A DNA stretch of 64,000 nt from Phycisphaerales bacterium (GTDB taxonomy: Bacteria > Planctomycetota > Phycisphaerae > Phycisphaerales > UBA1924): the NCBI GenBank assembly GCA_029260495.1, contig JAJDDD010000006.1, positions 124,001 to 188,000 of the forward strand, written 5' to 3'. A program made the position numbers and the translations under genes. Below the pieces are notes generated by a model that saw only the letters and a program-made list of their open reading frames with translations, was not told where the DNA came from and made no database searches. Each line of letters starts with the position of its first letter. The stretch's first letter is position 1. Below are positions 1 through 64,000 of this stretch, one piece after another.

Positions 1-1
1 C

Positions 2-640
2 TTTGAGTTGCACTCCACCGGCATAGTTGGCGGCCTTCCCAACCAACAGCTCGGCACGCTTCGCGTCAGCAATGACGAGGGCGCGACCGGCTTCCCCTCC
101 GTGCGCATTGAAGCGGATTACTCCCCGGTTGGCTCACCTACACAACAGCTTGAAATCTATTCCGGCGGCTTGCTCGTTGACATCTTTACCGGCCATCCCA
201 ACGGTCCGGTTGCGGTCGCCACGGATTGGCCCAAAGGCTGCGGCAAGGGCGCCGTCGAAATTGGCGGTGTTGACACTGCCTGCTATGTCATCTGCTGGGA
301 CCAGCCGCAACAGATCCAGATTCCCGGGTTGCCGCCCGTGCTCGGCGATGAACTCCGCGTCCTTGCTGAGAACCCCGCGGCGCCCTTTGAGGCGCTCCAG
401 TCCTTCGAGTTCTTTGGTGCAGAGATTCCGGAGATTGATCTGACTTCAATCTTCGGGTTCGGGCCTCCCCCGTGCCCGGCTGACCTCGACGGCGACGGAA
501 ATGTTGGCGCGTTTGACCTGGCGATCCTGCTCGGCGCCTGGGGACCAGACCCGCAGGGCGTTGTTGATCTTGACGGCGATGGAAACGTCGGCGCTTCTGA
601 CTATGCGATCGTGCTCGGCTCGTGGGGCCCGTGCCCGTGA
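2..640 (+). CDS. C-terminal part of a secreted protein with a GC-type dockerin tail (5' end outside window)
   Basis: The reading frame is open at the left edge, so the N-terminus and any signal peptide are missing; 212 residues are visible. I do not recognise the first 155 residues. The last 55 hold two Asp/Gly-rich calcium-loop repeats (DLDGDGNVGAFDLAILLGAWG, then a near copy), each followed by a hydrophobic helix ending in a GxWG motif. One Cys precedes the first repeat (CPADLDG) and another follows the second (GPCP). This Cys-bracketed pair is the GC-type dockerin found at the C-terminus of many exported Phycisphaerae proteins. Export or surface attachment is inferred from that tail only. 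A strong hairpin lies about 150 bp downstream. Confidence 0.75.
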   Translation, partial: FELHSTGIVGGLPNQQLGTLRVSNDEGATGFPSVRIEADYSPVGSPTQQLEIYSGGLLVDIFTGHPNGPVAVATDWPKGCGKGAVEIGGVDTACYVICWDQPQQIQIPGLPPVLGDELRVLAENPAAPFEALQSFEFFGAEIPEIDLTSIFGFGPPPCPADLDGDGNVGAFDLAILLGAWGPDPQGVVDLDGDGNVGASDYAIVLGSWGPCP

Positions 641-792
641 AGTCGCATCAGTAAACTTCTGGCAAGTGGGGCGCTGCCGCGCCCTATTTGTCATTCCTGC
701 GAAATCCTTCTCGCATGACAGCTCGTGCGCCGGGGCGCAAAGCGGCGCGCGAGTCAGCGAAGAAGGAACATTCTTTGCAGGAGGTGTTCGAT

Positions 793-830
793 AGGCTGCC
801 GGCGCATTCTTGGCGACGGCAGCCTTTTTA
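793..830 (+). terminator. Rho-independent terminator
   Basis: A perfect 9-bp stem (AGGCTGCCG at 793-801 with CGGCAGCCT at 817-825) and a 15-nt loop run directly into a T tract. It sits between two same-strand dockerin-protein genes and probably ends the transcript of the first. The rest of 641-967 shows no convincing gene. Confidence 0.75.
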
Positions 831-967
831 TTGAGGAGACGTGTCCGATGAATCCCCCAGCTTGCCTCGCCTGGCGCAGTGGGCTTTTGTCTTTTTCCTT
901 TCCATACTTCTTCGCTGCCATATGATGTCACTTCAGTCACCACAAAGACATGGGGAGATTTTCACAG

Positions 968-2641
968 ATGTCCATGCTGCAGCGAGTTCTTGTTTTCACC
1001 AGGTGGGCGCCGGTTCTCTTTGCCGCCGTCGCGTTGGCAGACCGCGCTCCGATCGCCATTGACGGCGCCTTCTCCGATTGGTCCGCCGTTGCGCCTGCGC
1101 TGGCCGACACGGCCGGCGATGCGGGAGCGAGCGGGATCGACATGACCGCTGTTCATCTTGCTGACGATGATGAGTTTCTCTTCATCCGCGTCGAGTTTGT
1201 TTCGGAGCTTGATCTCGCAGAGTTCAACGCGCTCCGCCTGTATCTTGACACCGACAACAACAACGCCACCGGGCTGGCTGTCTCTAACATCGGCGCTGAG
1301 CTTGAGGTTCGGCTGGGCGATCGAACCGGTGTTTTCTATCCTCCGCCGGGCGCGGTCGGGCTTGCGACGCTTGAAGCGGTTCGCTTTCGCTCCCAGCCGA
1401 CGGTGACCGCGACTTCCTTTGAAATAGCGATCGCCCGCGACGTGAGCCCCGATGGCGCCAACGCGCTCTTCCCACTCGGACCTGCGCCGACCGTGCGCCT
1501 CTTTCTTCGTGATGAAGCCGCCGGCGATCAAGCCCCCGATGGCGCCAGCTCAATCTCCTACACACTCGATCAGGGTGATCCCCTTCCACCATCTCCTGCG
1601 ATTCCGTTTGGCAAGGAGCGGCCCACTGATCTGCGCGTGATGACGTACAACGTCCTTTTCGATTCGCCATGGGATCCGGGTGAAGAGGAACGCTTTGGCA
1701 GGCAGCTTGCCGCCATTCAGCCGGACATTGTCAACTTTCAGGAAGTGTTTAATCACTCGGCTGCGCAGGCAGCGGCGCTGGTCAACACATGGGTTCCGCT
1801 GCCCGTCGGCGAGTCCTGGGGCGCGGCTGAGCAAAACGATTGCATCACGGTTTCACGGTTTCCCATCGTCGATAGCTGGCCTCTCGATGGCAACCTCGCG
1901 GTTCTTATCGACGCGACAGCGGGCATCGGCGCGCAGATGCTCATCATCAACGCCCACACACCCTGTTGCGGCAATGACTCGGGACGCCAGGCGGAAATCG
2001 ACCGCATCATGGCGTTTGTGAATGACGGCGACCCGCGCATTCCCTTTAACCTTGCGGGCATGCTCGATTTGCCGTCCGTGTCGCCCATCCTCATCACCGG
2101 CGATCTTAATCTCGTCGGCTTGTCGCAGCAGCTTACAACGCTACTTACCGGCGATATCATCAATGAAGGCGCCGGTTCCGGGCAGTTTGGTTTCGACTTC
2201 GACCCCGACTGGGACGGCACGCCGCTGACCAATCTCATTCCTCGCCATACACATACACGCAGCGGCTACACCTGGCGCGACGACTCGATCTCATTCTGGC
2301 CGGGGCATCTCGATTTTCTTATTTACTCCGACAGCGTTATCGCCGCGGGCAACCATTTTGTTCTTAATACACCTGACATTCCCACAGCCACACTCGCTGC
2401 CAACAATCTTTTGGCGACCGATTCCCTTGCTTCCGACCACCGCGCTTTTGTTGTGGACTTCCGCCCGACGATCATCATCGCAGCGGATTTCAACAACGAT
2501 GGCGTGGTCACGTCATTCGATCTTGCGCAACTTCTCGGCGCCTGGGGAGCATCGGGTCCGGCTGACCTGAACGGCGATGGTGTCGTGGGCTCAGCAGACC
2601 TCGCGCTTCTGCTTGGCGTCTGGGGAGTTCGGCCGTTCTAG
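968..2641 (+). CDS. secreted endonuclease/exonuclease/phosphatase-family protein with dockerin tail
   Basis: 557 residues. The ATG at 968 is chosen because GGGGAG lies about 10 nt upstream and the protein then starts with a compact signal peptide (hydrophobic stretch ending AAVALA); an in-frame ATG at 950 is possible. Residues about 25-200 form a beta-rich domain of the type seen in secreted carbohydrate-acting proteins. Residues about 220-500 carry the EEP-fold signatures in order: VMTYNVL, IVNFQEV (catalytic Glu), NAHTPCCG, GDLN, HLDFLIYS and SDHRAFVVDF (catalytic His). This predicts a metal-dependent phosphoesterase or nuclease acting outside the cytoplasm; the substrate is unknown. The tail has two dockerin-like repeats (DFNNDGVVTSFDLAQLLGAWG and DLNGDGVVGSADLALLLGVWG) but lacks the flanking Cys pair of its neighbour. 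Confidence 0.85.
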   Translation: MSMLQRVLVFTRWAPVLFAAVALADRAPIAIDGAFSDWSAVAPALADTAGDAGASGIDMTAVHLADDDEFLFIRVEFVSELDLAEFNALRLYLDTDNNNATGLAVSNIGAELEVRLGDRTGVFYPPPGAVGLATLEAVRFRSQPTVTATSFEIAIARDVSPDGANALFPLGPAPTVRLFLRDEAAGDQAPDGASSISYTLDQGDPLPPSPAIPFGKERPTDLRVMTYNVLFDSPWDPGEEERFGRQLAAIQPDIVNFQEVFNHSAAQAAALVNTWVPLPVGESWGAAEQNDCITVSRFPIVDSWPLDGNLAVLIDATAGIGAQMLIINAHTPCCGNDSGRQAEIDRIMAFVNDGDPRIPFNLAGMLDLPSVSPILITGDLNLVGLSQQLTTLLTGDIINEGAGSGQFGFDFDPDWDGTPLTNLIPRHTHTRSGYTWRDDSISFWPGHLDFLIYSDSVIAAGNHFVLNTPDIPTATLAANNLLATDSLASDHRAFVVDFRPTIIIAADFNNDGVVTSFDLAQLLGAWGASGPADLNGDGVVGSADLALLLGVWGVRPF

Positions 2642-2675
2642 GTTCTCGAAAGGAAGAGATGCAGCGCTGCTGTGT

Positions 2676-3656
2676 TCATCGCTGTTGGCCATCCTCGGCG
2701 CCATCTTCAATGTTGTCAGTGTCGCGTCCTGCTTCGGGGGTGATGTCGATGCCACCCTGTTCCTGGCGGGAGTTCATTTGCTCTTGATAACCCTGCAGGA
2801 CTGCTTCGGGCGGGGAGAGATCCTCATCCGTGACTGTGTTCCACTCAATCGTGCGGAAGTTGACAATCTGAAGTGCTTCGCGTGAGTCATCGGGGCTCTT
2901 GCGGTATGTGGTGTAGCCGCGACTCACGAGGACGCCGTCAACATCTTCCCAGTTGCGCCATTCTTCGATGATCGCAGTTGTTCTGCGGTCTTCGGGAGTT
3001 TCAGTGCCCATTTTGATGCCGGTTTCGACATTGAAGAACTCAAAGGCGATGCGCTTGGCGGGAGTGATGAGCTTGACGCGCCAGCAGTCGACGCCGGCAA
3101 AGATCTCTTTGCGGACGACTTCGATTCCGGGGTAATAGCGCGCGTAGTTGAGATCGCGGTAAAAATCGAAGTTGGAAGCGACCTCGGGGCTCAGCCCCTC
3201 GTAGATAGTGGGGCTTGAGACATCGGCGTAGGTCCAGCGGTATTCGCCGGTGTAGCCTTGCGCGCGCACACCGACTGTCCCGAACTTGGCGCGCAGGAGC
3301 TTGATGTTCGGCGCTTTGGCGTAGACCTCGATCGGGGCGAAGGAGTTTTGGACGATGTCCTGCATGGAGCCGATCATTTTGAGAGAAGTCTTGGAGAGGA
3401 GCGCCTCACGTCCGCCGCGAGCTTCGATGTGGCGATTGAAGACTTCCAGCGCCGTGGGAAGGGGCTCTTTGGAGGCCTCGTTCTGAGCGTCTTCGTCTGG
3501 AGCCTCCTCCGAATCGGAGATTTGATCTGGAGTTTGGGTGAACTGCCCGGGCGCAGCGTTGCTGTCAACCTGAGCACTCGCGGTCATGGTGAGCGCAGGG
3601 GTCAAAAAGAGAAGTGCGATGGCAGCGATGAGAGTCGTCAAGAGGGTCCGATACAT
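2676..3656 (-). CDS. exported LolA/lipoprotein-sorting-like protein of unknown role
   Basis: 326 residues. The ATG at 3656 is preferred: TGGAGA lies about 8 nt upstream and the protein then opens with a signal peptide (TLIAAIALLFLTPALTMTASA). A TTG five codons earlier is the alternative. After an acidic linker, residues about 75-280 read as a run of beta strands (LKMIGSMQDI, VYAKAPNIKLLRAKFG, GYTGEYRWTY, CWRVKLITPAKRIAFEFFNVETG). This resembles the half-barrel of LolA-type domains found in planctomycete exported proteins, some linked to zinc peptidases. No catalytic motif is seen. It converges on the EEP-dockerin gene with a 34-nt gap. The fold call is inference. Confidence 0.6.
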   Translation of the reverse strand: MYRTLLTTLIAAIALLFLTPALTMTASAQVDSNAAPGQFTQTPDQISDSEEAPDEDAQNEASKEPLPTALEVFNRHIEARGGREALLSKTSLKMIGSMQDIVQNSFAPIEVYAKAPNIKLLRAKFGTVGVRAQGYTGEYRWTYADVSSPTIYEGLSPEVASNFDFYRDLNYARYYPGIEVVRKEIFAGVDCWRVKLITPAKRIAFEFFNVETGIKMGTETPEDRRTTAIIEEWRNWEDVDGVLVSRGYTTYRKSPDDSREALQIVNFRTIEWNTVTDEDLSPPEAVLQGYQEQMNSRQEQGGIDITPEAGRDTDNIEDGAEDGQQR

Positions 3657-3899
3657 GCCCGAGGTCTCCAAGTGTTATGGCGCCGTGTGTAGAGTAGATA
3701 AACAACGAGGCGCTGGCCCAGTAATCGGCGAGACCCGCACGGGTCGTGAGCGATTCCGGGAGTCCTGCTGTTCGTGAGCTAGCCCGCGTGGTTAAGCAGC
3801 CGGCGCGGATCGCAGGATGATACCGCTCAAACAAGCGGCGGTTGGCGTCTGTCTGCGGTTTCGAGCGGGTTTTCAGGGCGTCCGTAGACTGTAAGGAGA

Positions 3900-4622
3900 A
3901 TGAAGGCCCGAGAACCCATATTGACCCTCGCGATCGAAACGAGCAATCCTTCTGCGTCCATTCGCCGGCGGGGAGAGGTGGCGCTGGCGCGAGTGTCAGC
4001 AGAGGGGGCGATGGACCTGCTTGGAATTGAAAAGCTGCGCCCGAAGGTGAGGCATGATGATGACCTGATCCCCGCGATTGATCGAGTGATGAAGCGAGCC
4101 GGAGAGGAGGGGGGGAGTTTGGGACGGATTGTGGTTTCGATCGGGCCCGGTGCTTTTACGAGCGTGCGCATCGCTGTGGCGACAACGAAACTGATTGCTG
4201 AAGGAACGGGAGCTGAGGTTGTTGGCGTGCCGACGGTCGAGGTTGTCGCGCAGGCGCGCAGTCGACTTGGCATGTTCGGGGTTTCACTTGCGAGCAAGCG
4301 CGACTCCGCATGGATTGCATTTTGTGACGGGACGCAGCTGATTCGGGAAGGCGAGATTCTGGATCAGAGGGCGCTGGAGCGAGCTTTGGATGACGTGGGC
4401 CCGAGAGCGTTTGTCGCAGATCAGTTCTTGCCGGAGGCTCTACGAGGAGTAATAGAAGAGCGCGGGATAGAAATTGTAGCGCCGTTGTTTTCAGCAGCGA
4501 GATGTCTGGAAGCATCAATAGGGAAGATGGCGGAAGATGCGATCGCGATGGCGCCGGTGTATCCGCGTGAGCCCGAAGCTGTGCGCATGTGGCGCGAGCG
4601 CGGGTCGGGGACGACGGATTGA
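3900..4622 (+). CDS. tsaB: tRNA threonylcarbamoyladenosine biosynthesis protein TsaB
   Basis: 240 residues, the usual TsaB length. The N-terminus ILTLAIETSN matches the ASKHA-fold opening of the family, and SIGPGAFTSVRIAVATTKLI matches its GPGSFTGLRIG signature. TsaB is the scaffold partner of TsaD in making t6A37 on ANN-decoding tRNAs; it does not carry the catalytic metal site. No tsaD or tsaE is nearby. The ATG is preceded by AAGGAG at very short spacing; no better start is apparent. The 3' end converges on the cyclophilin gene 9 nt away. Confidence 0.9.
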   Translation: MKAREPILTLAIETSNPSASIRRRGEVALARVSAEGAMDLLGIEKLRPKVRHDDDLIPAIDRVMKRAGEEGGSLGRIVVSIGPGAFTSVRIAVATTKLIAEGTGAEVVGVPTVEVVAQARSRLGMFGVSLASKRDSAWIAFCDGTQLIREGEILDQRALERALDDVGPRAFVADQFLPEALRGVIEERGIEIVAPLFSAARCLEASIGKMAEDAIAMAPVYPREPEAVRMWRERGSGTTD

Positions 4623-4631
4623 TGCGACGTT

Positions 4632-5708
4632 CTATCGCTGATTTGGATCAGGGTCAGGGCGTGTGACGGGCGGAGGGCCCTCGCCATAGGGGGGGGCGGG
4701 AATTGTCTTGGCGGAGAGTATGGTTGGAGGTTCGATCGGGCGATCGGAATCGGGATGAACAGGTGTGTTTTCGAGTGTGATGAGCGTGTCGGCGCCACTG
4801 ATGGTGTGACCGAACGCTGTGTAGAGGCCATCGAGGCTCTTGGTTCCTCTGCGGCTGAGGCAGATGAAGAGTTGTGAGCCGTTGGCGTTGGGTTCAGGTG
4901 AGCGCGCCATCGAGACGACGCCGAAGTCATGCTGAATGCGTGAAGGTTCGAGATCGAGGTAGTAGCCGGGACCGCCCAGGCCTGAGGCGGTGGGGTCGCC
5001 GAACTGGATGACAAACTTCGTCTCACCAACGACGCGGTGGATAAGGGTTTGATCGTAGAAGCCGCCTTCGACGAGATGGATGAGGTTGAAAGACATGTTC
5101 GGCGCCTGGTCCGGGCGGAGCGCGATTTTAATATCACCCTTGTCAGTTTCGAAGAGAATGTTGCGATCGGTATATACGCGGAGTCCGGAGTAAGCGCTTT
5201 GCTGTTGAGTAGGAAAGTTGAGGCGGTAAATACTCGTTGGGCGTTCCCCCGACAGAAGCTGTTCGAGACGTCGACGGTCGCCTGCATCAAAAGCGTTGCG
5301 TATTTCCTGGTTGAAGCCCTCGTTGATGACGACGAGTGGAGTGATAAGCGGCTGGAGAACGACCGCGGAGCCGACTTTTTCGCCGTCGATGATCAACTGT
5401 GCGTAAAGGAGTGGCGCTTGTTGGCGCGCCCAGAGGACGGGGAAAACGCTGGCGAGATCGATGGTTCCTGCCTGGACGACGGCCCGCTCGACTTCTCGCG
5501 CTGAAACAGGCTCGAGGAGCGCGATTTCAATATCGCCATCCGCGCCATCGGGCGTTTCGACGGTCATCGGGATGGACTTGTTGACGCTGCAGTAGAGCTT
5601 GCTCGGCGTGAGTTGTGCGAGCGATTGGTGCGGGAGAGCGGTCAGGCTCAGGAGCGCGGCGATGATGAGCCATGGGAGTCGGATTGTGGGGGCGCTTGTG
5701 GATTGCAT
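4632..5708 (-). CDS. exported cyclophilin-type peptidyl-prolyl isomerase
   Basis: 358 residues. An N-terminal signal peptide (WLIIAALLSLTALPHQSLAQ) is followed by about 150 residues of unknown fold with no motif, then a cyclophilin domain at about 185-340. Recognisable are TDKGDIKIALRPDQAP, LIHRVV (aligned with the catalytic FHRV), FVIQFGDPT, NGSQLFICLS and LDGLYTAFGH. It probably assists proline isomerisation of exported proteins in the periplasm. The C-terminal end is proline-rich. It has no obvious operon partner; the next same-strand gene, a pseudopilin, starts about 180 bp upstream. Confidence 0.88.
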   Translation of the reverse strand: MQSTSAPTIRLPWLIIAALLSLTALPHQSLAQLTPSKLYCSVNKSIPMTVETPDGADGDIEIALLEPVSAREVERAVVQAGTIDLASVFPVLWARQQAPLLYAQLIIDGEKVGSAVVLQPLITPLVVINEGFNQEIRNAFDAGDRRRLEQLLSGERPTSIYRLNFPTQQQSAYSGLRVYTDRNILFETDKGDIKIALRPDQAPNMSFNLIHLVEGGFYDQTLIHRVVGETKFVIQFGDPTASGLGGPGYYLDLEPSRIQHDFGVVSMARSPEPNANGSQLFICLSRRGTKSLDGLYTAFGHTISGADTLITLENTPVHPDSDRPIEPPTILSAKTIPAPPYGEGPPPVTRPDPDPNQR

Positions 5709-5886
5709 TGAGGAAGAACTCCGGGAACGAAGTGTGAATCAAAAACGCCTTGACTGACGGGTGTCAGAATAGGAAAACGGGAGGGTGAGCATAGTGTGAG
5801 GGCCGTCGGCGCGCAAGGGGGGCTGTGAACAGGCGCAGATACCGCCGAGAACGAGGGTGGTTGAGTTCTGTTTTAGAGTTTTTGGA

Positions 5887-6705
5887 TCAGCGACGGTGAG
5901 GACGGATGGTGCGGCCTGAGAGCCCGGAGCCCTCTTCTTCTTCCTGATCGAGTGTTTCAAGCTCGTCAGGCGTATGAGCGGAGTCGCCGTTATCGAGCCG
6001 GCGCCACGCGTTGCGGACGCCGCCGCGATGGCTGTTTTGATCTGTGGATGGAAGAATGCTGACAATGTAGCCAGCGGCGTCATCGAACCATGTGACGCTC
6101 ATATCAGCCTTGAGGAGATTGGCGCCAATGCGATGGTTAAAGTCAGCCTGTGTGCGCATGCCATCGGAAACAAGGGTAAATTCACTCGGGAGTGTTTCAA
6201 GATAGATGCGATTGGTCCCGGGGTGGCGGAACTGAAAGTTGCCGACGATTTCCTCGCCAAGCATGCGCCATGCACCTTCGTAGCGTTCGTAGGGGTGATA
6301 GCCGGTGTGGCTTGGGCAGTAGAAGAGCTCGGGAGCGTTGATGTATTCAGAGTTGAGAAGGAGGCCGAGCCCGTCCCAGTTGTTGGGATCATCCTCGCCA
6401 ACATGCAGCAGCATCATGTGTTTGGGATTGGGATCGGAATCAGGAAAGCGTGAGTAGGGAAGCGCGCCTTTGTTGTCGTCACTCCACATCGTGATGCCGA
6501 GCGAGATTTGGCGCAGATTAGAAGCACATGTCACTCGCTTGGCCGACTCGCGAATAGCCGAAAGACTTGGCGCGATGATTCCGATAAGGATCGCGATGAT
6601 GGAAATCGAGACCAACAGATCAATCAGTGAAAACCCTGGGCGCACCGTGAGTGATGCTCGGGCTTGTCGTGTGATTGTCTGGCTGCCGAGGCGTGACCGC
6701 GTCAA
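5887..6705 (-). CDS. type II/IV pseudopilin-like protein (DUF1559-type)
   Basis: 272 residues. The prepilin signature GFSLIDLLVSISIIAILIGI lies at about residues 24-43. The usual Glu at +5 is replaced by Asp (FSLID), so cleavage by prepilin peptidase and methylation are expected but not certain. The sequence after it (CASNLRQISLGITMWSDDNKG) is the planctomycete DUF1559-like H-type pseudopilin pattern, with a globular domain ending in an acidic tail. The start is TTG, supported by GGAGG 8 nt upstream. Planctomycetes carry many such proteins and their roles are mostly unknown. Confidence 0.85.
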   Translation of the reverse strand: MTRSRLGSQTITRQARASLTVRPGFSLIDLLVSISIIAILIGIIAPSLSAIRESAKRVTCASNLRQISLGITMWSDDNKGALPYSRFPDSDPNPKHMMLLHVGEDDPNNWDGLGLLLNSEYINAPELFYCPSHTGYHPYERYEGAWRMLGEEIVGNFQFRHPGTNRIYLETLPSEFTLVSDGMRTQADFNHRIGANLLKADMSVTWFDDAAGYIVSILPSTDQNSHRGGVRNAWRRLDNGDSAHTPDELETLDQEEEEGSGLSGRTIRPHRR

Positions 6706-7036
6706 GTTCGCGCCCTCCTGAAATGGCTTGTCTCTGATCTACAAGACGCGCCATGGTCCTGATCGACTGATTCAGCAGAAAAGTGTATCAGGGTGGGGGA
6801 GTGGAAAACAAGGCGCTCTTCTCCGAAAGAGGAGATACCAGCGTCGTGTTCGGTTTTTGATAGGAAGTTGAAGAATTTGGCAGGGGAAACATCGAGTTTG
6901 ACAGAGGGAGTGTATATTGTTGGATCATCCGGGGCGGTTTGTGCGTATGCATGGTCGATGAGCGTTCCGCAGGGCAATGGTCCACGTTCGGGCGACCCGT
7001 TTCCGGGTCCACTCAGGTGCGGAGGCGATAAATAAG

Positions 7037-7609
7037 GTGTCGACGGCGAGTCGAGAAGTTGATTACGAGCTGATGCAGCGCGTCGCGAGCGACGAGTGCG
7101 CCGGCGTTGCGGAGTTGTACGATCGGTTTGGCTCGCTGGTCTACCGCATGGCGTATCAGATGAGTCCGAAAAAAGCAGATGCTGAAGACGCCGTGCAGGA
7201 GATTTTCGTCAGGCTTTGGAAAAGCGCTGACCGATACGACCCCGCTCGCGCGTCTTTGTCGACGTGGGTGGTGCTCATCACTCGGCGGTACCTGGTGGAC
7301 CGCCTACGAAGAGCGAGTGTCCGAATTAATCCTTCAACAAGGTTGGAGGAAAGTTGGATGCCGGAAGGTGACACCGAAGGCGTCCATGCCGGTATGGAAG
7401 AGAGTGAGCAGTACCAGACGCTGATGAGGAGAATTGAGTCCCTTCCGGAGTTACAGAGATTGGTGCTGACGCGGGCGTATCTCCGCGGGCAGACGCTTCG
7501 GCAAATTGGGCTGGATTTAGACAGACCCGTCGGAACTATCAAGAGCACGCTGAGTCGTGCGTTGGTGCGCCTGAGAGAACGCACCGTTCGTGAGGAGTCG
7601 GTGGCATGA
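7037..7609 (+). CDS. ECF-family RNA polymerase sigma factor
   Basis: 190 residues from a GTG with GGAGG 11 nt upstream; an in-frame ATG at 6977 would add 20 basic residues without an evident ribosome site. Region 2 is clear (AVAELYDRFG-like helix, DAEDAVQEIFVRLW, STWVVLITRRYLVDRLRR). Region 4 is a helix-turn-helix (LPELQRLVLTRAYLRGQTLRQIG, then PVGTIKSTLSRAL). It lacks region 3, as ECF factors do. The stop overlaps the start of the anti-sigma gene by 4 nt (ATGA), a classic translationally coupled pair. The 6706-7036 stretch upstream probably holds the promoter, but I see no convincing match. Confidence 0.9.
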   Translation: MSTASREVDYELMQRVASDECAGVAELYDRFGSLVYRMAYQMSPKKADAEDAVQEIFVRLWKSADRYDPARASLSTWVVLITRRYLVDRLRRASVRINPSTRLEESWMPEGDTEGVHAGMEESEQYQTLMRRIESLPELQRLVLTRAYLRGQTLRQIGLDLDRPVGTIKSTLSRALVRLRERTVREESVA

Positions 7610-8439
7610 GTGGCGATATGGAACAATATCATTTGACGACGAGAGATTTGATCGAGCAGGCGTCTTTGGACGCGTTGGGTCTGCTTGACGTTGAAGAACG
7701 CCGGGCGTTCGAGCGCGCGTTTGCAGCTGCCCCGGATTCGCTTCAGGCGCAGCTTCGTCGCGAACAGCAGCGCTATGCAAACCAGGAAGGTTTTCTTCCG
7801 AACATTGAGCCCGATTCAAACTTGCGCAGCCGGGTGCTGGCAGCAGTCACCGGCGCTGTTTCAGCCATGAGCCCCGCGCACGAGCGGGATGTTCTAGCCA
7901 AGGTTGGCGAGGGTGCGTTTTCGCTGCGAGCGAATGTTTCTCCGTTATGGCGCGCTGCGTGCATTGGCTTTGCATCAGCAGTTGTTGTGCTTCTGACGGT
8001 CGGGTCTTCAGTTCAACGCGAAATGCAAGAGACTGTCGACGCGTATCAGAACGGTGAGACCGCCAGCGAGTTTCAGAGCTTTGGTGGACAATTCACTCAG
8101 GTTTTTATGAGTCCATCGGCGCAGCGCCTTGCGCTTTCGCCAATCACAGAAGACGCTGAGAGCAGCGCTGTCATCATGGTGGATCCGTTATCTGAAATCG
8201 GCATGCTGATTTGCCAGGGCCTTCCTGAAGTTGAGGGCGACCTTGAATATCGGCTTGTACTTTGTGATGAGGGCGGCGAGGTCGTTACCACGCTTGCAAG
8301 TTTTCAGACGAAGGGCGAGCTGAAAAACACATCTTTGAATCACAAAGATTGTGAGGGCGGCAAACGGTTTGACATCCGTCGCGCGTCGCGGACTTCTGAG
8401 AAACAAGCCGGCGACATCGTGATGACCTGTACGATCTGA
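7606..8439 (+). CDS. RskA-like transmembrane anti-sigma factor
   Basis: 277 residues. The cytoplasmic N-terminus carries IEQASLDALGLLDVEERRAFERA-type helices, the anti-sigma domain form of the RskA group. A single membrane span (ACIGFASAVVVLLTVG) lies at about residues 120-137, followed by a C-terminal exported domain of about 140 residues that matches the RskA C-terminal pattern. It should hold the upstream sigma factor at the membrane until a signal triggers proteolysis. The residues usually used for zinc binding in ZAS anti-sigmas (HxxxCxxC) are absent. The signal is unknown. Confidence 0.8.
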   Translation: MSGDMEQYHLTTRDLIEQASLDALGLLDVEERRAFERAFAAAPDSLQAQLRREQQRYANQEGFLPNIEPDSNLRSRVLAAVTGAVSAMSPAHERDVLAKVGEGAFSLRANVSPLWRAACIGFASAVVVLLTVGSSVQREMQETVDAYQNGETASEFQSFGGQFTQVFMSPSAQRLALSPITEDAESSAVIMVDPLSEIGMLICQGLPEVEGDLEYRLVLCDEGGEVVTTLASFQTKGELKNTSLNHKDCEGGKRFDIRRASRTSEKQAGDIVMTCTI

Positions 8440-8679
8440 TCGATTTAGCTCTGCTTTTTTTCTTACGGCGCCTTCTCTCATTCCGCGCTGACGCTCAGTC
8501 TCAAGTCAGTAATGTTTCGCACGCGTCGTTCTTGGGTGGCCTATCTTCGCGGTCTGCTTGTCATTCTGCTCAACGTACAGCCGCCAAAAGACAGCCCGGA
8601 CTCATCGCCACAAGACGGCGGAGATTCTGCTCCGAACTGTGCGCACTCCGGCTGTCCACAGTACACTTCCAGCAACATT

Positions 8680-8687
8680 GCTACACT
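8680..8687 (+). promoter_or_regulatory. candidate extended -10 element upstream of tRNA-Ser
   Basis: TTGCTACACT has the TG extension and a TAnnnT hexamer, about 90 nt before the tRNA. No good -35 box is visible. The same GCTACACT string precedes kdsA and rpmB. Apart from this, 8440-8777 shows nothing convincing beyond a T-rich run near 8455. Confidence 0.35.
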
Positions 8688-8777
8688 GAAACGGGAATAT
8701 TCTTCATGCCGCGTTATGGCGCAAGTCCTTAGACCACAAACGGTTTGCAGTCGACGAAGCATATTCTCACTCAACTT

Positions 8778-8864
8778 GGAGAGGTGGCGGAGCGGCTGAA
8801 CGCGCCGGTCTCGAAAACCGGTATACCCCTCGGGGTATCGAGGGTTCGAATCCCTCCCTCTCCG
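8778..8864 (+). tRNA. tRNA-Ser(CGA)
   Basis: The acceptor stem GGAGAGG pairs with CCTCTCC (8857-8863), with discriminator G. The anticodon arm CCGGT-CTCGAAA-ACCGG gives anticodon CGA, reading UCG serine codons. The long variable arm (ATACCCC/GGGGTAT) is diagnostic of a class II tRNA. The T arm GAGGG-TTCGAAT-CCCTC is perfect. CCA is not encoded. It borders the accessory region to its right. Confidence 0.95.
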
Positions 8865-9220
8865 CTTTCGATAGATGTATCCGGTGGAGTGTCCCTGATC
8901 TGGCGCGTATTCGCCGGATTGCCGGGACGACAGGCGGTTCTGTTGGTCTCCACGAAATCGAATCAATGCTAAATCAACAGGTTCTCGCCTTGATTGCGGC
9001 GAGAGTCTCTCGTGGCGATTGGATGGGTGTCCATTCGCTTGGATCGAGATCCCTATTCCGGTTTGAAAAACAGGGAGTGCGCGCCAATGCAGGGATGATT
9101 GCACAGGATTGGCAGTTGCCGACGTGCATTGTGCATGAGCGACGGGCCACCAGTTTGTTGCACTTGATCTAGCGGCAAGTAGGCCGCTGAACGAAGTTTA
9201 GGCTTCACCGAGATCACCGG
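8865..9220. other. non-coding start of the accessory region
   Basis: I see no gene, repeat or stable RNA here. The short open frames have no recognisable sequence. I looked for a duplicate of the tRNA-Ser 3' end here and at the far end of the region and did not find one. Confidence 0.4.
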
Positions 9221-9598
9221 ATGAAGCAATCGCGGGTCGCCGCCGCCGTGTTTTCGCTTGATCGTGATCCGTTTTACACGCGTGCGTTTCTTGCGATCCT
9301 CGAACTCGGAGGTGTCGCATCAGTTCAGTTGCCGGTGAGGAGCCCGAACCTGAACGCGTACGCGGAGCGGTTCGTGTTGTCGATCAAGTCGAAGTGCCTT
9401 GATCGCTTGGTCCCGTTCGGCGGGCGTCACGTGTGCCGAGCAATAGACGAATATATGACGCATTATTACCTGGAACGAGCCCATCAGGGCCTAGACAATG
9501 GGCTGATTGACGGTGTTCCAGAATCTGGTGGTGGATCAGTCGTGAAGCGCGAACGACTGGGTGGATTGCTGAACTTCTACCACCGGGAGGCTGCATAA
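9221..9598 (+). pseudogene. 5'-truncated integrase-core transposase remnant
   Basis: 125 codons with the C-terminal half of a DDE integrase core: DRDPFYTRAFLAILELGGV (second Asp), SPNLNAYAERFVLSIKSKCL (catalytic Glu), and an EYMTHYYLERAHQGLDN ending typical of IS481/IS3-like transposases. The first catalytic Asp and the DNA-binding N-terminus are absent, and nothing in the upstream 350 bp restores them. It is a dead copy. Inverted repeats were not identified. Confidence 0.8.
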
Positions 9599-9667
9599 TG
9601 CGTCAGCCGAGTATTGGTACAGAACGACATGACCGATGGCTAATCTTTCATATCATCAAGTGTCTTG

Positions 9668-10042
9668 TCAGCCGGCGATGTGAACGATGATCGCCGCAGG
9701 GCTCGCAGCCCGAACCGTGTGGACAACCTTCGGCTCCATTCGAACGAGGTTGCCCGTAACGAGATCAAAATTTCGATCATCAGCGGTCACCTCCACCCGG
9801 CCTTGCAGGCAATGGATGGTCACCACGGCATTTGCGGCATGGGCAGGCAGCGCCGCCCTATCACGGAAGGCAAACATCGCAATCGTTACCGACTCGTGTC
9901 GGTACAGGGTGCGCTGAGCACGTCCGTTCTCTCTGGTGTTTGCGACATCGATCAGTTCCCTCGTGATCTCATCGAGACACACGAGTGCCGCCGTACCCTC
10001 GAACCGCTCGTGCGGCTTGTCTGGCTGCGTCTCGTGGCTCAT
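9668..10042 (-). CDS. cupin-domain protein
   Basis: 124 residues. The middle (SVTIAMFAFRDRAALPAHAANAVVTIHCLQGRVEVT) and the end (LVTGNLVRMEPKVVHTVRA) fit the two cupin motifs of a single small beta-barrel; the usual His ligands are only partly kept. The start overlaps the stop of the Rrf2 gene by 4 nt, so the two are co-translated. Small cupins often ride with redox or NO regulators, where they may bind a metal or small molecule; the function here is unknown. Confidence 0.75.
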   Translation of the reverse strand: MSHETQPDKPHERFEGTAALVCLDEITRELIDVANTRENGRAQRTLYRHESVTIAMFAFRDRAALPAHAANAVVTIHCLQGRVEVTADDRNFDLVTGNLVRMEPKVVHTVRAASPAAIIVHIAG

Positions 10043-10494
10043 GCGGTTCTCCCGTCAGCACGATCGGGGAGGACGACGATCCGCGTTAGCTTCGCCTCCT
10101 GTCGATCGATTAGGTCAAGCAATGTCACCCGATCGAGCGTGGAGATGAATGCCGTTCGGGCTTCTCGCACGACGCTCGACAACCTACACGACCCATCGAA
10201 GGGGCAGTCGCCCTCCGCTCGAAAACACTCGACGATATTCAGGTCCGGCTCAATGGCTCGGACAACATCGCCAACGCGCAATTGGTCGAGCTCGACCGCC
10301 AGCTGAACCCCACCGCCCCGCCCCGGAGTGGTAGCTACCCACCCAAGCCTCTGAAGCTGTTGCACTGCCTTTGTCAGGTGATTCGCCGAGACTCTGAATG
10401 CTTCAGCCATCTCACGCACTGTGTAACGCCTCTGGCTTGCGGCCAGGAACATCAGCACACGCAGGGCATAGTCGGTCCGATCGGTTAATCGCAT
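10039..10494 (-). CDS. Rrf2-family repressor, NsrR-like
   Basis: 151 residues from the ATG at 10494 (MRLTDRTDYALRVLMFLA); the longer frame upstream is not typical of the family. A winged helix (YTVREMAEAFRVSANHLTKAVQQL, GRGGGVQLA) is followed by three Cys in ECFRAEGDCPFDGSC, spaced C-x6-C-x5-C. That is the pattern of the [Fe-S] cluster ligands in NsrR and IscR-type regulators. NsrR senses nitric oxide through its cluster and represses NO-defence genes. The divergent hemoglobin gene and the palindrome between them support that role. IscR-like sensing is the alternative. Confidence 0.85.
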   Translation of the reverse strand: MRLTDRTDYALRVLMFLAASQRRYTVREMAEAFRVSANHLTKAVQQLQRLGWVATTPGRGGGVQLAVELDQLRVGDVVRAIEPDLNIVECFRAEGDCPFDGSCRLSSVVREARTAFISTLDRVTLLDLIDRQEAKLTRIVVLPDRADGRTA

Positions 10495-10517
10495 GCTTGT
10501 CACCTCGCTCACACGGA

Positions 10518-10542
10518 TATATGGTATTGTAAATACCAGATA
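10518..10542. promoter_or_regulatory. palindromic operator, probable Rrf2/NsrR site
   Basis: TGGTATT-GTA-AATACCA (10522-10538) is a perfect inverted repeat with a 3-nt centre, extended by TAT/ATA outside a single mismatch. It lies in the 58-bp gap between the divergent repressor and hemoglobin genes. Its size and AT-rich arms resemble known NsrR operators. It would cover the hemoglobin promoter and sits 23-24 nt from the repressor start, consistent with autoregulation. Confidence 0.7.
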
Positions 10543-10552
10543 GGAGCAAGCT

Positions 10553-10975
10553 ATGCCAGAGACTAATCTGCCCCTCACCGGACCCGCCGACACCGATAGG
10601 CCGTTCGACCACGAGCGGGAGATCGCGCACCTGGTAGAGCGTTTCTACACTGTCGCTCGACGTGATCCCCTGTTAGGGCCGGTCTTCGAGCGGCATGTCA
10701 CTGACTGGGACTGGCACCTGCGCACGATGAACGACTTTTGGTCGGCGGCAATCTACCGCACCGGCAGATACTCCGGCCGTCCTCTTGAAGTGCATCGGAT
10801 GATCGCAGGCATGAGTGCGGAGCACTTCTCAAGATGGCTTTTCCTGTGGAAGCAGACGGTCGACGAGGTTGTGCGCTCCGACGCGCGCGAGCCGCTCAAA
10901 TCGTTCGCCGGTCGGATGGCCGAAACCATGTCATGCAGGATGGGCTTGGGGAGCCCCCTTGGGATCGACGCGTGA
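10553..10975 (+). CDS. group III truncated hemoglobin
   Basis: 140 residues. The order of landmarks fits group III (P-type) truncated globins: a FYTVARRDPLLGPVF helix, DWDWHLRTMNDFWSAAIYRTGRYSG, then PLEVHRMIAGMSAEHFSRWLFLWKQTV. The proximal heme His is expected in the VHRMI/EHFSRW region. Such globins bind O2 or NO and several are controlled by NsrR. AGGAG lies 6 nt before the ATG. It is divergent from the Rrf2-cupin pair across a palindromic operator, which suggests NO detoxification or sensing. Confidence 0.88.
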   Translation: MPETNLPLTGPADTDRPFDHEREIAHLVERFYTVARRDPLLGPVFERHVTDWDWHLRTMNDFWSAAIYRTGRYSGRPLEVHRMIAGMSAEHFSRWLFLWKQTVDEVVRSDAREPLKSFAGRMAETMSCRMGLGSPLGIDA

Positions 10976-11100
10976 CCACCGCTGCTCCTTGAACCTTGCA
11001 GTTCGGACTGGTGCTGTACGCTGCGCTCAAACTATTTCTTGGTCCAAACGGAGCGTGAGAGATTTTGGGATTATTCGGTCTCTGTATGGAGGCTGATTTG

Positions 11101-11172
11101 ATGAAGACGAGTCGATTCAGTGGAGAGCAGATCGTGTTTGCGCTGAGGCAGGCCGAGGGCGGCGCAGATTAG
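11101..11172 (+). pseudogene. remnant of IS3-family transposase OrfA
   Basis: An ATG opens 23 codons reading MKTSRFSGEQIVFALRQAEG and then a stop. This matches the conserved start of IS3-family OrfA proteins (M-K-x-S-R-F-T-x-E-Q-I-x-x-x-L-x-x-x-E-x-G). The remaining helix-turn-helix and all of OrfB are gone. It abuts the stop codon of the truncated marC reading the other way, so the two breakpoints probably arose together. Confidence 0.65.
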
Positions 11173-11178
11173 GGCGAG

Positions 11179-11292
11179 TTAGCGTTTGGTTGGAACGTCC
11201 TGATCTCGGGTCACCACAAGCAACACGGGCGCTGTGCCGATTGGGTTGATCATTGCGAAGAATGCTGCAAACGTCGCGGCATAGTCAATCAT
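11179..11292 (-). pseudogene. truncated N-terminus of a MarC-family membrane protein
   Basis: 37 codons: a start, then FAAFFAMINPIGTAPVLLVV, which is the first membrane helix and the F-x-x-x-N-P-I-G motif of MarC/UPF0056 proteins, which normally have about 200 residues and six spans. The frame stops after TKR where IS3-derived sequence begins. It lies 20 nt downstream of the glutamate-synthase-like gene on the same strand, so it was probably the second gene of that operon. Confidence 0.6.
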
Positions 11293-11312
11293 GATGGACG
11301 AACCTGAGACAT

Positions 11313-12905
11313 CTACTTTTTTGCCGAGAAGGTATCAGGACGGGCGGCGTTCCATTCTCGTCGCCACAAGTCGGGATGATCACCATCATCGACGAGTGTG
11401 TGAGGCTCAAGAAACTCAAAGATCTCTGCGAAGGTCCTGATCTTGGAATCACTGACACGGCGAAACACCAGGTCGGGCGTGATCTGCTCGGGACTCGGAA
11501 CTCCCATCGCATGCATGATTTCCAGAAAACTCGCAATCGTTGCTTTGTGGAAGCGAGCAATACGTTCCGCCTTGTCTGGAACAACAAGGCCCTTGTACAG
11601 CGCGGGGTTCTGAGTAGCCACGCCGGTTGGACAGGTGTTGTTGTTGCAACGCAGCGCTTGAATACACCCAAGCGCCAGCATCATTCCGCGAGCAGAATTG
11701 CAAGCATCTGCACCGAGGGCCATCGCCCGCACCATGTGAAATCCGGTGAGGATTTTGCCGCTGGCGATGATCCGAACCCGTTCGCGTAGTCCACATCCAA
11801 CAAGGGCGTTGTGCGCGAACGCCCATGCATCCCGAGCGGGCATCCCGATTGAGTTGCTGAACTCAAGTGGTGCTGCTCCAGTCCCGCCCTCACCTCCGTC
11901 GATGGTGATGAAGTCGGGGGTGATTCCGGTCTCAAGCATCGCCTTGCACATCGCGAGCAGTTCAATCCTGCGCCCCACACACAGCTTCACACCCACGGGT
12001 TTGCCGCCGGACAGCTCGCGGAGCCTCGCGATGAACTCCATCATCTCGATCGGCGTCCGAAACGCCGAATGTCTCGAGGGAGAAACAACTGTTTTGCCGG
12101 CGGGCACGTGCCGGATGCTCGCAATTTCGGCTGTTACTTTTGAGCCGGGAAGCACGCCGCCGTGTCCGGGCTTGGCTCCCTGGCTGAGCTTGATCTCGAT
12201 CATGCGGACTGACTCGCGCCGGGCGTTGTCGGCAAACAAATCACCGTTGAACAGCCCCTCGTGTGTACGACAGCCAAAGTAGCCGGTGCCGATCTGCCAG
12301 ACCAGATCGCCGCCCGCCTCAAGGTGATAGGGCGAGATGCCACCCTCGCCAGTGTTGTGGGCGAACTCACCTTTTTTCGCCCCGCCGTTGAGTGCACGTA
12401 TCGCCGTGGGTGAAAGAGCGCCGAAGCTCATCGCGCTGATATTGAGTCGCGATAGTGAGTACGGCTTTGCACAGTCGGTTTCGCCGACGATCAGTCGTGG
12501 CTCATTTTCTAAATGTTCCACGTCTTCGAGTGCATGTGCGGCCCATTCGTATCCCACGTCGTACACGTTGCGCTGAGTGCCGAAGGGCTGCGTCTCGCGT
12601 TCACCCTTTGCCCGTTGATACACGACACTTCGCATCTCACGCTCGATCGGGAATGCGTCAGTGTTCAGTTCGATGAAGTACTGCTGGAGCTCAGGCCGCA
12701 CCGCCTCGAAGAGATAGCGGAGATGCCCAATCAACGGAAAGTTTCGGCGAATCGTGCTTCGTGTCTGCAGGGTATCGCAGAGCCCAATCGCAACGAGCGG
12801 ACCGATCAGCAGAAACGCAAAAAGAGCAGGGGGCCAGATTGCCGACGCGAATATGATTATCGCGATGATCCCGAGACTCACACCATAAAACCAGCGTCGC
12901 ACCAT
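11313..12905 (-). CDS. FMN-binding glutamate-synthase-family protein (membrane-anchored)
   Basis: 530 residues. Two hydrophobic segments at residues about 5-45 suggest membrane anchoring. The rest is the GltB FMN barrel: LSRLNISAMSFGALSPTAI, NTGEGGISPYH, KPGHGGVLPG, TIDGGEGGTGAAP and IIASGKILTG. The Fe-S ligand loop RCNNNTCPTGVATQ is intact. The glutaminase domain of true GltB is absent, so this is a stand-alone synthase-domain paralogue whose electron partner and substrate are unknown. It lies in the accessory region, upstream of a broken marC. Confidence 0.9.
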   Translation of the reverse strand: MVRRWFYGVSLGIIAIIIFASAIWPPALFAFLLIGPLVAIGLCDTLQTRSTIRRNFPLIGHLRYLFEAVRPELQQYFIELNTDAFPIEREMRSVVYQRAKGERETQPFGTQRNVYDVGYEWAAHALEDVEHLENEPRLIVGETDCAKPYSLSRLNISAMSFGALSPTAIRALNGGAKKGEFAHNTGEGGISPYHLEAGGDLVWQIGTGYFGCRTHEGLFNGDLFADNARRESVRMIEIKLSQGAKPGHGGVLPGSKVTAEIASIRHVPAGKTVVSPSRHSAFRTPIEMMEFIARLRELSGGKPVGVKLCVGRRIELLAMCKAMLETGITPDFITIDGGEGGTGAAPLEFSNSIGMPARDAWAFAHNALVGCGLRERVRIIASGKILTGFHMVRAMALGADACNSARGMMLALGCIQALRCNNNTCPTGVATQNPALYKGLVVPDKAERIARFHKATIASFLEIMHAMGVPSPEQITPDLVFRRVSDSKIRTFAEIFEFLEPHTLVDDGDHPDLWRREWNAARPDTFSAKK

Positions 12906-13168
12906 GAGGGCATTCTAACCAGCCACATGGGGAGTTGGCACGGCAAGGGGTTCAATATTCAGCCCGGGAGGAGGCCAGTCCCGGCGCACAATAGTAACGG
13001 CGCTTGACAGCGCGCCAGATGCCGATCTGCCGCACGTCCGGCGGTCGTGTCCGTGGGCCTTCATGGGTCTGCCCGCTACCATTTCAGAGCAACCATGACC
13101 GGAGGGCCAGAGTACCCACCAGCAGTGTCCTTCGCACGCATCAACATGAAACCGAAAAAGAAAGAACC

Positions 13169-13383
13169 ATGAAAAAATCGGATTCGCCACTATCATCGGG
13201 ATCATTGTCCTAGTCCTGATCATCATCTTCCAAGACATGGAGAGCGTTGATACCAGATTGCACTTCGCAACGGGCTCGATGCCACGCGCAATGTTGCTTG
13301 TGATCGTGTTTGGTCTTGGCGGTTTGGCAGGCCTGCTCGTTTGCCTGAACATGAGTTGCAAGAGGGGCAAGAGCAATAGCTGA
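13169..13383 (+). pseudogene. small LapA/DUF1049-like membrane protein, frameshifted in a poly-A run
   Basis: The frame from 13177 encodes IGFATIIGIIVLVLIIIFQD, then a loop, a second hydrophobic helix (MLLVIVFGLGGLAGLLV) and a basic end. That is the two-helix layout of LapA-type (DUF1049) proteins. No start codon exists in that frame, but an ATG at 13169 lies one base out of phase, separated by six A's; seven A's would give MKKIGFATIIG in frame. Hence this is a 1-nt deletion, a base-calling error, or slippage. The 12906-13168 stretch upstream shows nothing convincing. Confidence 0.55.
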
Positions 13384-13432
13384 CACGCGTCCGACTCGCC
13401 CCTCACCCGCCGACTCACCGGGAATTCCACTG

Positions 13433-14203
13433 ATGAAAGACATCCAGTCGCTCACTGAACGGGCCAAGGAACTGCGTTGTCTCTATGCGATTGACTCCAT
13501 CGTCTGTGACCGCGGCCAGACACCTGCCCAGGCCTTTCTCCGTGTACTTCAGGAGATACCAGCAGGCTGGCAGTCTCCAAGCATCACTGGTGCTCGCATT
13601 GAGTACCTCGGCCGTAGCTATGTAGGCCCTCGCTTCGCAGCTGAGGGCGAGCTGATGTCAGAGTCTATCCCTCTATGGGATGTTGAAGTCGGGCGAATTT
13701 CAGTCAGTCGCAGAGCAGGAAATAAGAACCAGGAACAATTACCCCATCTCCCAGAAGAAACCGAGTTGCTTCGACGCATCGCTTCACGACTTGGTGAATA
13801 CCTTGAATGGAAGCACACAGAAATTCTTGGCGAGCGGACTCCGCCCTCAGCAGCGCACTGGGCTTGGCGTCAACGCTACGCCGAAGCTCTTGCGGATAGC
13901 ATCGACCCGGACCGCTTCGGCGTGTCAAGGATGTTTCTAGGTGGGAGCACCGCGCGAGGAGATGCGAAGTCAGCAAGCGACATAGATCTATATATTGCTT
14001 GCGACGGAACAGATGAACAGAAACGAGATCTGGGCATCTGGATCGAAGGCTGGAGCCTCTGCCTGGCCGAAGTCGCTCTCCAGCAAACGGGCCAGCCATT
14101 CCCGGGCGGCATCCTGAACATCCAGTGGCTCAAGGGCGAGCCTGGTTTACGGCAACGCAGCGAGCTGCAGGAACTCACGTTGAGACATGTGAAGAAGAAC
14201 TGA
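13433..14203 (+). CDS. sensor-like domain fused to a Pol-beta-type nucleotidyltransferase
   Basis: 256 residues. Residues 1-130 (ERAKELRCLYAIDSIVCDRG, EIPAGWQ, a VGRISVSRR-type strand, then IASRLGEYLEWK) match a GAF-like input domain that I know from the N-terminus of PEP-synthase-related proteins and some histidine kinases. Residues about 145-256 are a nucleotidyltransferase: FLGGSTARGDAKSASDIDLY gives the GGS and DxD metal motif, followed by GIWIEGWSLCLAEV. The PEP/pyruvate-phosphate-dikinase-like catalytic modules that usually accompany these two domains are missing. It probably transfers a nucleotide to an unknown acceptor in response to a ligand. It lies in the accessory region beside transposase debris. 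Confidence 0.75.
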   Translation: MKDIQSLTERAKELRCLYAIDSIVCDRGQTPAQAFLRVLQEIPAGWQSPSITGARIEYLGRSYVGPRFAAEGELMSESIPLWDVEVGRISVSRRAGNKNQEQLPHLPEETELLRRIASRLGEYLEWKHTEILGERTPPSAAHWAWRQRYAEALADSIDPDRFGVSRMFLGGSTARGDAKSASDIDLYIACDGTDEQKRDLGIWIEGWSLCLAEVALQQTGQPFPGGILNIQWLKGEPGLRQRSELQELTLRHVKKN

Positions 14204-14249
14204 GCATCACCCGACTGGAACATCCACTCGACGATGACACAGCGACGAG

Positions 14250-14721
14250 CGGTAGCTGCCACCAACTCTTCAAACTCCAGAACAACCGCTCAACCTCGAG
14301 CGTGGCGGATCCCCCGAGATGCTAACGCGACCCGGAAGGCGCTCTGAAACTGACCGCTACGATCCGTGACGATGAAACTTGGCACCGCATCGTTCTGCAC
14401 AGCTTGGTCGATGAGGTCGACCAGATCGACCGTGGTTGACGTGCCTCGGAACGCTATGAGCCCAACGATCTTCCAGCTAGAGCCTTCGATGATCGCTGCA
14501 ACTTCGCACCGCATCCAGAGCACACGAAGCGTCGCCATGTCCATGTTCCAGACGTGGTTCGGTTGCAGCGGATTGAAGAAATGAAACGGCGCTGAGCAGC
14601 ATCCGCTGGACATACAACTTGTGCCTCCGGTCTGTTGCCGCGGGCGATCCTCTTCAAGAATCATTCTCACAGAAGCCCGGATGATCTGGCGCCTTGGGGG
14701 CTGGGTCCGGGCGGATCTCAA
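14250..14721 (-). pseudogene. degenerate integrase-core transposase remnant
   Basis: The main frame carries PNHVWNMDMATL (first catalytic Asp), a core strand series, and FIVTDRSGQF (second Asp), then GIRHARG and a stop. Shifting one frame restores EVERLFWSLK, the segment with the catalytic Glu. It is therefore frameshifted and inactive. It belongs to a different integrase-core subgroup from the 9221-9598 remnant. Together they bracket the accessory genes. 14722-14890 shows nothing. Confidence 0.65.
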
Positions 14722-14890
14722 CCCTGCCTCAAGCAGAACATAGAACGATGGGTATCACGCTGCTCTCCGCGCGGGGGTTACGACGGGCTCTTTACCCCAT
14801 CTGGGATCGTTCTCCGCAGATCAAGTCTTGAAGAGAGGAACACGGCCGGTTTTGTAGTGTGAGATTGGAGCGATCTTTCTTTCAGCGGTT

Positions 14891-15793
14891 TCAATCGACA
14901 ATCTGCACACCTTCGATTCGCGTTGTTTCCTCAAAGAGCTCCGCAATTCGCAATGTCATCGGTCCAACAGCGCCATCGTTGATCACCTGTTCATCGATGC
15001 GAACAACTGGTGCGATTTCACCCATTGTTCCAGTGCAAAAGACTTCTCTGGCTGCGCTCACCTCCTTGGGAGTGATGTTTCGAATCGTGCACGAGATATT
15101 GTTTGACTTGCACAACTCCAGGACGACACTCCGAGTGATACCCTCGGGGCATGCCGTCGTGGTGGGTGTCGCCAGCCCGCCGTCAAATACAAAGAAAAGA
15201 TGTGTTGCGTTCGTCTCCGCAATGTAGCCGCGAGTGTCAAGCAGCATGGCGTCGTCGGCGCCGCGTTGGTTGGCCTCCATCTTGGCGAGTATTGAAGTGA
15301 GCTGGTTGCAGCTGTGGATAGTCTGATCAAGCACGTTTGCAGGAGGACGCTTCAAAGAGCTCGTAATGAGTGAAAGGCCGGCTTTGTCATAGACAGGCGG
15401 CTTGTGCTCAGCCAGGATGATGAGCGTCGTGCCATTCGTGTTTACGCGCGGATCGAGCCCGCTGGTGTACTTGACGCCGCGCGACAAGGTGAGTCGGATA
15501 TGCACACCATCGCGCATACCGTTCGCTTCGAGTGTTCGTTTGATCTCCTTTGTGATGTCATCATCGCTCGGAATGCCTTGATAGTGCAGCCGCTCTGCGC
15601 CTTTCCGAAGCCGGGCGAGATGCTCGCGCAGTCGAAAAATGCTTCCGTCGTACAGTCGAAGTCCTTCCCAGACCGCGTCGCCATTTTGCACGGATGAATC
15701 AAATGGGCTTACACCGGCCGCATCGCGATGCACAAGTGCGCCGGCGACATTCACCAGGATGTTCTTATTCGCTTCGTGATACTGCTGAAGCAT
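14891..15793 (-). CDS. class IV aminotransferase-like protein with His at the PLP-lysine position
   Basis: 300 residues, aligned over its full length with branched-chain/D-amino-acid aminotransferases (fold type IV): DAVWEGLRLYDGSIFRLREH, VHIRLTLSRG, then ILAKMEANQRGADDAMLLD, GYIAETNATHLFFV (the pyridine-binding Glu) and the phosphate loop TGTMGEIAPVV. In the family the Schiff-base Lys sits in a K-S-L-N or K-H-L-N motif just before the ILAK helix. Here the motif is I-H-S-C-N, with His160 (codon CAC at 15314-15316). Normal transamination is thus doubtful. The sulfotransferase-like gene lies just upstream on the same strand. Regulation is not visible. Confidence 0.88.
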   Translation of the reverse strand: MLQQYHEANKNILVNVAGALVHRDAAGVSPFDSSVQNGDAVWEGLRLYDGSIFRLREHLARLRKGAERLHYQGIPSDDDITKEIKRTLEANGMRDGVHIRLTLSRGVKYTSGLDPRVNTNGTTLIILAEHKPPVYDKAGLSLITSSLKRPPANVLDQTIHSCNQLTSILAKMEANQRGADDAMLLDTRGYIAETNATHLFFVFDGGLATPTTTACPEGITRSVVLELCKSNNISCTIRNITPKEVSAAREVFCTGTMGEIAPVVRIDEQVINDGAVGPMTLRIAELFEETTRIEGVQIVD

Positions 15794-15875
15794 TTGTGCT
15801 CACTCCGAATCGGGCGCAAAGAAAACTTGTCGCCGGGTCGTGTTTCTCAAAGAGCAGGCAAGCGTTGCCATCAAA

Positions 15876-16628
15876 CTATGCGTCGCTTTGCAATCTTCGT
15901 TCATACAGCGAGTAATAAAGCGCCTCGCATTCCTGCAATACGCCCTGCAACCGTTTCGGCGGGGTCTCGGTCTTGGGGCGGGGGGGCATGAATCCGGTTG
16001 ATCTCTCGACGTTCGCATACCAATGCTTCGCCCACACACCGTCGGTCTCGCGCGGGCCAGCTCGCCAATGGAGCATCCTATCTGTATACGGCACGTTCAC
16101 GGCTTTACACAGCGCCCTGAGCATCCCCGCGGGGTCGCGCAGCACGTCGGCTGTATCAATAATGATTGGCGATTCACCCACCAAATTCTCGATAATTGGG
16201 ATCAACCGTGCTTGTTGAGGCAGCCCCGTCTCATTCGCTGTCGGATTGGCGATTACTTTTGCAAGCGATGTAATCATCTCTCGCGGGTCGCGAATCAGCA
16301 GGCAATTTGTCAGGTCCGCGAGCCAGTCCGTTCGCAAGCTCGGAAGGATGTGATGCGCCATATGCTTTTGATATGAAACTCGCTTACCGCCGGCCGGCTC
16401 CTCAAGCAATGACATGATAATTTTTTGTGGGTCCGTCTCATGACACCGGATCACCTCATCCGCGCCTGGGTGCGGCAAGTCGTTTTGTTTCAAATAAAAC
16501 GCGTAGAACGGTTCGTCGATGACGGCGGTGTCGCCCCTGGCTTCCCAGGAGCGCATCATCGCCGTGGAGATATTACGCGGCCCGGACCACATGGCAACCC
16601 GCCGAATCTCGTTGGTTTGGCTATTCAC
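15876..16628 (-). CDS. sulfotransferase-like P-loop protein
   Basis: 250 residues from a GTG at 16628 with AAGGA just upstream; longer frames overlap the neighbouring dockerin gene. VAMWSGPRNISTAMMRSWE near the N-terminus corresponds to the PAPS 5'-phosphate loop of sulfotransferases, and CLLIRDPREMITSLAKV to the 3'-phosphate-binding region with its R-D-P motif. The end (HWYANVERSTGF, then a helix) fits the same family. It precedes the class IV aminotransferase-like gene by 82 nt. From memory, plants have the same two parts fused as branched-chain-aminotransferase-like proteins. The acceptor is unknown. Confidence 0.75.
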   Translation of the reverse strand: MNSQTNEIRRVAMWSGPRNISTAMMRSWEARGDTAVIDEPFYAFYLKQNDLPHPGADEVIRCHETDPQKIIMSLLEEPAGGKRVSYQKHMAHHILPSLRTDWLADLTNCLLIRDPREMITSLAKVIANPTANETGLPQQARLIPIIENLVGESPIIIDTADVLRDPAGMLRALCKAVNVPYTDRMLHWRAGPRETDGVWAKHWYANVERSTGFMPPRPKTETPPKRLQGVLQECEALYYSLYERRLQSDA

Positions 16629-16644
16629 GATCCTTGAGGTTCGC

Positions 16645-17346
16645 TTAGGAACACGCGCCCCAGCTTCCAAGAATCTGTGCGAGATCAGATGAACCGACGC
16701 CGTTTCCATCGAAGTCCGCCGGCACGCCGGCCTGGCCCCAGGAGCCAAGCAGCGCCGCTAAATCGGCGCTCCCTACAAGGCCGTCTCCATTAAGATCCCT
16801 CGGGCAAGGGGACGCGAAGTTGATGGAGATGCTCACTCCATCGAGTGCGCCGACATCGTAGAGCGCGCCGTCAGCCACAAATACCTCCCATGACCCGTTC
16901 GGATCCTGACCGTTGAACACGGACAGGGCCGTCGCTGGAAGGACATCGCCGCTCACCGTTGGCACGGCGGTCGCTGAGCATTGGCCTTCCGGGCCTGCCA
17001 CCGCTTCGTCAGTGAATGTGGCGTCGATATTGTCGCCGCCACAACCGAATGGGAAGGCGCCAATAGCGAGGCGATCAATGAGCGTTGCTTCCAGACCTTC
17101 ATGACGAATCATCACCACCACGTCCCCTATCCATGGATGTGAGATCTCAAGATCGACCGCCACGCTGTCAATGACAGAGCCAACAGGCGCCGTCGCCTGA
17201 AGCGTGACAAGCGGAGGAGGCGCCACATCATTGTCAGCGATCGGGTGATTCACGCTGTCGGAGACTGTGATGACGTCTGCGCGGGCCTGCAGGATGAACA
17301 AGAAGAACACAGCCAAGAGCACGATGGTTTTTGGGATCTGCTTCAT
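16645..17346 (-). CDS. secreted P-domain-like protein with GC-type dockerin tail
   Basis: 233 residues from the ATG at 17346, supported by GGAGG 9 nt upstream. A signal peptide (TIVLLAVFFLFILQARA) is followed by a jelly-roll domain (DLEISHPWIGDVVVMIRHEG, DPNGSWEVFVAD) that resembles proprotein-convertase P domains and related planctomycete adhesion modules. The tail is Cys-bracketed (CPRDLNGDG to GACS) with two dockerin repeats; the second repeat (DFDGNGVGSSDL) is one residue short. It follows the lipase-like gene by 19 nt on the same strand and is probably co-transcribed with it. Confidence 0.82.
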   Translation of the reverse strand: MKQIPKTIVLLAVFFLFILQARADVITVSDSVNHPIADNDVAPPPLVTLQATAPVGSVIDSVAVDLEISHPWIGDVVVMIRHEGLEATLIDRLAIGAFPFGCGGDNIDATFTDEAVAGPEGQCSATAVPTVSGDVLPATALSVFNGQDPNGSWEVFVADGALYDVGALDGVSISINFASPCPRDLNGDGLVGSADLAALLGSWGQAGVPADFDGNGVGSSDLAQILGSWGACS

Positions 17347-17365
17347 GAATCGTTGCCTCCTGCGA

Positions 17366-19381
17366 TTACCTTGCAGCATTCGCGTTCATGTCCATGTTCC
17401 GACTTACATCCGTGTACTGAGCAGGATCGCGCATGCCCGTCGTATGACACTGGCCCTCTGTGTGCCCCATATTGTTGGCGCCCGGAAGCTGTCCGCGGAA
17501 CATCTCAATCACGCCATCATCAGGATCGGTGAGAAGGAAATCAGTCACCAGGTTGCAAAAATCAAAGCCGAAGTCGTCCAGAAACGAAGTCGTCCAGTAG
17601 TGCACCTGTCCCCGCGCAGCTGATGGAATGCCAGCGAGCCAAAGGGCGGCGCCTTCTGGCGTGAGATCAAAGTTTGTTCCACACCCAGCGCCAAAGATCT
17701 GCCCCAGGAACGCAATGTCGCTTGCAAGCGGAGTGCCCTGGTACGGCGTTCCCACGGACTGAATCAAACGCGGCCCGGTTGCCCAATCCAGGCCGCTCCA
17801 ATAGAAGGTGTAAAGGTGAAGCGCAGCGGCGCCGCCCTGGCTGTGCGCCACAACGCCGAATGATTTTGATTGATTGCCCAGCGCGACGAGCAACTGGGCA
17901 AACTCATCATAACTGCGACTCTCTCCCGGATCCTGAAACAGTTCGATAAAGCCGTTGAAGTCCTGCGCCGGCCATAGAGGGAACTGCGAACAGTACCCAT
18001 GGATGAGCATCAGATTGTGGGCGCAAGTGGCCCGCTGGGCGCTGCGTTCGGTGTTGTTCGGCCAAATCGGAAGCGATCGTCCTCGGTCATAGCGCCCATG
18101 ACGCATCACATCGTCGATCAATACATCCCGAGGCGTACGACTGAGATCGAGGCCGTCAACCCGCATTGACATCGCCGCGCGTTGAGCAATCGGTATATGA
18201 GTTTTTGGATCCTGTACGCGGATGTTGCGCAGTTCAAGTGGCGCCGACGCCCCAGCCCGAGTGATCCATCGCTTGTCCAGGCGAAGTGAAGCCGTACAGG
18301 CTTTGGCGTCTGGATCATTCCCGACCATGCCGCTAATCCAGCAAATAGGCAGTGCATTCCCCTGAGCATCGCGCCCCCACACTTCCGCAGAGACCTGCAG
18401 CCTGTCCGTCCAGCTGACGCCAAGAACCGGGATGTCAACGCGCACCGCTTCGATGCTCCGGTCGACAGCGATAGCCGAGCGTCCCAGCTCCGCGCCGCCG
18501 GGAGCCACGGTGACCAAGTGCTGACTTGTTCGCAAGACGCGACGCCCGTTGGGCGTGACGCCCTCGACAACGATTTGAGCAACGTACTCACCAGCGCTGT
18601 CGACTCGAATCGACCCCGTAAACTTCGAATCACCCCGATGATCATCCTCGCCGGCGCCGTCGTCAGCCATCGGCGTTACGATTTCCTGACCATTCGGCAG
18701 TCGCAGCCGCAGCTCCGCCTTCGACACCGCCCCAGGAATCGGATCGGGCGTATCCCCCCGTTGTGCGCGAGGCACGTCCTCACACAGATAGGTGATGAAC
18801 GCAAGCTGCCGCCCTGCAATCAAATCCAATGACTTCACGTGGGTGTACGCATTGCAGGGCGCGCCATCAGCGATGAGAAGATGGTCTTGGTCAGTAGCAT
18901 TGGCGCCATCTGACGCCTCAATTTGAAGCTTCCATGCTCCGTCTAGATGTCCCCGAATGGTGTACAAAACGCCCTCTGCGTCGGCGGTTCGTGTCATTCC
19001 CGATAACGGCGCAGTGTCTTGCGATGAGAGCTTGCCGCCGTCAGGCGTGGTCATCACAAGTTTCCATTGCTCAGCATCTGGCCCCAGCAGCATCAGCCGG
19101 AGATCGCTGGCATCCCCGATCGGGACGACCACTTCCCATGTTCGCCGCCCATCGACGCCGTCGACAAAGTCGATCGGGAGGAGGGCGGAGTCTGACTCTC
19201 TTCCAGTAGTCTCGGGCCTCGGCAGGCGCAACATGCCGGAGAGAAAATCCTCCGGCGGAGCCGCGATCTGTTTCGGCGTCAACCAGTCTGTCGGCACAGG
19301 CGGATCGGCATGCGCAACGCCTTGGACCAGAAGCGCCGCAACGACACCCGCTAACACACACCTGCAGCAGAGTGGTCTCAT
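17366..19381 (-). CDS. secreted alpha/beta-hydrolase (lipase-like) with N-terminal beta-rich region
   Basis: 671 residues from the ATG at 19381 (GGAGG 10 nt upstream), opening with a signal peptide (CVLAGVVAALLVQGVAHA). Residues about 60-330 are beta-rich; DDGAGEDDHRGDSKFTGSI fits the choice-of-anchor X pattern, and the following segments look immunoglobulin-like. Residues about 465-670 form an alpha/beta-hydrolase: NLMLIHGYCSQFPLW (oxyanion region), FGVVAHSQGGAAALH (nucleophile Ser) and QSVGTPYQGTPLASD. The Asp and His of the triad are not assigned with certainty. It probably acts on an ester outside the cytoplasm. It is upstream of, and likely in operon with, the dockerin gene. Confidence 0.8.
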   Translation of the reverse strand: MRPLCCRCVLAGVVAALLVQGVAHADPPVPTDWLTPKQIAAPPEDFLSGMLRLPRPETTGRESDSALLPIDFVDGVDGRRTWEVVVPIGDASDLRLMLLGPDAEQWKLVMTTPDGGKLSSQDTAPLSGMTRTADAEGVLYTIRGHLDGAWKLQIEASDGANATDQDHLLIADGAPCNAYTHVKSLDLIAGRQLAFITYLCEDVPRAQRGDTPDPIPGAVSKAELRLRLPNGQEIVTPMADDGAGEDDHRGDSKFTGSIRVDSAGEYVAQIVVEGVTPNGRRVLRTSQHLVTVAPGGAELGRSAIAVDRSIEAVRVDIPVLGVSWTDRLQVSAEVWGRDAQGNALPICWISGMVGNDPDAKACTASLRLDKRWITRAGASAPLELRNIRVQDPKTHIPIAQRAAMSMRVDGLDLSRTPRDVLIDDVMRHGRYDRGRSLPIWPNNTERSAQRATCAHNLMLIHGYCSQFPLWPAQDFNGFIELFQDPGESRSYDEFAQLLVALGNQSKSFGVVAHSQGGAAALHLYTFYWSGLDWATGPRLIQSVGTPYQGTPLASDIAFLGQIFGAGCGTNFDLTPEGAALWLAGIPSAARGQVHYWTTSFLDDFGFDFCNLVTDFLLTDPDDGVIEMFRGQLPGANNMGHTEGQCHTTGMRDPAQYTDVSRNMDMNANAAR

Positions 19382-19831
19382 GAGTGGTATCCCTCCTCGC
19401 GCAGTGTCGAACATTTGCTCCCCACCGAGTAGAAACCGACAGGAGTTCCAATCAAGGTCAGGTCAGGCTCGCGACAGTGACCCATAGCGTATTTGACGTG
19501 AAAAAAAGCCGAAGAGCAAGAGAATACCAGGCTCTGGAATATGGTTCGAGTTGAAACTGACGCCACCGCCTTACGACAGATTAATTTCGTAGAATATGGC
19601 TCATTCGGACACTATTTAGAGATCGCACAAACTATCGGTTCACCCCAGCATGACCAAAATAACGTAGATGAGAGAGCGCCGAGGCTGACTAGCTTCTGAA
19701 CCCGCGATCAGGTATGAGAAACGCCGACACAGGGTGACACAGAGACTGTTTGCCTTATCTGGTGTCGCCTACCACATCATTGATTCCCGTTCGACGGACG
19801 GAACTCGCGCTACGAGAAGGACTCGCACTGT
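19382..19831. other. intergenic region
   Basis: This is the gap between the divergent lipase-like and mscS genes. I see no gene or stable RNA. It presumably contains both promoters, but no clear -35/-10 pair stands out. Confidence 0.4.
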
Positions 19832-20719
19832 ATGAACCCCGCACTCCCCGCTCCGGATCCCGCAACTGTTGACGCCGCACAAGAAGCTCCGCCAGGCGCA
19901 GGTTCAGGATTCCTGGATTCGCTCGATCCTGACACCATCATTGAACTCATTGAAAAATATGGGCTCCGCGTCATTGGTGTCTTTGTCCTTCTCTTTGCAG
20001 CATGGATCCTCGCCGGTTGGGTTCGCCGGGCGACCGAGAAGGCGTGCCTGCGGGCGCGCATCGAGGTCACACTCGCGAAGTTCTTCGGCAATCTGGCGCG
20101 ATGGGGCGTATTGATGCTCGCACTCATCGCCATTCTCGGCATGTTCGGAGTCGAGACGACCAGCTTCGCCGCAGTTATCGCTGCGATGGGCTTCGCAATT
20201 GGAATGGCCCTGCAAGGGACGCTTGGAAACGCCGCCGCCGGCGTCATGCTCTTGATCTTCAGACCCTTCAAGGTTGGCGACGTGGTCAACATCAGCGGCG
20301 AAGTCGGCAAGGTCTATGAGATTGAGCTCTTCACCACTCGAATCGACACCGCTGACAACAGGCGGATTATCCTCCCCAACGGGTCCGTCTTTGGTCAGAA
20401 GATCGAGAACATCACATTCCACGATCGGCGCCGGGTCGATGTCGCGGTTGGTGTTGAATACTCCGCTGATATCGATCAAACGCGAGACGTTTTGTTTGAA
20501 GCTGCGCGAAGCCTGCCCGGTATTCTGACTGATCCCGAGCCCGCCGTCATCCTGCAGGAACTCGCGAACTCGTCCGTGAACTGGTCAGTGCGCGTCTGGG
20601 CGCCGACATCCGATTACTGGCCGATGCGCGACGCGCTCACGCGAGCGGTGAAAATGCAACTCGATCAGGCCGAAATCGGAATTCCATTCCCGCAAATGGA
20701 TGTGCATCTTGACAAGTGA
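19832..20719 (+). CDS. mscS: MscS-family small-conductance mechanosensitive channel
   Basis: 295 residues, the size of E. coli MscS. Three membrane segments: GLRVIGVFVLLFAAWILAGW, LARWGVLMLALIAILGMFGV, and the pore helix SFAAVIAAMGFAIGMALQG continuing into NAAAGVMLLIFRPFKVGD. That Gly/Ala packing and the F-R-P-F-K-V-G-D signature are diagnostic. A beta domain (LPNGSVFGQKIENIT) and a C-terminal alpha/beta domain follow. It opens under membrane tension to release solutes in osmotic downshock. AAGGA lies about 10 nt before the ATG. It stands alone. Confidence 0.93.
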   Translation: MNPALPAPDPATVDAAQEAPPGAGSGFLDSLDPDTIIELIEKYGLRVIGVFVLLFAAWILAGWVRRATEKACLRARIEVTLAKFFGNLARWGVLMLALIAILGMFGVETTSFAAVIAAMGFAIGMALQGTLGNAAAGVMLLIFRPFKVGDVVNISGEVGKVYEIELFTTRIDTADNRRIILPNGSVFGQKIENITFHDRRRVDVAVGVEYSADIDQTRDVLFEAARSLPGILTDPEPAVILQELANSSVNWSVRVWAPTSDYWPMRDALTRAVKMQLDQAEIGIPFPQMDVHLDK

Positions 20720-20813
20720 GTGAACGCTCTTTTTCAGGAACCGCTCGGCGGTGTTTTTGTTAAAGTTCTCCTAAATCACCTGCAACACCAAGAGTCACCT
20801 CAGGAGAGTAACC

Positions 20814-21272
20814 ATGTGGAAACGCATCCGAAAACCAGTTTTTGTTGTGGTCGGTCTTATTGTGTTGGCGTTGATCTCGATTCAGTTCATGCCGGTCGAT
20901 CGTTCAAATCCGCCAATCACCATGGACATCGCTGCGCCAGCGGAGGTCAATGCTGTTCTTCGACAATCCTGTTATGACTGCCACTCCAACGAAACACGCT
21001 GGCCCTGGTACAGCTATGTCGCGCCGGTCTCCTGGATCGTCGCCCAACATGTGCATATGGGTCGCCAGCATTTTAACTTTTCAACATGGGATGACTACGA
21101 TCCAGAAGATCGAATCGACATCATCGAAGAAATGTATGAAGAAGCGGAGGATGGCGAAATGCCGCTGCCGATCTATCTCAAAATGCACAGCGACGCCAAG
21201 CTGACGCCTGAAGATTTGCAAATCCTGAATCAATGGGCGAGCGGAGCCTCGGTCGAGACGGACAGCAACTAA
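20814..21272 (+). CDS. exported heme-binding-domain protein (Haem_bd type)
   Basis: 152 residues. An uncleaved or cleaved N-terminal hydrophobic segment (VFVVVGLIVLALISIQFMPV) leads to SCYDCHSNETRWPWYSYVAPVSW, a single c-type heme site (CxxCH) in the context specific to the Haem_bd family, then an acidic helical half ending LTPEDLQILNQWA. It is probably anchored to the membrane, facing the periplasm, with a redox role. GGAG lies about 8 nt upstream. The DUF3465 gene follows after 37 nt on the same strand. Confidence 0.85.
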   Translation: MWKRIRKPVFVVVGLIVLALISIQFMPVDRSNPPITMDIAAPAEVNAVLRQSCYDCHSNETRWPWYSYVAPVSWIVAQHVHMGRQHFNFSTWDDYDPEDRIDIIEEMYEEAEDGEMPLPIYLKMHSDAKLTPEDLQILNQWASGASVETDSN

Positions 21273-21309
21273 ATGACACAATGGTTGCATCGACCCTGAG
21301 GAGAGAGTC

Positions 21310-21909
21310 ATGCCGAAGAACACGCCGCCGATTCTCAAAAACAAGCTGACACAAGCTGTCATCGCCGTCGCCGTCATTGCGGTCGCGGCATGGCTGAAGA
21401 TTGATCTTGTCAACCTCGACGCCGCGCCCGCGCCAGCGTCGGACCAGACAACGACAGCGCCCCAATCGACGCCGACGTCCGCGCCGAAGCGCACAGCAAA
21501 TAGCCGCGAACATTCAACGCCGTCCGGTTCATCATCGCAGACGGTTGTTGATCGTCCAACGCCGAACGTATCGGGTGAAATTGAGCGAGCGATTCGCCAG
21601 CACAAATCCGGCGTCGTCGGCACGCTCACCGCGGAAGTCATCAAGACACTGCCCGATGACAAAGACGGCGATCGGCATCAGCGCTTTCTCATGCGCCTGC
21701 CCAAGCAGATCGATGATGTGCGCACCATCCTTGTCGCCCACAACATTGACCTGGCGCCGCGCGTCCCGCTTTCGACTGGCGACATCGTCACCATTCACGG
21801 GCAGTACGAATGGAACGATCGCGGCGGCGTTATCCACTGGACGCACATCGACCCCAAAGGATGGCGCGAATCCGGCTGGATTGAACTCGATGGCGAGCGC
21901 TACGAATAA
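21310..21909 (+). CDS. exported DUF3465-domain protein
   Basis: 199 residues. One N-terminal membrane or signal segment (AVIAVAVIAVAAWLKI) is followed by a low-complexity Ser/Thr/Pro linker to residue 95 and then the DUF3465 core: HQRFLMRLP, ILVAHNIDLAPRVPLSTGD, YEWNDRGGVIHWTHIDP. The core looks like a small OB-type beta barrel; its function is not known to me. GGAG precedes the ATG and the gene is 37 nt after the heme-binding gene, so an operon is likely. Confidence 0.82.
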   Translation: MPKNTPPILKNKLTQAVIAVAVIAVAAWLKIDLVNLDAAPAPASDQTTTAPQSTPTSAPKRTANSREHSTPSGSSSQTVVDRPTPNVSGEIERAIRQHKSGVVGTLTAEVIKTLPDDKDGDRHQRFLMRLPKQIDDVRTILVAHNIDLAPRVPLSTGDIVTIHGQYEWNDRGGVIHWTHIDPKGWRESGWIELDGERYE

Positions 21910-21936
21910 CGCTCGCAGAACAAAACGCCCTTCCAG

Positions 21937-23268
21937 TCAGTCCACAACCATCACAGTGCTGACGCCTTCAACAAGCATTTCGTAGACAAGTTTAATGTCC
22001 TCATCCGCGAGGCGCACGCAGCCCATCGAGGCTTCTTTTCCGATAGAGCCGGGCTCAACAGTGCCGTGAATCCCGTACCCCGCCAGCATGCGCGTGTTGT
22101 CGTCGGCGCCTTCCAGGCCGATCCATCGCTCGCCGATCGGGTTGTTGGGATCATCGCTGGCGTACCGCTCGTTGGTGCGCGGGTTGACCCACGCGGGATT
22201 GACAGCTTTGGAGGCCGGGGGAACGACCCAGACTCCGGTCGGCGTGCTGCCAAACTCGCCCAAGCCGACATCGAATGACCGAACATAGGTCGGGAGCATC
22301 TCGCTCGAGCCCCCCGCCAGTCCGACTTCCGGCGATGTCCCCGCGTAGATATCCATCCGAAACTGGCTCTTGGAAATCACCGCATGAAATGGGCCCGCAA
22401 AGAGCTTGATGGATTGATTCACGCGAATCTTGTTAGCGTCTTTGAGATTGTTTATGCGCTTAAGGAAGTTCCAGTCAACCTCAAGGCCCTCGCGTTTGGG
22501 CAACTTCGAGAGTCTGTCGCCGCTCTGGATGCGATACACCCGCGTGAATGGATCGCCCGGCGCCACCTTGTCGCTGAAGACAAGGATGTCATTAATCCTC
22601 GCCATCTCGTCACGGATCATCACCCGGTCGCTCTCGGTTGCGCCAGCGTCATGCAGCGCGAGGTTGTAGGCCTCTCGCGCCTGAACAGGTCGGTTCCGCG
22701 CCAATGAGTCCTGAGCCCGGGCGATCAAACGCGCGACGCGCGCCCCGCGTTGAGAGGGGTGATCCACATCCCGCGAAGCGGGCGCTGAAGTTGACGTGGC
22801 TCTCGGCGTGTGGGCCGGCGCCGGGGTTGTCGCACCTGTTTCGCTCGGTCTGCGACCCATCTGCATCACCGGCGTCTTGGTTTCAGCGGAACTCCGATCG
22901 CGAGCCGCGCTCTGGCCATTCGTCCCGTTCACGCCCGGACCCGACCCGGGAAGAGGCCTGGCAGGAGCAGGGGTGGTCTGCCGATTGGCAGCCAGTTGTT
23001 GCGGATTCTTCTCAGTTCGAGCGGGCGAAGCCTTTTGTGGCTTTTTCTCGCGCTCAGCGTCCGCCATGGCCGCCGCCGGCCCGTCCGGCGAGCCCTTCGA
23101 CCCATCCGGCCAGATCGCCCAAATGCCAAACGCGATCAGCGCAAACAAAGCCGCCCCCAACAGTCGCAGGTTTCGACGACGCTTCCTGCTGGTGCGACTC
23201 TTGACCGATCCGCGCCCAAACGCCCGCGCTGATCCCGATACTCGAACCGACTGTGATGCCAGTGCCAT
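21937..23268 (-). CDS. LysM L,D-transpeptidase
   Basis: 443 residues from the ATG at 23268 (GAGGA just upstream); 15 further codons are possible. A basic cytoplasmic start and one membrane anchor (LLGAALFALIAFGIWAIW) lead into a long Pro/Ala/Thr linker and a helical region (about 180-240). A LysM domain follows (FTRVYRIQSGDRLSKLPKRE, LKRINNL, IRVNQSIKLF), then the YkuD catalytic domain with YGIHGTVEPGSIG and SMGCVRL, giving the His and Cys nucleophile. It should form 3-3 cross-links or attach proteins to peptidoglycan. It converges on the DUF3465 gene. Confidence 0.92.
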   Translation of the reverse strand: MALASQSVRVSGSARAFGRGSVKSRTSRKRRRNLRLLGAALFALIAFGIWAIWPDGSKGSPDGPAAAMADAEREKKPQKASPARTEKNPQQLAANRQTTPAPARPLPGSGPGVNGTNGQSAARDRSSAETKTPVMQMGRRPSETGATTPAPAHTPRATSTSAPASRDVDHPSQRGARVARLIARAQDSLARNRPVQAREAYNLALHDAGATESDRVMIRDEMARINDILVFSDKVAPGDPFTRVYRIQSGDRLSKLPKREGLEVDWNFLKRINNLKDANKIRVNQSIKLFAGPFHAVISKSQFRMDIYAGTSPEVGLAGGSSEMLPTYVRSFDVGLGEFGSTPTGVWVVPPASKAVNPAWVNPRTNERYASDDPNNPIGERWIGLEGADDNTRMLAGYGIHGTVEPGSIGKEASMGCVRLADEDIKLVYEMLVEGVSTVMVVD

Positions 23269-23411
23269 ATCTTCCTCTTCGGCAAGCCGCCCGCGCAGGC
23301 TCCACGAAGACACCGACCATCAACGCCTCCGTGCGTTCCTGTCTATTCCAGAGGAATGATACCCGCGCCGGCGAGCAGGCGTGAAGAACTCACCAGCCCC
23401 GCCGCCTTGAC

Positions 23412-24026
23412 CTACGCATGCCTGACGGAACCAGCCCCGATCACCCGCCGATCCGTCACCACCAGTTCCAGCCGGACATCATGCGGCTCTGCCGGAATCT
23501 CATCAACAATCTGCAGGTCGAAGCCAAGGCCGCAGGTCGTCGCCCGTCTGCGCGGCGGCAGCGACTCAAGGAATCGGTCGTAAAACCCCGCCCCGCGTCC
23601 AAGACGGGCGCCCGTGGCGTCAAAGGCCAGCCCCGGCGCGATGATGAGGTCAAGCTCCGCTCCGGGAATAGGCCGCCCCGCAGCAGGCTGTCTCACCCCA
23701 TGCTTGCCCACCTCGAACTTGTCGTCAAAGCTGCGAATCTCGACCGGCGTCATCCGCTTGTGTCCCCAATCCACCCGCGGCGCCGCAACCACCTTCCCCA
23801 TCTGAAACGCCCGCAGCGCCAGTGATGTGATGTCAAGCTCACCGGGAACCGGAAGATAGAGCAGCACCGTGTTCGCTCGCTCAAAAAACTCTGCCTTCGC
23901 GAGTCGTTGACAGGCGTCAAGCGAGAGTTGGTGCGCCACCTGCGGATCAAGCGCCGCAAGAGCGTCCTTGATGCGCCGCCGCAACTCATTCTTTCGTTCT
24001 ATTAGTTCGTCAGTGGGGGAATGCAT
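23412..24026 (-). CDS. fau: 5-formyltetrahydrofolate cyclo-ligase
   Basis: 204 residues from the ATG at 24026; an earlier start five codons upstream is possible. The N-terminus has KNELRRRIKDALAAL (ATP/folate-binding basic helix), the middle VLLYLPVPGELDITSLALRA, and the C-terminal signature GARLGRGAGFYDRFL with CGLGFDLQIVDEIP. It converts 5-formyl-THF to 5,10-methenyl-THF using ATP. It lies downstream of trmL-bioD on the same strand with a 112-nt gap. Confidence 0.92.
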   Translation of the reverse strand: MHSPTDELIERKNELRRRIKDALAALDPQVAHQLSLDACQRLAKAEFFERANTVLLYLPVPGELDITSLALRAFQMGKVVAAPRVDWGHKRMTPVEIRSFDDKFEVGKHGVRQPAAGRPIPGAELDLIIAPGLAFDATGARLGRGAGFYDRFLESLPPRRRATTCGLGFDLQIVDEIPAEPHDVRLELVVTDRRVIGAGSVRHA

Positions 24027-24138
24027 ACAAAAGCGCTCCACGCATCAGACGGCGTCTCACCATGCAGTCGCGTCGCCGCTCGTCTCGACTGCTCGCCTGA
24101 GTATTGTCGTCTTCTCTCGGGATTTGTGTGAAGGAATC

Positions 24139-25005
24139 TCACAGATTCTGCGTCTCCCTGCGCGGCGCCCGACCGGGTCGGCACAGCCGCGAAAACTCTG
24201 TCACATCGATCGCCTCGCGCAACGCCGGCTCGATCACCTGAGCTGACCACTTTATCGGTCGCCGCCCGCTTCCCAGACCCGTCACCATCGGCAACGTCGC
24301 CACCACATTCACGCCATTTTGTTTCGCAAGCCACTCCCGATTCGTCCCCATCGAGGCGTCCGGCCTGTCCGGGTCGTACCCATTCACGATCAAACCGGCC
24401 AATGACAAGCCCGCTCTGCGGATGAGCTCACATGTCATCGCCGTATGGTTGAGCGTACCCAACCCCGCCCGGCACACCACCACCACCGGGTATCCTATCG
24501 CGCGCATCAGGTCCAGTCCCGTTTCATAAGGCCCCCGGTTCACCCCCGCCCCAGGCTCCGGCGCCAACGGAACCATCACGCCGCCAATTCCCTCAATTAT
24601 GATCTGCTCGCACGCGTCGTCCAGCCTGCCCAGCGAACTGCTGATCGCATCAACAAGCACCCCGACATCAACGCGATCGTTCTCTATCGCCACCGCCGGC
24701 GCCACCGGCGGTTTGAAACGAGCCGGCGCGATCAGCGACATATCCCCGACATCAGGATCAAAATCCGCAGCCCACGCCAGCTCTTCCGCATCTTCACTCA
24801 CCAATCCCTCGCGCGTTCGCTTGCACCCGCTCGCAAAGGGCTTGAACACACCCACACGCGAGCGCGGCGAACGGTCAGCCCCCCGCCGACGAAGCTGATC
24901 TGCGATCAAACACGCCGCCACCGTCTTGCCGACTTCCGTGTCCGTCCCCGTCACAAACAAGCCAGGCGTTGAAGGACGCTCTAATGCAGAAAAAACCGAC
25001 ATCAA
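24139..25005 (-). CDS. bioD: dethiobiotin synthetase
   Basis: 288 residues, longer than the usual 225-240 because of inserts around residues 40-70. The P-loop GTDTEVGKT is near the N-terminus, followed by VFKPFASG (the active-site K-P-x-x-S/T-G motif), an IIEGIGGVMVPL strand and VVVVCRAGLGTLNHT. It closes the ureido ring of biotin from DAPA, CO2 and ATP. Its ATG overlaps the trmL stop by 4 nt (ATGA). No bioA, bioB or bioF is in the window. Confidence 0.93.
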   Translation of the reverse strand: MMSVFSALERPSTPGLFVTGTDTEVGKTVAACLIADQLRRRGADRSPRSRVGVFKPFASGCKRTREGLVSEDAEELAWAADFDPDVGDMSLIAPARFKPPVAPAVAIENDRVDVGVLVDAISSSLGRLDDACEQIIIEGIGGVMVPLAPEPGAGVNRGPYETGLDLMRAIGYPVVVVCRAGLGTLNHTAMTCELIRRAGLSLAGLIVNGYDPDRPDASMGTNREWLAKQNGVNVVATLPMVTGLGSGRRPIKWSAQVIEPALREAIDVTEFSRLCRPGRAPRRETQNL

Positions 25006-25526
25006 TCAGGTGCGCTCCTGTCACGTTCTCTCTCGATCCGCCCATCCGAATCCAATTGTATGTCCCCGCGCACGGCGCATTGTCGAATCCCTTCCATAAT
25101 TCCAGCGCACGCTGCGTTCGCCACGTTCAAACTCCGCTCCCAAGGCGCCATCGGAAGCGTGACAACGCGCTCCGGATGCCGCTCCAGGAGTTCCTCAGGC
25201 AGCCCCGCCGTCTCCTTGCCAAACACCAGATGATCCCCGGGCCTGATCATCGCCTCCCAGTGCGGCCGCGCACCCTTGGTCGAAAAAAACCACAACTGAT
25301 CCTCACGCACGCCCGTACATCGCAGATATTCATCCCACGACGCATGCTCGCTCGGCGCCAACCGCGCCCAATAGTCAAGCCCGGCCCGCCGGCATGCCTT
25401 CTCAGACGTGTCAAACGCGATCGGATGAATCAAATGCAAATCGCACCCCGTCGCGACGCACGTCCTGCCGATCGCCCCCGTGTTATTCGGTATCTCAGGC
25501 TCGTGGAGCACGACGTGAAAAAGCAT
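25002..25526 (-). CDS. trmL: tRNA (cytidine(34)-2'-O)-methyltransferase
   Basis: 174 residues from the ATG at 25526, where homology begins (MLFHVVLHEPEIPNNTGAIG). SPOUT-fold motifs follow: CDLHLIHPI, LVFGKETAGLP and PWERSLNVANAAC. It methylates the wobble ribose of tRNA-Leu isoacceptors and works as a homodimer with a trefoil-knot AdoMet site. It is translationally coupled to bioD. A divergent thioredoxin gene starts about 150 bp away. Confidence 0.92.
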   Translation of the reverse strand: MLFHVVLHEPEIPNNTGAIGRTCVATGCDLHLIHPIAFDTSEKACRRAGLDYWARLAPSEHASWDEYLRCTGVREDQLWFFSTKGARPHWEAMIRPGDHLVFGKETAGLPEELLERHPERVVTLPMAPWERSLNVANAACAGIMEGIRQCAVRGDIQLDSDGRIERERDRSAPD

Positions 25527-25678
25527 CTTGTTCAACCCGTAATGACGAATTTCTTCCGCCCCGCGAGTTGTAGCCTGGCTGGCGAGGAATAAATCTAAAG
25601 GCGGGTTGGTTGGCCACATCAAGGCGCCCGTACAGACGCGACAAGCCTTTAACCCGACTTTCCCTAAAGGAGCAGGAC

Positions 25679-26131
25679 ATGACCCGTAGAAAACTCACTC
25701 TTATTCTAACCGGCCTCTTTGCAATTTTCGCACTCGCATCGATCGTGATGATTCCAGCGCCGGCAATCGCCGGCCCGAACGCTGGCGCTTCAAGCCAATG
25801 GTCAGAGCAACGCCCAGCCGTTCTCGCGGTCAAATTCCATGCGGACTGGTGTGGAATATGCAAAGCGATGGGGCCAACGTTTATCGACCTCGCCAACAAG
25901 TTTGACGAAAGACCAGTGCTCTTTGTTGAACTCGACATGACGAACCAGCAGGCGACCCGCCAGTCAGGCTATCTCGCTACCGAGCTTGGCATTGGAGATA
26001 TCTGGGCCAACAACGCCGGCAAGACCGGGCACATTCTTCTGATCGACCCCGCCTCAAAACGCATTGTTGACAACCTCACTGCAAATCAAAGCTTCAAAGA
26101 AATGGTGGGGACACTCTCAAGCCACCTCTGA
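25679..26131 (+). CDS. exported thioredoxin-like protein
   Basis: 150 residues from the ATG at 25679 (GGAG 7 nt upstream). A signal peptide (LTLILTGLFAIFALASIVMI, cleavage after AIA) is followed by a short thioredoxin fold with VKFHADWCGICKAMGP, active-site Cys58 and Cys61, then LFVELDMTN and a GKTGHILLID strand. The cis-Pro position seems to be replaced by the TGHI segment, which would alter substrate binding. A periplasmic thiol-disulfide role is likely. A strong terminator follows. Confidence 0.85.
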   Translation: MTRRKLTLILTGLFAIFALASIVMIPAPAIAGPNAGASSQWSEQRPAVLAVKFHADWCGICKAMGPTFIDLANKFDERPVLFVELDMTNQQATRQSGYLATELGIGDIWANNAGKTGHILLIDPASKRIVDNLTANQSFKEMVGTLSSHL

Positions 26132-26150
26132 ATCTGCACAGATATTCTCC

Positions 26151-26185
26151 AAACAAGGACGGGACACGACCCGTCCTTGTTTTAA
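26151..26185 (+). terminator. Rho-independent terminator after the thioredoxin gene
   Basis: A 13-bp perfect stem (AAACAAGGACGGG with CCCGTCCTTGTTT) around a 6-nt loop, ending in T's. The A-rich 5' side makes it usable on both strands, which suits the convergent gene at 26211. Confidence 0.9.
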
Positions 26186-26210
26186 TTCACATGTCTATGA
26201 ATCTGCTTAC

Positions 26211-26561
26211 CTAAACAAACGGACTCCGCGCCACCGGCGCCCCGCAATACATGCACTTCGGGAATCGCTCTGCGATCGGCCTCTCGCACTTGTGGCACAC
26301 CATCGGCCCGTCCCGCGCCACACGCCCATCAAGCTTCCCGTCGCGCAGGTCAATCTCATTAATGCGATCAATCAGTTCCTCGTCCGTCACACTGAGCTTC
26401 TCGCTCATCAGCGTCCACATCGCCTCACAGAGCATCGCCAACCGCTCACACCGGGCTTCGACCTGATCCGCCTGCCGCTCCGCCTTCCGAGCGGTTACCC
26501 CGCTACTCTGCGAAACGCCCGCCCCCGCCTGATATGCATATCGAAATGCGCTCGTATACAT
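26211..26561 (-). CDS. small zinc-ribbon protein of unknown function
   Basis: 116 residues from the ATG at 26561; another ATG or GTG lies six codons upstream. The first 50 residues are low in motifs, followed by a helical segment (RCERLAMLCEAMWTLMSEKL) and a C-terminal ribbon CHKCERPIAERFPKCMYCG with two CxxC pairs, so it probably binds one Zn. I do not recognise the family. It is convergent with the thioredoxin gene across the terminator. Confidence 0.6.
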   Translation of the reverse strand: MYTSAFRYAYQAGAGVSQSSGVTARKAERQADQVEARCERLAMLCEAMWTLMSEKLSVTDEELIDRINEIDLRDGKLDGRVARDGPMVCHKCERPIAERFPKCMYCGAPVARSPFV

Positions 26562-26676
26562 CGCCAGCCTCCTCACCAAGAGTTTCGTGCTGACCGATTA
26601 TATCGCGCCTCGCCGCCCCGCTGCATGTCCCGCATCCTGAGCGAAAAGACACCCACCGTTCACATGAGCAGTATTT

Positions 26677-26952
26677 TCAGCTGCCATCAAATGCACTCGC
26701 AGCGTCTTCTCCAGCGGACGCTTTCCTTCTGCAACAACACCCGCGCCCGCTCGCCAGGCCCGGCACAATCGCAGCTGAAAGAAACAGCCACCACGAATCT
26801 CTTATCTCATCGACCCACCCCGCCAGGCTCCCTTCCGTCGCATACTCGAAAGCGCCAAGAATCAGCCCCATCACAACAAGAACTACCACCACCATCAGCA
26901 GCCCCTGGCCAATCTTCCCAAAAGTTGTATTCGCAGTGCTGCAGCAAAACAT
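26677..26952 (-). CDS. small membrane protein, hypothetical
   Basis: 91 residues from the ATG at 26952, with GGGAG 8 nt upstream. One strong membrane helix (GQGLLMVVVVLVVMGLILGA) and a second weaker hydrophobic segment (WWLFLSAAIVPGLA) are followed by a Cys/Arg-rich tail (CCCRRK). No family is recognised. It lies downstream of glyA on the same strand with a 112-nt gap. Confidence 0.5.
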   Translation of the reverse strand: MFCCSTANTTFGKIGQGLLMVVVVLVVMGLILGAFEYATEGSLAGWVDEIRDSWWLFLSAAIVPGLASGRGCCCRRKASAGEDAASAFDGS

Positions 26953-27064
26953 GGTTTTCACTCCCAATCACTCAGATCACCAAAATGGCGCCGACACCAC
27001 GATAGCGCCGTCACAAACCTTGTTAGGCGATTGTCTCCCGAAATTTCAACCTCATCCGCCGCCC

Positions 27065-28369
27065 TCACCCAGCGACCGTCTCGCCCCAAATCGGAAACCG
27101 TCCGCACAGCTCGCGCACTTCTTCCCGAACCTGCTGCGTCGTCGCTGCCTCTCCCCCCGCGCTCAGCGTCCGATCGATCCAACCTGCGATTTGGTCCATC
27201 TCGCTCGCGCCAAATCCCCGCGTCGTCGCCGCCGGCGAACCCAGCCGCAGCCCGCTCGTCACACGGGGCGGCCGCGGGTCATCCGGAATCCCGTTCTTAT
27301 TCGTAATTATCCCCGCCGCCTCCAGCCACACCTCCGCATCCGCCCCCGTCAGACTCTCATCGCGCGTCCGAAGATCGACCAGCATCAAGTGATTCTCCGT
27401 CCCCCCCGACGTGATCCGATACCCGCGCGCCTGCAATCCCTTCGCCAGCCCCTGCGCATTCTCAACCACGCGCTCGCAATACGCCTTGAACTCCGGCTTC
27501 AGCGCCTCCGCAAACGCCACCGCCTTCGCCCCGATCATGTGCATCAAAGGCCCCCCCTGCACACCCGGAAAAAGCGACCGATCAATCTTCTTCGCCAGCT
27601 CCTCATCATTCGTCATGATGAGCCCGCCGCGCGGCCCGCGCAATGTCTTGTGCGTCGTCGTCGTCACCACGTGCGCATGCGGAAACGGATTCGGATGCAC
27701 TCCCGTCGCGCACAACCCCGCAATATGCGCAACATCCGCAATCAAGATCGCCCCAACCTCGTCCGCAATCTCCCTGAACCGCGCAAAATTAATCACACGC
27801 GGATACGCGCTATACCCGCACAAGAGCGCACATGGCTTGTGCTCCAAACAAACTGTGCGCACAGCGTCATAGTCAATGCGCTCGTGCTCGGGATGTCCCG
27901 CGTCATAATGCAGCGGATAATGCACCGGCGTATAGAACTTCCCCGAAAAGTTAATCTTCATCCCATGGCTCAAATGCCCGCCATCCTTGAGCACCAGCGA
28001 AGCAAACGTGTCCCCCGGGTCCATCGTCGCGAGAAACGCCGCCATATTCGCCTGCGCCCCAGAGTGCGGCTGAACATTCGCAAACGCGCACCCAAACAGC
28101 TCCTTGGCCCGCTCCCGCGCGATCGTTTCGATCGCGTCATGAAACTCACACCCGCCGTAATACCGCGCCCCGGGGTACCCCTCCGCGTACTTGTTGGTCA
28201 GGCACGTCCCCATCGCATGCTGCACCGCCGGGCTCACATGATTCTCGCTCGCAATGAGTTCAATCGTGGAAGCCTGCCGATCGCCCTCAGCAGCGATCAA
28301 ATGCGCAATATCCGGGTCCTGGCTCCGAACCAAATCAAGCATGGCGTTCGTAACGGGATCGTGTGACAA
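27065..28369 (-). CDS. glyA: serine hydroxymethyltransferase
   Basis: 434 residues, full length. Family landmarks are [57 protein letters not shown], and the PLP-lysine site [15 protein letters not shown]. It interconverts serine and glycine, charging THF with a one-carbon unit, and so links to fau in folate metabolism, although the genes are not in one operon. The upstream zinc-ribbon array reads in the same direction with a 75-nt gap. Confidence 0.96.
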
Positions 28370-28444
28370 GAGAGGCTCCTTCGAATGGACTGCGAAGTTC
28401 GCACGACAATCTATATCCTAAACAACCCGCCACCTCGCCGTAGC

Positions 28445-29815
28445 TCAAAGCCACCAATACGGAAAATATGGCGGAACATAGTACGAAAAGTAGGTGTCGA
28501 GCATTGCAGATTGCCTCGCAACATGCAGGTTTAGCACGCCCGCAACCCCAGCAAAGCACACGAAAAACCAAAGCCAGAACGGCCGCTCCAGTCGCAACCC
28601 CCGCTTCAGCGCAAACCACCAATACACTGCCAGCCAGGCCATCACATACACCATCACGCCCTCAGCAAAGAGTTGGCCGCTCGCCCATTTTCGCAACGCC
28701 CGGGGTGGCGACCATGGAGTCATTGTTCCGCCAAGACCTAGCAATCCGAATCGCTCCGCCAGCCAGCCCGCATATGCCCACGCATACGTCAGCATCTCCA
28801 GCGCCACCGGAAACAGCGCCAACGAAAACGAATAGGCTGTGATGCGCCAGAGATGCGCCCGCCGCACTTTCGCTCGTCGCCACTCCGTCGGCGCTGCCAA
28901 CACCACCGCGAGCGCGGGAATCAAAAATGCCAATGTCACAAACAACTCGTAGGGCAGTCGAAAAAGACCGTAAAGCGGCCAGTTATTGTAGGAATAGAAC
29001 ATTTGAATCCACGGTCCAACATGGCTCATCACATCATCTGCGTCGTACAACTCCGTCTGGTCTACGAGCAGCACGATAAACGCGTCATCTTCTATCGATT
29101 CAGCGTATTCGCGGCGCACAGATTGCCTATGGCGCCAGCCTAAATCCTTCACCCGCCGTATCACCACTGTTCCAATCGGCGTATCGTGATACACAATTTC
29201 CCCGCCGCGCCCTGGGGATGACAATATCGCAGTCTTACCTTGACAACTCACGCTTACAGTCTTGGGACGAATGATCCGCACGGATGCTATTGGCGTCGGA
29301 GTTTTTAGCAAAGGTGTGCCGCGTGTAGTCTGTCGTTGGTCGTAGACCGGGGCGTTCCCGCTAGCTTCCTGTGACACTCGAAACTCTTTAACTTTCGGCG
29401 GCGGATGGTCCAGTCCGATTGTCGTTATCTCGATCGCCCCAGACCCCACCGCTCCCGCCACAAACCACACCGAACCAATGCACACCAAAAGCCACATCGC
29501 AAGCCGTCGAACACGCACGTTGTGGTGCGGCTGAACCTTCTTCCAAAACTGCCACGGAAAAAGCGCCCGAATCACCGTCCCCCACGCCCGCCGAACATCC
29601 CACCAATGCTCCGCATGTTCATATAGCCACCCCAGCCGCTGCCGATCCGCGCGCAAAACATCCGCCCACTCAAACCCCAACCCGCACTCACTGCACACCC
29701 CCGCAACCGGACAACTTTCTTTCCAACTCTCCACATCTCCAATAAAGTCATACCCACACCGCGCACAGCGTGGTTGATTGACAAATCCGTTGATTTCTTC
29801 ACGCCCGTGGTTCAT
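28445..29815 (-). CDS. zinc-ribbon membrane protein, array member 4 (subfamily A)
   Basis: 456 residues. The N-terminal ribbon (CARCGYDFIGDVESWKESC, then CSECG) is followed by the conserved WADVLRADRQRLGWLYEHAE and WWDVRRAWGTVIRALFPWQF segments. Then come one membrane helix (about 105-125), a non-membrane region of about 160 residues rich in strands, and four or five more helices (ELFVTLAFLIPALAVVLAA, WLAVYWWFALKRGLRLER). The C-terminal two-thirds match array member 1. Its ATG overlaps the stop of member 3 by 4 nt. The function is unknown; the exposed domain between helices suggests sensing or binding. Confidence 0.8.
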   Translation of the reverse strand: MNHGREEINGFVNQPRCARCGYDFIGDVESWKESCPVAGVCSECGLGFEWADVLRADRQRLGWLYEHAEHWWDVRRAWGTVIRALFPWQFWKKVQPHHNVRVRRLAMWLLVCIGSVWFVAGAVGSGAIEITTIGLDHPPPKVKEFRVSQEASGNAPVYDQRQTTRGTPLLKTPTPIASVRIIRPKTVSVSCQGKTAILSSPGRGGEIVYHDTPIGTVVIRRVKDLGWRHRQSVRREYAESIEDDAFIVLLVDQTELYDADDVMSHVGPWIQMFYSYNNWPLYGLFRLPYELFVTLAFLIPALAVVLAAPTEWRRAKVRRAHLWRITAYSFSLALFPVALEMLTYAWAYAGWLAERFGLLGLGGTMTPWSPPRALRKWASGQLFAEGVMVYVMAWLAVYWWFALKRGLRLERPFWLWFFVCFAGVAGVLNLHVARQSAMLDTYFSYYVPPYFPYWWL

Positions 29816-30816
29816 TTCGTATTCTCACCAGCCATGCGGGGCGTGCGACGGCGCCAGTAGATGACTCCTGCAACTGCAATCAAGATAATGACAAAAGCCG
29901 CAATGAACCCCAAAGCGTGATCTGCGAGCGCGAATCCGACTGCATAAAGGCCGACAATGCCGACAACCAACGATATCGCGGTCGCGCCGATCGTTCGGCC
30001 CACAGAGAGATGCATCCCGCGCCGAAGCCCGAAGCCCCAAGAGAGCACAGACCAGATCGGAGCAAGGAAGAATGTCGATACCGCAAACCCTGGGTTGATC
30101 CAAAACCAGGGAGACATGCACCACCAGGTCGGCGCACCTGCCGAGTGCAATTCGTATGACATGTGTCCCCAGTAATATAGGACAATCATCACGAGCAGCC
30201 ACACCAGTCCGGCAGTACAGGAGTAAACGCCAAGGCGCGCGATGGTTGAAAGCTTTGGCCGACTCCCATTTGGCGACCGCGACAATGCAAAGCCAGCCAA
30301 GACGATCCCGCAATTGAAAACAAGAACAAGACTCAAGTATCCCGAAACAAAGATTCCCATTTCAGCCGCTGTGTGAAGTGCATCATGCCCTGAGAAACTA
30401 AAGCTCAAACTTGACGTGTAAGTCGCAAGAAGACTTGTGGCCCACATAAACGCAGCGCCGGCTCCGCCAATGCTCACGCACACTAATCCCAGCCAAGTGA
30501 TCAGCCTCTTGACGGATACCTCATGGCAGGGCTGCACGGTTCGCCAAAACTGCCAGGGAACAAGCGCCCGCACCGCCGTCCCCCACGCCCGCCGAACATC
30601 CCACCAATGCTCAGCATGTTCATAGAGCCACCTCAGCCGCTGCCGATCCGCGCGCAGCGCATCCGCCCACAAAAACTCCAGCCCGCACTCACTGCACACC
30701 CCCGCAACCGGACAGCTCTCTTTCCAGCTTCCGACTTCCCCAGTGAGGTCATACCCGCACCGCGCGCACTGCGGCTCTTCAAGTTGGCCGTCGATTTGGT
30801 GAGCATTGCTGTTCAA
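29812..30816 (-). CDS. zinc-ribbon membrane protein, array member 3 (subfamily B)
   Basis: 334 residues. It has the same N-terminus as its neighbours (EPQCARCGYDLTGEVGSWKE, CSECGLEF, WWDVRRAWGTAVRALVPWQF). Six or so membrane helices follow, with short loops and no large exposed domain. The signature WGFGLRRGMHLSVGRTIGA is shared only with member 2. The stop and start overlap both neighbours by 4 nt (ATGA), so the set is translationally coupled. The function is unknown; no enzyme motif is visible. Confidence 0.8.
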   Translation of the reverse strand: MNSNAHQIDGQLEEPQCARCGYDLTGEVGSWKESCPVAGVCSECGLEFLWADALRADRQRLRWLYEHAEHWWDVRRAWGTAVRALVPWQFWRTVQPCHEVSVKRLITWLGLVCVSIGGAGAAFMWATSLLATYTSSLSFSFSGHDALHTAAEMGIFVSGYLSLVLVFNCGIVLAGFALSRSPNGSRPKLSTIARLGVYSCTAGLVWLLVMIVLYYWGHMSYELHSAGAPTWWCMSPWFWINPGFAVSTFFLAPIWSVLSWGFGLRRGMHLSVGRTIGATAISLVVGIVGLYAVGFALADHALGFIAAFVIILIAVAGVIYWRRRTPRMAGENTK

Positions 30817-31802
30817 GACGCCGACTCCTCACGCGCCCGACTCGCGCGCCACCGCCATCCGATGAAGCCAACGAGTCCCGCCAGCACGACGATAAAGAAT
30901 CCGCTTTGTCCAATCGCACCAGTTTCCAAAACAAGTGCAGTCGTAAATATGCCCAGTATCGCGATAACGAACGAAAAAATAACGGAGACAGTCGTCCGAC
31001 CTGAAGAAAGAGACATCCCTCTGCTGAGACCTAAACTCCACATAGCAATGGTCCAGGCAACGGACAAAATCATCGCCGCCCTACCAAGCGCATCCCACCA
31101 AGCCGTCACCCAACTAGCGCTCGCCCACTTTGGAGATGCGCTACTCATGGACACCGTATACCATTGAGTGAGGAATGCGGCGGCTAGATACAAAAACATG
31201 CCAGGAATAATCGAATAGACACCAATCCGAACGATATGAACTGCACGGACTGGCACGCCGCTCCATAACGACGGAATCATGATGTTTGTCAGCATGAAGC
31301 CGGAAGAAAACAAAAATATAAAACCGCAGATAATTGCCCATTCTTCAATGATGAAAGAAAGTCGTGGCGTCCAGCCACCCCCGAAGAACGTGCGGCTGAC
31401 TGAGTACTGTGCAGCCGATGCTAGACCGAACCGAAGTATGGCGCCGATAACTCCAACACTGATAAACAGAATCCCCAACCAAATCAGCAATCGCCTCATC
31501 ACCACCTCATGATGCGGCTGAACACTCTTCCAAAACTGCCAAGGAAAAAGCGCCCGCACCGCCGTCCCCCACGCCCGCCGCACATCCCACCAATGCTCCG
31601 CATGTTCATAGAGCCACCCCAGCCGCTGCCGATCCGCGCGCAGCGCATCCGCCCACAAAAACTCCAGCCCGCACTCACTGCACACCCCCGCCACCGGGCA
31701 ACTCCCCTTCCAGCTCGCAACTTCCCCCGTCAGGTCATACTCACAACGTGCGCAGCGTGGCTGTTCAAGGAGGCCTTCGATATGTTGACTGTTTTCATTC
31801 AC
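30813..31802 (-). CDS. zinc-ribbon membrane protein, array member 2 (subfamily B)
   Basis: 329 residues. The GTG at 31802 is chosen because it aligns with the starts of members 3 and 4 (VNENSQHIEG against MNSNAHQIDG) and has GGAGAAG about 10 nt upstream; the longer open frame would overlap member 1. The ribbon reads CARCEYDLTGEVASWKGSC, with Glu in place of the usual Gly. Six membrane helices include the subfamily signature WSLGLSRGMSLSSGRTTVS. The 22-nt gap to member 1 and the overlap with member 3 indicate one operon. Confidence 0.8.
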   Translation of the reverse strand: MNENSQHIEGLLEQPRCARCEYDLTGEVASWKGSCPVAGVCSECGLEFLWADALRADRQRLGWLYEHAEHWWDVRRAWGTAVRALFPWQFWKSVQPHHEVVMRRLLIWLGILFISVGVIGAILRFGLASAAQYSVSRTFFGGGWTPRLSFIIEEWAIICGFIFLFSSGFMLTNIMIPSLWSGVPVRAVHIVRIGVYSIIPGMFLYLAAAFLTQWYTVSMSSASPKWASASWVTAWWDALGRAAMILSVAWTIAMWSLGLSRGMSLSSGRTTVSVIFSFVIAILGIFTTALVLETGAIGQSGFFIVVLAGLVGFIGWRWRASRAREESAS

Positions 31803-31824
31803 GACCGCGCCGCTTCTCCGCCTG

Positions 31825-33219
31825 TCACAACCATACCGGAGGGTTTGCGTCAAAATATATGTCGAGCATTGAAAGTTGCCTGGCTCTATAGAGGTGGAGT
31901 GCGCCGGCGGCGCCTGCAACACACACAAAAACCCAAAGCCAGAACGACCGCTCCAACCGCAACCCGCGCTTCAGCGCAAACCACCAATACACCGCCAGCC
32001 AAATCGTCACATAGGCTGTCGTAGTCTGGGTCAAACGCTGGCCGCCGGCCGCAATCCAAAGCCATTCAGGCGGCGCCCACGGGAACATTTTGTCGCCTAC
32101 TCCTGTCTGGTCATAGTGGTTCGCTACCCACCCAACATGTTCCCACGCATAGACCAGCATCTCCAGCATCAACAGAAATAGCGCTGGCGCAAACGAATAC
32201 GTCGCGATCCGCCAAAGATGCGCCTGATGCGCCTTTTCCTGTCGCCATTCTGTTTGCGCAGCAAGCATCACAGCGAGCGCAGGAATCAAAAATGCCAATG
32301 TCACGAACAACTCATAAGGCAGTCGATACTTCCGATGCCCGGAAGGCGCCCACTCGCCGTCGTCGTAAATCATGCTGACCCATGGTCGAACATAGTTCAT
32401 CTGATCGTTGGGATCATTGAGATCGGTTAAGTAGACGACGTGCACCGCGAGCGCGTGGCCTTCAATAGGGTCTCCGTTCTCGTCAAGAACGATCCACTTG
32501 TCGGTCAAGAATTTGGATGTAGTGCGTTCGAACTCAAGATTGCCAATGACGATGGTCCCAATCGTTGTGTCGTCATACACAACCACATCGCCGCGCGGCG
32601 GTCGCGGCAGCGTTACCTGCTTGCCCCGAGACCACACGCCGATCGTTTCAGGGTCAATAAGCCATGCAAAGGGGTGATATGCTCTCATTGTGATTGGGCC
32701 ACGATCACGGAAAGCGTCGCCGCTCCAAAGTGACGGTGATCGTTGAAGAGAAACAAAATTTGGAACTGAAGCGCCAGATGCCAGCGTCGTCCACGCCGTT
32801 GCTGTAAACCCAAACGCTCCTGCGACTATCCACACCGAACCAATGCACACCAGGAGCCAAAGAACAAGCCGCTTGCCCCGCACCTCATGTCGCACCTGCA
32901 CCTTTCTCCAAAACTGCCACGGAAAAAGCGCCCGGATCACCGTGCCCCACGCCTTGCGAATGTTCCACCACTGCTTCGTATGTTCAAATTGCCAGTGGAG
33001 CTCCTGCCGATCCGTGCGCAGCGCATCCGCCCACAAAAACTCCAGCCCGCACTCACTGCACACCCCCGCCACCGGACAACTCTCTTCCCAGCTCTCGACA
33101 TCCCCACTCAGGTCATACCCACACCGCGCGCAGCGTGGCGCCTCCACGATCCTGCCGCCAGCGCCTTCCCGGGAAGTCTTTCTTCGCTTTTCAGTCATCC
33201 TGTCATGCTCATTACTCAA
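31825..33219 (-). CDS. zinc-ribbon membrane protein, array member 1 (subfamily A)
   Basis: 464 residues, with a basic start before the ribbon (CARCGYDLSGDVESWEESC, CSECGLEF). The layout is that of member 4: one helix, about 160 residues outside the membrane (with GDVVVYDDTTIGTIVIGNLE, a match to member 4's GGEIVYHDTPIGTVVIRRVK), then helices including ELFVTLAFLIPALAVMLAA and WLAVYWWFALKRGLRLERS. It is the first gene of the array, divergent from gyrB across about 250 bp that should hold both promoters. An ATG seven codons inside is an alternative start. Confidence 0.8.
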   Translation of the reverse strand: MSNEHDRMTEKRRKTSREGAGGRIVEAPRCARCGYDLSGDVESWEESCPVAGVCSECGLEFLWADALRTDRQELHWQFEHTKQWWNIRKAWGTVIRALFPWQFWRKVQVRHEVRGKRLVLWLLVCIGSVWIVAGAFGFTATAWTTLASGASVPNFVSLQRSPSLWSGDAFRDRGPITMRAYHPFAWLIDPETIGVWSRGKQVTLPRPPRGDVVVYDDTTIGTIVIGNLEFERTTSKFLTDKWIVLDENGDPIEGHALAVHVVYLTDLNDPNDQMNYVRPWVSMIYDDGEWAPSGHRKYRLPYELFVTLAFLIPALAVMLAAQTEWRQEKAHQAHLWRIATYSFAPALFLLMLEMLVYAWEHVGWVANHYDQTGVGDKMFPWAPPEWLWIAAGGQRLTQTTTAYVTIWLAVYWWFALKRGLRLERSFWLWVFVCVAGAAGALHLYRARQLSMLDIYFDANPPVWL

Positions 33220-33338
33220 TAGTTCGATCGCGCCTCATCCCGGTTCCAAAAGAACTGCCCCTGGCGTCATTTCAAGGCCCATTTTCGCCTCCTTGAAACC
33301 ACCCCCCAATCCCGGCGGCAATCGCCCGAACAAGCTAG

Positions 33339-36152
<2,814 letters not shown>

Positions 36153-36176
36153 CCCTGCCGAGCCGAAGAAGGTCAC

Positions 36177-37592
36177 ATGTCCCTACCCCGGCCCAGACAC
36201 CAATCACGACCCATCGCGTCTCTCGCCATCGCCGCCCTCTTCCTCGCGCTCGCTGCCAGTGACAACGCCGCCGCCCAAACACGCGGCAAAGTCCCCCCCC
36301 ACAAAACACCCCAAACGCACGCGCGCCCTGCCACAAACCGCGCCCCCAAACGCGCGCCGGACCAACCAGCGCCCACACCACAAGCCATTTTATGGAGCAG
36401 CGCCGGCGATCTTCTCGAAGCGTTCTCACTCGAGTTTCGCGGCGACCGCATCGCAATCACTGACCGCGCACAAACCGAACGCGAGATTTCCCTTCAAAAT
36501 GTCGCCGCCCTCGTCTCCCACCGTGCCTGGGACGCCATCGGCCCCCCAATCGATCCCCCCGATGAAAACTTCGCCCCCCGCGAAGTCATCCCCGGCGTCA
36601 TCACACTCATTGACGGCCAGCGCTTCACCGGGTGGCTCCGACTCGCGAACGGCGACGAAATCGAATCCGTCTTCTGGCGCAGCCCCGAGTTCGGTCAGCT
36701 CGCTGTCCCCCTCGATCGTGTCGAATCCATCGACCTCGTCATCCACCAGCCAGCCAATCCCCCCGCGCCACTCGCTTCCCCCGCCGACCCTGCCCAGGAC
36801 GCCATCATCTTCGCCAACGGCGACCGCGCCGCCGGAACACTCGTCGGTGTCGGCGCCTTTGTCTCGATGGAGACGAGCGGCGCCCTGCTTCAAATCCCCG
36901 CCCGCCGCGTCAAACGCATCACACTCGCCCACCACAACACCCTTCCTCCCGAAACCCAGCCCCGGGACGAAGCTGACTCATCAGGCCCTTACCTCTGGCT
37001 CGCGTCCGGCGCCCGCGTGCGCTTCTCCGCCCTCCATTCCCGTGCCCTGGCGCCTAAAGAAGGCGCCCGCCCCGTCCTTCATATTGAAGTGACCCTTCCC
37101 ACCGGCGCAACTGTCAGTCTCACGCCGCGCGACATCATCGCTGTCACCACCCGCGCCGACACGCTCCGCCCCCTCGCTGACCTCGCGCCCACCTCCATCA
37201 AACCCATCGGCCAGCAGTGGCGCCCTGAACGCCTCAGCCCGAGAGCCCCCCAACGTCGCACCGCCCTCTCCGCCATGGGCGCCCGCGATCTCTTCATCCC
37301 CTCCCCCGAACTCGCGCAGTATCAAGCCCCCCCGAGGGCCGTCGCCCTCATCACACAAGCGGCCCTCCCCAAACGCCGCTGGGAGTGGGCCCAGTCAACC
37401 CTCACCATCTGGTCCGCCCGCCAGCCCGTCACCCGCGCCCTGCTCAACAAAAAAAACCCCGAGCCAATCATCTTCGCCGCCCTCACCGACCGCGAACTCC
37501 TCATCACACTCCAACCCGCCGGCGCCGGCCTCACCCAAGCCGTCTGCCGTCTGAAGCAACCGCTACTCGTCGTTCTTTCTGAACCACAATGA
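36177..37592 (+). CDS. exported protein with repeated small beta modules, function unknown
   Basis: 471 residues. A signal peptide (IASLAIAALFLALAASDNAAAQ) is followed by a Pro/Thr/Lys linker. At least two similar modules then follow, at about 140-180 (LIDGQRFTGWLRLANGDEIESVFWRS... VPLDRVESIDLVI) and 200-245 (IFANGDRAAGTLVGVGAFVSM... IPARRVKRITLA): a strand series around a G-x-x-x-x-G turn ending in a basic V-x-x-I. This is a common planctomycete pattern that resembles small Sm- or SHD1-like barrels. GAAGAAGG precedes the ATG. The stop overlaps the DCC gene by 4 nt. Confidence 0.7.
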   Translation: MSLPRPRHQSRPIASLAIAALFLALAASDNAAAQTRGKVPPHKTPQTHARPATNRAPKRAPDQPAPTPQAILWSSAGDLLEAFSLEFRGDRIAITDRAQTEREISLQNVAALVSHRAWDAIGPPIDPPDENFAPREVIPGVITLIDGQRFTGWLRLANGDEIESVFWRSPEFGQLAVPLDRVESIDLVIHQPANPPAPLASPADPAQDAIIFANGDRAAGTLVGVGAFVSMETSGALLQIPARRVKRITLAHHNTLPPETQPRDEADSSGPYLWLASGARVRFSALHSRALAPKEGARPVLHIEVTLPTGATVSLTPRDIIAVTTRADTLRPLADLAPTSIKPIGQQWRPERLSPRAPQRRTALSAMGARDLFIPSPELAQYQAPPRAVALITQAALPKRRWEWAQSTLTIWSARQPVTRALLNKKNPEPIIFAALTDRELLITLQPAGAGLTQAVCRLKQPLLVVLSEPQ

Positions 37593-37969
37593 GCATGCCC
37601 ACAAAAAAAGACACACTCTTCTACGACGGCAAGTGCGGATTCTGTCGCCGATCTATCCGCATCATCCGGGCGCTCGATTGGCTCAATCGTCTCGACTACG
37701 CCGACTCGACCCAAACACCCGAACATGAGCTGCCCGTCGATCGTGACGCCTCCATGCAGGGCATCCCCATGCGCACGCGAAGTGGGAATGTCCTCGTGGG
37801 CTTCCCCGCTGTGCGCAGGGCCCTGGCGCAAACACCGCTCGGCGTCATCCCCGCGCTCCTCGCCTACCTCCCCGGGTTCAGCCACTTGGGCGCGCGCGTG
37901 TATAACGTCATCGCCGCTCGCCGGGCCCGCGATGTCTGTAAAACGGATGTGAGCCTCAGCGATGAATGA
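37589..37969 (+). CDS. DCC-family (DUF393) thiol-disulfide oxidoreductase-like protein
   Basis: 126 residues. The family motif FYDGKCGFCRRSIRII (D-x-x-C-x-x-C) is at the N-terminus, followed by YADSTQTPEHE and GFPAVRRALAQTPLG. The family is predicted to be thioredoxin-fold; the substrate is not known. It overlaps the preceding gene by 4 nt and proB by 8 nt, so the three are translationally linked. Confidence 0.85.
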   Translation: MSMPTKKDTLFYDGKCGFCRRSIRIIRALDWLNRLDYADSTQTPEHELPVDRDASMQGIPMRTRSGNVLVGFPAVRRALAQTPLGVIPALLAYLPGFSHLGARVYNVIAARRARDVCKTDVSLSDE

Positions 37970-39116
37970 CGAAGTTGAAAACCCAACGGACGATCGCTCC
38001 TGGCTCAGCGCCCTCCGCCGGATCGTGGTCAAGGTCGGCAGCCGGGCTCTTGTCGATGAAACCAATCAACTCGATGAAAACCGTGTCGCAGCGCTCGTCG
38101 CGCAGATCGCAGCTCTGCGCGCACATGACCGCGAAATAGTCCTTGTCTCCTCCGGCGCCATCGCTGCGGGCCTTGGCGATCTCAATCTTAAAAAGCGCCC
38201 CAAGGATCTGCCGAGCCTCCAGGCAGCCGCCGCCTGCGGACAGGCGCGGCTCATCGAGCTCTACCGTGAACTCTTCAAAGCAAGCGGATTCGCTGTCGGG
38301 CAGGTGCTTTTAACCCACGATGACATGCAGGCCCGGGATCGCCACCTCAACGCCCGCAACACCATCCGTCGGCTGCTCGACGCTGGCGCTATCCCAATCG
38401 TCAATGAAAACGACACCGTCGCCGTCGATGAAATCCGCGTCGGGGATAACGATCGCCTGGCTGCATTGGTCTCAACCCTCGCTGATGCAGAGCTGGTCAT
38501 TCTCCTGACGATGGTCGACGGTCTGCTCACGGCGCCGACGGAAGATGGCGGAAGATTGATCGGGCGCGTCACGGAAATGACCGACGCAGTGCGCAATCTC
38601 GCGCGCGGAAAGGGTTCGGACATCGCAGTGGGGGGGATGGAGGCGAAGCTCGAAGCAGCAGCCATGTGCATGCGCGCCGGCGAGCCTTTAATCATCGCCA
38701 ACGCCCACGAGCCGGATGTCCTCGCCCGGCTGCTCGCCGGAGAGCCGCTGGGAACACTCTTCGCTTCAACGAGAGCAGCAGGGGAAGATCGACTGGCCCA
38801 TCGCAAACGCTGGATCGCCCTCTTTCACAAGCCCGCAGGAGAAATCGAAATCGACGAAGGCGCCGTCACAGCCCTGCGCGAATCTGGCCGAAGTCTACTT
38901 CCCATCGGATGCGTAAAAGTGAGCGGCGATTTCAACATGGGCGACCCCGTGCGTATTCTGGACAGCAACGGGCAAGAGATCGCCCGAGGATTCACAAACT
39001 ATTCCAGTGACGATGTAGCAAAAATAGCTGGCAAGAGAACGACGGATATCGCTACAATTCTCGGTACGTGCGCCTATGAGGAAATCGTGCACCGGGACAA
39101 CCTGGTTGTGGTGTGA
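37962..39116 (+). CDS. proB: glutamate 5-kinase
   Basis: 384 residues. The amino-acid-kinase domain has RIVVKVGSRAL, LVSSGAIAAGLGDL, IPIVNENDTVAVDEIRVGDNDRLAALV and GKGSDIAVGGMEAKLEAA. A C-terminal PUA domain (about 285-384) has LLPIGCVKVSGDFNMGD and ARGFTNYSSDDV. It phosphorylates glutamate as the first, feedback-inhibited step of proline synthesis. proA is not adjacent. The stop overlaps the next start (TGATG). Confidence 0.95.
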   Translation: MNDEVENPTDDRSWLSALRRIVVKVGSRALVDETNQLDENRVAALVAQIAALRAHDREIVLVSSGAIAAGLGDLNLKKRPKDLPSLQAAAACGQARLIELYRELFKASGFAVGQVLLTHDDMQARDRHLNARNTIRRLLDAGAIPIVNENDTVAVDEIRVGDNDRLAALVSTLADAELVILLTMVDGLLTAPTEDGGRLIGRVTEMTDAVRNLARGKGSDIAVGGMEAKLEAAAMCMRAGEPLIIANAHEPDVLARLLAGEPLGTLFASTRAAGEDRLAHRKRWIALFHKPAGEIEIDEGAVTALRESGRSLLPIGCVKVSGDFNMGDPVRILDSNGQEIARGFTNYSSDDVAKIAGKRTTDIATILGTCAYEEIVHRDNLVVV

Positions 39117-39670
39117 TGCGACGGAAAAAAGCTCAAAGAAAATTTCTGAACGACAAGGCAGGAGTCATCTTATGGCTCGCCATCTCTATTTTTGGCGTCG
39201 TGCTTTGTTCTGGATTGGCATGGAAAGAACATGCCGCTGTCAAGGATTTTACACGATTTATCAAGACAACGGGAACTGTTCTTGATGCGCCGGAAGTCAG
39301 TGTGCTTTGGTCCGACAATACTGATCTTCGTATTCGGTATACATATACCGTAAACAAGCAACAATATGAAGCTAGTCGAGTTTCTCTTCTGAAACACCGA
39401 AGCCCTTCATATGACGAAGCATGCGCGATGCGAGATCAACACCCTAGGGGGTCGTCAATTGCCGTATACTATGATCCAACTGACCCATCGTTTTCTGTAT
39501 TGGTTCCACACACAAAATCTAAGGCATGGCTCTTCGTTGTAATTGCATTGTTCTGGTTGGCGTCAAGCATTGAAACCTTTTTCATTCTCAGGCGTTGGAA
39601 TCAAGGCGCCACTGCTCAAAGCGCCCCCGTGACCAAGTGGGACGAAGTCTTCGTTCCTAACGCCGAATAG
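39116..39670 (+). CDS. DUF3592-family membrane protein
   Basis: 184 residues from the ATG overlapping the proB stop; the GTG one codon earlier is an alternative. Two membrane helices (ILWLAISIFGVVLCSGLAW; LFVVIALFWLASSIETFFI) flank an exposed domain with TTGTVLDAPE, LRIRYTYTVNKQQYEASRV and SSIAVYYDPTDPSFSVL, the DUF3592 pattern. The function is unknown. The gene is visibly more AT-rich than its neighbours and uses different codons, so it may be a recent arrival. Confidence 0.82.
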   Translation: MRRKKAQRKFLNDKAGVILWLAISIFGVVLCSGLAWKEHAAVKDFTRFIKTTGTVLDAPEVSVLWSDNTDLRIRYTYTVNKQQYEASRVSLLKHRSPSYDEACAMRDQHPRGSSIAVYYDPTDPSFSVLVPHTKSKAWLFVVIALFWLASSIETFFILRRWNQGATAQSAPVTKWDEVFVPNAE

Positions 39671-39677
39671 CGTCGCC

Positions 39678-40346
39678 CTACGCCCGCGCTTCAATCCGAT
39701 AGCGTTCCAGATCAGGCCGTCCCCATCCCAAGAAGTTTGCCAAAAGCGCAGGCCCTTCCACGCTCAAAAAACTCTCCGGATGAAACTGTACACCAACCAG
39801 CGCCGCTGTCAGCCCGCGCTTTTGTTCCGCATCACTCCAAATCCGCCGAAGCCCCATCACAACATCGCGCTCGCTTCCATCATCGAGCGTGTCCGTCGTC
39901 CAGGCGCTCACTTCCCATCCCTCTGCGGGAATCGTTTCGCGCAGAACCACCAAACTGTGATATCGCGTCGCGACAAACGGATTAGAAAGCTCCGCGAACA
40001 CACCGCGCCCGTCGTGATGAATCTCGCTGGTCTTCCCGTGCATGATGCGCGCGTGCCGGGTCACTGTCATGCCGTGCGCAAATCCAATGCACTGATGCCC
40101 CAGGCACACACCCAGCATCGGAATGCGCCCGCCCAGCTCTTCGACAATCGCATTGGAGACTCCCGCTTCCAGCGGCGTGCAAGGTCCGGGCGAAAGAATC
40201 ACGTGCGATGGCCCGAGCTCACGAATCCCTTCCGGCGTGATCTTGTCATTCCGCACCACTTCAACCTGCGCGCCCGCGTCAAGCTCCCCGATGCGCTGCA
40301 CCAGGTTCCAGGTGAAACTGTCGTAGTTGTCGATAATCAGGATCAC
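39678..40346 (-). CDS. trpG/pabA: anthranilate/aminodeoxychorismate synthase glutaminase component
   Basis: 222 residues from a GTG at 40346 (GGAG 4 nt upstream), where homology begins (ILIIDNYDSFTWNLVQ). It is a class I glutaminase: ILSPGPCTPLEAG, the nucleophile Cys in MLGVCLGHQCIGFAHG, and the catalytic His-x-Glu in VGVQFHPESF. It supplies ammonia from glutamine to TrpE or PabB; sequence alone does not tell which. No trpE, pabB or pabC is nearby. It converges on the DUF3592 gene. Confidence 0.9.
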   Translation of the reverse strand: MILIIDNYDSFTWNLVQRIGELDAGAQVEVVRNDKITPEGIRELGPSHVILSPGPCTPLEAGVSNAIVEELGGRIPMLGVCLGHQCIGFAHGMTVTRHARIMHGKTSEIHHDGRGVFAELSNPFVATRYHSLVVLRETIPAEGWEVSAWTTDTLDDGSERDVVMGLRRIWSDAEQKRGLTAALVGVQFHPESFLSVEGPALLANFLGWGRPDLERYRIEARA

Positions 40347-40398
40347 TTCGCTCCGCCCTTCCTTGTATGCAGGCGGAGATTGTAGGCCCGTTCGACGT

Positions 40399-41190
40399 TC
40401 AGGCAGCCAGCGTCCCCGCCACGCCATCGCGAGTCACAAGGAAGAGGTCCGACGTAATCGGATAGGGCAGCCGGCGATAGTCCTCGCTGATCTTCCCCCG
40501 CAGCCGATCGACGAAATCATTCGGGTCCGCCGACATCGCCAGGAACATGTCCCGCGCCGGCGCCGCCACCAGAAAATCCCCGCCAAGCTCCGGCGCCAGC
40601 CTGCGATGAATGTTGGACATCAACAGTCTCGCTGCGTCGTATCCATCCTGCTGCGCCACGATCGCCGCTCGCCCGCCGTCTTCTGAATCGATGAGCTGCA
40701 TCTCAAGCTCCGGCGCGTATTGATCCAGATTCCGCCGCGCGATTGCTTCAAGTTCCTCAACATCCATCCCCCACTGAATCATCTGCTCAGTCGTAATGCT
40801 CACCGTCATGTGCGGCAGGTCAATCACGAACAGCACAACCGTGTCGTTCACAAAGGGCGCGTGCGCGACAAGCTCTTTCGTCAACCGCTCAAAGATCGAT
40901 TCATGATGAATTCGCGGCATGATCATCGTTCGAGCAAGGTCCATCGGCAGGCCGTCAATGCCCACAACATCACCCGCAAAGAGATGGTCGAGATACTGCT
41001 CAACGATCTCCGCCCCACGATCCACATCTGCAGCCACAAGACGGAACAAGTTGTCAAGGTCCAGCCGGCGACCGTTCACCAACGCTTCGCTCGGCCCGAT
41101 CAACTCCACCGCATACTCCGGATGCATCCGGTTCAGCATCGCGACGACCTGCTCTGCAAACGCTTCGGGTTCTTTCGGCATTTTTGACAT
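40399..41190 (-). CDS. DUF1444-family protein
   Basis: 263 residues from the ATG at 41190. FAEQVVAMLNRMHPEYAVEL, LDLDNLFRLVAAD, WGMDVEELEAIARRNLDQ, DGYDAARLLMSNI and GGDFLVAAPARDMFLAMS match the DUF1444 (YtpQ-like) family, soluble proteins of unknown function. The start is uncertain because no clear ribosome site is seen. It lies upstream of the glutaminase gene on the same strand with a 52-nt gap. Confidence 0.78.
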   Translation of the reverse strand: MSKMPKEPEAFAEQVVAMLNRMHPEYAVELIGPSEALVNGRRLDLDNLFRLVAADVDRGAEIVEQYLDHLFAGDVVGIDGLPMDLARTMIMPRIHHESIFERLTKELVAHAPFVNDTVVLFVIDLPHMTVSITTEQMIQWGMDVEELEAIARRNLDQYAPELEMQLIDSEDGGRAAIVAQQDGYDAARLLMSNIHRRLAPELGGDFLVAAPARDMFLAMSADPNDFVDRLRGKISEDYRRLPYPITSDLFLVTRDGVAGTLAA

Positions 41191-41352
41191 GTGCACACAT
41201 ACTCGCGAATGACCAACGATCCCGCCCCCTGCGTTCACGCGTCCTTTCGCTATCGGTCAAGGCGGAATCCCTATGCAGATCTTCCGTGACCTGAGCAACA
41301 TCATAATCATAGGCGTCCGAAAATGCCCCCTCAAAAGCCCCGCTATTCCCTC

Positions 41353-41360
41353 GCTACACT
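41353..41360 (+). promoter_or_regulatory. candidate -10 element for kdsA
   Basis: GCTACACT ends 9 nt before the kdsA ATG, which has no Shine-Dalgarno sequence. A transcript started here would be leaderless or nearly so. No good -35 is visible. Confidence 0.3.
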
Positions 41361-41369
41361 ATTGTCCTC

Positions 41370-42257
41370 ATGTCTTCTTCCTGTGCAATTGGTCCGGTTT
41401 CTGTCGGCGGCGCAAGTCCACTTGTGGTTATCGCTGGTCCATGTCTCCTCGAATCATACGAGGTGGCGCACAACATCGGTTGCATTGTGCGCGACGCCTG
41501 CCTTGATCTCGGCCTCAGCTACATCTTCAAGGCCAGCTTCGATAAAGCCAATCGATCAAGCCCGACTTCGGCGCGCGGGCCGGGCCTTGCCGCCGGCCTC
41601 GATATGCTCGCCAAACTTCGCGATGAGCTCGGCGTTCCCGTCACCACCGACATTCACGAGCCTGCGCAGGCGCACGCTATCGCGCAAGCCATCGACCTCA
41701 TCCAGATTCCCGCCTTCTTGTGCAGGCAGACGGATCTTATCGTCGCTTCCGCCGAAGCCGCCGGCGCGCACAATCGCGCCCTCAATATCAAGAAAGGCCA
41801 GTTCCTTTCCCCCGGCGAAATGGCGGGCCCGCTGCGCAAGGCTCTCGACGCTGGCGCGCACAACCTCATGCTCACTGAGCGCGGCACAACCTTCGGCTAC
41901 CACCGGCTCATCAATGACTTCATCGGCGTCGGCGACCTTCTCGAACTCACGATTGAGCGTCCCGATGCCGCCGCCACCGGGCCATTTCCGGTTTGCTTCG
42001 ATTGCACCCACTCCACCCAAAGGCCTGGGGTCGCAGACACGACGGGGGGCTTCCCCCGCCGCGCTCCGCTTCTCGCGCAAGCCGCCGTCGCTGCCGGCGT
42101 CCACGCGGTCTTTATCGAATGTCACCCCGACCCCTCCTCCGCAGCCAGCGACGCCGCCACCATGCTCCCGCTCGCGACCCTTCCCCCCCTTCTTCACACC
42201 CTCGCCCGTCTTCACGCGGCGCTTCATGCCAGCCCCGCATCGACGCCGATCCATTGA
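41370..42257 (+). CDS. kdsA: 3-deoxy-8-phosphooctulonate (Kdo-8-P) synthase
   Basis: 295 residues. FKASFDKANRSS, TTDIHEPAQA, IQIPAFLCRQTDLI, IKKGQFLSPGEM, LTERGTTFGYHRLI and FIECHPDPSSAASDA are the KdsA landmarks. The loop IAGPCLLES has Cys, not Asn, at the metal position, placing it with the metal-dependent class like the Aquifex enzyme. It condenses PEP with arabinose-5-phosphate to make Kdo-8-P for lipopolysaccharide, so an LPS-type outer membrane is expected. No other Kdo genes are nearby. Confidence 0.95.
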   Translation: MSSSCAIGPVSVGGASPLVVIAGPCLLESYEVAHNIGCIVRDACLDLGLSYIFKASFDKANRSSPTSARGPGLAAGLDMLAKLRDELGVPVTTDIHEPAQAHAIAQAIDLIQIPAFLCRQTDLIVASAEAAGAHNRALNIKKGQFLSPGEMAGPLRKALDAGAHNLMLTERGTTFGYHRLINDFIGVGDLLELTIERPDAAATGPFPVCFDCTHSTQRPGVADTTGGFPRRAPLLAQAAVAAGVHAVFIECHPDPSSAASDAATMLPLATLPPLLHTLARLHAALHASPASTPIH

Positions 42258-42287
42258 CCGGCGGCGCCCCATCGCCATAGGGTTAAT

Positions 42288-42812
42288 GTGAACATGAAAT
42301 GCGATCGATGTGAAAATCAGGCAACAGTGCACGAAGTCACCGTGCATAAGGGCACAAAGGTCGAAAAGCACCTCTGCGAAATCTGCGCCAAGGATGAAGG
42401 CGTCGTCGTCCAGCATCCGCCGATGAGCACGCTTCTCAGCAAGTTCGTCATCTCAACCGAACCCGGCGCCAAAGATCATCGCCCCGCCTGCCCCATCTGC
42501 GCCATGACGTTCGCTGAGTTTCGCCAGCATGGCCTGCTCGGATGCCCCTCCTGCTACCAGACCTTTGAAGAGCAGCTCATCCCATTGCTCGAGCGCGCCC
42601 ACGAGGGGGGTTCACTCCATGTGGGCAAGATTCCCCGCCGGGCCGGCAAGTCTCTCGATCGTCATCAGCGCCTCGCCGCCCTCCGCCGCGAACTCACCGA
42701 GGCTGTCTCACTGGAACGCTACGAGCGTGCTGCGGAGCTTCGCGACGAACTTCGCACCGTCGGAGACGTTCCTCCCGACGCCGAAACGGACCATGAACCC
42801 GAACTTTCATAA
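42288..42812 (+). CDS. mcsA: McsA-like zinc-finger and UVR-domain protein
   Basis: 174 residues from a GTG at 42288 (an ATG two codons in is equally possible). Two Zn-binding CxxC pairs occur in the first half (CDRCENQATVHEV, CEICA) and two more in ACPICAMTFAEF and LGCPSCYQTF. A UVR-type helical pair with LRRELTEAVSLERYERAAEL is near the end. McsA activates the arginine kinase McsB, encoded 18 nt downstream. ctsR and clpC, which complete the operon in Bacillus, are not here. Confidence 0.9.
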   Translation: MNMKCDRCENQATVHEVTVHKGTKVEKHLCEICAKDEGVVVQHPPMSTLLSKFVISTEPGAKDHRPACPICAMTFAEFRQHGLLGCPSCYQTFEEQLIPLLERAHEGGSLHVGKIPRRAGKSLDRHQRLAALRRELTEAVSLERYERAAELRDELRTVGDVPPDAETDHEPELS

Positions 42813-42830
42813 GCGATTGCGAACCGACGT

Positions 42831-43889
42831 ATGCCCTCCTCTATAGACATCGCGCGACACGTCGAATGGCTCGAACCCGACGGCCCCGATGGCGATGTCG
42901 TCCTCTCCTCCCGCGTTCGCCTTGCTCGCAACCTCGCCGGCTTCCCCTTTCTCACCAAGGCTGACCGCGAGGATCGCCGCCACGTCCTCGATCTCGCCAG
43001 ACAGCACACACTCAGTGGCGACCTTGCTGATCAAATGATCTGGGTTGATCTCACCGAGACAACTGGTCTCGAGCGTGAACTTCTCGTCGAACGCCACCTG
43101 ATTTCCAAACAGCACGCCAAAGGCGATGAGCCCCGCGCCGTCGCCATCTCCTCTCCCGACGAGCGCCTCGCGATCATGGTCAACGAGGAGGACCACCTCC
43201 GCATCCAGGTCATGCGCTCGGGCCTGCGCCTCTCGGATGCATTCGCCAGCATCGACACCATCGACAACACCCTCGAACAGTGCATCGACTTCGCCTTTTG
43301 CCCTCGCTTTGGCTACCTGACTGCCTGCCCCACCAATGTTGGCGCCGGCATCCGCGTCTCCGTCATGCTTCACCTGCCCGCCCTCAAACTCACCGGCGAA
43401 ATCGAAAAAGTGCGCCGCGCCGCCAAGGATATGTGCCTCGCTGTGCGCGGCTTTTATGGCGAAGGCTCCGACGCCGTCGGCGATCTCTACCAGATCAGCA
43501 ATCAAACCACGCTTGGAAAATCCGAACACCAGATACTCGAAAACTTCGAGTGTGAAATCATCCCCAAAATCATCGCCTACGAGCGCCACGCGCGCCAGAC
43601 TCTTCTCAAAAAACGCAGGCTTGTCCTCGAAGATCACGCACACCGCGCCCTTGGAACGCTCGAACGCGCACGCCTCCTCACCGCAGACGAAGCACTCCAG
43701 CTTCTCAGTGCAGTTCGGCATGGCCTCGTCGTCGGCGTTCTCAAAGATGAAGCAAATCTCGCGACCATCGCCAAGCTCATGCTCCTCACCCAGCCTGCCC
43801 ATCTCCAAAGAGCTGTTGACAAAGAGATGAACCAATCCAAACGCCGCATCGCCCGCGCACAGCTCGTCCGCGAGATGCTCGCACCCTGA
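42831..43889 (+). CDS. mcsB: protein-arginine kinase McsB
   Basis: 352 residues, full length, of the phosphagen-kinase fold: VVLSSRVRLARNLAGFPF, MVNEEDHLRIQVM, a FGYLTACPTNVGAGIRVSV loop and RGFYGEGSDAVGDLYQISN. It phosphorylates arginine residues, marking proteins for ClpCP degradation. It follows mcsA by 18 nt. No cognate phosphatase (YwlE) is visible in the window. Confidence 0.94.
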   Translation: MPSSIDIARHVEWLEPDGPDGDVVLSSRVRLARNLAGFPFLTKADREDRRHVLDLARQHTLSGDLADQMIWVDLTETTGLERELLVERHLISKQHAKGDEPRAVAISSPDERLAIMVNEEDHLRIQVMRSGLRLSDAFASIDTIDNTLEQCIDFAFCPRFGYLTACPTNVGAGIRVSVMLHLPALKLTGEIEKVRRAAKDMCLAVRGFYGEGSDAVGDLYQISNQTTLGKSEHQILENFECEIIPKIIAYERHARQTLLKKRRLVLEDHAHRALGTLERARLLTADEALQLLSAVRHGLVVGVLKDEANLATIAKLMLLTQPAHLQRAVDKEMNQSKRRIARAQLVREMLAP

Positions 43890-43898
43890 GGTCAACTC

Positions 43899-44924
43899 AT
43901 GGCTCCAGCACCGGACAACGCCGCCGCCGACCTCAACCCAGAGTCACCAACTCTGGAAAAACAAGACAAAAACACCACCAAACACTTCCACTGGCCCCCG
44001 CGCCCTGTTGAAGTCGCATCTCCCCTGGTCACCGACCATTCGCGCGATGCATCATCCACATCCCAGAAAGCCGGTCGCTTCGCCGCCACCCGCCGCGCCC
44101 TCGCAGAGATCGAGCGCGTCTGGCTCCAGCCAACGCGTCAGCCACTCGCAGTCCGCATGCGCACAACAGGCTGGACTCCCGACCATCCCGCCCTCTACTG
44201 CGAACAGTGCGGCCTGACCGTCGGCGCCTACGAAGAAACAGAGTTCGGATGTGCAAACTGCCACAACATGCGCTGGCCATGGGATCGTTTCGTCAGGCTC
44301 AGCGAATACGACGGCCACCTCGCCAAGTGGGTGAAAGAAGTGAAGTTTGAGCGCAGCAGAATCCTCGCGCGCGATCTCGGCGCCCTGCTTGGTAAGCAAC
44401 TCCGCAGCGCCGGCGCGCTCGACCAATCAAACAAAAACCTTCTCGTCATCCCGATGCCCACAACCTGGCGCCGTCGCGCAGCTCGCGGCGTCGATCACGC
44501 CCTCCTGATCGCTGACGCTGTCGCCAGGGAACTCCAGTCCCCTCTCCAGATCGCACTCTCCCGCCGCCACACCCCAAGCCAGCGCGCCGTTCCACCCAGC
44601 CAGCGATCTCGAAACGCAGCCCGCGCCCGTTACACGCTCCGCCGCCCCGAGCGATTGCTCGGCAAACGCATCATCCTCGTCGACGACGTTCGCACGTCAG
44701 GCGCCTCTCTCGACGCCGCCTCCCGCGCCATCAGACGGGCTCTTGATCCGCTCGCAGCCCCTCCCAGAGCCCAAATTGTCGAAATCTGGGCCGCCACCCT
44801 CGGCTCCGCTCCGGATCCAGCTCGCAAAATGACACTCTCGAAGCAGCAGCAAATGACGAGTACTCAGCACCTTGGAGAGAAATTCCAGGCTCGCCAATCC
44901 CCAAGTTGTCCCCCAGACTCCTGA
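43899..44924 (+). CDS. comF: ComF-family phosphoribosyltransferase-like protein
   Basis: 341 residues. After a variable N-terminus of about 95 residues comes a Zn-finger-like part (YCEQCGLTVGAYEETEFGC, then CHN), then LVIPMPTTWRRRAARGVDHALLIADAV and the PRPP loop IILVDDVRTSGASLDAASRA. ComF is needed for DNA uptake in naturally competent bacteria. The C-terminal 40 residues look disordered. It is 9 nt after mcsB and likely co-transcribed. dprA lies 2 kb away beyond the 16S gene. Confidence 0.88.
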   Translation: MAPAPDNAAADLNPESPTLEKQDKNTTKHFHWPPRPVEVASPLVTDHSRDASSTSQKAGRFAATRRALAEIERVWLQPTRQPLAVRMRTTGWTPDHPALYCEQCGLTVGAYEETEFGCANCHNMRWPWDRFVRLSEYDGHLAKWVKEVKFERSRILARDLGALLGKQLRSAGALDQSNKNLLVIPMPTTWRRRAARGVDHALLIADAVARELQSPLQIALSRRHTPSQRAVPPSQRSRNAARARYTLRRPERLLGKRIILVDDVRTSGASLDAASRAIRRALDPLAAPPRAQIVEIWAATLGSAPDPARKMTLSKQQQMTSTQHLGEKFQARQSPSCPPDS

Positions 44925-45374
44925 CCCGGTTGACATCGCAAAATAGATCGCTACTCTTTCCCGTCTGGCTCAGGCACACCAGCTTGAGGCGGTGGGGTGT
45001 CACTCGCACTCCAGATTCTCTTTGACAAGTGAACGGTTGGGAAGCTACGAGAATGCGAGGCGGCGGCCGGCGCGTACAACGCCGGACCATGGCATGGTCA
45101 TGCCGTTCGCCTAATCCCATGCTGCGTTGAATTTCTAACAGCATTCAACGCTGCTGAGACATTCTTGTGCTTCTGATAAAATGACAGAATCGAATGTTAA
45201 AGCTTATTTAAAGTCAGCGGGGACAATAGCCCCCCGTTGGCCCTCCGCAGATCGGCCCCGTCCGGGACGCGGAGGAGACCGGCAACTCGTGTAAAAAGCG
45301 AGTTGTTTTACAGGTTAACCTTCTGTTGACATAAGGCTTGTGATCGCCTCGGTGGTCGCAGGCTTGACGATATT
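44925..45374 (+). promoter_or_regulatory. 16S rRNA promoter and leader region
   Basis: The region has no gene. The best promoter is CTGAGA (45154-45159), a 17-nt spacer, then TAAAAT (45177-45182), matching 4/6 and 5/6 of the sigma-70 consensus. Downstream are two hairpins: CCTCCGC/GCGGAGG (45242-45275), and CAACTCG/CGAGTTG (45283-45305) followed directly by TTTTA. The second looks like a terminator or attenuator, so antitermination may be needed to reach the 16S gene. Confidence 0.45.
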
Positions 45375-46875
<1,501 letters not shown>

Positions 46876-47053
46876 GATTTCCTTAGACCAGCCCGTGCGG
46901 AAGATCACGATCTTCACCATTCCCGGTGAGATCAATAACCCCTTCCGCCGCAGAGAGATCTGCAGCTGGCTCTGTCAGCGCACTCTCGTCCGCCTCGTGC
47001 GGACAACGAGGCAGCAATGCCTCGCCAAATGCTCCCAACCGTTCCTAATATAC

Positions 47054-47091
47054 AAAAGCCCCGGTCCAACTCAGGATCGGGGCTTTTTTTT
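47054..47091. terminator. bidirectional terminator between 16S rRNA and dprA
   Basis: AAAAGCCCCGGTCC pairs with GGATCGGGGCTTTT (one G-T pair) around the loop AACTCA, followed by a run of T's. The A run on the left makes it work for dprA on the other strand too. It closes the 16S transcript about 185 nt after the mature end. Confidence 0.9.
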
Positions 47092-47153
47092 ATTTCCATC
47101 AGCGCTTTCGTGGAAACAAAACGCCTCGCGCCACAACACGCCATATTAAAAAA

Positions 47154-48380
47154 TCACAGGCGCCGGACAAAACGCCCGCCGTCGCGCGCAATCGCGCCGC
47201 GTACCTCCAGAATCGTCGCATCCGCCCGCACCACGCCCGCCTCCAGCCCCGTTGCCCGCACCAGCTCATCCAGACTCTTGGCCTCTGCCAGCGCCTCCAA
47301 AACTGTCCGCTGTGAAACTGTCAGGTTGAGCACGCCGTCCCTCGCGCCTGCCCGATTGGCGCCGCCTGAGAAGGAAAGCCTTTTCTCAATCTCGCCAGCC
47401 CCCGTCTCAGCACCTCCATCGTTCTCATCCGCAACGATCTTTCGCCACCCAACTTCCGCCCCCTCATGCGCCCGCCGCGCCAGCCCCTCCAATGTCTCGA
47501 CAACATCCCCAGGCTCGGTCACCACCGCCGCTCCACCACTTTTAATAAGCTCCAGCGTTCCTTCCGAACTCGCGGAATCAACCCGCCCGGGAATCGCCAT
47601 CACCTCGCGCCCCTGTTCCTCCGCAGCCATCCGCGCTGTAATCAGCGCCCCCGAACGCCTCCCCGCTTCAACCACAATCACGCCCAGAGACATCCCCGAA
47701 AGAATCCGATTCCGCGACGGAAAATTTTTCGGCGTCGGAATCGTCTCCATAGGCAGCTCCGAAATCACCGCCCCGCCGCGCGCAACAATGTCGTCGTACA
47801 TCGGTCCATGTTCTGGCGGATACACCTGCCCCAGCCCGCTCCCCATCACCGCAACCGTTCGCCCATTTGCCCGCAGCGCCCCCCGATGCGCCGCTGCATC
47901 AATCCCCCGCGCCCCGCCCGAAACGATTGGCAGCCCCGCCCCCGCCAGCGCCGCCGCAAAACGCTCCGCCTGCTCAATCCCATACGCGGTGCAGTTCCTC
48001 GAACCCACGAGAGCCACCGCGAACCGATCAACCTCCGCTGAGAGCGCTCCGCGCACATACAATATCGGCGGCGCGTCGAAGAGTTCACGCAAAAGTGGTG
48101 GATAGGCGTCATCAAAGACACACACAATGTGCGCGCCAATGCGATTTGCGTGCGCACACTCGCGCTCGGCAATCGCATCAACCCCCGCCCGCGCGCGCAT
48201 GTGCGCTTCTGCCTTCTCTGCGCCAATCCCGCGCACACGCAGGAGCTGCGCCCGCGTCGCGTTCAAGACTTTTTCCGCAGACCCAATTTTCTCCACCGCC
48301 CGCCCAATCAACACCGGCCCCAACCCCGGCATCAGCGTCAGTTTCAATAACGCATCACGTTCACGAGCGACATCACCCAT
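47154..48380 (-). CDS. dprA: DNA-processing protein DprA
   Basis: 408 residues. The N-terminal SAM/HhH-like part (VLNATRAQLLRVRGIGAEKA) is followed by the Rossmann-like core with ALVGSRNCTAYG, LPIVSGGARGIDAAAHRGAL, VAVMGSGLGQVYPPEH and AMAAEEQGREVMAIPG-type motifs, then a C-terminal winged helix (SQRTVLEALAEAKSLDELVRATGL). It loads RecA on incoming single-stranded DNA during transformation. With comF nearby and a pseudopilin in the window, it hints at competence, though dprA is also widespread in non-competent bacteria. Confidence 0.94.
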   Translation of the reverse strand: MGDVARERDALLKLTLMPGLGPVLIGRAVEKIGSAEKVLNATRAQLLRVRGIGAEKAEAHMRARAGVDAIAERECAHANRIGAHIVCVFDDAYPPLLRELFDAPPILYVRGALSAEVDRFAVALVGSRNCTAYGIEQAERFAAALAGAGLPIVSGGARGIDAAAHRGALRANGRTVAVMGSGLGQVYPPEHGPMYDDIVARGGAVISELPMETIPTPKNFPSRNRILSGMSLGVIVVEAGRRSGALITARMAAEEQGREVMAIPGRVDSASSEGTLELIKSGGAAVVTEPGDVVETLEGLARRAHEGAEVGWRKIVADENDGGAETGAGEIEKRLSFSGGANRAGARDGVLNLTVSQRTVLEALAEAKSLDELVRATGLEAGVVRADATILEVRGAIARDGGRFVRRL

Positions 48381-48465
48381 GCTCCAGAGTGTAACAACGA
48401 CCTTGGAATGCCTGGAAATAGGTGTTTATAGCTGAACCGTGTGCGACGTCCTATCATGGTCCGAG

Positions 48466-49149
48466 ATGGTGGATCACAGAGCAAGAAAGGAGTTGGTCGG
48501 GGCGATTGGGAATTTTCTCTCTGGCGCCACCACCGCCTTTGCGTTTGACGATCGACTATGCACGATCGACGGCGGCTCAAACGATCGGACAGTTCATTAC
48601 ATCGCCCGTGAGCTGTGGTCTTACTACGACGATCTGATCGATCATCACGCCGCGCTCTCCCGCGAGGATTGGGACTGCGTCCAGCGCCTGCTGCTCGTAT
48701 TGCAATCAAATGCTGATATTCATCTTGAGCGGCGATTCGCATGGACGCAGCGGCAGATAGTCGCCTTGGCTGTGATGTTTGTTTGCGCGATCATCGCGTT
48801 CTCGCTTGGAGTGGACTGGCGACTGCTCTTCATCACACTTCCGCTTGGCCTCGTCTCGTTGGGGCTTTGGGTTTGGCGGACGAGAGCGGAGTTGACTGAA
48901 GTCTCGAAGTTGTCTCGCCTGCAACCATTCTCATCAGTTTCCGAACTCCGCGCGGTTCATCGTTTGGCGCCTGAATTTCAGAAACAGCGTTATCCGGCCA
49001 TCATGGCGTCACGATTGATCCGGCTCCCGCTGGCATCGGCAGCTATGGCTCTTCCATTCATCGGGGTGTGGTTCGTCTTCTCACCAGTCGTGATCGCGTG
49101 TCAGGCTCTTCCGGAAGTGAAGCGCACGACGCGCGTCGCGCTGAAGTAG
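48466..49149 (+). CDS. two-to-four-span membrane protein, hypothetical
   Basis: 227 residues from the ATG at 48466; a GTG at 48439 is possible and neither has a good ribosome site. The N-terminal 100 residues are soluble (RELWSYYDDLIDHHAALSREDWDCVQRLLLVLQSN). They are followed by a hairpin of two membrane helices (IVALAVMFVCAIIAFSLGV; LFITLPLGLVSLGLWVW), a cytoplasmic segment, and a third hydrophobic helix (ASAAMALPFIGVWFVFSPVV). No family is recognised. It converges on the gene at 49166. Confidence 0.6.
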   Translation: MVDHRARKELVGAIGNFLSGATTAFAFDDRLCTIDGGSNDRTVHYIARELWSYYDDLIDHHAALSREDWDCVQRLLLVLQSNADIHLERRFAWTQRQIVALAVMFVCAIIAFSLGVDWRLLFITLPLGLVSLGLWVWRTRAELTEVSKLSRLQPFSSVSELRAVHRLAPEFQKQRYPAIMASRLIRLPLASAAMALPFIGVWFVFSPVVIACQALPEVKRTTRVALK

Positions 49150-49165
49150 CAGTTGATGGCGACAT

Positions 49166-50146
49166 TCATTTGTGAGCCTTTTCCTGGCTTTGCGCTTCAT
49201 AAATTGGCGGCGCCGGTGTTCCTTCATAGTTCCAGAGTCGCCACAGCCGGATGAAGCCTCGATCACTCGTGCGGGGAAACTGCATCTCTTCGATTCCATC
49301 AGCGAAATGAAACTGCGTCATCAGTCCAAAGACCGAGTCGTACACCACCATCACGCTCTCTGCCGCTGAAAACTCGCGCACAAATCCGAAACGACGTTTT
49401 GCAAACCGTCCCGGTGCGATGAGATGCTGACGCCGCACATGAGCCTGACCAATGGCCGACCAAACGAGGTATCCAATTGGCGGCCCGACGGTGAGGCCGA
49501 TGCCGATGAGCTTCATGGTGTTCCCAATGCTGCTGGCTCCAAGTGAAGTCGTGAAATTGCTATACAACAACATGACGCCCATTGCAGTCGCCGGCATGGT
49601 GAAGAGCGCGACTACGATTGCTCGCGGCCACCCCGTCGCCCCTGCCGGCTCGGCCTCGACAAACTCAGTTTCCGGTGCGATCAACGACAAATGCTCACTC
49701 AGTTTCAATCCCACAACGACAGTTCTGACGTCTTCCATTTCAAGCCGGCGGAGTTCTCTGCGCCAAAGTTCAAGATCAAAGCGCCGCGAACGACCGCCAG
49801 AAAAAATTCCGCCAGCCGCCATGTAAAGTGTCTTTGCTCGCGATTTTCGCTCTTCCATTGAACGCGAACTGGCGCCATCAAAGCTCGTGACTTCCTCGCG
49901 GGCGTTCTTTTGAAGCTTGTCTATTTGACGCCATCGTTGCAATAGCAACAAACACGGGAGCACAATCGCGGCGACGCCCAGCCACATGCTGTGCACAGAG
50001 CCTTTTTGAGCTATGAACCCGGCTAGGCTGGCGATGGCAATAAAAAGAACATAGGCAAGCAGAAAGAGTCGTCCGGTCCCCGCAACCCCCGCCTCTTCGC
50101 GCGACACCATCAGCACACGGCTCCTCCAGCCGCCGCCTGCTTCCAT
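49166..50146 (-). CDS. multi-span membrane protein, hypothetical
   Basis: 326 residues from the ATG at 50146; a GTG seven codons earlier is possible. Two helices lie near the N-terminus (FLLAYVLFIAIASLAGFIA; GVAAIVLPCLLLLQ), then a basic Arg-rich soluble segment (about 70-140), and two more helices (AIVVALFTMPATAMGVMLLY; LIGIGLTVGPPIGYLVWSAI). The soluble C-terminal domain has SAAESVMVVYDSVFGLMTQF. No family is recognised. It starts 30 nt after the gdhA stop on the same strand. Confidence 0.6.
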   Translation of the reverse strand: MEAGGGWRSRVLMVSREEAGVAGTGRLFLLAYVLFIAIASLAGFIAQKGSVHSMWLGVAAIVLPCLLLLQRWRQIDKLQKNAREEVTSFDGASSRSMEERKSRAKTLYMAAGGIFSGGRSRRFDLELWRRELRRLEMEDVRTVVVGLKLSEHLSLIAPETEFVEAEPAGATGWPRAIVVALFTMPATAMGVMLLYSNFTTSLGASSIGNTMKLIGIGLTVGPPIGYLVWSAIGQAHVRRQHLIAPGRFAKRRFGFVREFSAAESVMVVYDSVFGLMTQFHFADGIEEMQFPRTSDRGFIRLWRLWNYEGTPAPPIYEAQSQEKAHK

Positions 50147-50176
50147 CGCGCTTTCTTCTTGAATCACAATCTCGCC

Positions 50177-51580
50177 TTATGGGAAAATCCCGCGCATCGC
50201 GTAGACCTTCGAGATCTGGTCCAGCGACGCGATGTACGCCGCGGTCCGCATGTCAACCTCATACCGATGCTTCGCAAGTTGTGTTCGCCTCGCCGCCAGG
50301 ACCATGTGCTTGTTGAGCGTCGAGTCCACACGTTCGATATCCCACGAGACATTCTGCTTGTTCTGCACCCATTCCAGGTAGCTCACGGTCACGCCGCCGG
50401 CGTTGCAAAGAATCGCGGGCAGAATCTCAACGCCGTTCTTGATGAGCACGCGCTCGCCCGTCGGCGTCGTCGGCGCGTTGGCGCCCTCAGCGTAATACTT
50501 GCAATCAATCCAGCCCGCCCGCTCCTGATCAATCATCTGCTCCAGCGCCGCGGGAATGAACAGATCAACCTTTGTTTTGTAGAACTCCTCCTCGGAGATC
50601 GCCTCCGCCCCTGCCTGCGTGTGGGCGCCCGTCTTCGTATGCCCAGCCGCCGTCGAGCCAAACCCCGCGACGCCTCCCGTCTCAACGCAGTGCTCGGCGA
50701 GCAACTCCGCATCCATCCCCTTGTCGTTGAAGATCGCTCCAGTGTGATCCATCGTCGCGACCAGCTTCGCCCCGCGCTCGCACATCAGCCTCGCCGCCCA
50801 TGAACCCACATTGCCATACCCCAGCGTCGAGAAACGCAGCCCCTCCAAAGGCAGCCCCTCTGCTGGCAAAATCTCCGCCACAACGTCGACCAAACCCTGC
50901 CCGGTCGCCTTCTCCCGCCCGACAGACCCGCCCATTTCAATTGGCTTGCCCGTCACCACGCGCACCGAATCATGCCGATCCTTGATCCCCGCGATGTTCT
51001 GATAGGTGTCGGCGAACCACGCCATCACCTGCGCATTGGTGCCAACGTCAGGCGCCGGAATGTCATGATCAGGCCCGATGTGGGCCGCGATCGCAGCTAC
51101 AAACCGCCGCGTCACGCGCATCAGCTCATCGCCCGCGAGCACACGCGGATCAATTTTTACGCCGCCCTTGCCTCCGCCAAAGGGCACGCGCACCAGCGAG
51201 CACTTCATCGTCATCAGCGCCGCCAGCGCCTTCACATCATCAAGTGTCACATCAGGGTGATACCGAATCCCGCCCTTGTATGGCCCGAGCGCATTGTTGT
51301 GCTGAACCCGATACCCCTTGCAGAGTGTGTATGAACCATCGTTCATCCGCACCGGGAAATGCACCATGATCTCATTCTTCGGCTGCGCAAGAATAATTTG
51401 CAGATGGTGCGGCACCTCCAGAATCTCGGCAGCGGAGAGCACCGCATCGATCGTCTGCAGGTACAGGTTGTTCGGATCATGCGCCATCCCGAGCTCGTCA
51501 AACACATGTCCAGCGCGAAATGCTGTTTCAGCGACAGTCTCGGGCGCATCTGTCGGCGCCGTAATAGTGGCCTTGGCCAT
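50177..51580 (-). CDS. gdhA: Glu/Leu/Phe/Val-family dehydrogenase (glutamate dehydrogenase)
   Basis: 467 residues. The substrate domain has GYRVQHNNALGPYKGGIRYH, MTMKCSLVRVPFGGGKGGV (the conserved Lys residues) and PAPDVGTNAQVMAWFADTY. The dinucleotide domain has ATGQGLVDVV, LGYGNVGSWAA and AEGANAPTTPTGERVL. It interconverts glutamate with 2-oxoglutarate and ammonia. About 40 residues of insertion (residues about 300-345) make it longer than the 420-residue hexameric enzymes. Coenzyme preference cannot be read here. It is divergent from the REC-like gene. Confidence 0.92.
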   Translation of the reverse strand: MAKATITAPTDAPETVAETAFRAGHVFDELGMAHDPNNLYLQTIDAVLSAAEILEVPHHLQIILAQPKNEIMVHFPVRMNDGSYTLCKGYRVQHNNALGPYKGGIRYHPDVTLDDVKALAALMTMKCSLVRVPFGGGKGGVKIDPRVLAGDELMRVTRRFVAAIAAHIGPDHDIPAPDVGTNAQVMAWFADTYQNIAGIKDRHDSVRVVTGKPIEMGGSVGREKATGQGLVDVVAEILPAEGLPLEGLRFSTLGYGNVGSWAARLMCERGAKLVATMDHTGAIFNDKGMDAELLAEHCVETGGVAGFGSTAAGHTKTGAHTQAGAEAISEEEFYKTKVDLFIPAALEQMIDQERAGWIDCKYYAEGANAPTTPTGERVLIKNGVEILPAILCNAGGVTVSYLEWVQNKQNVSWDIERVDSTLNKHMVLAARRTQLAKHRYEVDMRTAAYIASLDQISKVYAMRGIFP

Positions 51581-51726
51581 AAGTCTCTACTCCGCCCGCG
51601 TCCTTTGTGTTAGGATCGCTTCAGCGAAAAAAAGGTGTACACCGGCTTCAAGGCCAGCAGGGACGAGAACGCTCTGCCGATGGCCAGAACGCGAAACGAC
51701 ACAAACCTCAAAGAGGTGGATCGGCG

Positions 51727-52137
51727 ATGATAGTCTACTTTTCTAGTGATCTCATCTGGGCCTCCCGCATTAAATCCACCGCCGACGCGCTCTCCCTCTC
51801 CTGCCGGCCCGTCCGCACCCCCGACATGCTCCTCGCACGCCTCGCGGACGCTCCGGAAGCCGATCCGGTCAGCTCGCTCATCGTCGATCTCAGCGCCGAG
51901 GAAGCCTGCTTCGAACTCATCCGCTTCGCCAGATCGAATGAAAGCGCCGCGCCGCTTCCGGGCTCCCCTGTCCGACCCAAACTCCGCATCCTCGCATTCG
52001 GCCCTCATGTCGCCAAAGACCTCTTCCAGGCTGCCCGCGACGCCGGCGCCGACGATGTCCTCCCCAACGGCGCCTTCGCACAGTCTCTCCCCGACATCCT
52101 CACACAACTCGCCGCCCGTCAAATCTCCACCCCCTGA
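51727..52137 (+). CDS. degenerate response-regulator-receiver-like protein
   Basis: 136 residues from the ATG at 51727; GAGGTGG lies about 10 nt upstream. The alternation of strands and helices is CheY-like: IVYFSSDLIWASRIKS, then SSLIVDLSAEEA (the Asp at the phosphorylation position), LRILAFGPHVAKDLFQAARD and AGADDVLPNGAF. The acidic pair near the N-terminus and the Thr/Lys switch residues are not conserved, so phosphorylation is doubtful. The TrkA-type gene follows 66 nt later. Confidence 0.6.
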   Translation: MIVYFSSDLIWASRIKSTADALSLSCRPVRTPDMLLARLADAPEADPVSSLIVDLSAEEACFELIRFARSNESAAPLPGSPVRPKLRILAFGPHVAKDLFQAARDAGADDVLPNGAFAQSLPDILTQLAARQISTP

Positions 52138-52203
52138 CCGGGCCCTCACAAACTCCTCCCATTTCCACGCGCGCCCCCGCCCTTCCTGTTAGCCTTTGCC
52201 GCC

Positions 52204-52887
52204 ATGGATCGCTTTGCAATCATCGGTCTCGGAAGGTTTGGCTCGCGCCTCGCCGCCTCGCTCTCATCCTCGGGCGCCGAGGTCATCGCCATCGATATCA
52301 ACCGCACCGTCGTTGAGGAGCTCCGCGACCGCGTCACACTCGCCATCGCGATGGACGCCACCGACGAGCAGGCCCTCAAGCTCCAGGGTGTCGATCAGGT
52401 TGATTGCGCCGTTGTCGGCATGGGGCAGAACTTCGAAGCCAACGCCCTCACAACCGCTCTTCTCAAGAATCTGCGCGTCAAGCGCGTTATCGCCCGCTCG
52501 CGTTCCGCCATGCAGGCCCGCATCCTCGCCCGCATCGGCGCCGACGGCGTCGTCAGCCCTGAAGATGAAGCAGCAGATCGCTGGGCCCACCGCCTGCTCG
52601 CTCCATACATCATTGAGCACACCGAAATCGGCTCGGGCTACGCGCTGGTGCAAATCCCAACGCCTGAAGTCTGGGCGGGCAAGCATCTTGCCGACCTTGA
52701 CCTCCGCGCCAAGCACAACGTCACCATCGTCGCCATCAAACGCCGAGTCGCCACCGACACCTCTGCCGGCGCCGAGTCCTACGACGACTATGTCCTGGAC
52801 ATGCCCCAGCCCTCCAGCCGCCTCAATCCGGAAGACACACTCGTCATCGCGGGCTTCGACGACGACATTAAAAAACTCCCCCGGTAG
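52204..52887 (+). CDS. TrkA/KtrA-type potassium-transport regulator (RCK protein)
   Basis: 227 residues. The RCK-N Rossmann domain has FAIIGLGRFGSRLAASLSSS, VIAIDINRTVVEEL and DCAVVGMGQNFEANALTTAL. An RCK-C domain runs from about residue 140 (GYALVQIPTPEVWAGKHLADLDLR, DTLVIAG). The length matches single-copy KtrA-type proteins, which gate KtrB/TrkH channels by binding nucleotides. No channel subunit is in the window. TTAGCCT ends 8 nt before the ATG and there is no Shine-Dalgarno, so the mRNA may be leaderless. The SDR gene follows after 3 nt. Confidence 0.9.
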   Translation: MDRFAIIGLGRFGSRLAASLSSSGAEVIAIDINRTVVEELRDRVTLAIAMDATDEQALKLQGVDQVDCAVVGMGQNFEANALTTALLKNLRVKRVIARSRSAMQARILARIGADGVVSPEDEAADRWAHRLLAPYIIEHTEIGSGYALVQIPTPEVWAGKHLADLDLRAKHNVTIVAIKRRVATDTSAGAESYDDYVLDMPQPSSRLNPEDTLVIAGFDDDIKKLPR

Positions 52888-52890
52888 CCA

Positions 52891-53667
52891 ATGAGTAGAA
52901 CACTCGCCAACAGAGCCGCCGTCATCACTGGCGCCAGCGCCGGCATCGGCCGCGCCATCGCTCTTGATCTCGCCGTGAGTGGCGCCAACGTCGTCATCAA
53001 CGCCCGCCGCAAAGATCGCCTCGAAGAACTCGCGCGCGAAATCGAGCCCCTCGGAGCCCGCGCCGCCATCGTCGCGGGCGATGCCGCCTCTCCCGATGTC
53101 ATCACTCAAATGCTAGACGCCGCCCCCGAACACTTCGGCGCCGAAGCGGACATCGTCGTCGCCAACGCCGGGCGCGGCCTCGCCGGCTCGACGCTCACGT
53201 CCGATGACGACCAATGGGAAGAAATGCTCCGCGTCAATGTGCTCGCCTGCGCCCGCCTCATGCGCGCCGCCGCCAAACGCATGCTCGAGCAATGCCCGGA
53301 AGACAAACCCCTCGCCAAACCCCGCGATCTTGTCGTTCTCGGCTCAAACGTCGGACGCCACATCTCCCCCTTCAGCTCCATGTACGGCTCAACCAAATTC
53401 GCCGTCAACTCCCTCGCCGAGGCGACCCGTCGCGAACTCGCACCGCGCGGCGTCCGCGTCTCTCTCATCGAGCCCGGCATCGTGAAGTCAGAGTTCCAGG
53501 AAGTCGCCGGCTACGACGATGAGTGGACCGCCAGCTTCATGCAAAAGTTCGGCCCCGTCCTCGAACCCGAAGATGTCGCCCGTCTCGTCACTTTCATCAT
53601 CTCCCAGCCTGCCCACGTCCACATCAATAACGCCCTCATCCGTCCCACACGCCAGGACTACCCCTGA
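52891..53667 (+). CDS. short-chain dehydrogenase/reductase
   Basis: 258 residues, a classical SDR: the cofactor loop TGASAGIGRAIAL, ADIVVANAGRG, the catalytic Ser region VVLGSNVGRHISPFSS, YGSTKFAVNSL (Y-x-x-x-K) and IEPGIVKSEF. The ARRKDR segment after beta-2 suggests NADP(H). The substrate is unknown. It begins 3 nt after the TrkA-type gene and is surely co-transcribed with it, but no functional link is evident. Confidence 0.9.
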   Translation: MSRTLANRAAVITGASAGIGRAIALDLAVSGANVVINARRKDRLEELAREIEPLGARAAIVAGDAASPDVITQMLDAAPEHFGAEADIVVANAGRGLAGSTLTSDDDQWEEMLRVNVLACARLMRAAAKRMLEQCPEDKPLAKPRDLVVLGSNVGRHISPFSSMYGSTKFAVNSLAEATRRELAPRGVRVSLIEPGIVKSEFQEVAGYDDEWTASFMQKFGPVLEPEDVARLVTFIISQPAHVHINNALIRPTRQDYP

Positions 53668-53711
53668 TCCGTGCTCATGGCCTTCAAGTGCGGGTTCTCC
53701 ACCCCCAAAAC

Positions 53712-53739
53712 TTGAGCCTGCCGCACAATCCGCTACACT
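53712..53739 (+). promoter_or_regulatory. candidate promoter of rpmB
   Basis: TTGAGC (53712-53717), a 16-nt spacer, then TACACT (53734-53739) within GCTACACT. The start of transcription would fall near 53746, leaving a leader of about 60 nt before rpmB. Confidence 0.4.
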
Positions 53740-53808
53740 TCCCGGCTCGCGCCAGCCCGCCTTTGAGTTGGCCCAGTCATATGTCCGCCCTCCGTCAGGA
53801 GCCTTCCA

Positions 53809-54105
53809 ATGCCCCGCGTCTGCTATTTCACCGGCAAGAAAACTTCCTTCGGCAACACCTGCACCTACCGCGGGCAGAAGATCTCCAAGGGCGGCTTCGG
53901 CCTCAAGCCCACAGGCATCACCAAGCGCGCCTTCAGGCCCAACATCCAGACCGTCAACGCGGTCGTCGAAGAAAATGGCGTCCAGCGCACCAAGCGCATC
54001 AAGGTCTCCACCAAAGCGATCCGCTCCGGGCTTGTCATCAAGCCCCTCAAGCGCAAGTACGGCTACACACGCGAGCAAAAGCTCGCCCAAGCCCAGCAAG
54101 ACTGA
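53809..54105 (+). CDS. rpmB: 50S ribosomal protein L28
   Basis: 98 residues. MPRVCYFTGKKTSFGN at the start, RPNIQTVNAVVEENG and QRTKRIKVSTKAIRSGLV are typical of L28, and the basic C-terminus is slightly longer than usual. The first residues hold only one Cys, so this is a zinc-free variant. AGGAG lies about 9 nt before the ATG. It is not linked to rpmG here. Confidence 0.94.
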   Translation: MPRVCYFTGKKTSFGNTCTYRGQKISKGGFGLKPTGITKRAFRPNIQTVNAVVEENGVQRTKRIKVSTKAIRSGLVIKPLKRKYGYTREQKLAQAQQD

Positions 54106-54235
54106 TCCGCTCGTTCCAGCCGCAGTCCCGTTCAATCTGCTTCCACTGATCGGCGCCGCATTGCCACCCGCGATCTGTCTCCGTGCGCTCGTCCTTCCTC
54201 CGCTACATTGCTCCCCTTGAGAAGGAGCACCCCTC

Positions 54236-55798
54236 ATGCCGCTTGAACTCCACAACACGCTCACCAACACAACCGAGCCCTTCTGTCCGGCTGACCCCGC
54301 TCATGTCACCTTCTACACCTGCGGCCCCACCGTCTACGACTACGCCCACATCGGAAACTTCCGCGCCTTCCTCCTCGCCGATGTCCTTCGCCGATGGATC
54401 GAATCCCCTCTCTGCGTAGTCACTAAATCTGATGGCGGCGCTCATCAAGGCCCGCGCACCGTCACCCATGTCATGAACATCACCGATGTCGGCCATATGA
54501 CCGACGACCAGGCCGCCGACGGCGCCGGCCAGGACAAAATGGAAGCCGCCGCCCAGCGCCTCCTCGAAGACAAGAAATCAGGCAAACTCCCGCCCAACGT
54601 CGCGTTTGATCCCGGCGATCCCTACGCCATCGCCAACTTCTACGCCGACGCCTTCCTCGAAGACGCCCGCGCGCTCGGCGTCAAAGTCTGCGCTGAAGTT
54701 CAGCACGACCCCTCCCTCATGCCCCGCCCCACGCGCGAAATCAAAGCCATCCTCCAGACCGTCATCAAACTCCTCAAACAAAACAACGCCTATATCGCCG
54801 CCGACAACGTCGTCTACTTCAACACCCAGTCCTTCCCCGACTATGGCGAACTCTCAGGCAACACACTCGACGCCATCCGCTCCGGCGCCGGCGGGCGCGT
54901 CTCTCAAACTGCACAGGCTGTCAAAAAACACCCCGCCGACTTCATGCTCTGGAAGCCCGACCCCAACCACCTCATGCGCTGGGATCCCATAAAAATCCTC
55001 AGCGATCCAAACTGCCCCCTCGAAGAAGGCTATCCCGGCTGGCATCTCGAATGCTCCGTCATGGCGCAGAACAAACTCGGGTCCGTCATCGATCTTCACT
55101 CCGGCGGCGAAGACAACATATTCCCACATCACGAATGTGAGATCGCTCAAAGCCGCTGCGCCACCGGCGAAGATCGCTTCGCCCGATGTTGGTTCCATGT
55201 CCGTCATCTCTTCGTCGAAGGCGAAAAGATGTCAAAGAGCAAAGGCAACTTCTACACCATCCGCCAGCTCAACGAAAAAGGCTTCGACTCCGCGGCCATC
55301 CGCCTTGAACTTATCAAGACTCACTACCGCCTCAACGCCAACTTTACCGAGCAGGGTCTGAAAGACTCCGCCCGCATGATCGAACGCTGGCGCCGATTCC
55401 TGAGGAGCGCTGAATCATCCCCTGAAAAGGGCGCGCGCAATGAAGACGTCGCCAGCGCCTTCGCCTCGTCCCTGCATGATGACCTCAACCTCGCCGGCGC
55501 CATCGGCGTCATCAACGCATGGATCAACCGCGCCGATTCACCCACCCGCGCCGACGCGATCCTCCTCAAGGACTTCGACCAAACACTCAGCGTCCTCGCC
55601 CTCGCGCCCCGACTCGCTCCAGCGACCGACGATCCCCAGGCCGATTACATCAACCAACTCGTCGCCGCCCGCCAGGAGGCTCGCGCGTCAAAGAACTGGG
55701 ACGAAGCCGACCGCATCCGCAAAGAGCTCACCGAGCTCAACGTTGAAGTCACCGACACCCCCGACGGCCCCACCTGGACGCGCAAAGCAAAGCTCTAA
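54236..55798 (+). CDS. cysS: cysteinyl-tRNA synthetase
   Basis: 520 residues, somewhat longer than E. coli CysRS. The HIGH-type motif lies in YTCGPTVYDYAHIGNFRAF, zinc ligands are expected in CGPTV, GWHLECSVM and HHECEIAQS, and the KMSKS motif is KMSKSKGNFY. An insert with ADGAGQDKMEAAAQRLLEDK follows the first strand region. It charges tRNA-Cys. AAGGAG lies 9 nt upstream. It converges on recX with a 5-nt gap. Confidence 0.96.
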   Translation: MPLELHNTLTNTTEPFCPADPAHVTFYTCGPTVYDYAHIGNFRAFLLADVLRRWIESPLCVVTKSDGGAHQGPRTVTHVMNITDVGHMTDDQAADGAGQDKMEAAAQRLLEDKKSGKLPPNVAFDPGDPYAIANFYADAFLEDARALGVKVCAEVQHDPSLMPRPTREIKAILQTVIKLLKQNNAYIAADNVVYFNTQSFPDYGELSGNTLDAIRSGAGGRVSQTAQAVKKHPADFMLWKPDPNHLMRWDPIKILSDPNCPLEEGYPGWHLECSVMAQNKLGSVIDLHSGGEDNIFPHHECEIAQSRCATGEDRFARCWFHVRHLFVEGEKMSKSKGNFYTIRQLNEKGFDSAAIRLELIKTHYRLNANFTEQGLKDSARMIERWRRFLRSAESSPEKGARNEDVASAFASSLHDDLNLAGAIGVINAWINRADSPTRADAILLKDFDQTLSVLALAPRLAPATDDPQADYINQLVAARQEARASKNWDEADRIRKELTELNVEVTDTPDGPTWTRKAKL

Positions 55799-55803
55799 TC
55801 CCT

Positions 55804-56298
55804 CTACTCCCTATCTTCTCCGCGCAGCGCCGCCTCCACGGCGCGCCGGCACACATCCCCCTCAAACCCCCTCCGCGCCACCGCCCCAGCCAGCCTCCGG
55901 CGCACGACAACCGCGTCAAGCGTCCCCGGCAGCGCCGCCAGCCTTCGACGCGCCACACCAATGGCATCTTCAAGATCATCCCGCTCCGACAGCGCCTCAT
56001 CCAAAACGCGCTCCCGAATCTCCGCTGAAACTCCCTTGGCGCGCAGCTTCGCATCCAGGAGCCTCCGCCCCGCAGGCTTGCTTCGCAGCGCGTCGCGCAC
56101 CAGCGCTTCCGCGTAATCGCCATCATCAATCGCGCCGATCCGCTCCATGTCCTGCGCCACACCCTCCGCAACTTCGCGCTCATATCCCTTTTTAAGTAGT
56201 CGCTGCACCAGCCCCGCCCGCGTTGTCGACGCCCGCGACAAACCCTTGAGCGCTGATTCTCGCGCCCGACTCCGCTCCATGTCATACGGGCCGCTCAC
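55804..56298 (-). CDS. recX: regulatory protein RecX
   Basis: 164 residues from a GTG at 56298 that overlaps the nth stop (GTGA). Helical RecX repeats are visible: ALKGLSRASTTRAGLVQRLLKKG, VAQDMERIGAIDDGDYAEALVRD and LRAKGVSAEIRERVLDE. RecX limits RecA filament growth. It is not next to recA here but at the end of an overlapping chain moaE-DUF4149-nth-recX. Confidence 0.87.
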   Translation of the reverse strand: MSGPYDMERSRARESALKGLSRASTTRAGLVQRLLKKGYEREVAEGVAQDMERIGAIDDGDYAEALVRDALRSKPAGRRLLDAKLRAKGVSAEIRERVLDEALSERDDLEDAIGVARRRLAALPGTLDAVVVRRRLAGAVARRGFEGDVCRRAVEAALRGEDRE

Positions 56299-57029
56299 GC
56301 CTGCCCCTCGCGCATCAGCTTCGCATTCGCGCAGTGCCGCTGGCAAATTGCATTATCCGCGCACAGCGCCCCCCGCGCCTTACACACCTGCCGCCCGTGC
56401 CAGATAATCATGTGGCTCAACTCACACCACGAATCCCGCGGAAAAAGCGCCATCAGCGAGCGCTCCACCATCGTCACTGTCGCATCATCCTCCGCCAGTC
56501 CAAACCGCTTGCTGATGCGCTCAATATGTGTGTCCACCACAAACCCGTCATTAATCCCAAACGCATTCCCCAGGACAACATTCGCCGTCTTCCGCGCCAC
56601 GCCGTGCAGCTTCAATAGCTCTTTCATGTTCTGGGGAACCTTCCCATCATGTTTCATTACAACATCCGTCATCGCGCTGTGAATCGCCTTTGACTTATTC
56701 CGAAAAAACCCCAGCGTCTTCACATAAGGCTCAATCTCCTTCGGCGTTGAAGCTGCATAATCCTGTGGCTTCGGAAATGTCTTGAACAACGCCACCGTCG
56801 CCTTGTTCACCGCGACATCCGTCGTCTGGGCGCTCAGAATTGTCGCCACCAAAAGCTCATGCGGCGTCTTATAGTTCAGCGCACAGTGCGCATCCGGATA
56901 CGCCTCGCGCAGCGCCTCCAAAATCCGTTTCGCGCGCCGCTTCTCATTGACATCAACCTCCGGCAGCGCAAAGGGCAAGTCCCGCAATCCCGCCGGATTC
57001 TCCGCCGTCAATACATCGCGCTCACTCAC
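56295..57029 (-). CDS. nth: endonuclease III (DNA glycosylase/AP lyase)
   Basis: 244 residues from a GTG at 57029 with GGAGG 7 nt upstream. HhH motif LLKLHGVARKTANVVL with the catalytic Lys, and VVDTHIERISKRF with the catalytic Asp. It excises oxidised pyrimidines and cuts the abasic site. The C-terminal Fe-S ligands read CKARGALCADNAICQRHC, spaced C-x6-C-x5-C-x3-C instead of the usual C-x6-C-x2-C-x5-C. The start overlaps the preceding gene by 8 nt, and the stop overlaps recX by 4 nt. Confidence 0.93.
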   Translation of the reverse strand: MSERDVLTAENPAGLRDLPFALPEVDVNEKRRAKRILEALREAYPDAHCALNYKTPHELLVATILSAQTTDVAVNKATVALFKTFPKPQDYAASTPKEIEPYVKTLGFFRNKSKAIHSAMTDVVMKHDGKVPQNMKELLKLHGVARKTANVVLGNAFGINDGFVVDTHIERISKRFGLAEDDATVTMVERSLMALFPRDSWCELSHMIIWHGRQVCKARGALCADNAICQRHCANAKLMREGQA

Positions 57030-57603
57030 TGCGATTCCTCCCAGCTCGCCCCGTCGTCTGCGCCGCATAGAGACCGACGGCAAACAACCCAAACACCAGC
57101 CCCGCGTGCAGCTTCAAGATCGCGCTCGCTCGGGGATGCCTCCCATCAAACGCTGCCTTGTGCTCCAGTGCCGCCTCCGTGTCGCCCGCCTTCGCCGCTT
57201 CCCAATAGCTCGCCAGCTCCGAGTTCATCGTTGGCGCCAACATGAACTGGTAATACGACATCGAAATAAGAATCACCAGCATCAGCCCCCACCGCGCAGC
57301 CGTCGCCCGTCGAAAAATGCTCAACCCGAAAATCATTGTTAAGAGCAGGAGTGTCACAAACGCAATCGTTGCGCCCCCAAGCTGCACAGCGTCGGAAACC
57401 AAGAACACCTTCGCCATCAGGATGCCCGCCGCGATCACACCGTGGTCGCCAGGCCCATTCGCAAACTCCGCTAGCGTCAGCCCCAGTGTGGGCAGCGTGG
57501 TAAATGCAATGCCCGCCGTCGCCCCCGTCATCACCACCGCGCCAAGCCACACCCCAAGCGCCATCAAATGCGCCATCTCACAAAGAACCCGGCCGCGCTT
57601 CAT
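57022..57603 (-). CDS. DUF4149-like four-helix membrane protein
   Basis: 193 residues from the ATG at 57603 (AGAAGGAAG just upstream), overlapping the moaE stop by 4 nt. Four helices: MAHLMALGVWLGAVVMTGAT, LGGATIAFVTLLLLTMIFGL, GLMLVILISMSYYQFML and AGLVFGLFAVGLYAAQ. The H-x-x-A-L-x-x-W-L-G-A start and LHAGLVFG end resemble DUF4149/CopD-like proteins. The function is unknown. Confidence 0.7.
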   Translation of the reverse strand: MKRGRVLCEMAHLMALGVWLGAVVMTGATAGIAFTTLPTLGLTLAEFANGPGDHGVIAAGILMAKVFLVSDAVQLGGATIAFVTLLLLTMIFGLSIFRRATAARWGLMLVILISMSYYQFMLAPTMNSELASYWEAAKAGDTEAALEHKAAFDGRHPRASAILKLHAGLVFGLFAVGLYAAQTTGRAGRNRSE

Positions 57604-58103
57604 GCTTCCTTCTCCTCTCGCCCGCTGGCGCCATCCGCCGCGCATGTCAATGCCTCATCCTCGCGCCACGTTCCAGTTCCCTCGCTCCACTCCTCCCGCT
57701 TCCAGATTGGCGCCCGGCGTTTCAGCTCATCAATCACAAGTTGACAACACGCCAGCGCCTGGGCCCGATGCCCGGCGCCAACACGAACAATCACAGAAGC
57801 TTCACCAACCCCAACCCGCCCAATGCTGTGCCAAACTGATAGAAGCGCGCAGTCATGCTTCTTCCCAGCCTCGTGCGCAATTGTGTCCAGCGTCTGAATC
57901 GCCATCCCCTCATACGCCTCATAGCTCAGCGCCGCCAGCTCGCCCCGCCCAGCTCGCCGCTCCGCCCGCGTCCTGCCGATGAAGATCGCTTCCGCACCGC
58001 ACTCCACGCCCAGAGTCGCTCCCAGCGCCTCGCGCACATCAACCGCCCCGCGCACGAGCTTCACATCCACAATCATTCGCTCAGCTTGCTCATCGCTCTT
58101 CAT
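57600..58103 (-). CDS. moaE: molybdopterin synthase catalytic subunit
   Basis: 167 residues from the ATG at 58103; the frame is open further upstream but homology starts here (IVDVKLVRGAVDVREALGA). EAIFIGRTRAERRAG, LSYEAYEGMA, VWHSIGRVGVGEASVIVRV and ELKRRAPIWKREEW, with the active-site Lys residues, are characteristic. It inserts sulfur from MoaD into precursor Z to make molybdopterin. moaD and other moa genes are absent from the window. It is divergent from the TIM-barrel gene and overlaps the DUF4149 gene by 4 nt. Confidence 0.9.
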   Translation of the reverse strand: MKSDEQAERMIVDVKLVRGAVDVREALGATLGVECGAEAIFIGRTRAERRAGRGELAALSYEAYEGMAIQTLDTIAHEAGKKHDCALLSVWHSIGRVGVGEASVIVRVGAGHRAQALACCQLVIDELKRRAPIWKREEWSEGTGTWREDEALTCAADGASGREEKEA

Positions 58104-58149
58104 CCCATCATCGTAGGTGCAATCCAGCCCCTCCTCTTCCAGAGCACCA

Positions 58150-58926
58150 ATGCCCAAACTGCCCAACCCCATCCACGCCTTCAGCCTCGCCCTTTCCATG
58201 ACGAGCCTCGCGCCCACCCGCCCCCCGCGCGATCTCATCCACTGGATCGCTTCACTCAACTATCGCTCCATACAGCTCGACGCCGCCCGCGCCGGCATCC
58301 GCCCGCGCCAGCTCGATCGCTCCGCCCGGCGTGATCTCGCCGCCCTCCTCTCCCGCCTGGAACTCTCTCTCGCAGGCGTCGATCTTCTCATCCCCCCAAC
58401 CCACTTTCAGGATTCCGAAACCGTCGATCGCGCTATGGCAGCCACCCTCGAAGCAATCCACTTCACCGCCGAACTCGCAACCCTCGCCGCCGCTGCGCCC
58501 ATACTCACACTCGAACTTCCACAAGACGCGCCGCAAACCATCGACCCGCTCACCGACGCCGCCGCCCAGCAAGGCGTCACACTCGCCAACATCGCGCACC
58601 CACCCACCGCGCCGGAAGACACGCGCAGCGCAATCACCGCCGCCATCGACCCCGCCGCCATTCTCGCTTCAGGTCAAGCTGGTGTTGATCCCGCGCAAGC
58701 AGTTCTCACCTGCCCCGTCCCAATCGCCTCAGCCCGTCTCTCGGACCTCGCCTCAACAGGCCGCGTCGCGCCCGGCGCCGGCCGCCTCGACATCCTCGCC
58801 TACACCGTCGCCCTCACAACCCGCAACTACGCCGGCCCCCTCATCACGGACCTCCGCAACGTCCCCAACCAGGCCCGCGCCGCCGAAGACGTCATCAACA
58901 CCTTCAACCCCACGTCTCAGATGTAA
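58150..58926 (+). CDS. xylose-isomerase-like TIM-barrel protein
   Basis: 258 residues from the ATG at 58150. RDLIHWIASLNYRSIQLDAA, LLSRLELSLAGVDLLIPPTHF, EAIHFTAELATLAAAAPILTLE and a C-terminal GRLDILAYTVALTTRNYAGP resemble sugar-phosphate isomerase/AP-endonuclease-2 barrels that planctomycetes carry in many copies. The usual metal-binding Glu and His positions are poorly kept, so catalysis is uncertain. It is divergent from moaE by 46 bp. Confidence 0.65.
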   Translation: MPKLPNPIHAFSLALSMTSLAPTRPPRDLIHWIASLNYRSIQLDAARAGIRPRQLDRSARRDLAALLSRLELSLAGVDLLIPPTHFQDSETVDRAMAATLEAIHFTAELATLAAAAPILTLELPQDAPQTIDPLTDAAAQQGVTLANIAHPPTAPEDTRSAITAAIDPAAILASGQAGVDPAQAVLTCPVPIASARLSDLASTGRVAPGAGRLDILAYTVALTTRNYAGPLITDLRNVPNQARAAEDVINTFNPTSQM

Positions 58927-58953
58927 TGGCGCAAAGTCGAAGGAACTGACCGA

Positions 58954-59739
58954 GTGGATCAAGATGATCGAAACAACATACGAACGCCAACCATCCACGG
59001 CTGGATCCCCGAAAAGTCAGGCCAGGCAGACGACAAGGGTATTCTGCTCCGCTGTGACAGCGTTCCTGTTGAAGAAGAGATGGCGTATCGCATGGGGATT
59101 GATTTTCATTTCGAACATCCATTGGTGCTCGGCGCCGATGTTGACGTTCCAGAAGACGCGCAGCCGCAAGTGGTAGTGCGCGTGCAGCGATCCGGCTCGA
59201 TTCAAGACGGTGTCACATTCAACTGGCCATTGTTCGGCATGAAAAGGCGCCGCTTGCCCTTCACACTCGTTGTCAGCCGGACCGACCGGGATATTGTGCG
59301 TTCTTCTGAAAAAACAAGTCAAGTCGGCGTTGGATTGGGACATGTGTACGTCACTGGACTAGCGTCCGTGACAGATGACCTGCACTGGAAGACAGGACTC
59401 CCATTTCGCCATGTCGCAACATTTTCACTGGATCTGGACGGCGACCTTGCGGACATAAAAGATCAGTTCAAAGATGAATCGCTCCATCGCGCCAGTGCAA
59501 GGTTTGGATTTGATCGCGCGCCAATGGATCGCCCGCTTCAAGAGATCTTCGATGGGCTTGACGCCTGGGCCAAAGACGAGTTGGGCGCTGGCGCCTGTGA
59601 GATAAAATTTCGTTGGCAGATATGTGAAGAAGAAATGGGCAACCAAAACGCTGTCGTGTCGTGTCCAGCGTTTTCTCGCGTCCCTGACGAACTCATTTCA
59701 ATACGTGTTTATTGGATCGCCCCAGAGCGCAAGGAATAG
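58954..59739 (+). CDS. hypothetical soluble protein
   Basis: 261 residues from a GTG with AAGGA about 9 nt upstream. No signal peptide or membrane segment. Predicted strands alternate throughout (GILLRCDSVPVEEEM, PQVVVRVQRSG, LPFTLVVSRTDRDIVR, EIKFRWQICEEE). I do not recognise a family. It follows the TIM-barrel gene by 27 nt and is less GC-rich than its neighbours. Confidence 0.6.
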   Translation: MDQDDRNNIRTPTIHGWIPEKSGQADDKGILLRCDSVPVEEEMAYRMGIDFHFEHPLVLGADVDVPEDAQPQVVVRVQRSGSIQDGVTFNWPLFGMKRRRLPFTLVVSRTDRDIVRSSEKTSQVGVGLGHVYVTGLASVTDDLHWKTGLPFRHVATFSLDLDGDLADIKDQFKDESLHRASARFGFDRAPMDRPLQEIFDGLDAWAKDELGAGACEIKFRWQICEEEMGNQNAVVSCPAFSRVPDELISIRVYWIAPERKE

Positions 59740-59778
59740 TCTTTCAACCTCGCACATCAAGATACTCACGCGAAACGC

Positions 59779-60366
59779 TCACCGTGCCCCCGCCATCTTC
59801 TTCAACCCCTTAATCGCGCTCCGATTCTTCAGCCGCGAAAGCTGCGTCATGCGATCAATAATCAGCACCCCATCCAGATGATCAAACTCATGCTGCCAGC
59901 ATCGCGCAAGTAGTCCCGCTCCGCGCCGGCTGAACTCAACGCCATCCAAACCCAGCGCTGTCATCCGCGCCTCCCCAGGCCGCCGAACCTCCCCCGAAAT
60001 CTCCGGCAAACTCAAACACCCCTCCTCCGCCACCACCAACTCATCCGCAAAATCATCCAGCCGCGGGTTCACGAAAACCTCAACCCCCGCGCACGCCGTC
60101 GCCGGCTCCGCATCTGCCCGCCGCCCGACCCCTTCAGGAATACAGCACACAAAAATCCGCCAGGGCAATCCAACCTGCGGCCCCGCCAGCCCAATCCCGT
60201 CGTGCTCCCTCATAATCTCAACCATCCGCGCCGCCACCGCCCCCACATTCTCCGTCACCCCCTCAAGCTCCAGCGCCCGCTCGCGCAGCACCGGATCAGG
60301 AAACAGGCGCAGCTCAAGCGCCCCCGCATCGACGCCATCAATCGCATCAATCGAAATTACACCCAT
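59779..60366 (-). CDS. def: peptide deformylase
   Basis: 195 residues. The three motifs are GIGLAGPQVG, EEGCLSLPEI (metal Cys) and QHEFDHLDGVL (HExxH). It removes the formyl group from nascent proteins. A short insert (GVGRRADAEPATACAG) lies between the first two motifs. No fmt gene is adjacent. It converges on the hypothetical gene at 58954. Confidence 0.95.
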   Translation of the reverse strand: MGVISIDAIDGVDAGALELRLFPDPVLRERALELEGVTENVGAVAARMVEIMREHDGIGLAGPQVGLPWRIFVCCIPEGVGRRADAEPATACAGVEVFVNPRLDDFADELVVAEEGCLSLPEISGEVRRPGEARMTALGLDGVEFSRRGAGLLARCWQHEFDHLDGVLIIDRMTQLSRLKNRSAIKGLKKMAGAR

Positions 60367-60411
60367 AGCTCGCGATTATAGACATCCCCGCCTCAAACGT
60401 ATTCGTTCACG

Positions 60412-61440
60412 TCATACGGTAAACGCTTCAGGCGCCATCGCGGTCACGCCATCCGCAGAGCACACCATCACACGCGAACGCCCTGAAAGCTTCGCCGCGT
60501 ACAGCGCCACATCTGCGTGCGCAATCATCTGATGCGCATCCACCGGCGACGACAATCGCCGACTCGCCACCCCAATCGACATTCCGCACAGCGCGTTCTG
60601 ACCAATCAGCCGCACGCACTCCTGACCAAACTGCGTCGAAAGCCGCTCGGCCAGCACCATCGCCGTCTCAAACCCCGTGCGAGGCAGCACCACCACAAAC
60701 TCATCGCCGCCATACCGCGCCGCCAGATCCGAAGACCGCACCTGCGACATGATCAATCGCCCCGTCATCCGCAACAGCTCATCCCCGCGCTGATGTCCAA
60801 GGTAATCATTGATCGCCTTGAACCCATCCAAATCAATCATCAAGCACGAAAGCTCCCCGTCATACCGCACCGCTTCAGAAAACAGCACGTCAAGCCGCTC
60901 CTCAAGCCGACGCCGATTCGCAAGATCCGTCAGCAAATCAGTCGAAGCAAGCTGCTCAAACTTCGCAGAGGTCTCCTCAAGCTCACGGTTCTTCCGCTTG
61001 AGCTCCGCCAGCGAGTTCGAAAGCGCCGCCTGCAGCCGAAGGTTATCCCGCCGAACTCGCGCAATCGCAATGTTCTTTTCAATCACGACAGGAATCGCCC
61101 GTTCAAACCCGTCATATTTCACAACATAGTCCGCCGCCCCAACCCGAATCGCCTCCATCGCCTCGTTTGCTTCATGCGAATCCGAAGCCATCACCACAGG
61201 CAGATCATCGCGCATGTCAAGCAGCGCCGAAAGCGCCTCCACCCCGCGCCCGTCATCAAGTCCAAAATCGCACACCGCCAGATCAAGCGCCTCAAGATCA
61301 TTCACACACAACCCGTCCAGCGACTTGATCCACCGCGCAGACTTCGAGCCAAAGTACGCATGAATTTCGCGCAGCATCGTCTCCGCCGACTCAACGTCGG
61401 GATCAATAATCATGATTTTGGGCGTCTCGTTGCTGGCCAT
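60412..61440 (-). CDS. response regulator with diguanylate cyclase (REC-GGDEF)
   Basis: 342 residues from the ATG at 61440. The REC domain (residues about 8-130) has KIMIIDPDVESAETM and LDLAVCDFGLDDGRG with the phospho-acceptor Asp. A coiled-coil (SLAELKRKNRELEETSAKFE) leads to a GGDEF domain: STDLLTDLANRRRLEERLD, MIDLDGFKAINDYLGHQRGD and RYGGDEFVVVLPRTG. The active-site GGDEF is intact and an inhibitory I-site RSSD lies five residues before it. It should make c-di-GMP when phosphorylated by an unknown kinase. Confidence 0.94.
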   Translation of the reverse strand: MASNETPKIMIIDPDVESAETMLREIHAYFGSKSARWIKSLDGLCVNDLEALDLAVCDFGLDDGRGVEALSALLDMRDDLPVVMASDSHEANEAMEAIRVGAADYVVKYDGFERAIPVVIEKNIAIARVRRDNLRLQAALSNSLAELKRKNRELEETSAKFEQLASTDLLTDLANRRRLEERLDVLFSEAVRYDGELSCLMIDLDGFKAINDYLGHQRGDELLRMTGRLIMSQVRSSDLAARYGGDEFVVVLPRTGFETAMVLAERLSTQFGQECVRLIGQNALCGMSIGVASRRLSSPVDAHQMIAHADVALYAAKLSGRSRVMVCSADGVTAMAPEAFTV

Positions 61441-61748
61441 GATCAAGCGGACCGAGAGAAGACTCCCTTTTCCTGTGAGCGCACACAACGCTCAGCAGAC
61501 ACACGTCACGCGCCGACACTCGCGCACTCACACATCAAGGCATGACGTCTGGGTCAGCCCGGCGATTTATGCGCCATGACATGCACCCCATTCCATCGAC
61601 CCGTGAAAACTGCCACTACACCACCAAATCGAGAGATCGCTCACCAATCCACCCCATCGACCCGCCCATTCTCGGACCCACCGCGCACATCCCGACACCC
61701 ACAAACACAAAGTTGCTCACCCGCACGTATTCGGACCCAGAACGCCGT

Positions 61749-62819
61749 CTAGTTCAGCCTCGTGCGCTCTCGCCAGCTCCATCCGAGTGAGTCATCCAGC
61801 GCCGTCACCTGCGCCTGTTCAAGCAGCCGCTGCGCTAGCTCCGCCATCAGCAATCGTTCCTGCCGCCTCCGAACATCTCCCTCAAGCTCATCGCGAACGT
61901 CCGAAAGCGCGATCCCGGTCCCCGAATCAACTCCGTCCAGCTTCACCACCGCGTACCCATCCTCCAGCGCAATCGCTCCGCTCACCTCTCCCGCGCTCAA
62001 CTTCGACAGCGCCCGCCGCAGCGCAGCTGGATACGTCGCGTCCGCCACGTTCACCGGCTCAATCACACCACCCCTCGCCGCACTCTCATCCGACGACACT
62101 TCCGCTGCTACACGGCCAAACTCTTCCCCGCGCGCCAAACGCGAAATCACCTCATTCGCCTCCGCAAGCGACACAGTTGTAATCAGCCGTGCCCGATGCG
62201 CGCGTCCGTGCCGCAGCGCATGCGCCTGCTCAATCGCGCTCTCCGTCACGCGCACATCGCCAGCCACCAACATTCTCATCATCGCCGTGCGCCTGAGCAG
62301 CGCCGCAAACCGCACCGGCCCCAACCCGCGCCGAGCCCGCAGATCTATGACCAGCCGCTCCGCTTCATCTTCCGTCCGCGCGCCGCCGTCACGTTCAAGC
62401 GACCGCGCCAGAAGTTCGCGCTCCCGCATGGCGTCGCGCTCCGTAAGCCGCAGCCCTGAACGCGCCATCTCCTGCGCAAGCATCTGATCCAGCGCCATCT
62501 CTTCAAGCACGCTCGCTCCAGCCGCCTCGCCAAGTCGCGCCCAAAGCTCAACCCGGCTGAGTCCGCGCCCCTGCACCAGCGCAGCCGGCGCCGATCGCGC
62601 ACTCCCAGCGTTCGTTCCACCCTTGTTTGTGGTGCGCTCTCCCACCCGTTCCCGCGCCCGCTCAAGCCCGCTCGAAACGTCAGGCCCGCGCCCCGCTCCC
62701 CCAGATTCAGCACACCCCGCGCCGAGCAACACCAAACCGAACGTCACGGCCACAAACAAACACCAAGCTGTTCCCCGGTCCATTTTCACGCTGATGACCC
62801 TCTGCTTTGACCGCGTCAT
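61749..62819 (-). CDS. PpiC/SurA-like lipoprotein
   Basis: 356 residues from the ATG at 62819. The signal ends in a lipobox (LVLLGAGC), so it is probably lipid-anchored. After a Gly/Ser/Thr-rich linker, helices about 90-205 (LARLGEAAGASVLEEMALDQML) correspond to the chaperone part of SurA-like proteins. Residues about 215-310 resemble a parvulin domain (ARLITTVSLAEANEVISRLA, FGRVAAEVSSDESAARGGVI, LEDGYAVVKLDGV). It probably helps fold envelope proteins. It is divergent from the gene at 63049. Confidence 0.75.
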   Translation of the reverse strand: MTRSKQRVISVKMDRGTAWCLFVAVTFGLVLLGAGCAESGGAGRGPDVSSGLERARERVGERTTNKGGTNAGSARSAPAALVQGRGLSRVELWARLGEAAGASVLEEMALDQMLAQEMARSGLRLTERDAMRERELLARSLERDGGARTEDEAERLVIDLRARRGLGPVRFAALLRRTAMMRMLVAGDVRVTESAIEQAHALRHGRAHRARLITTVSLAEANEVISRLARGEEFGRVAAEVSSDESAARGGVIEPVNVADATYPAALRRALSKLSAGEVSGAIALEDGYAVVKLDGVDSGTGIALSDVRDELEGDVRRRQERLLMAELAQRLLEQAQVTALDDSLGWSWRERTRLN

Positions 62820-63048
62820 GCCAACCTCCAACCCCTCTCACAGCCTCTTCAACCCCTAGAGCCCGTCTTCACGACGTCGCCCCGGAACAGCCCTGTCCCA
62901 TTGTGCGTACTGTTGTAGCAAGACGCCCACACCCCTGGCGTCCTTCGTCTGAAGAATGTAGCTCCGCCTTCGAGTGGGCAGGGAGTCACAATCCCCCCGC
63001 TGAGCGGCGCCCTTGAGTATCGCCGATGAAGTTCGTTCCGGAATCTCG

Positions 63049-64000
63049 ATGACCACCAGTAACACCACCTCGACTCCCCCTTCCCCGTCTTCGGAACACT
63101 CCCAACCGGCAGAGCCGCCGCGTACGGTCGTCTGTCCCTATTGCGGCTGCGTACAGCCCGATGGGGCTGCCTGCCGCGCATGCGCCAGTCTCGTCGATCC
63201 ACTTACCAAGCAAGCCACACAAAACGCCATGGGCGCCTGGTGTGTTCGTGATGAGCACAATCCCTTCAAGCCAGGCTGCTCCTACGAAACACTCCGAAGG
63301 CTTGTTGAACGCGGAAAAATCAACGCAGAAACAATCATTCGCGGCCCAACTACAAATCAGTTCTGGGCATTCGCGCGCGATATACAAGGCGTCGCCAACC
63401 TGCTCGGCCACTGTCACAACTGCCACATCGAAGTGCGCCCCGATGACTACATGTGCCGCGCCTGCGCCGCCATCCTCTCACCAAACACCGATCGCCAATC
63501 GCTCGGCCTCGCGCCCGTCCGTCTTCTTCCAGGTCACGCGCCGCCGCATGTCATCGCGCGAGCCGCAGCGAGCCAGGGCGCTGCGTCTGCCCAGCCAACC
63601 TCGCCGTCCGCCGTTGTCGACCCGTCCGTCCGTCGCGTCGGCGCTCCCGCCAGCGCAACCAAATCAACCATCGCCGGCAACGCTCACACGACGACAACAA
63701 GCGATCAACCAACAGACTCAGCCATCACCGCCGCTGCAACCACACGCCGCCTTCGTCGCCAGCTCGCAAGCGTCCGCGCCATGATCGCGCTGCTCATCGT
63801 CGCCAACTTCATCCTCCTCGCCTTCCTCGCCGCCCTCGTCATCCAGCTCCGCAGCAGCTCCCCGGCGCCCGACACAACACAGCAAGAAGCATCGACATCA
63901 ACTCCCGCAATCATCGAACAGCCGCCCCCCGACGATCCCTCGCCAGCTTCCAATCCAGCCGCTGACGATCCAATAGACACAGTCGCCGATTCATCCGAAT
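63049..64000 (+). CDS. zinc-ribbon membrane protein with GYF-like domain (3' end outside window)
   Basis: 317 codons, open to the edge. The ATG at 63049 is the first start in frame, with GGAA about 7 nt upstream. A first ribbon VCPYCGCVQPDGAACRACA (residues about 25-43) is followed by GAWCVRDEHNPF through LRRLVERGKINAETIIRGP to FWAFARDIQG, which looks like a GYF_2-type tile. A second ribbon follows (CHNCHIEVRPDDYMCRACA). Then come a long Ala/Thr/Ser linker and one membrane helix (MIALLIVANFILLAFLAALV) with an acidic, Pro-rich outer tail. It may sense or tether at the membrane. Confidence 0.75.
   Translation, partial: MTTSNTTSTPPSPSSEHSQPAEPPRTVVCPYCGCVQPDGAACRACASLVDPLTKQATQNAMGAWCVRDEHNPFKPGCSYETLRRLVERGKINAETIIRGPTTNQFWAFARDIQGVANLLGHCHNCHIEVRPDDYMCRACAAILSPNTDRQSLGLAPVRLLPGHAPPHVIARAAASQGAASAQPTSPSAVVDPSVRRVGAPASATKSTIAGNAHTTTTSDQPTDSAITAAATTRRLRRQLASVRAMIALLIVANFILLAFLAALVIQLRSSSPAPDTTQQEASTSTPAIIEQPPPDDPSPASNPAADDPIDTVADSSE

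Follow-up and report, generated by a model that had tools for sequence, protein, structure and literature searches.

A lysine-less branch of fold type IV aminotransferase-like proteins is tied to a Sulfotransfer_5 sulfotransferase in bacteria

What does a transaminase-like protein do when histidine stands at the position of its PLP-binding lysine? PLP enzymes are recognised by their Schiff-base lysine, and few conserved families lack it. The question is raised by a gene at 14891..15793 (minus strand) of the window, by which we mean the whole stretch of 64,000 nucleotides from a Phycisphaerales bacterium that was analysed here. This intact ORF has an ATG start and encodes a protein of 300 amino acids (P0001). 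Gene order, co-occurrence, and fusion tie the lysine-less branch of fold type IV to which P0001 belongs to sulfotransferases of the Sulfotransfer_5 family.

P0001 matched the Pfam family Aminotran_4 (PF01063) with an E-value of 5e-49 (167.6 bits against a cut-off of 28.5). Its AF2 model (pLDDT 87) superimposes on 5e25, 5mqz, and 7z79 with TM-scores of about 0.9, and the TM of about 0.9 between the model and branched-chain aminotransferases (BCATs) places the protein in fold type IV. The closest solved structures include 7z79, an "aminotransferase-like protein" of Variovorax paradoxus, together with its N174K variant (9j32). Among the NCBIfam transaminase models (BCAT, DAAT, and PabC equivalogs), 20 families matched P0001 and none scored above its own cut-off (230.5 vs. 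363 bits at best). The top-scoring models carry the names of branched-chain aminotransferases, so that pathway predictions drawn from such a name would probably be wrong.

The alignment with E. coli IlvE (L160) and Lys-type paralogues, which included the IlvE-like gene of the source genome itself, placed His160 (codon CAC; 15314..15316, minus strand) in the column of the IlvE Schiff-base Lys159. The preliminary description had claimed a fold type IV protein with histidine at this position and had suggested the comparison with IlvE; both the fold and the histidine were recovered. Residue 160 is His in 147/147 homologues of this type, Asn in 27/27 members of a sister family, and Lys in 13/13 Lys-type rows; the IlvE-like paralogue of the source genome (L002) has a normal lysine (IKSLN). 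The cofactor residues described for E. coli BCAT (E193, R59, I220, T221, and T257; PMC8320979) correspond to E193, R61, I219, T220, and T256 of P0001. Position 219 is I or V among the 147 His-type homologues, and the others are invariant (147/147): the pyridine-nitrogen ligand Glu193 (15215..15217), which is Thr or Ser in 27/27 Asn-type proteins, and the phosphate ligands Arg61 (15611..15613; IlvE Arg59, with its role taken from PMC8320979), Thr220 (15134..15136; IlvE Thr221), and Thr256 (15026..15028; IlvE Thr257), all on the minus strand. The earlier statement that every landmark is readable was slightly overstated, since Tyr164, which contacts the PLP phenyl ring, is lost (Gln in P0001, mostly Leu and also Met in relatives) and Phe36 is replaced by Trp42.

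Residues common to the His and Asn types and absent from Lys types include W42, H98, K108, E129, N195, and C215, with H98 occupying the place of Tyr95 in IlvE. Lys108 (15470..15472, minus strand) lies in the O-pocket loop, as defined in PMC8320979, which reaches the active site of the neighbouring subunit; its column is K in 147/147 His-type proteins, K or R in 27/27 of the Asn type, and G in 13/13 Lys-type rows. By eye, it falls two to three residues ahead of the Arg that binds the carboxylate in D-amino-acid and (R)-amine transaminases, and a role in anion recognition is the reading that we prefer for it. Lys131 (15401..15403, minus strand), beside the IlvE Trp126 column, is likewise K in 147/147 His-type proteins and is Ser in 13/27 Asn-type proteins. 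Neither lysine is the consensus among Lys-type rows, and both are plausible candidates for alternative Schiff-base donors.

Scanning GTDB genomes returned 80 close homologues (59–71% identity), and together with the window copy 81/81 carried His. Our final alignment held 147 His-type homologues, about 47–71% identical, from Planctomycetota, Chloroflexota, Actinomycetota, Gemmatimonadota, and Gammaproteobacteria. As His was found in 81/81 and 147/147 homologues, His160 is due neither to chance nor to an assembly error, and the 147 conserved homologues also rule out a pseudogene. To judge from this alignment, the lysine-less site is under purifying selection, in agreement with the earlier suggestion of a conserved change and not a decay. 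The His type was present in 39/294 Planctomycetota genomes, in 17/41 relatives of the window genome, and in 5/246 Actinomycetota, where two further matches were of the Asn type; in the Pseudomonadota and Chloroflexota samples it was confined to the seed genomes. The His-type protein is therefore a patchy, optional trait. A search of viral contigs found no relative.

The next gene upstream of P0001 (about 15876..16628, minus strand) encodes a sulfotransferase of the Sulfotransfer_5 family (PF19798; E 7.5e-52; 176.4 bits against a cut-off of 23.2). Its listed ORF reaches 16748, and as the first 44 residues of this ORF are predicted to be disordered, a GTG start at 16628 seems probable. A gene at 16645-17379, whose product looks secreted and carries a dockerin-like repeat (DLNGDGLVGSADLAALLGSWG) at its C terminus, overlaps this over-long listed ORF with its 3' end. 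The sulfotransferase carries both elements expected of a PAPS-dependent enzyme, on the minus strand: a 5'-phosphosulfate-binding motif, W54-SGPRNISTA-63 (16560..16589), with W54, P57, R58, S61, T62, and A63 invariant in 35 sequences, and the 3'-phosphate-binding R153...S161 (R-x7-S of PAPS sulfotransferases; 16266..16292), in which both residues are invariant in the same number of sequences. An APS kinase is encoded by the source genome (E 3.7e-72), and hence PAPS should be available. The sole sequence relatives in the PDB were the CurM (4gbm) and olefin-synthase (4gox) sulfotransferases (E 9e-8 and 7e-7, respectively), of which the CurM match is weak and spans only part of the domain. Foldseek also returned tyrosylprotein sulfotransferases, with modest TM-scores.

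The partnership between the two proteins is well supported; together with the fusions and the Asn-type sister family, it goes beyond what the preliminary description noted. A sulfotransferase was encoded in the fetched flank of about 67–68 of the 81 close homologues (window copy included), mostly directly upstream. Across 294 evenly sampled Planctomycetota genomes (E <= 1e-60 for the His protein and E <= 1e-25 for the sulfotransferase), the His protein was detected in 39, the sulfotransferase in 41, both in 39, and neither in 253 (Fisher p about 1e-46, which is only indicative given that the genomes are related). One of the two sulfotransferase-only genomes (G117) has a His gene (67% identity) that runs off the end of its contig, and in the other (G052) an Asn-type gene adjoins the sulfotransferase. 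The genes lie within 500 bp of each other in 28 of the 39 genomes with both and on different contigs in 7. Among further His-type genomes without adjacency, the sulfotransferase was found elsewhere in 11/11. In two genomes (G293 and G268) the proteins are fused in frame, with the sulfotransferase first and a length of roughly 540 aa (L108 and L109). Pairwise distances among His-type proteins and among their sulfotransferases were correlated (r 0.70; 0/2000 permutations), and within one genus (g2) the presence or absence of both genes changes together. The exception is G220, in which a divergent His protein (L134/L213; 37%) occurs in a genome with no sulfotransferase match. In this fold IV protein (L213, 1222-2121), His takes the place of the Lys (RSHDNNQ), the Glu is kept, and the phosphate Arg has apparently changed to Lys.

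The same partner recurs in the sister family, in which Asn occupies the lysine position, Ser or Thr the pyridine-Glu position, and Lys or Arg the Tyr164 position. The Asn type was found in 24/299 Pseudomonadota genomes (leaving the His protein of the seed genome out of the count). A Sulfotransfer_5 gene lay within about 1.5 kb in 15 of these 24, mostly downstream, and 6 of the other 9 genomes have a sulfotransferase elsewhere (21/24 in total). Gene order in this family is mostly opposite to that in the His family. In our tree, the His and Asn types formed one clade (support 100/99) on a long stem with Lys types outside, and the Asn type formed its own clade (support 100/100). The simplest reading would be that the lysine was lost once, in a lineage that already had its tie to the sulfotransferase, and that two solutions then arose. 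The tree of the sulfotransferases splits imperfectly by type, with three changes, which indicates that some exchange of partners has occurred.

When the ORFs around 117 His-type and 14 Asn-type loci were clustered, the pair alone proved to be conserved, with no larger operon, and no pathway genes that would show the substrate were found to recur near the pair across phyla. Neighbours are specific to clades. In L040 and some 17 further loci, most of them from Anaerolineae, the pair is followed by a xanthine-dehydrogenase-type molybdopterin protein and often preceded by an amino-acid-binding periplasmic protein; an FGGY kinase, a Gfo/Idh protein, and an amino-acid permease lie nearby in some Phycisphaerae, and a prolyl oligopeptidase in Caldilineaceae. 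These neighbours agree on no pathway, and several of them hint at amino acids. At these loci, a larger operon that would reveal the substrate is ruled out, as only the pair is conserved and its clade-specific neighbours are discordant. Elsewhere in the window (9668-10975), a cupin protein and an Rrf2-family regulator (3.4e-33), both on the minus strand, adjoin an ORF on the plus strand that resembles a protein of the truncated-hemoglobin type and has no Pfam match; this is possibly a nitric-oxide-response cluster. The gene at 11313-12905 encodes a glutamate-synthase FMN domain as a stand-alone protein (PF01645; 1.4e-88) that has a hydrophobic segment at its N terminus.

We give about even credence to the reading that the pair is an undescribed two-part enzyme, in which the lysine-less domain would hold PLP or PMP non-covalently and His160 would act as acid/base. 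The chemistry and the substrate we infer to be as follows. With PAPS as the donor, the sulfotransferase would sulfonate a small substrate, probably amino- or keto-acid-like, on a hydroxyl (or amine), and the transaminase-like domain would handle the same substrate. The His-family domain would most likely bind PLP or PMP through Glu193 and the phosphate cup and go directly to an external aldimine or ketimine of the substrate, and His160 would replace lysine as the acid/base at C-alpha/C4'. Since the domain lacks a lysine on which the internal aldimine could re-form, a normal cycling transaminase would not be expected; lyase-like elimination or isomerisation would be favoured, with a sulfate ester, speculatively, as a possible leaving group. 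CurM and olefin-synthase sulfotransferases turn a hydroxyl into a sulfate leaving group for elimination. A doubtful extension, which would amount to a new enzyme logic, is that the PAPS sulfotransferase makes a sulfate ester on the hydroxyl of an amino or keto acid, and that sulfate is next eliminated or displaced by the lysine-free B6 domain with histidine as the base, in a two-gene or fused arrangement in several bacterial phyla and possibly plants. Our literature searches on the function of the Variovorax protein, the plant loci, Sulfotransfer_5 with aminotransferases, and PLP-dependent sulfate elimination found nothing direct.

The strict retention of His160, Glu193, and the phosphate cup (147/147) is consistent with a two-part B6 enzyme. 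Counting against it, the Asn family is linked to the sulfotransferase yet lacks the pyridine Glu, and B6 chemistry may therefore not be the shared function. It is accordingly possible, if somewhat unlikely, that the domain no longer uses vitamin B6 and now serves the sulfotransferase as a partner that binds substrate, regulates, or catalyses in some other way, with the phosphate cup holding a phosphate, a sulfate, or a PAP-like group. Such a change would fit a sister family that has lost both Lys and Glu and kept the same partner, and the non-IlvE residues that the His and Asn types have in common look as if they belonged to one remodelled site. However, complete conservation of Glu193 and the phosphate residues in the His family would be hard to explain without a pyridine ligand. 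The loss of Tyr164 also counts against the two-part B6 enzyme, as do K108 and K131, which could give an alternative Schiff base. We consider it improbable that the protein is an ordinary transaminase with its internal aldimine on K108 (of the neighbouring subunit) or K131. Both lysines are invariant in the His family and lie on pocket-lining segments, but these segments are on the substrate side, away from the Schiff-base column of all Lys-type homologues, and K131 gives way to Ser in part of the Asn family. We know of no fold type IV enzyme with an internal aldimine from the K108/K131 region.

Two further readings fare worse against the genomic data. Many loci are adjacent, and the two genes could have been inherited or transferred as one block while their proteins act separately. 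It is very improbable that the sulfotransferase link is such an inherited neighbourhood and nothing else, considering that co-occurrence persists when the genes lie on different contigs or far apart, that both come and go together within genus g2, that fusions exist, and that the separate Asn family retains the link with mostly opposite gene order. To a decayed transaminase or a pseudoenzyme drifting to loss, which the missing canonical lysine might suggest, we assign a negligible probability; it is already contradicted by homologues that remain about 47–71% identical, with dozens of invariant residues over five phyla and intact reading frames.

With a whole clade that has lost the lysine and kept a strict sulfotransferase partner, an orphan fold becomes a testable two-protein system. 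The solved but unexplained Variovorax structure gains a functional context, and if the putative plant fusion (see below) is confirmed, a function would be suggested for a conserved plant protein.

When compared with IlvE, PRK08320, and DAAT transaminases, P0001 has the same fold, phosphate cup, and pyridine Glu but differs in that it lacks the Schiff-base Lys and Tyr164, has His98 in place of Tyr95, and carries a Lys in the O-pocket loop. The Variovorax protein (7z79) also belongs to fold type IV and lacks the PLP lysine; it is 35% identical to P0001 (TM about 0.9) but has Asn and Ser where P0001 has His160 and Glu193, respectively. Both residues are those of the sister clade, in which a Sulfotransfer_5 gene is likewise found next door. 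Membership of P0001 in this Asn family is ruled out, as its clade is the sister one and has His160 and Glu193 in place of Asn and the lost Glu. ColD (GDP-4-keto-6-deoxymannose 3-dehydratase) also has His in place of the PLP lysine and might be a model of how His supports chemistry with free PMP, but it is a fold type I enzyme that acts on a sugar nucleotide, and P0001, being of fold type IV, is not a ColD-type PMP dehydratase by fold. We also know of no sulfotransferase partner of ColD. The CurM and olefin-synthase sulfotransferases (4gbm and 4gox) are the nearest solved sequence relatives of the partner; they differ from it as domains of polyketide synthases that act on carrier-bound chains, and only part of the domain aligns. 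As a lead only, the plant "branched-chain-amino-acid aminotransferase-like protein 1/2" presumably has about 555 aa, a sulfotransferase-like N-terminal half, and a His-type C-terminal half, which would match the domain order of the bacterial fusions. That such BCAT-like proteins exist in plants is on record in papers, and the preliminary description had likewise proposed a His at this position in them. An annotation related to these plant BCAT-like proteins is attached to a GreenCut2 gene of Chlamydomonas (PMC8448359).
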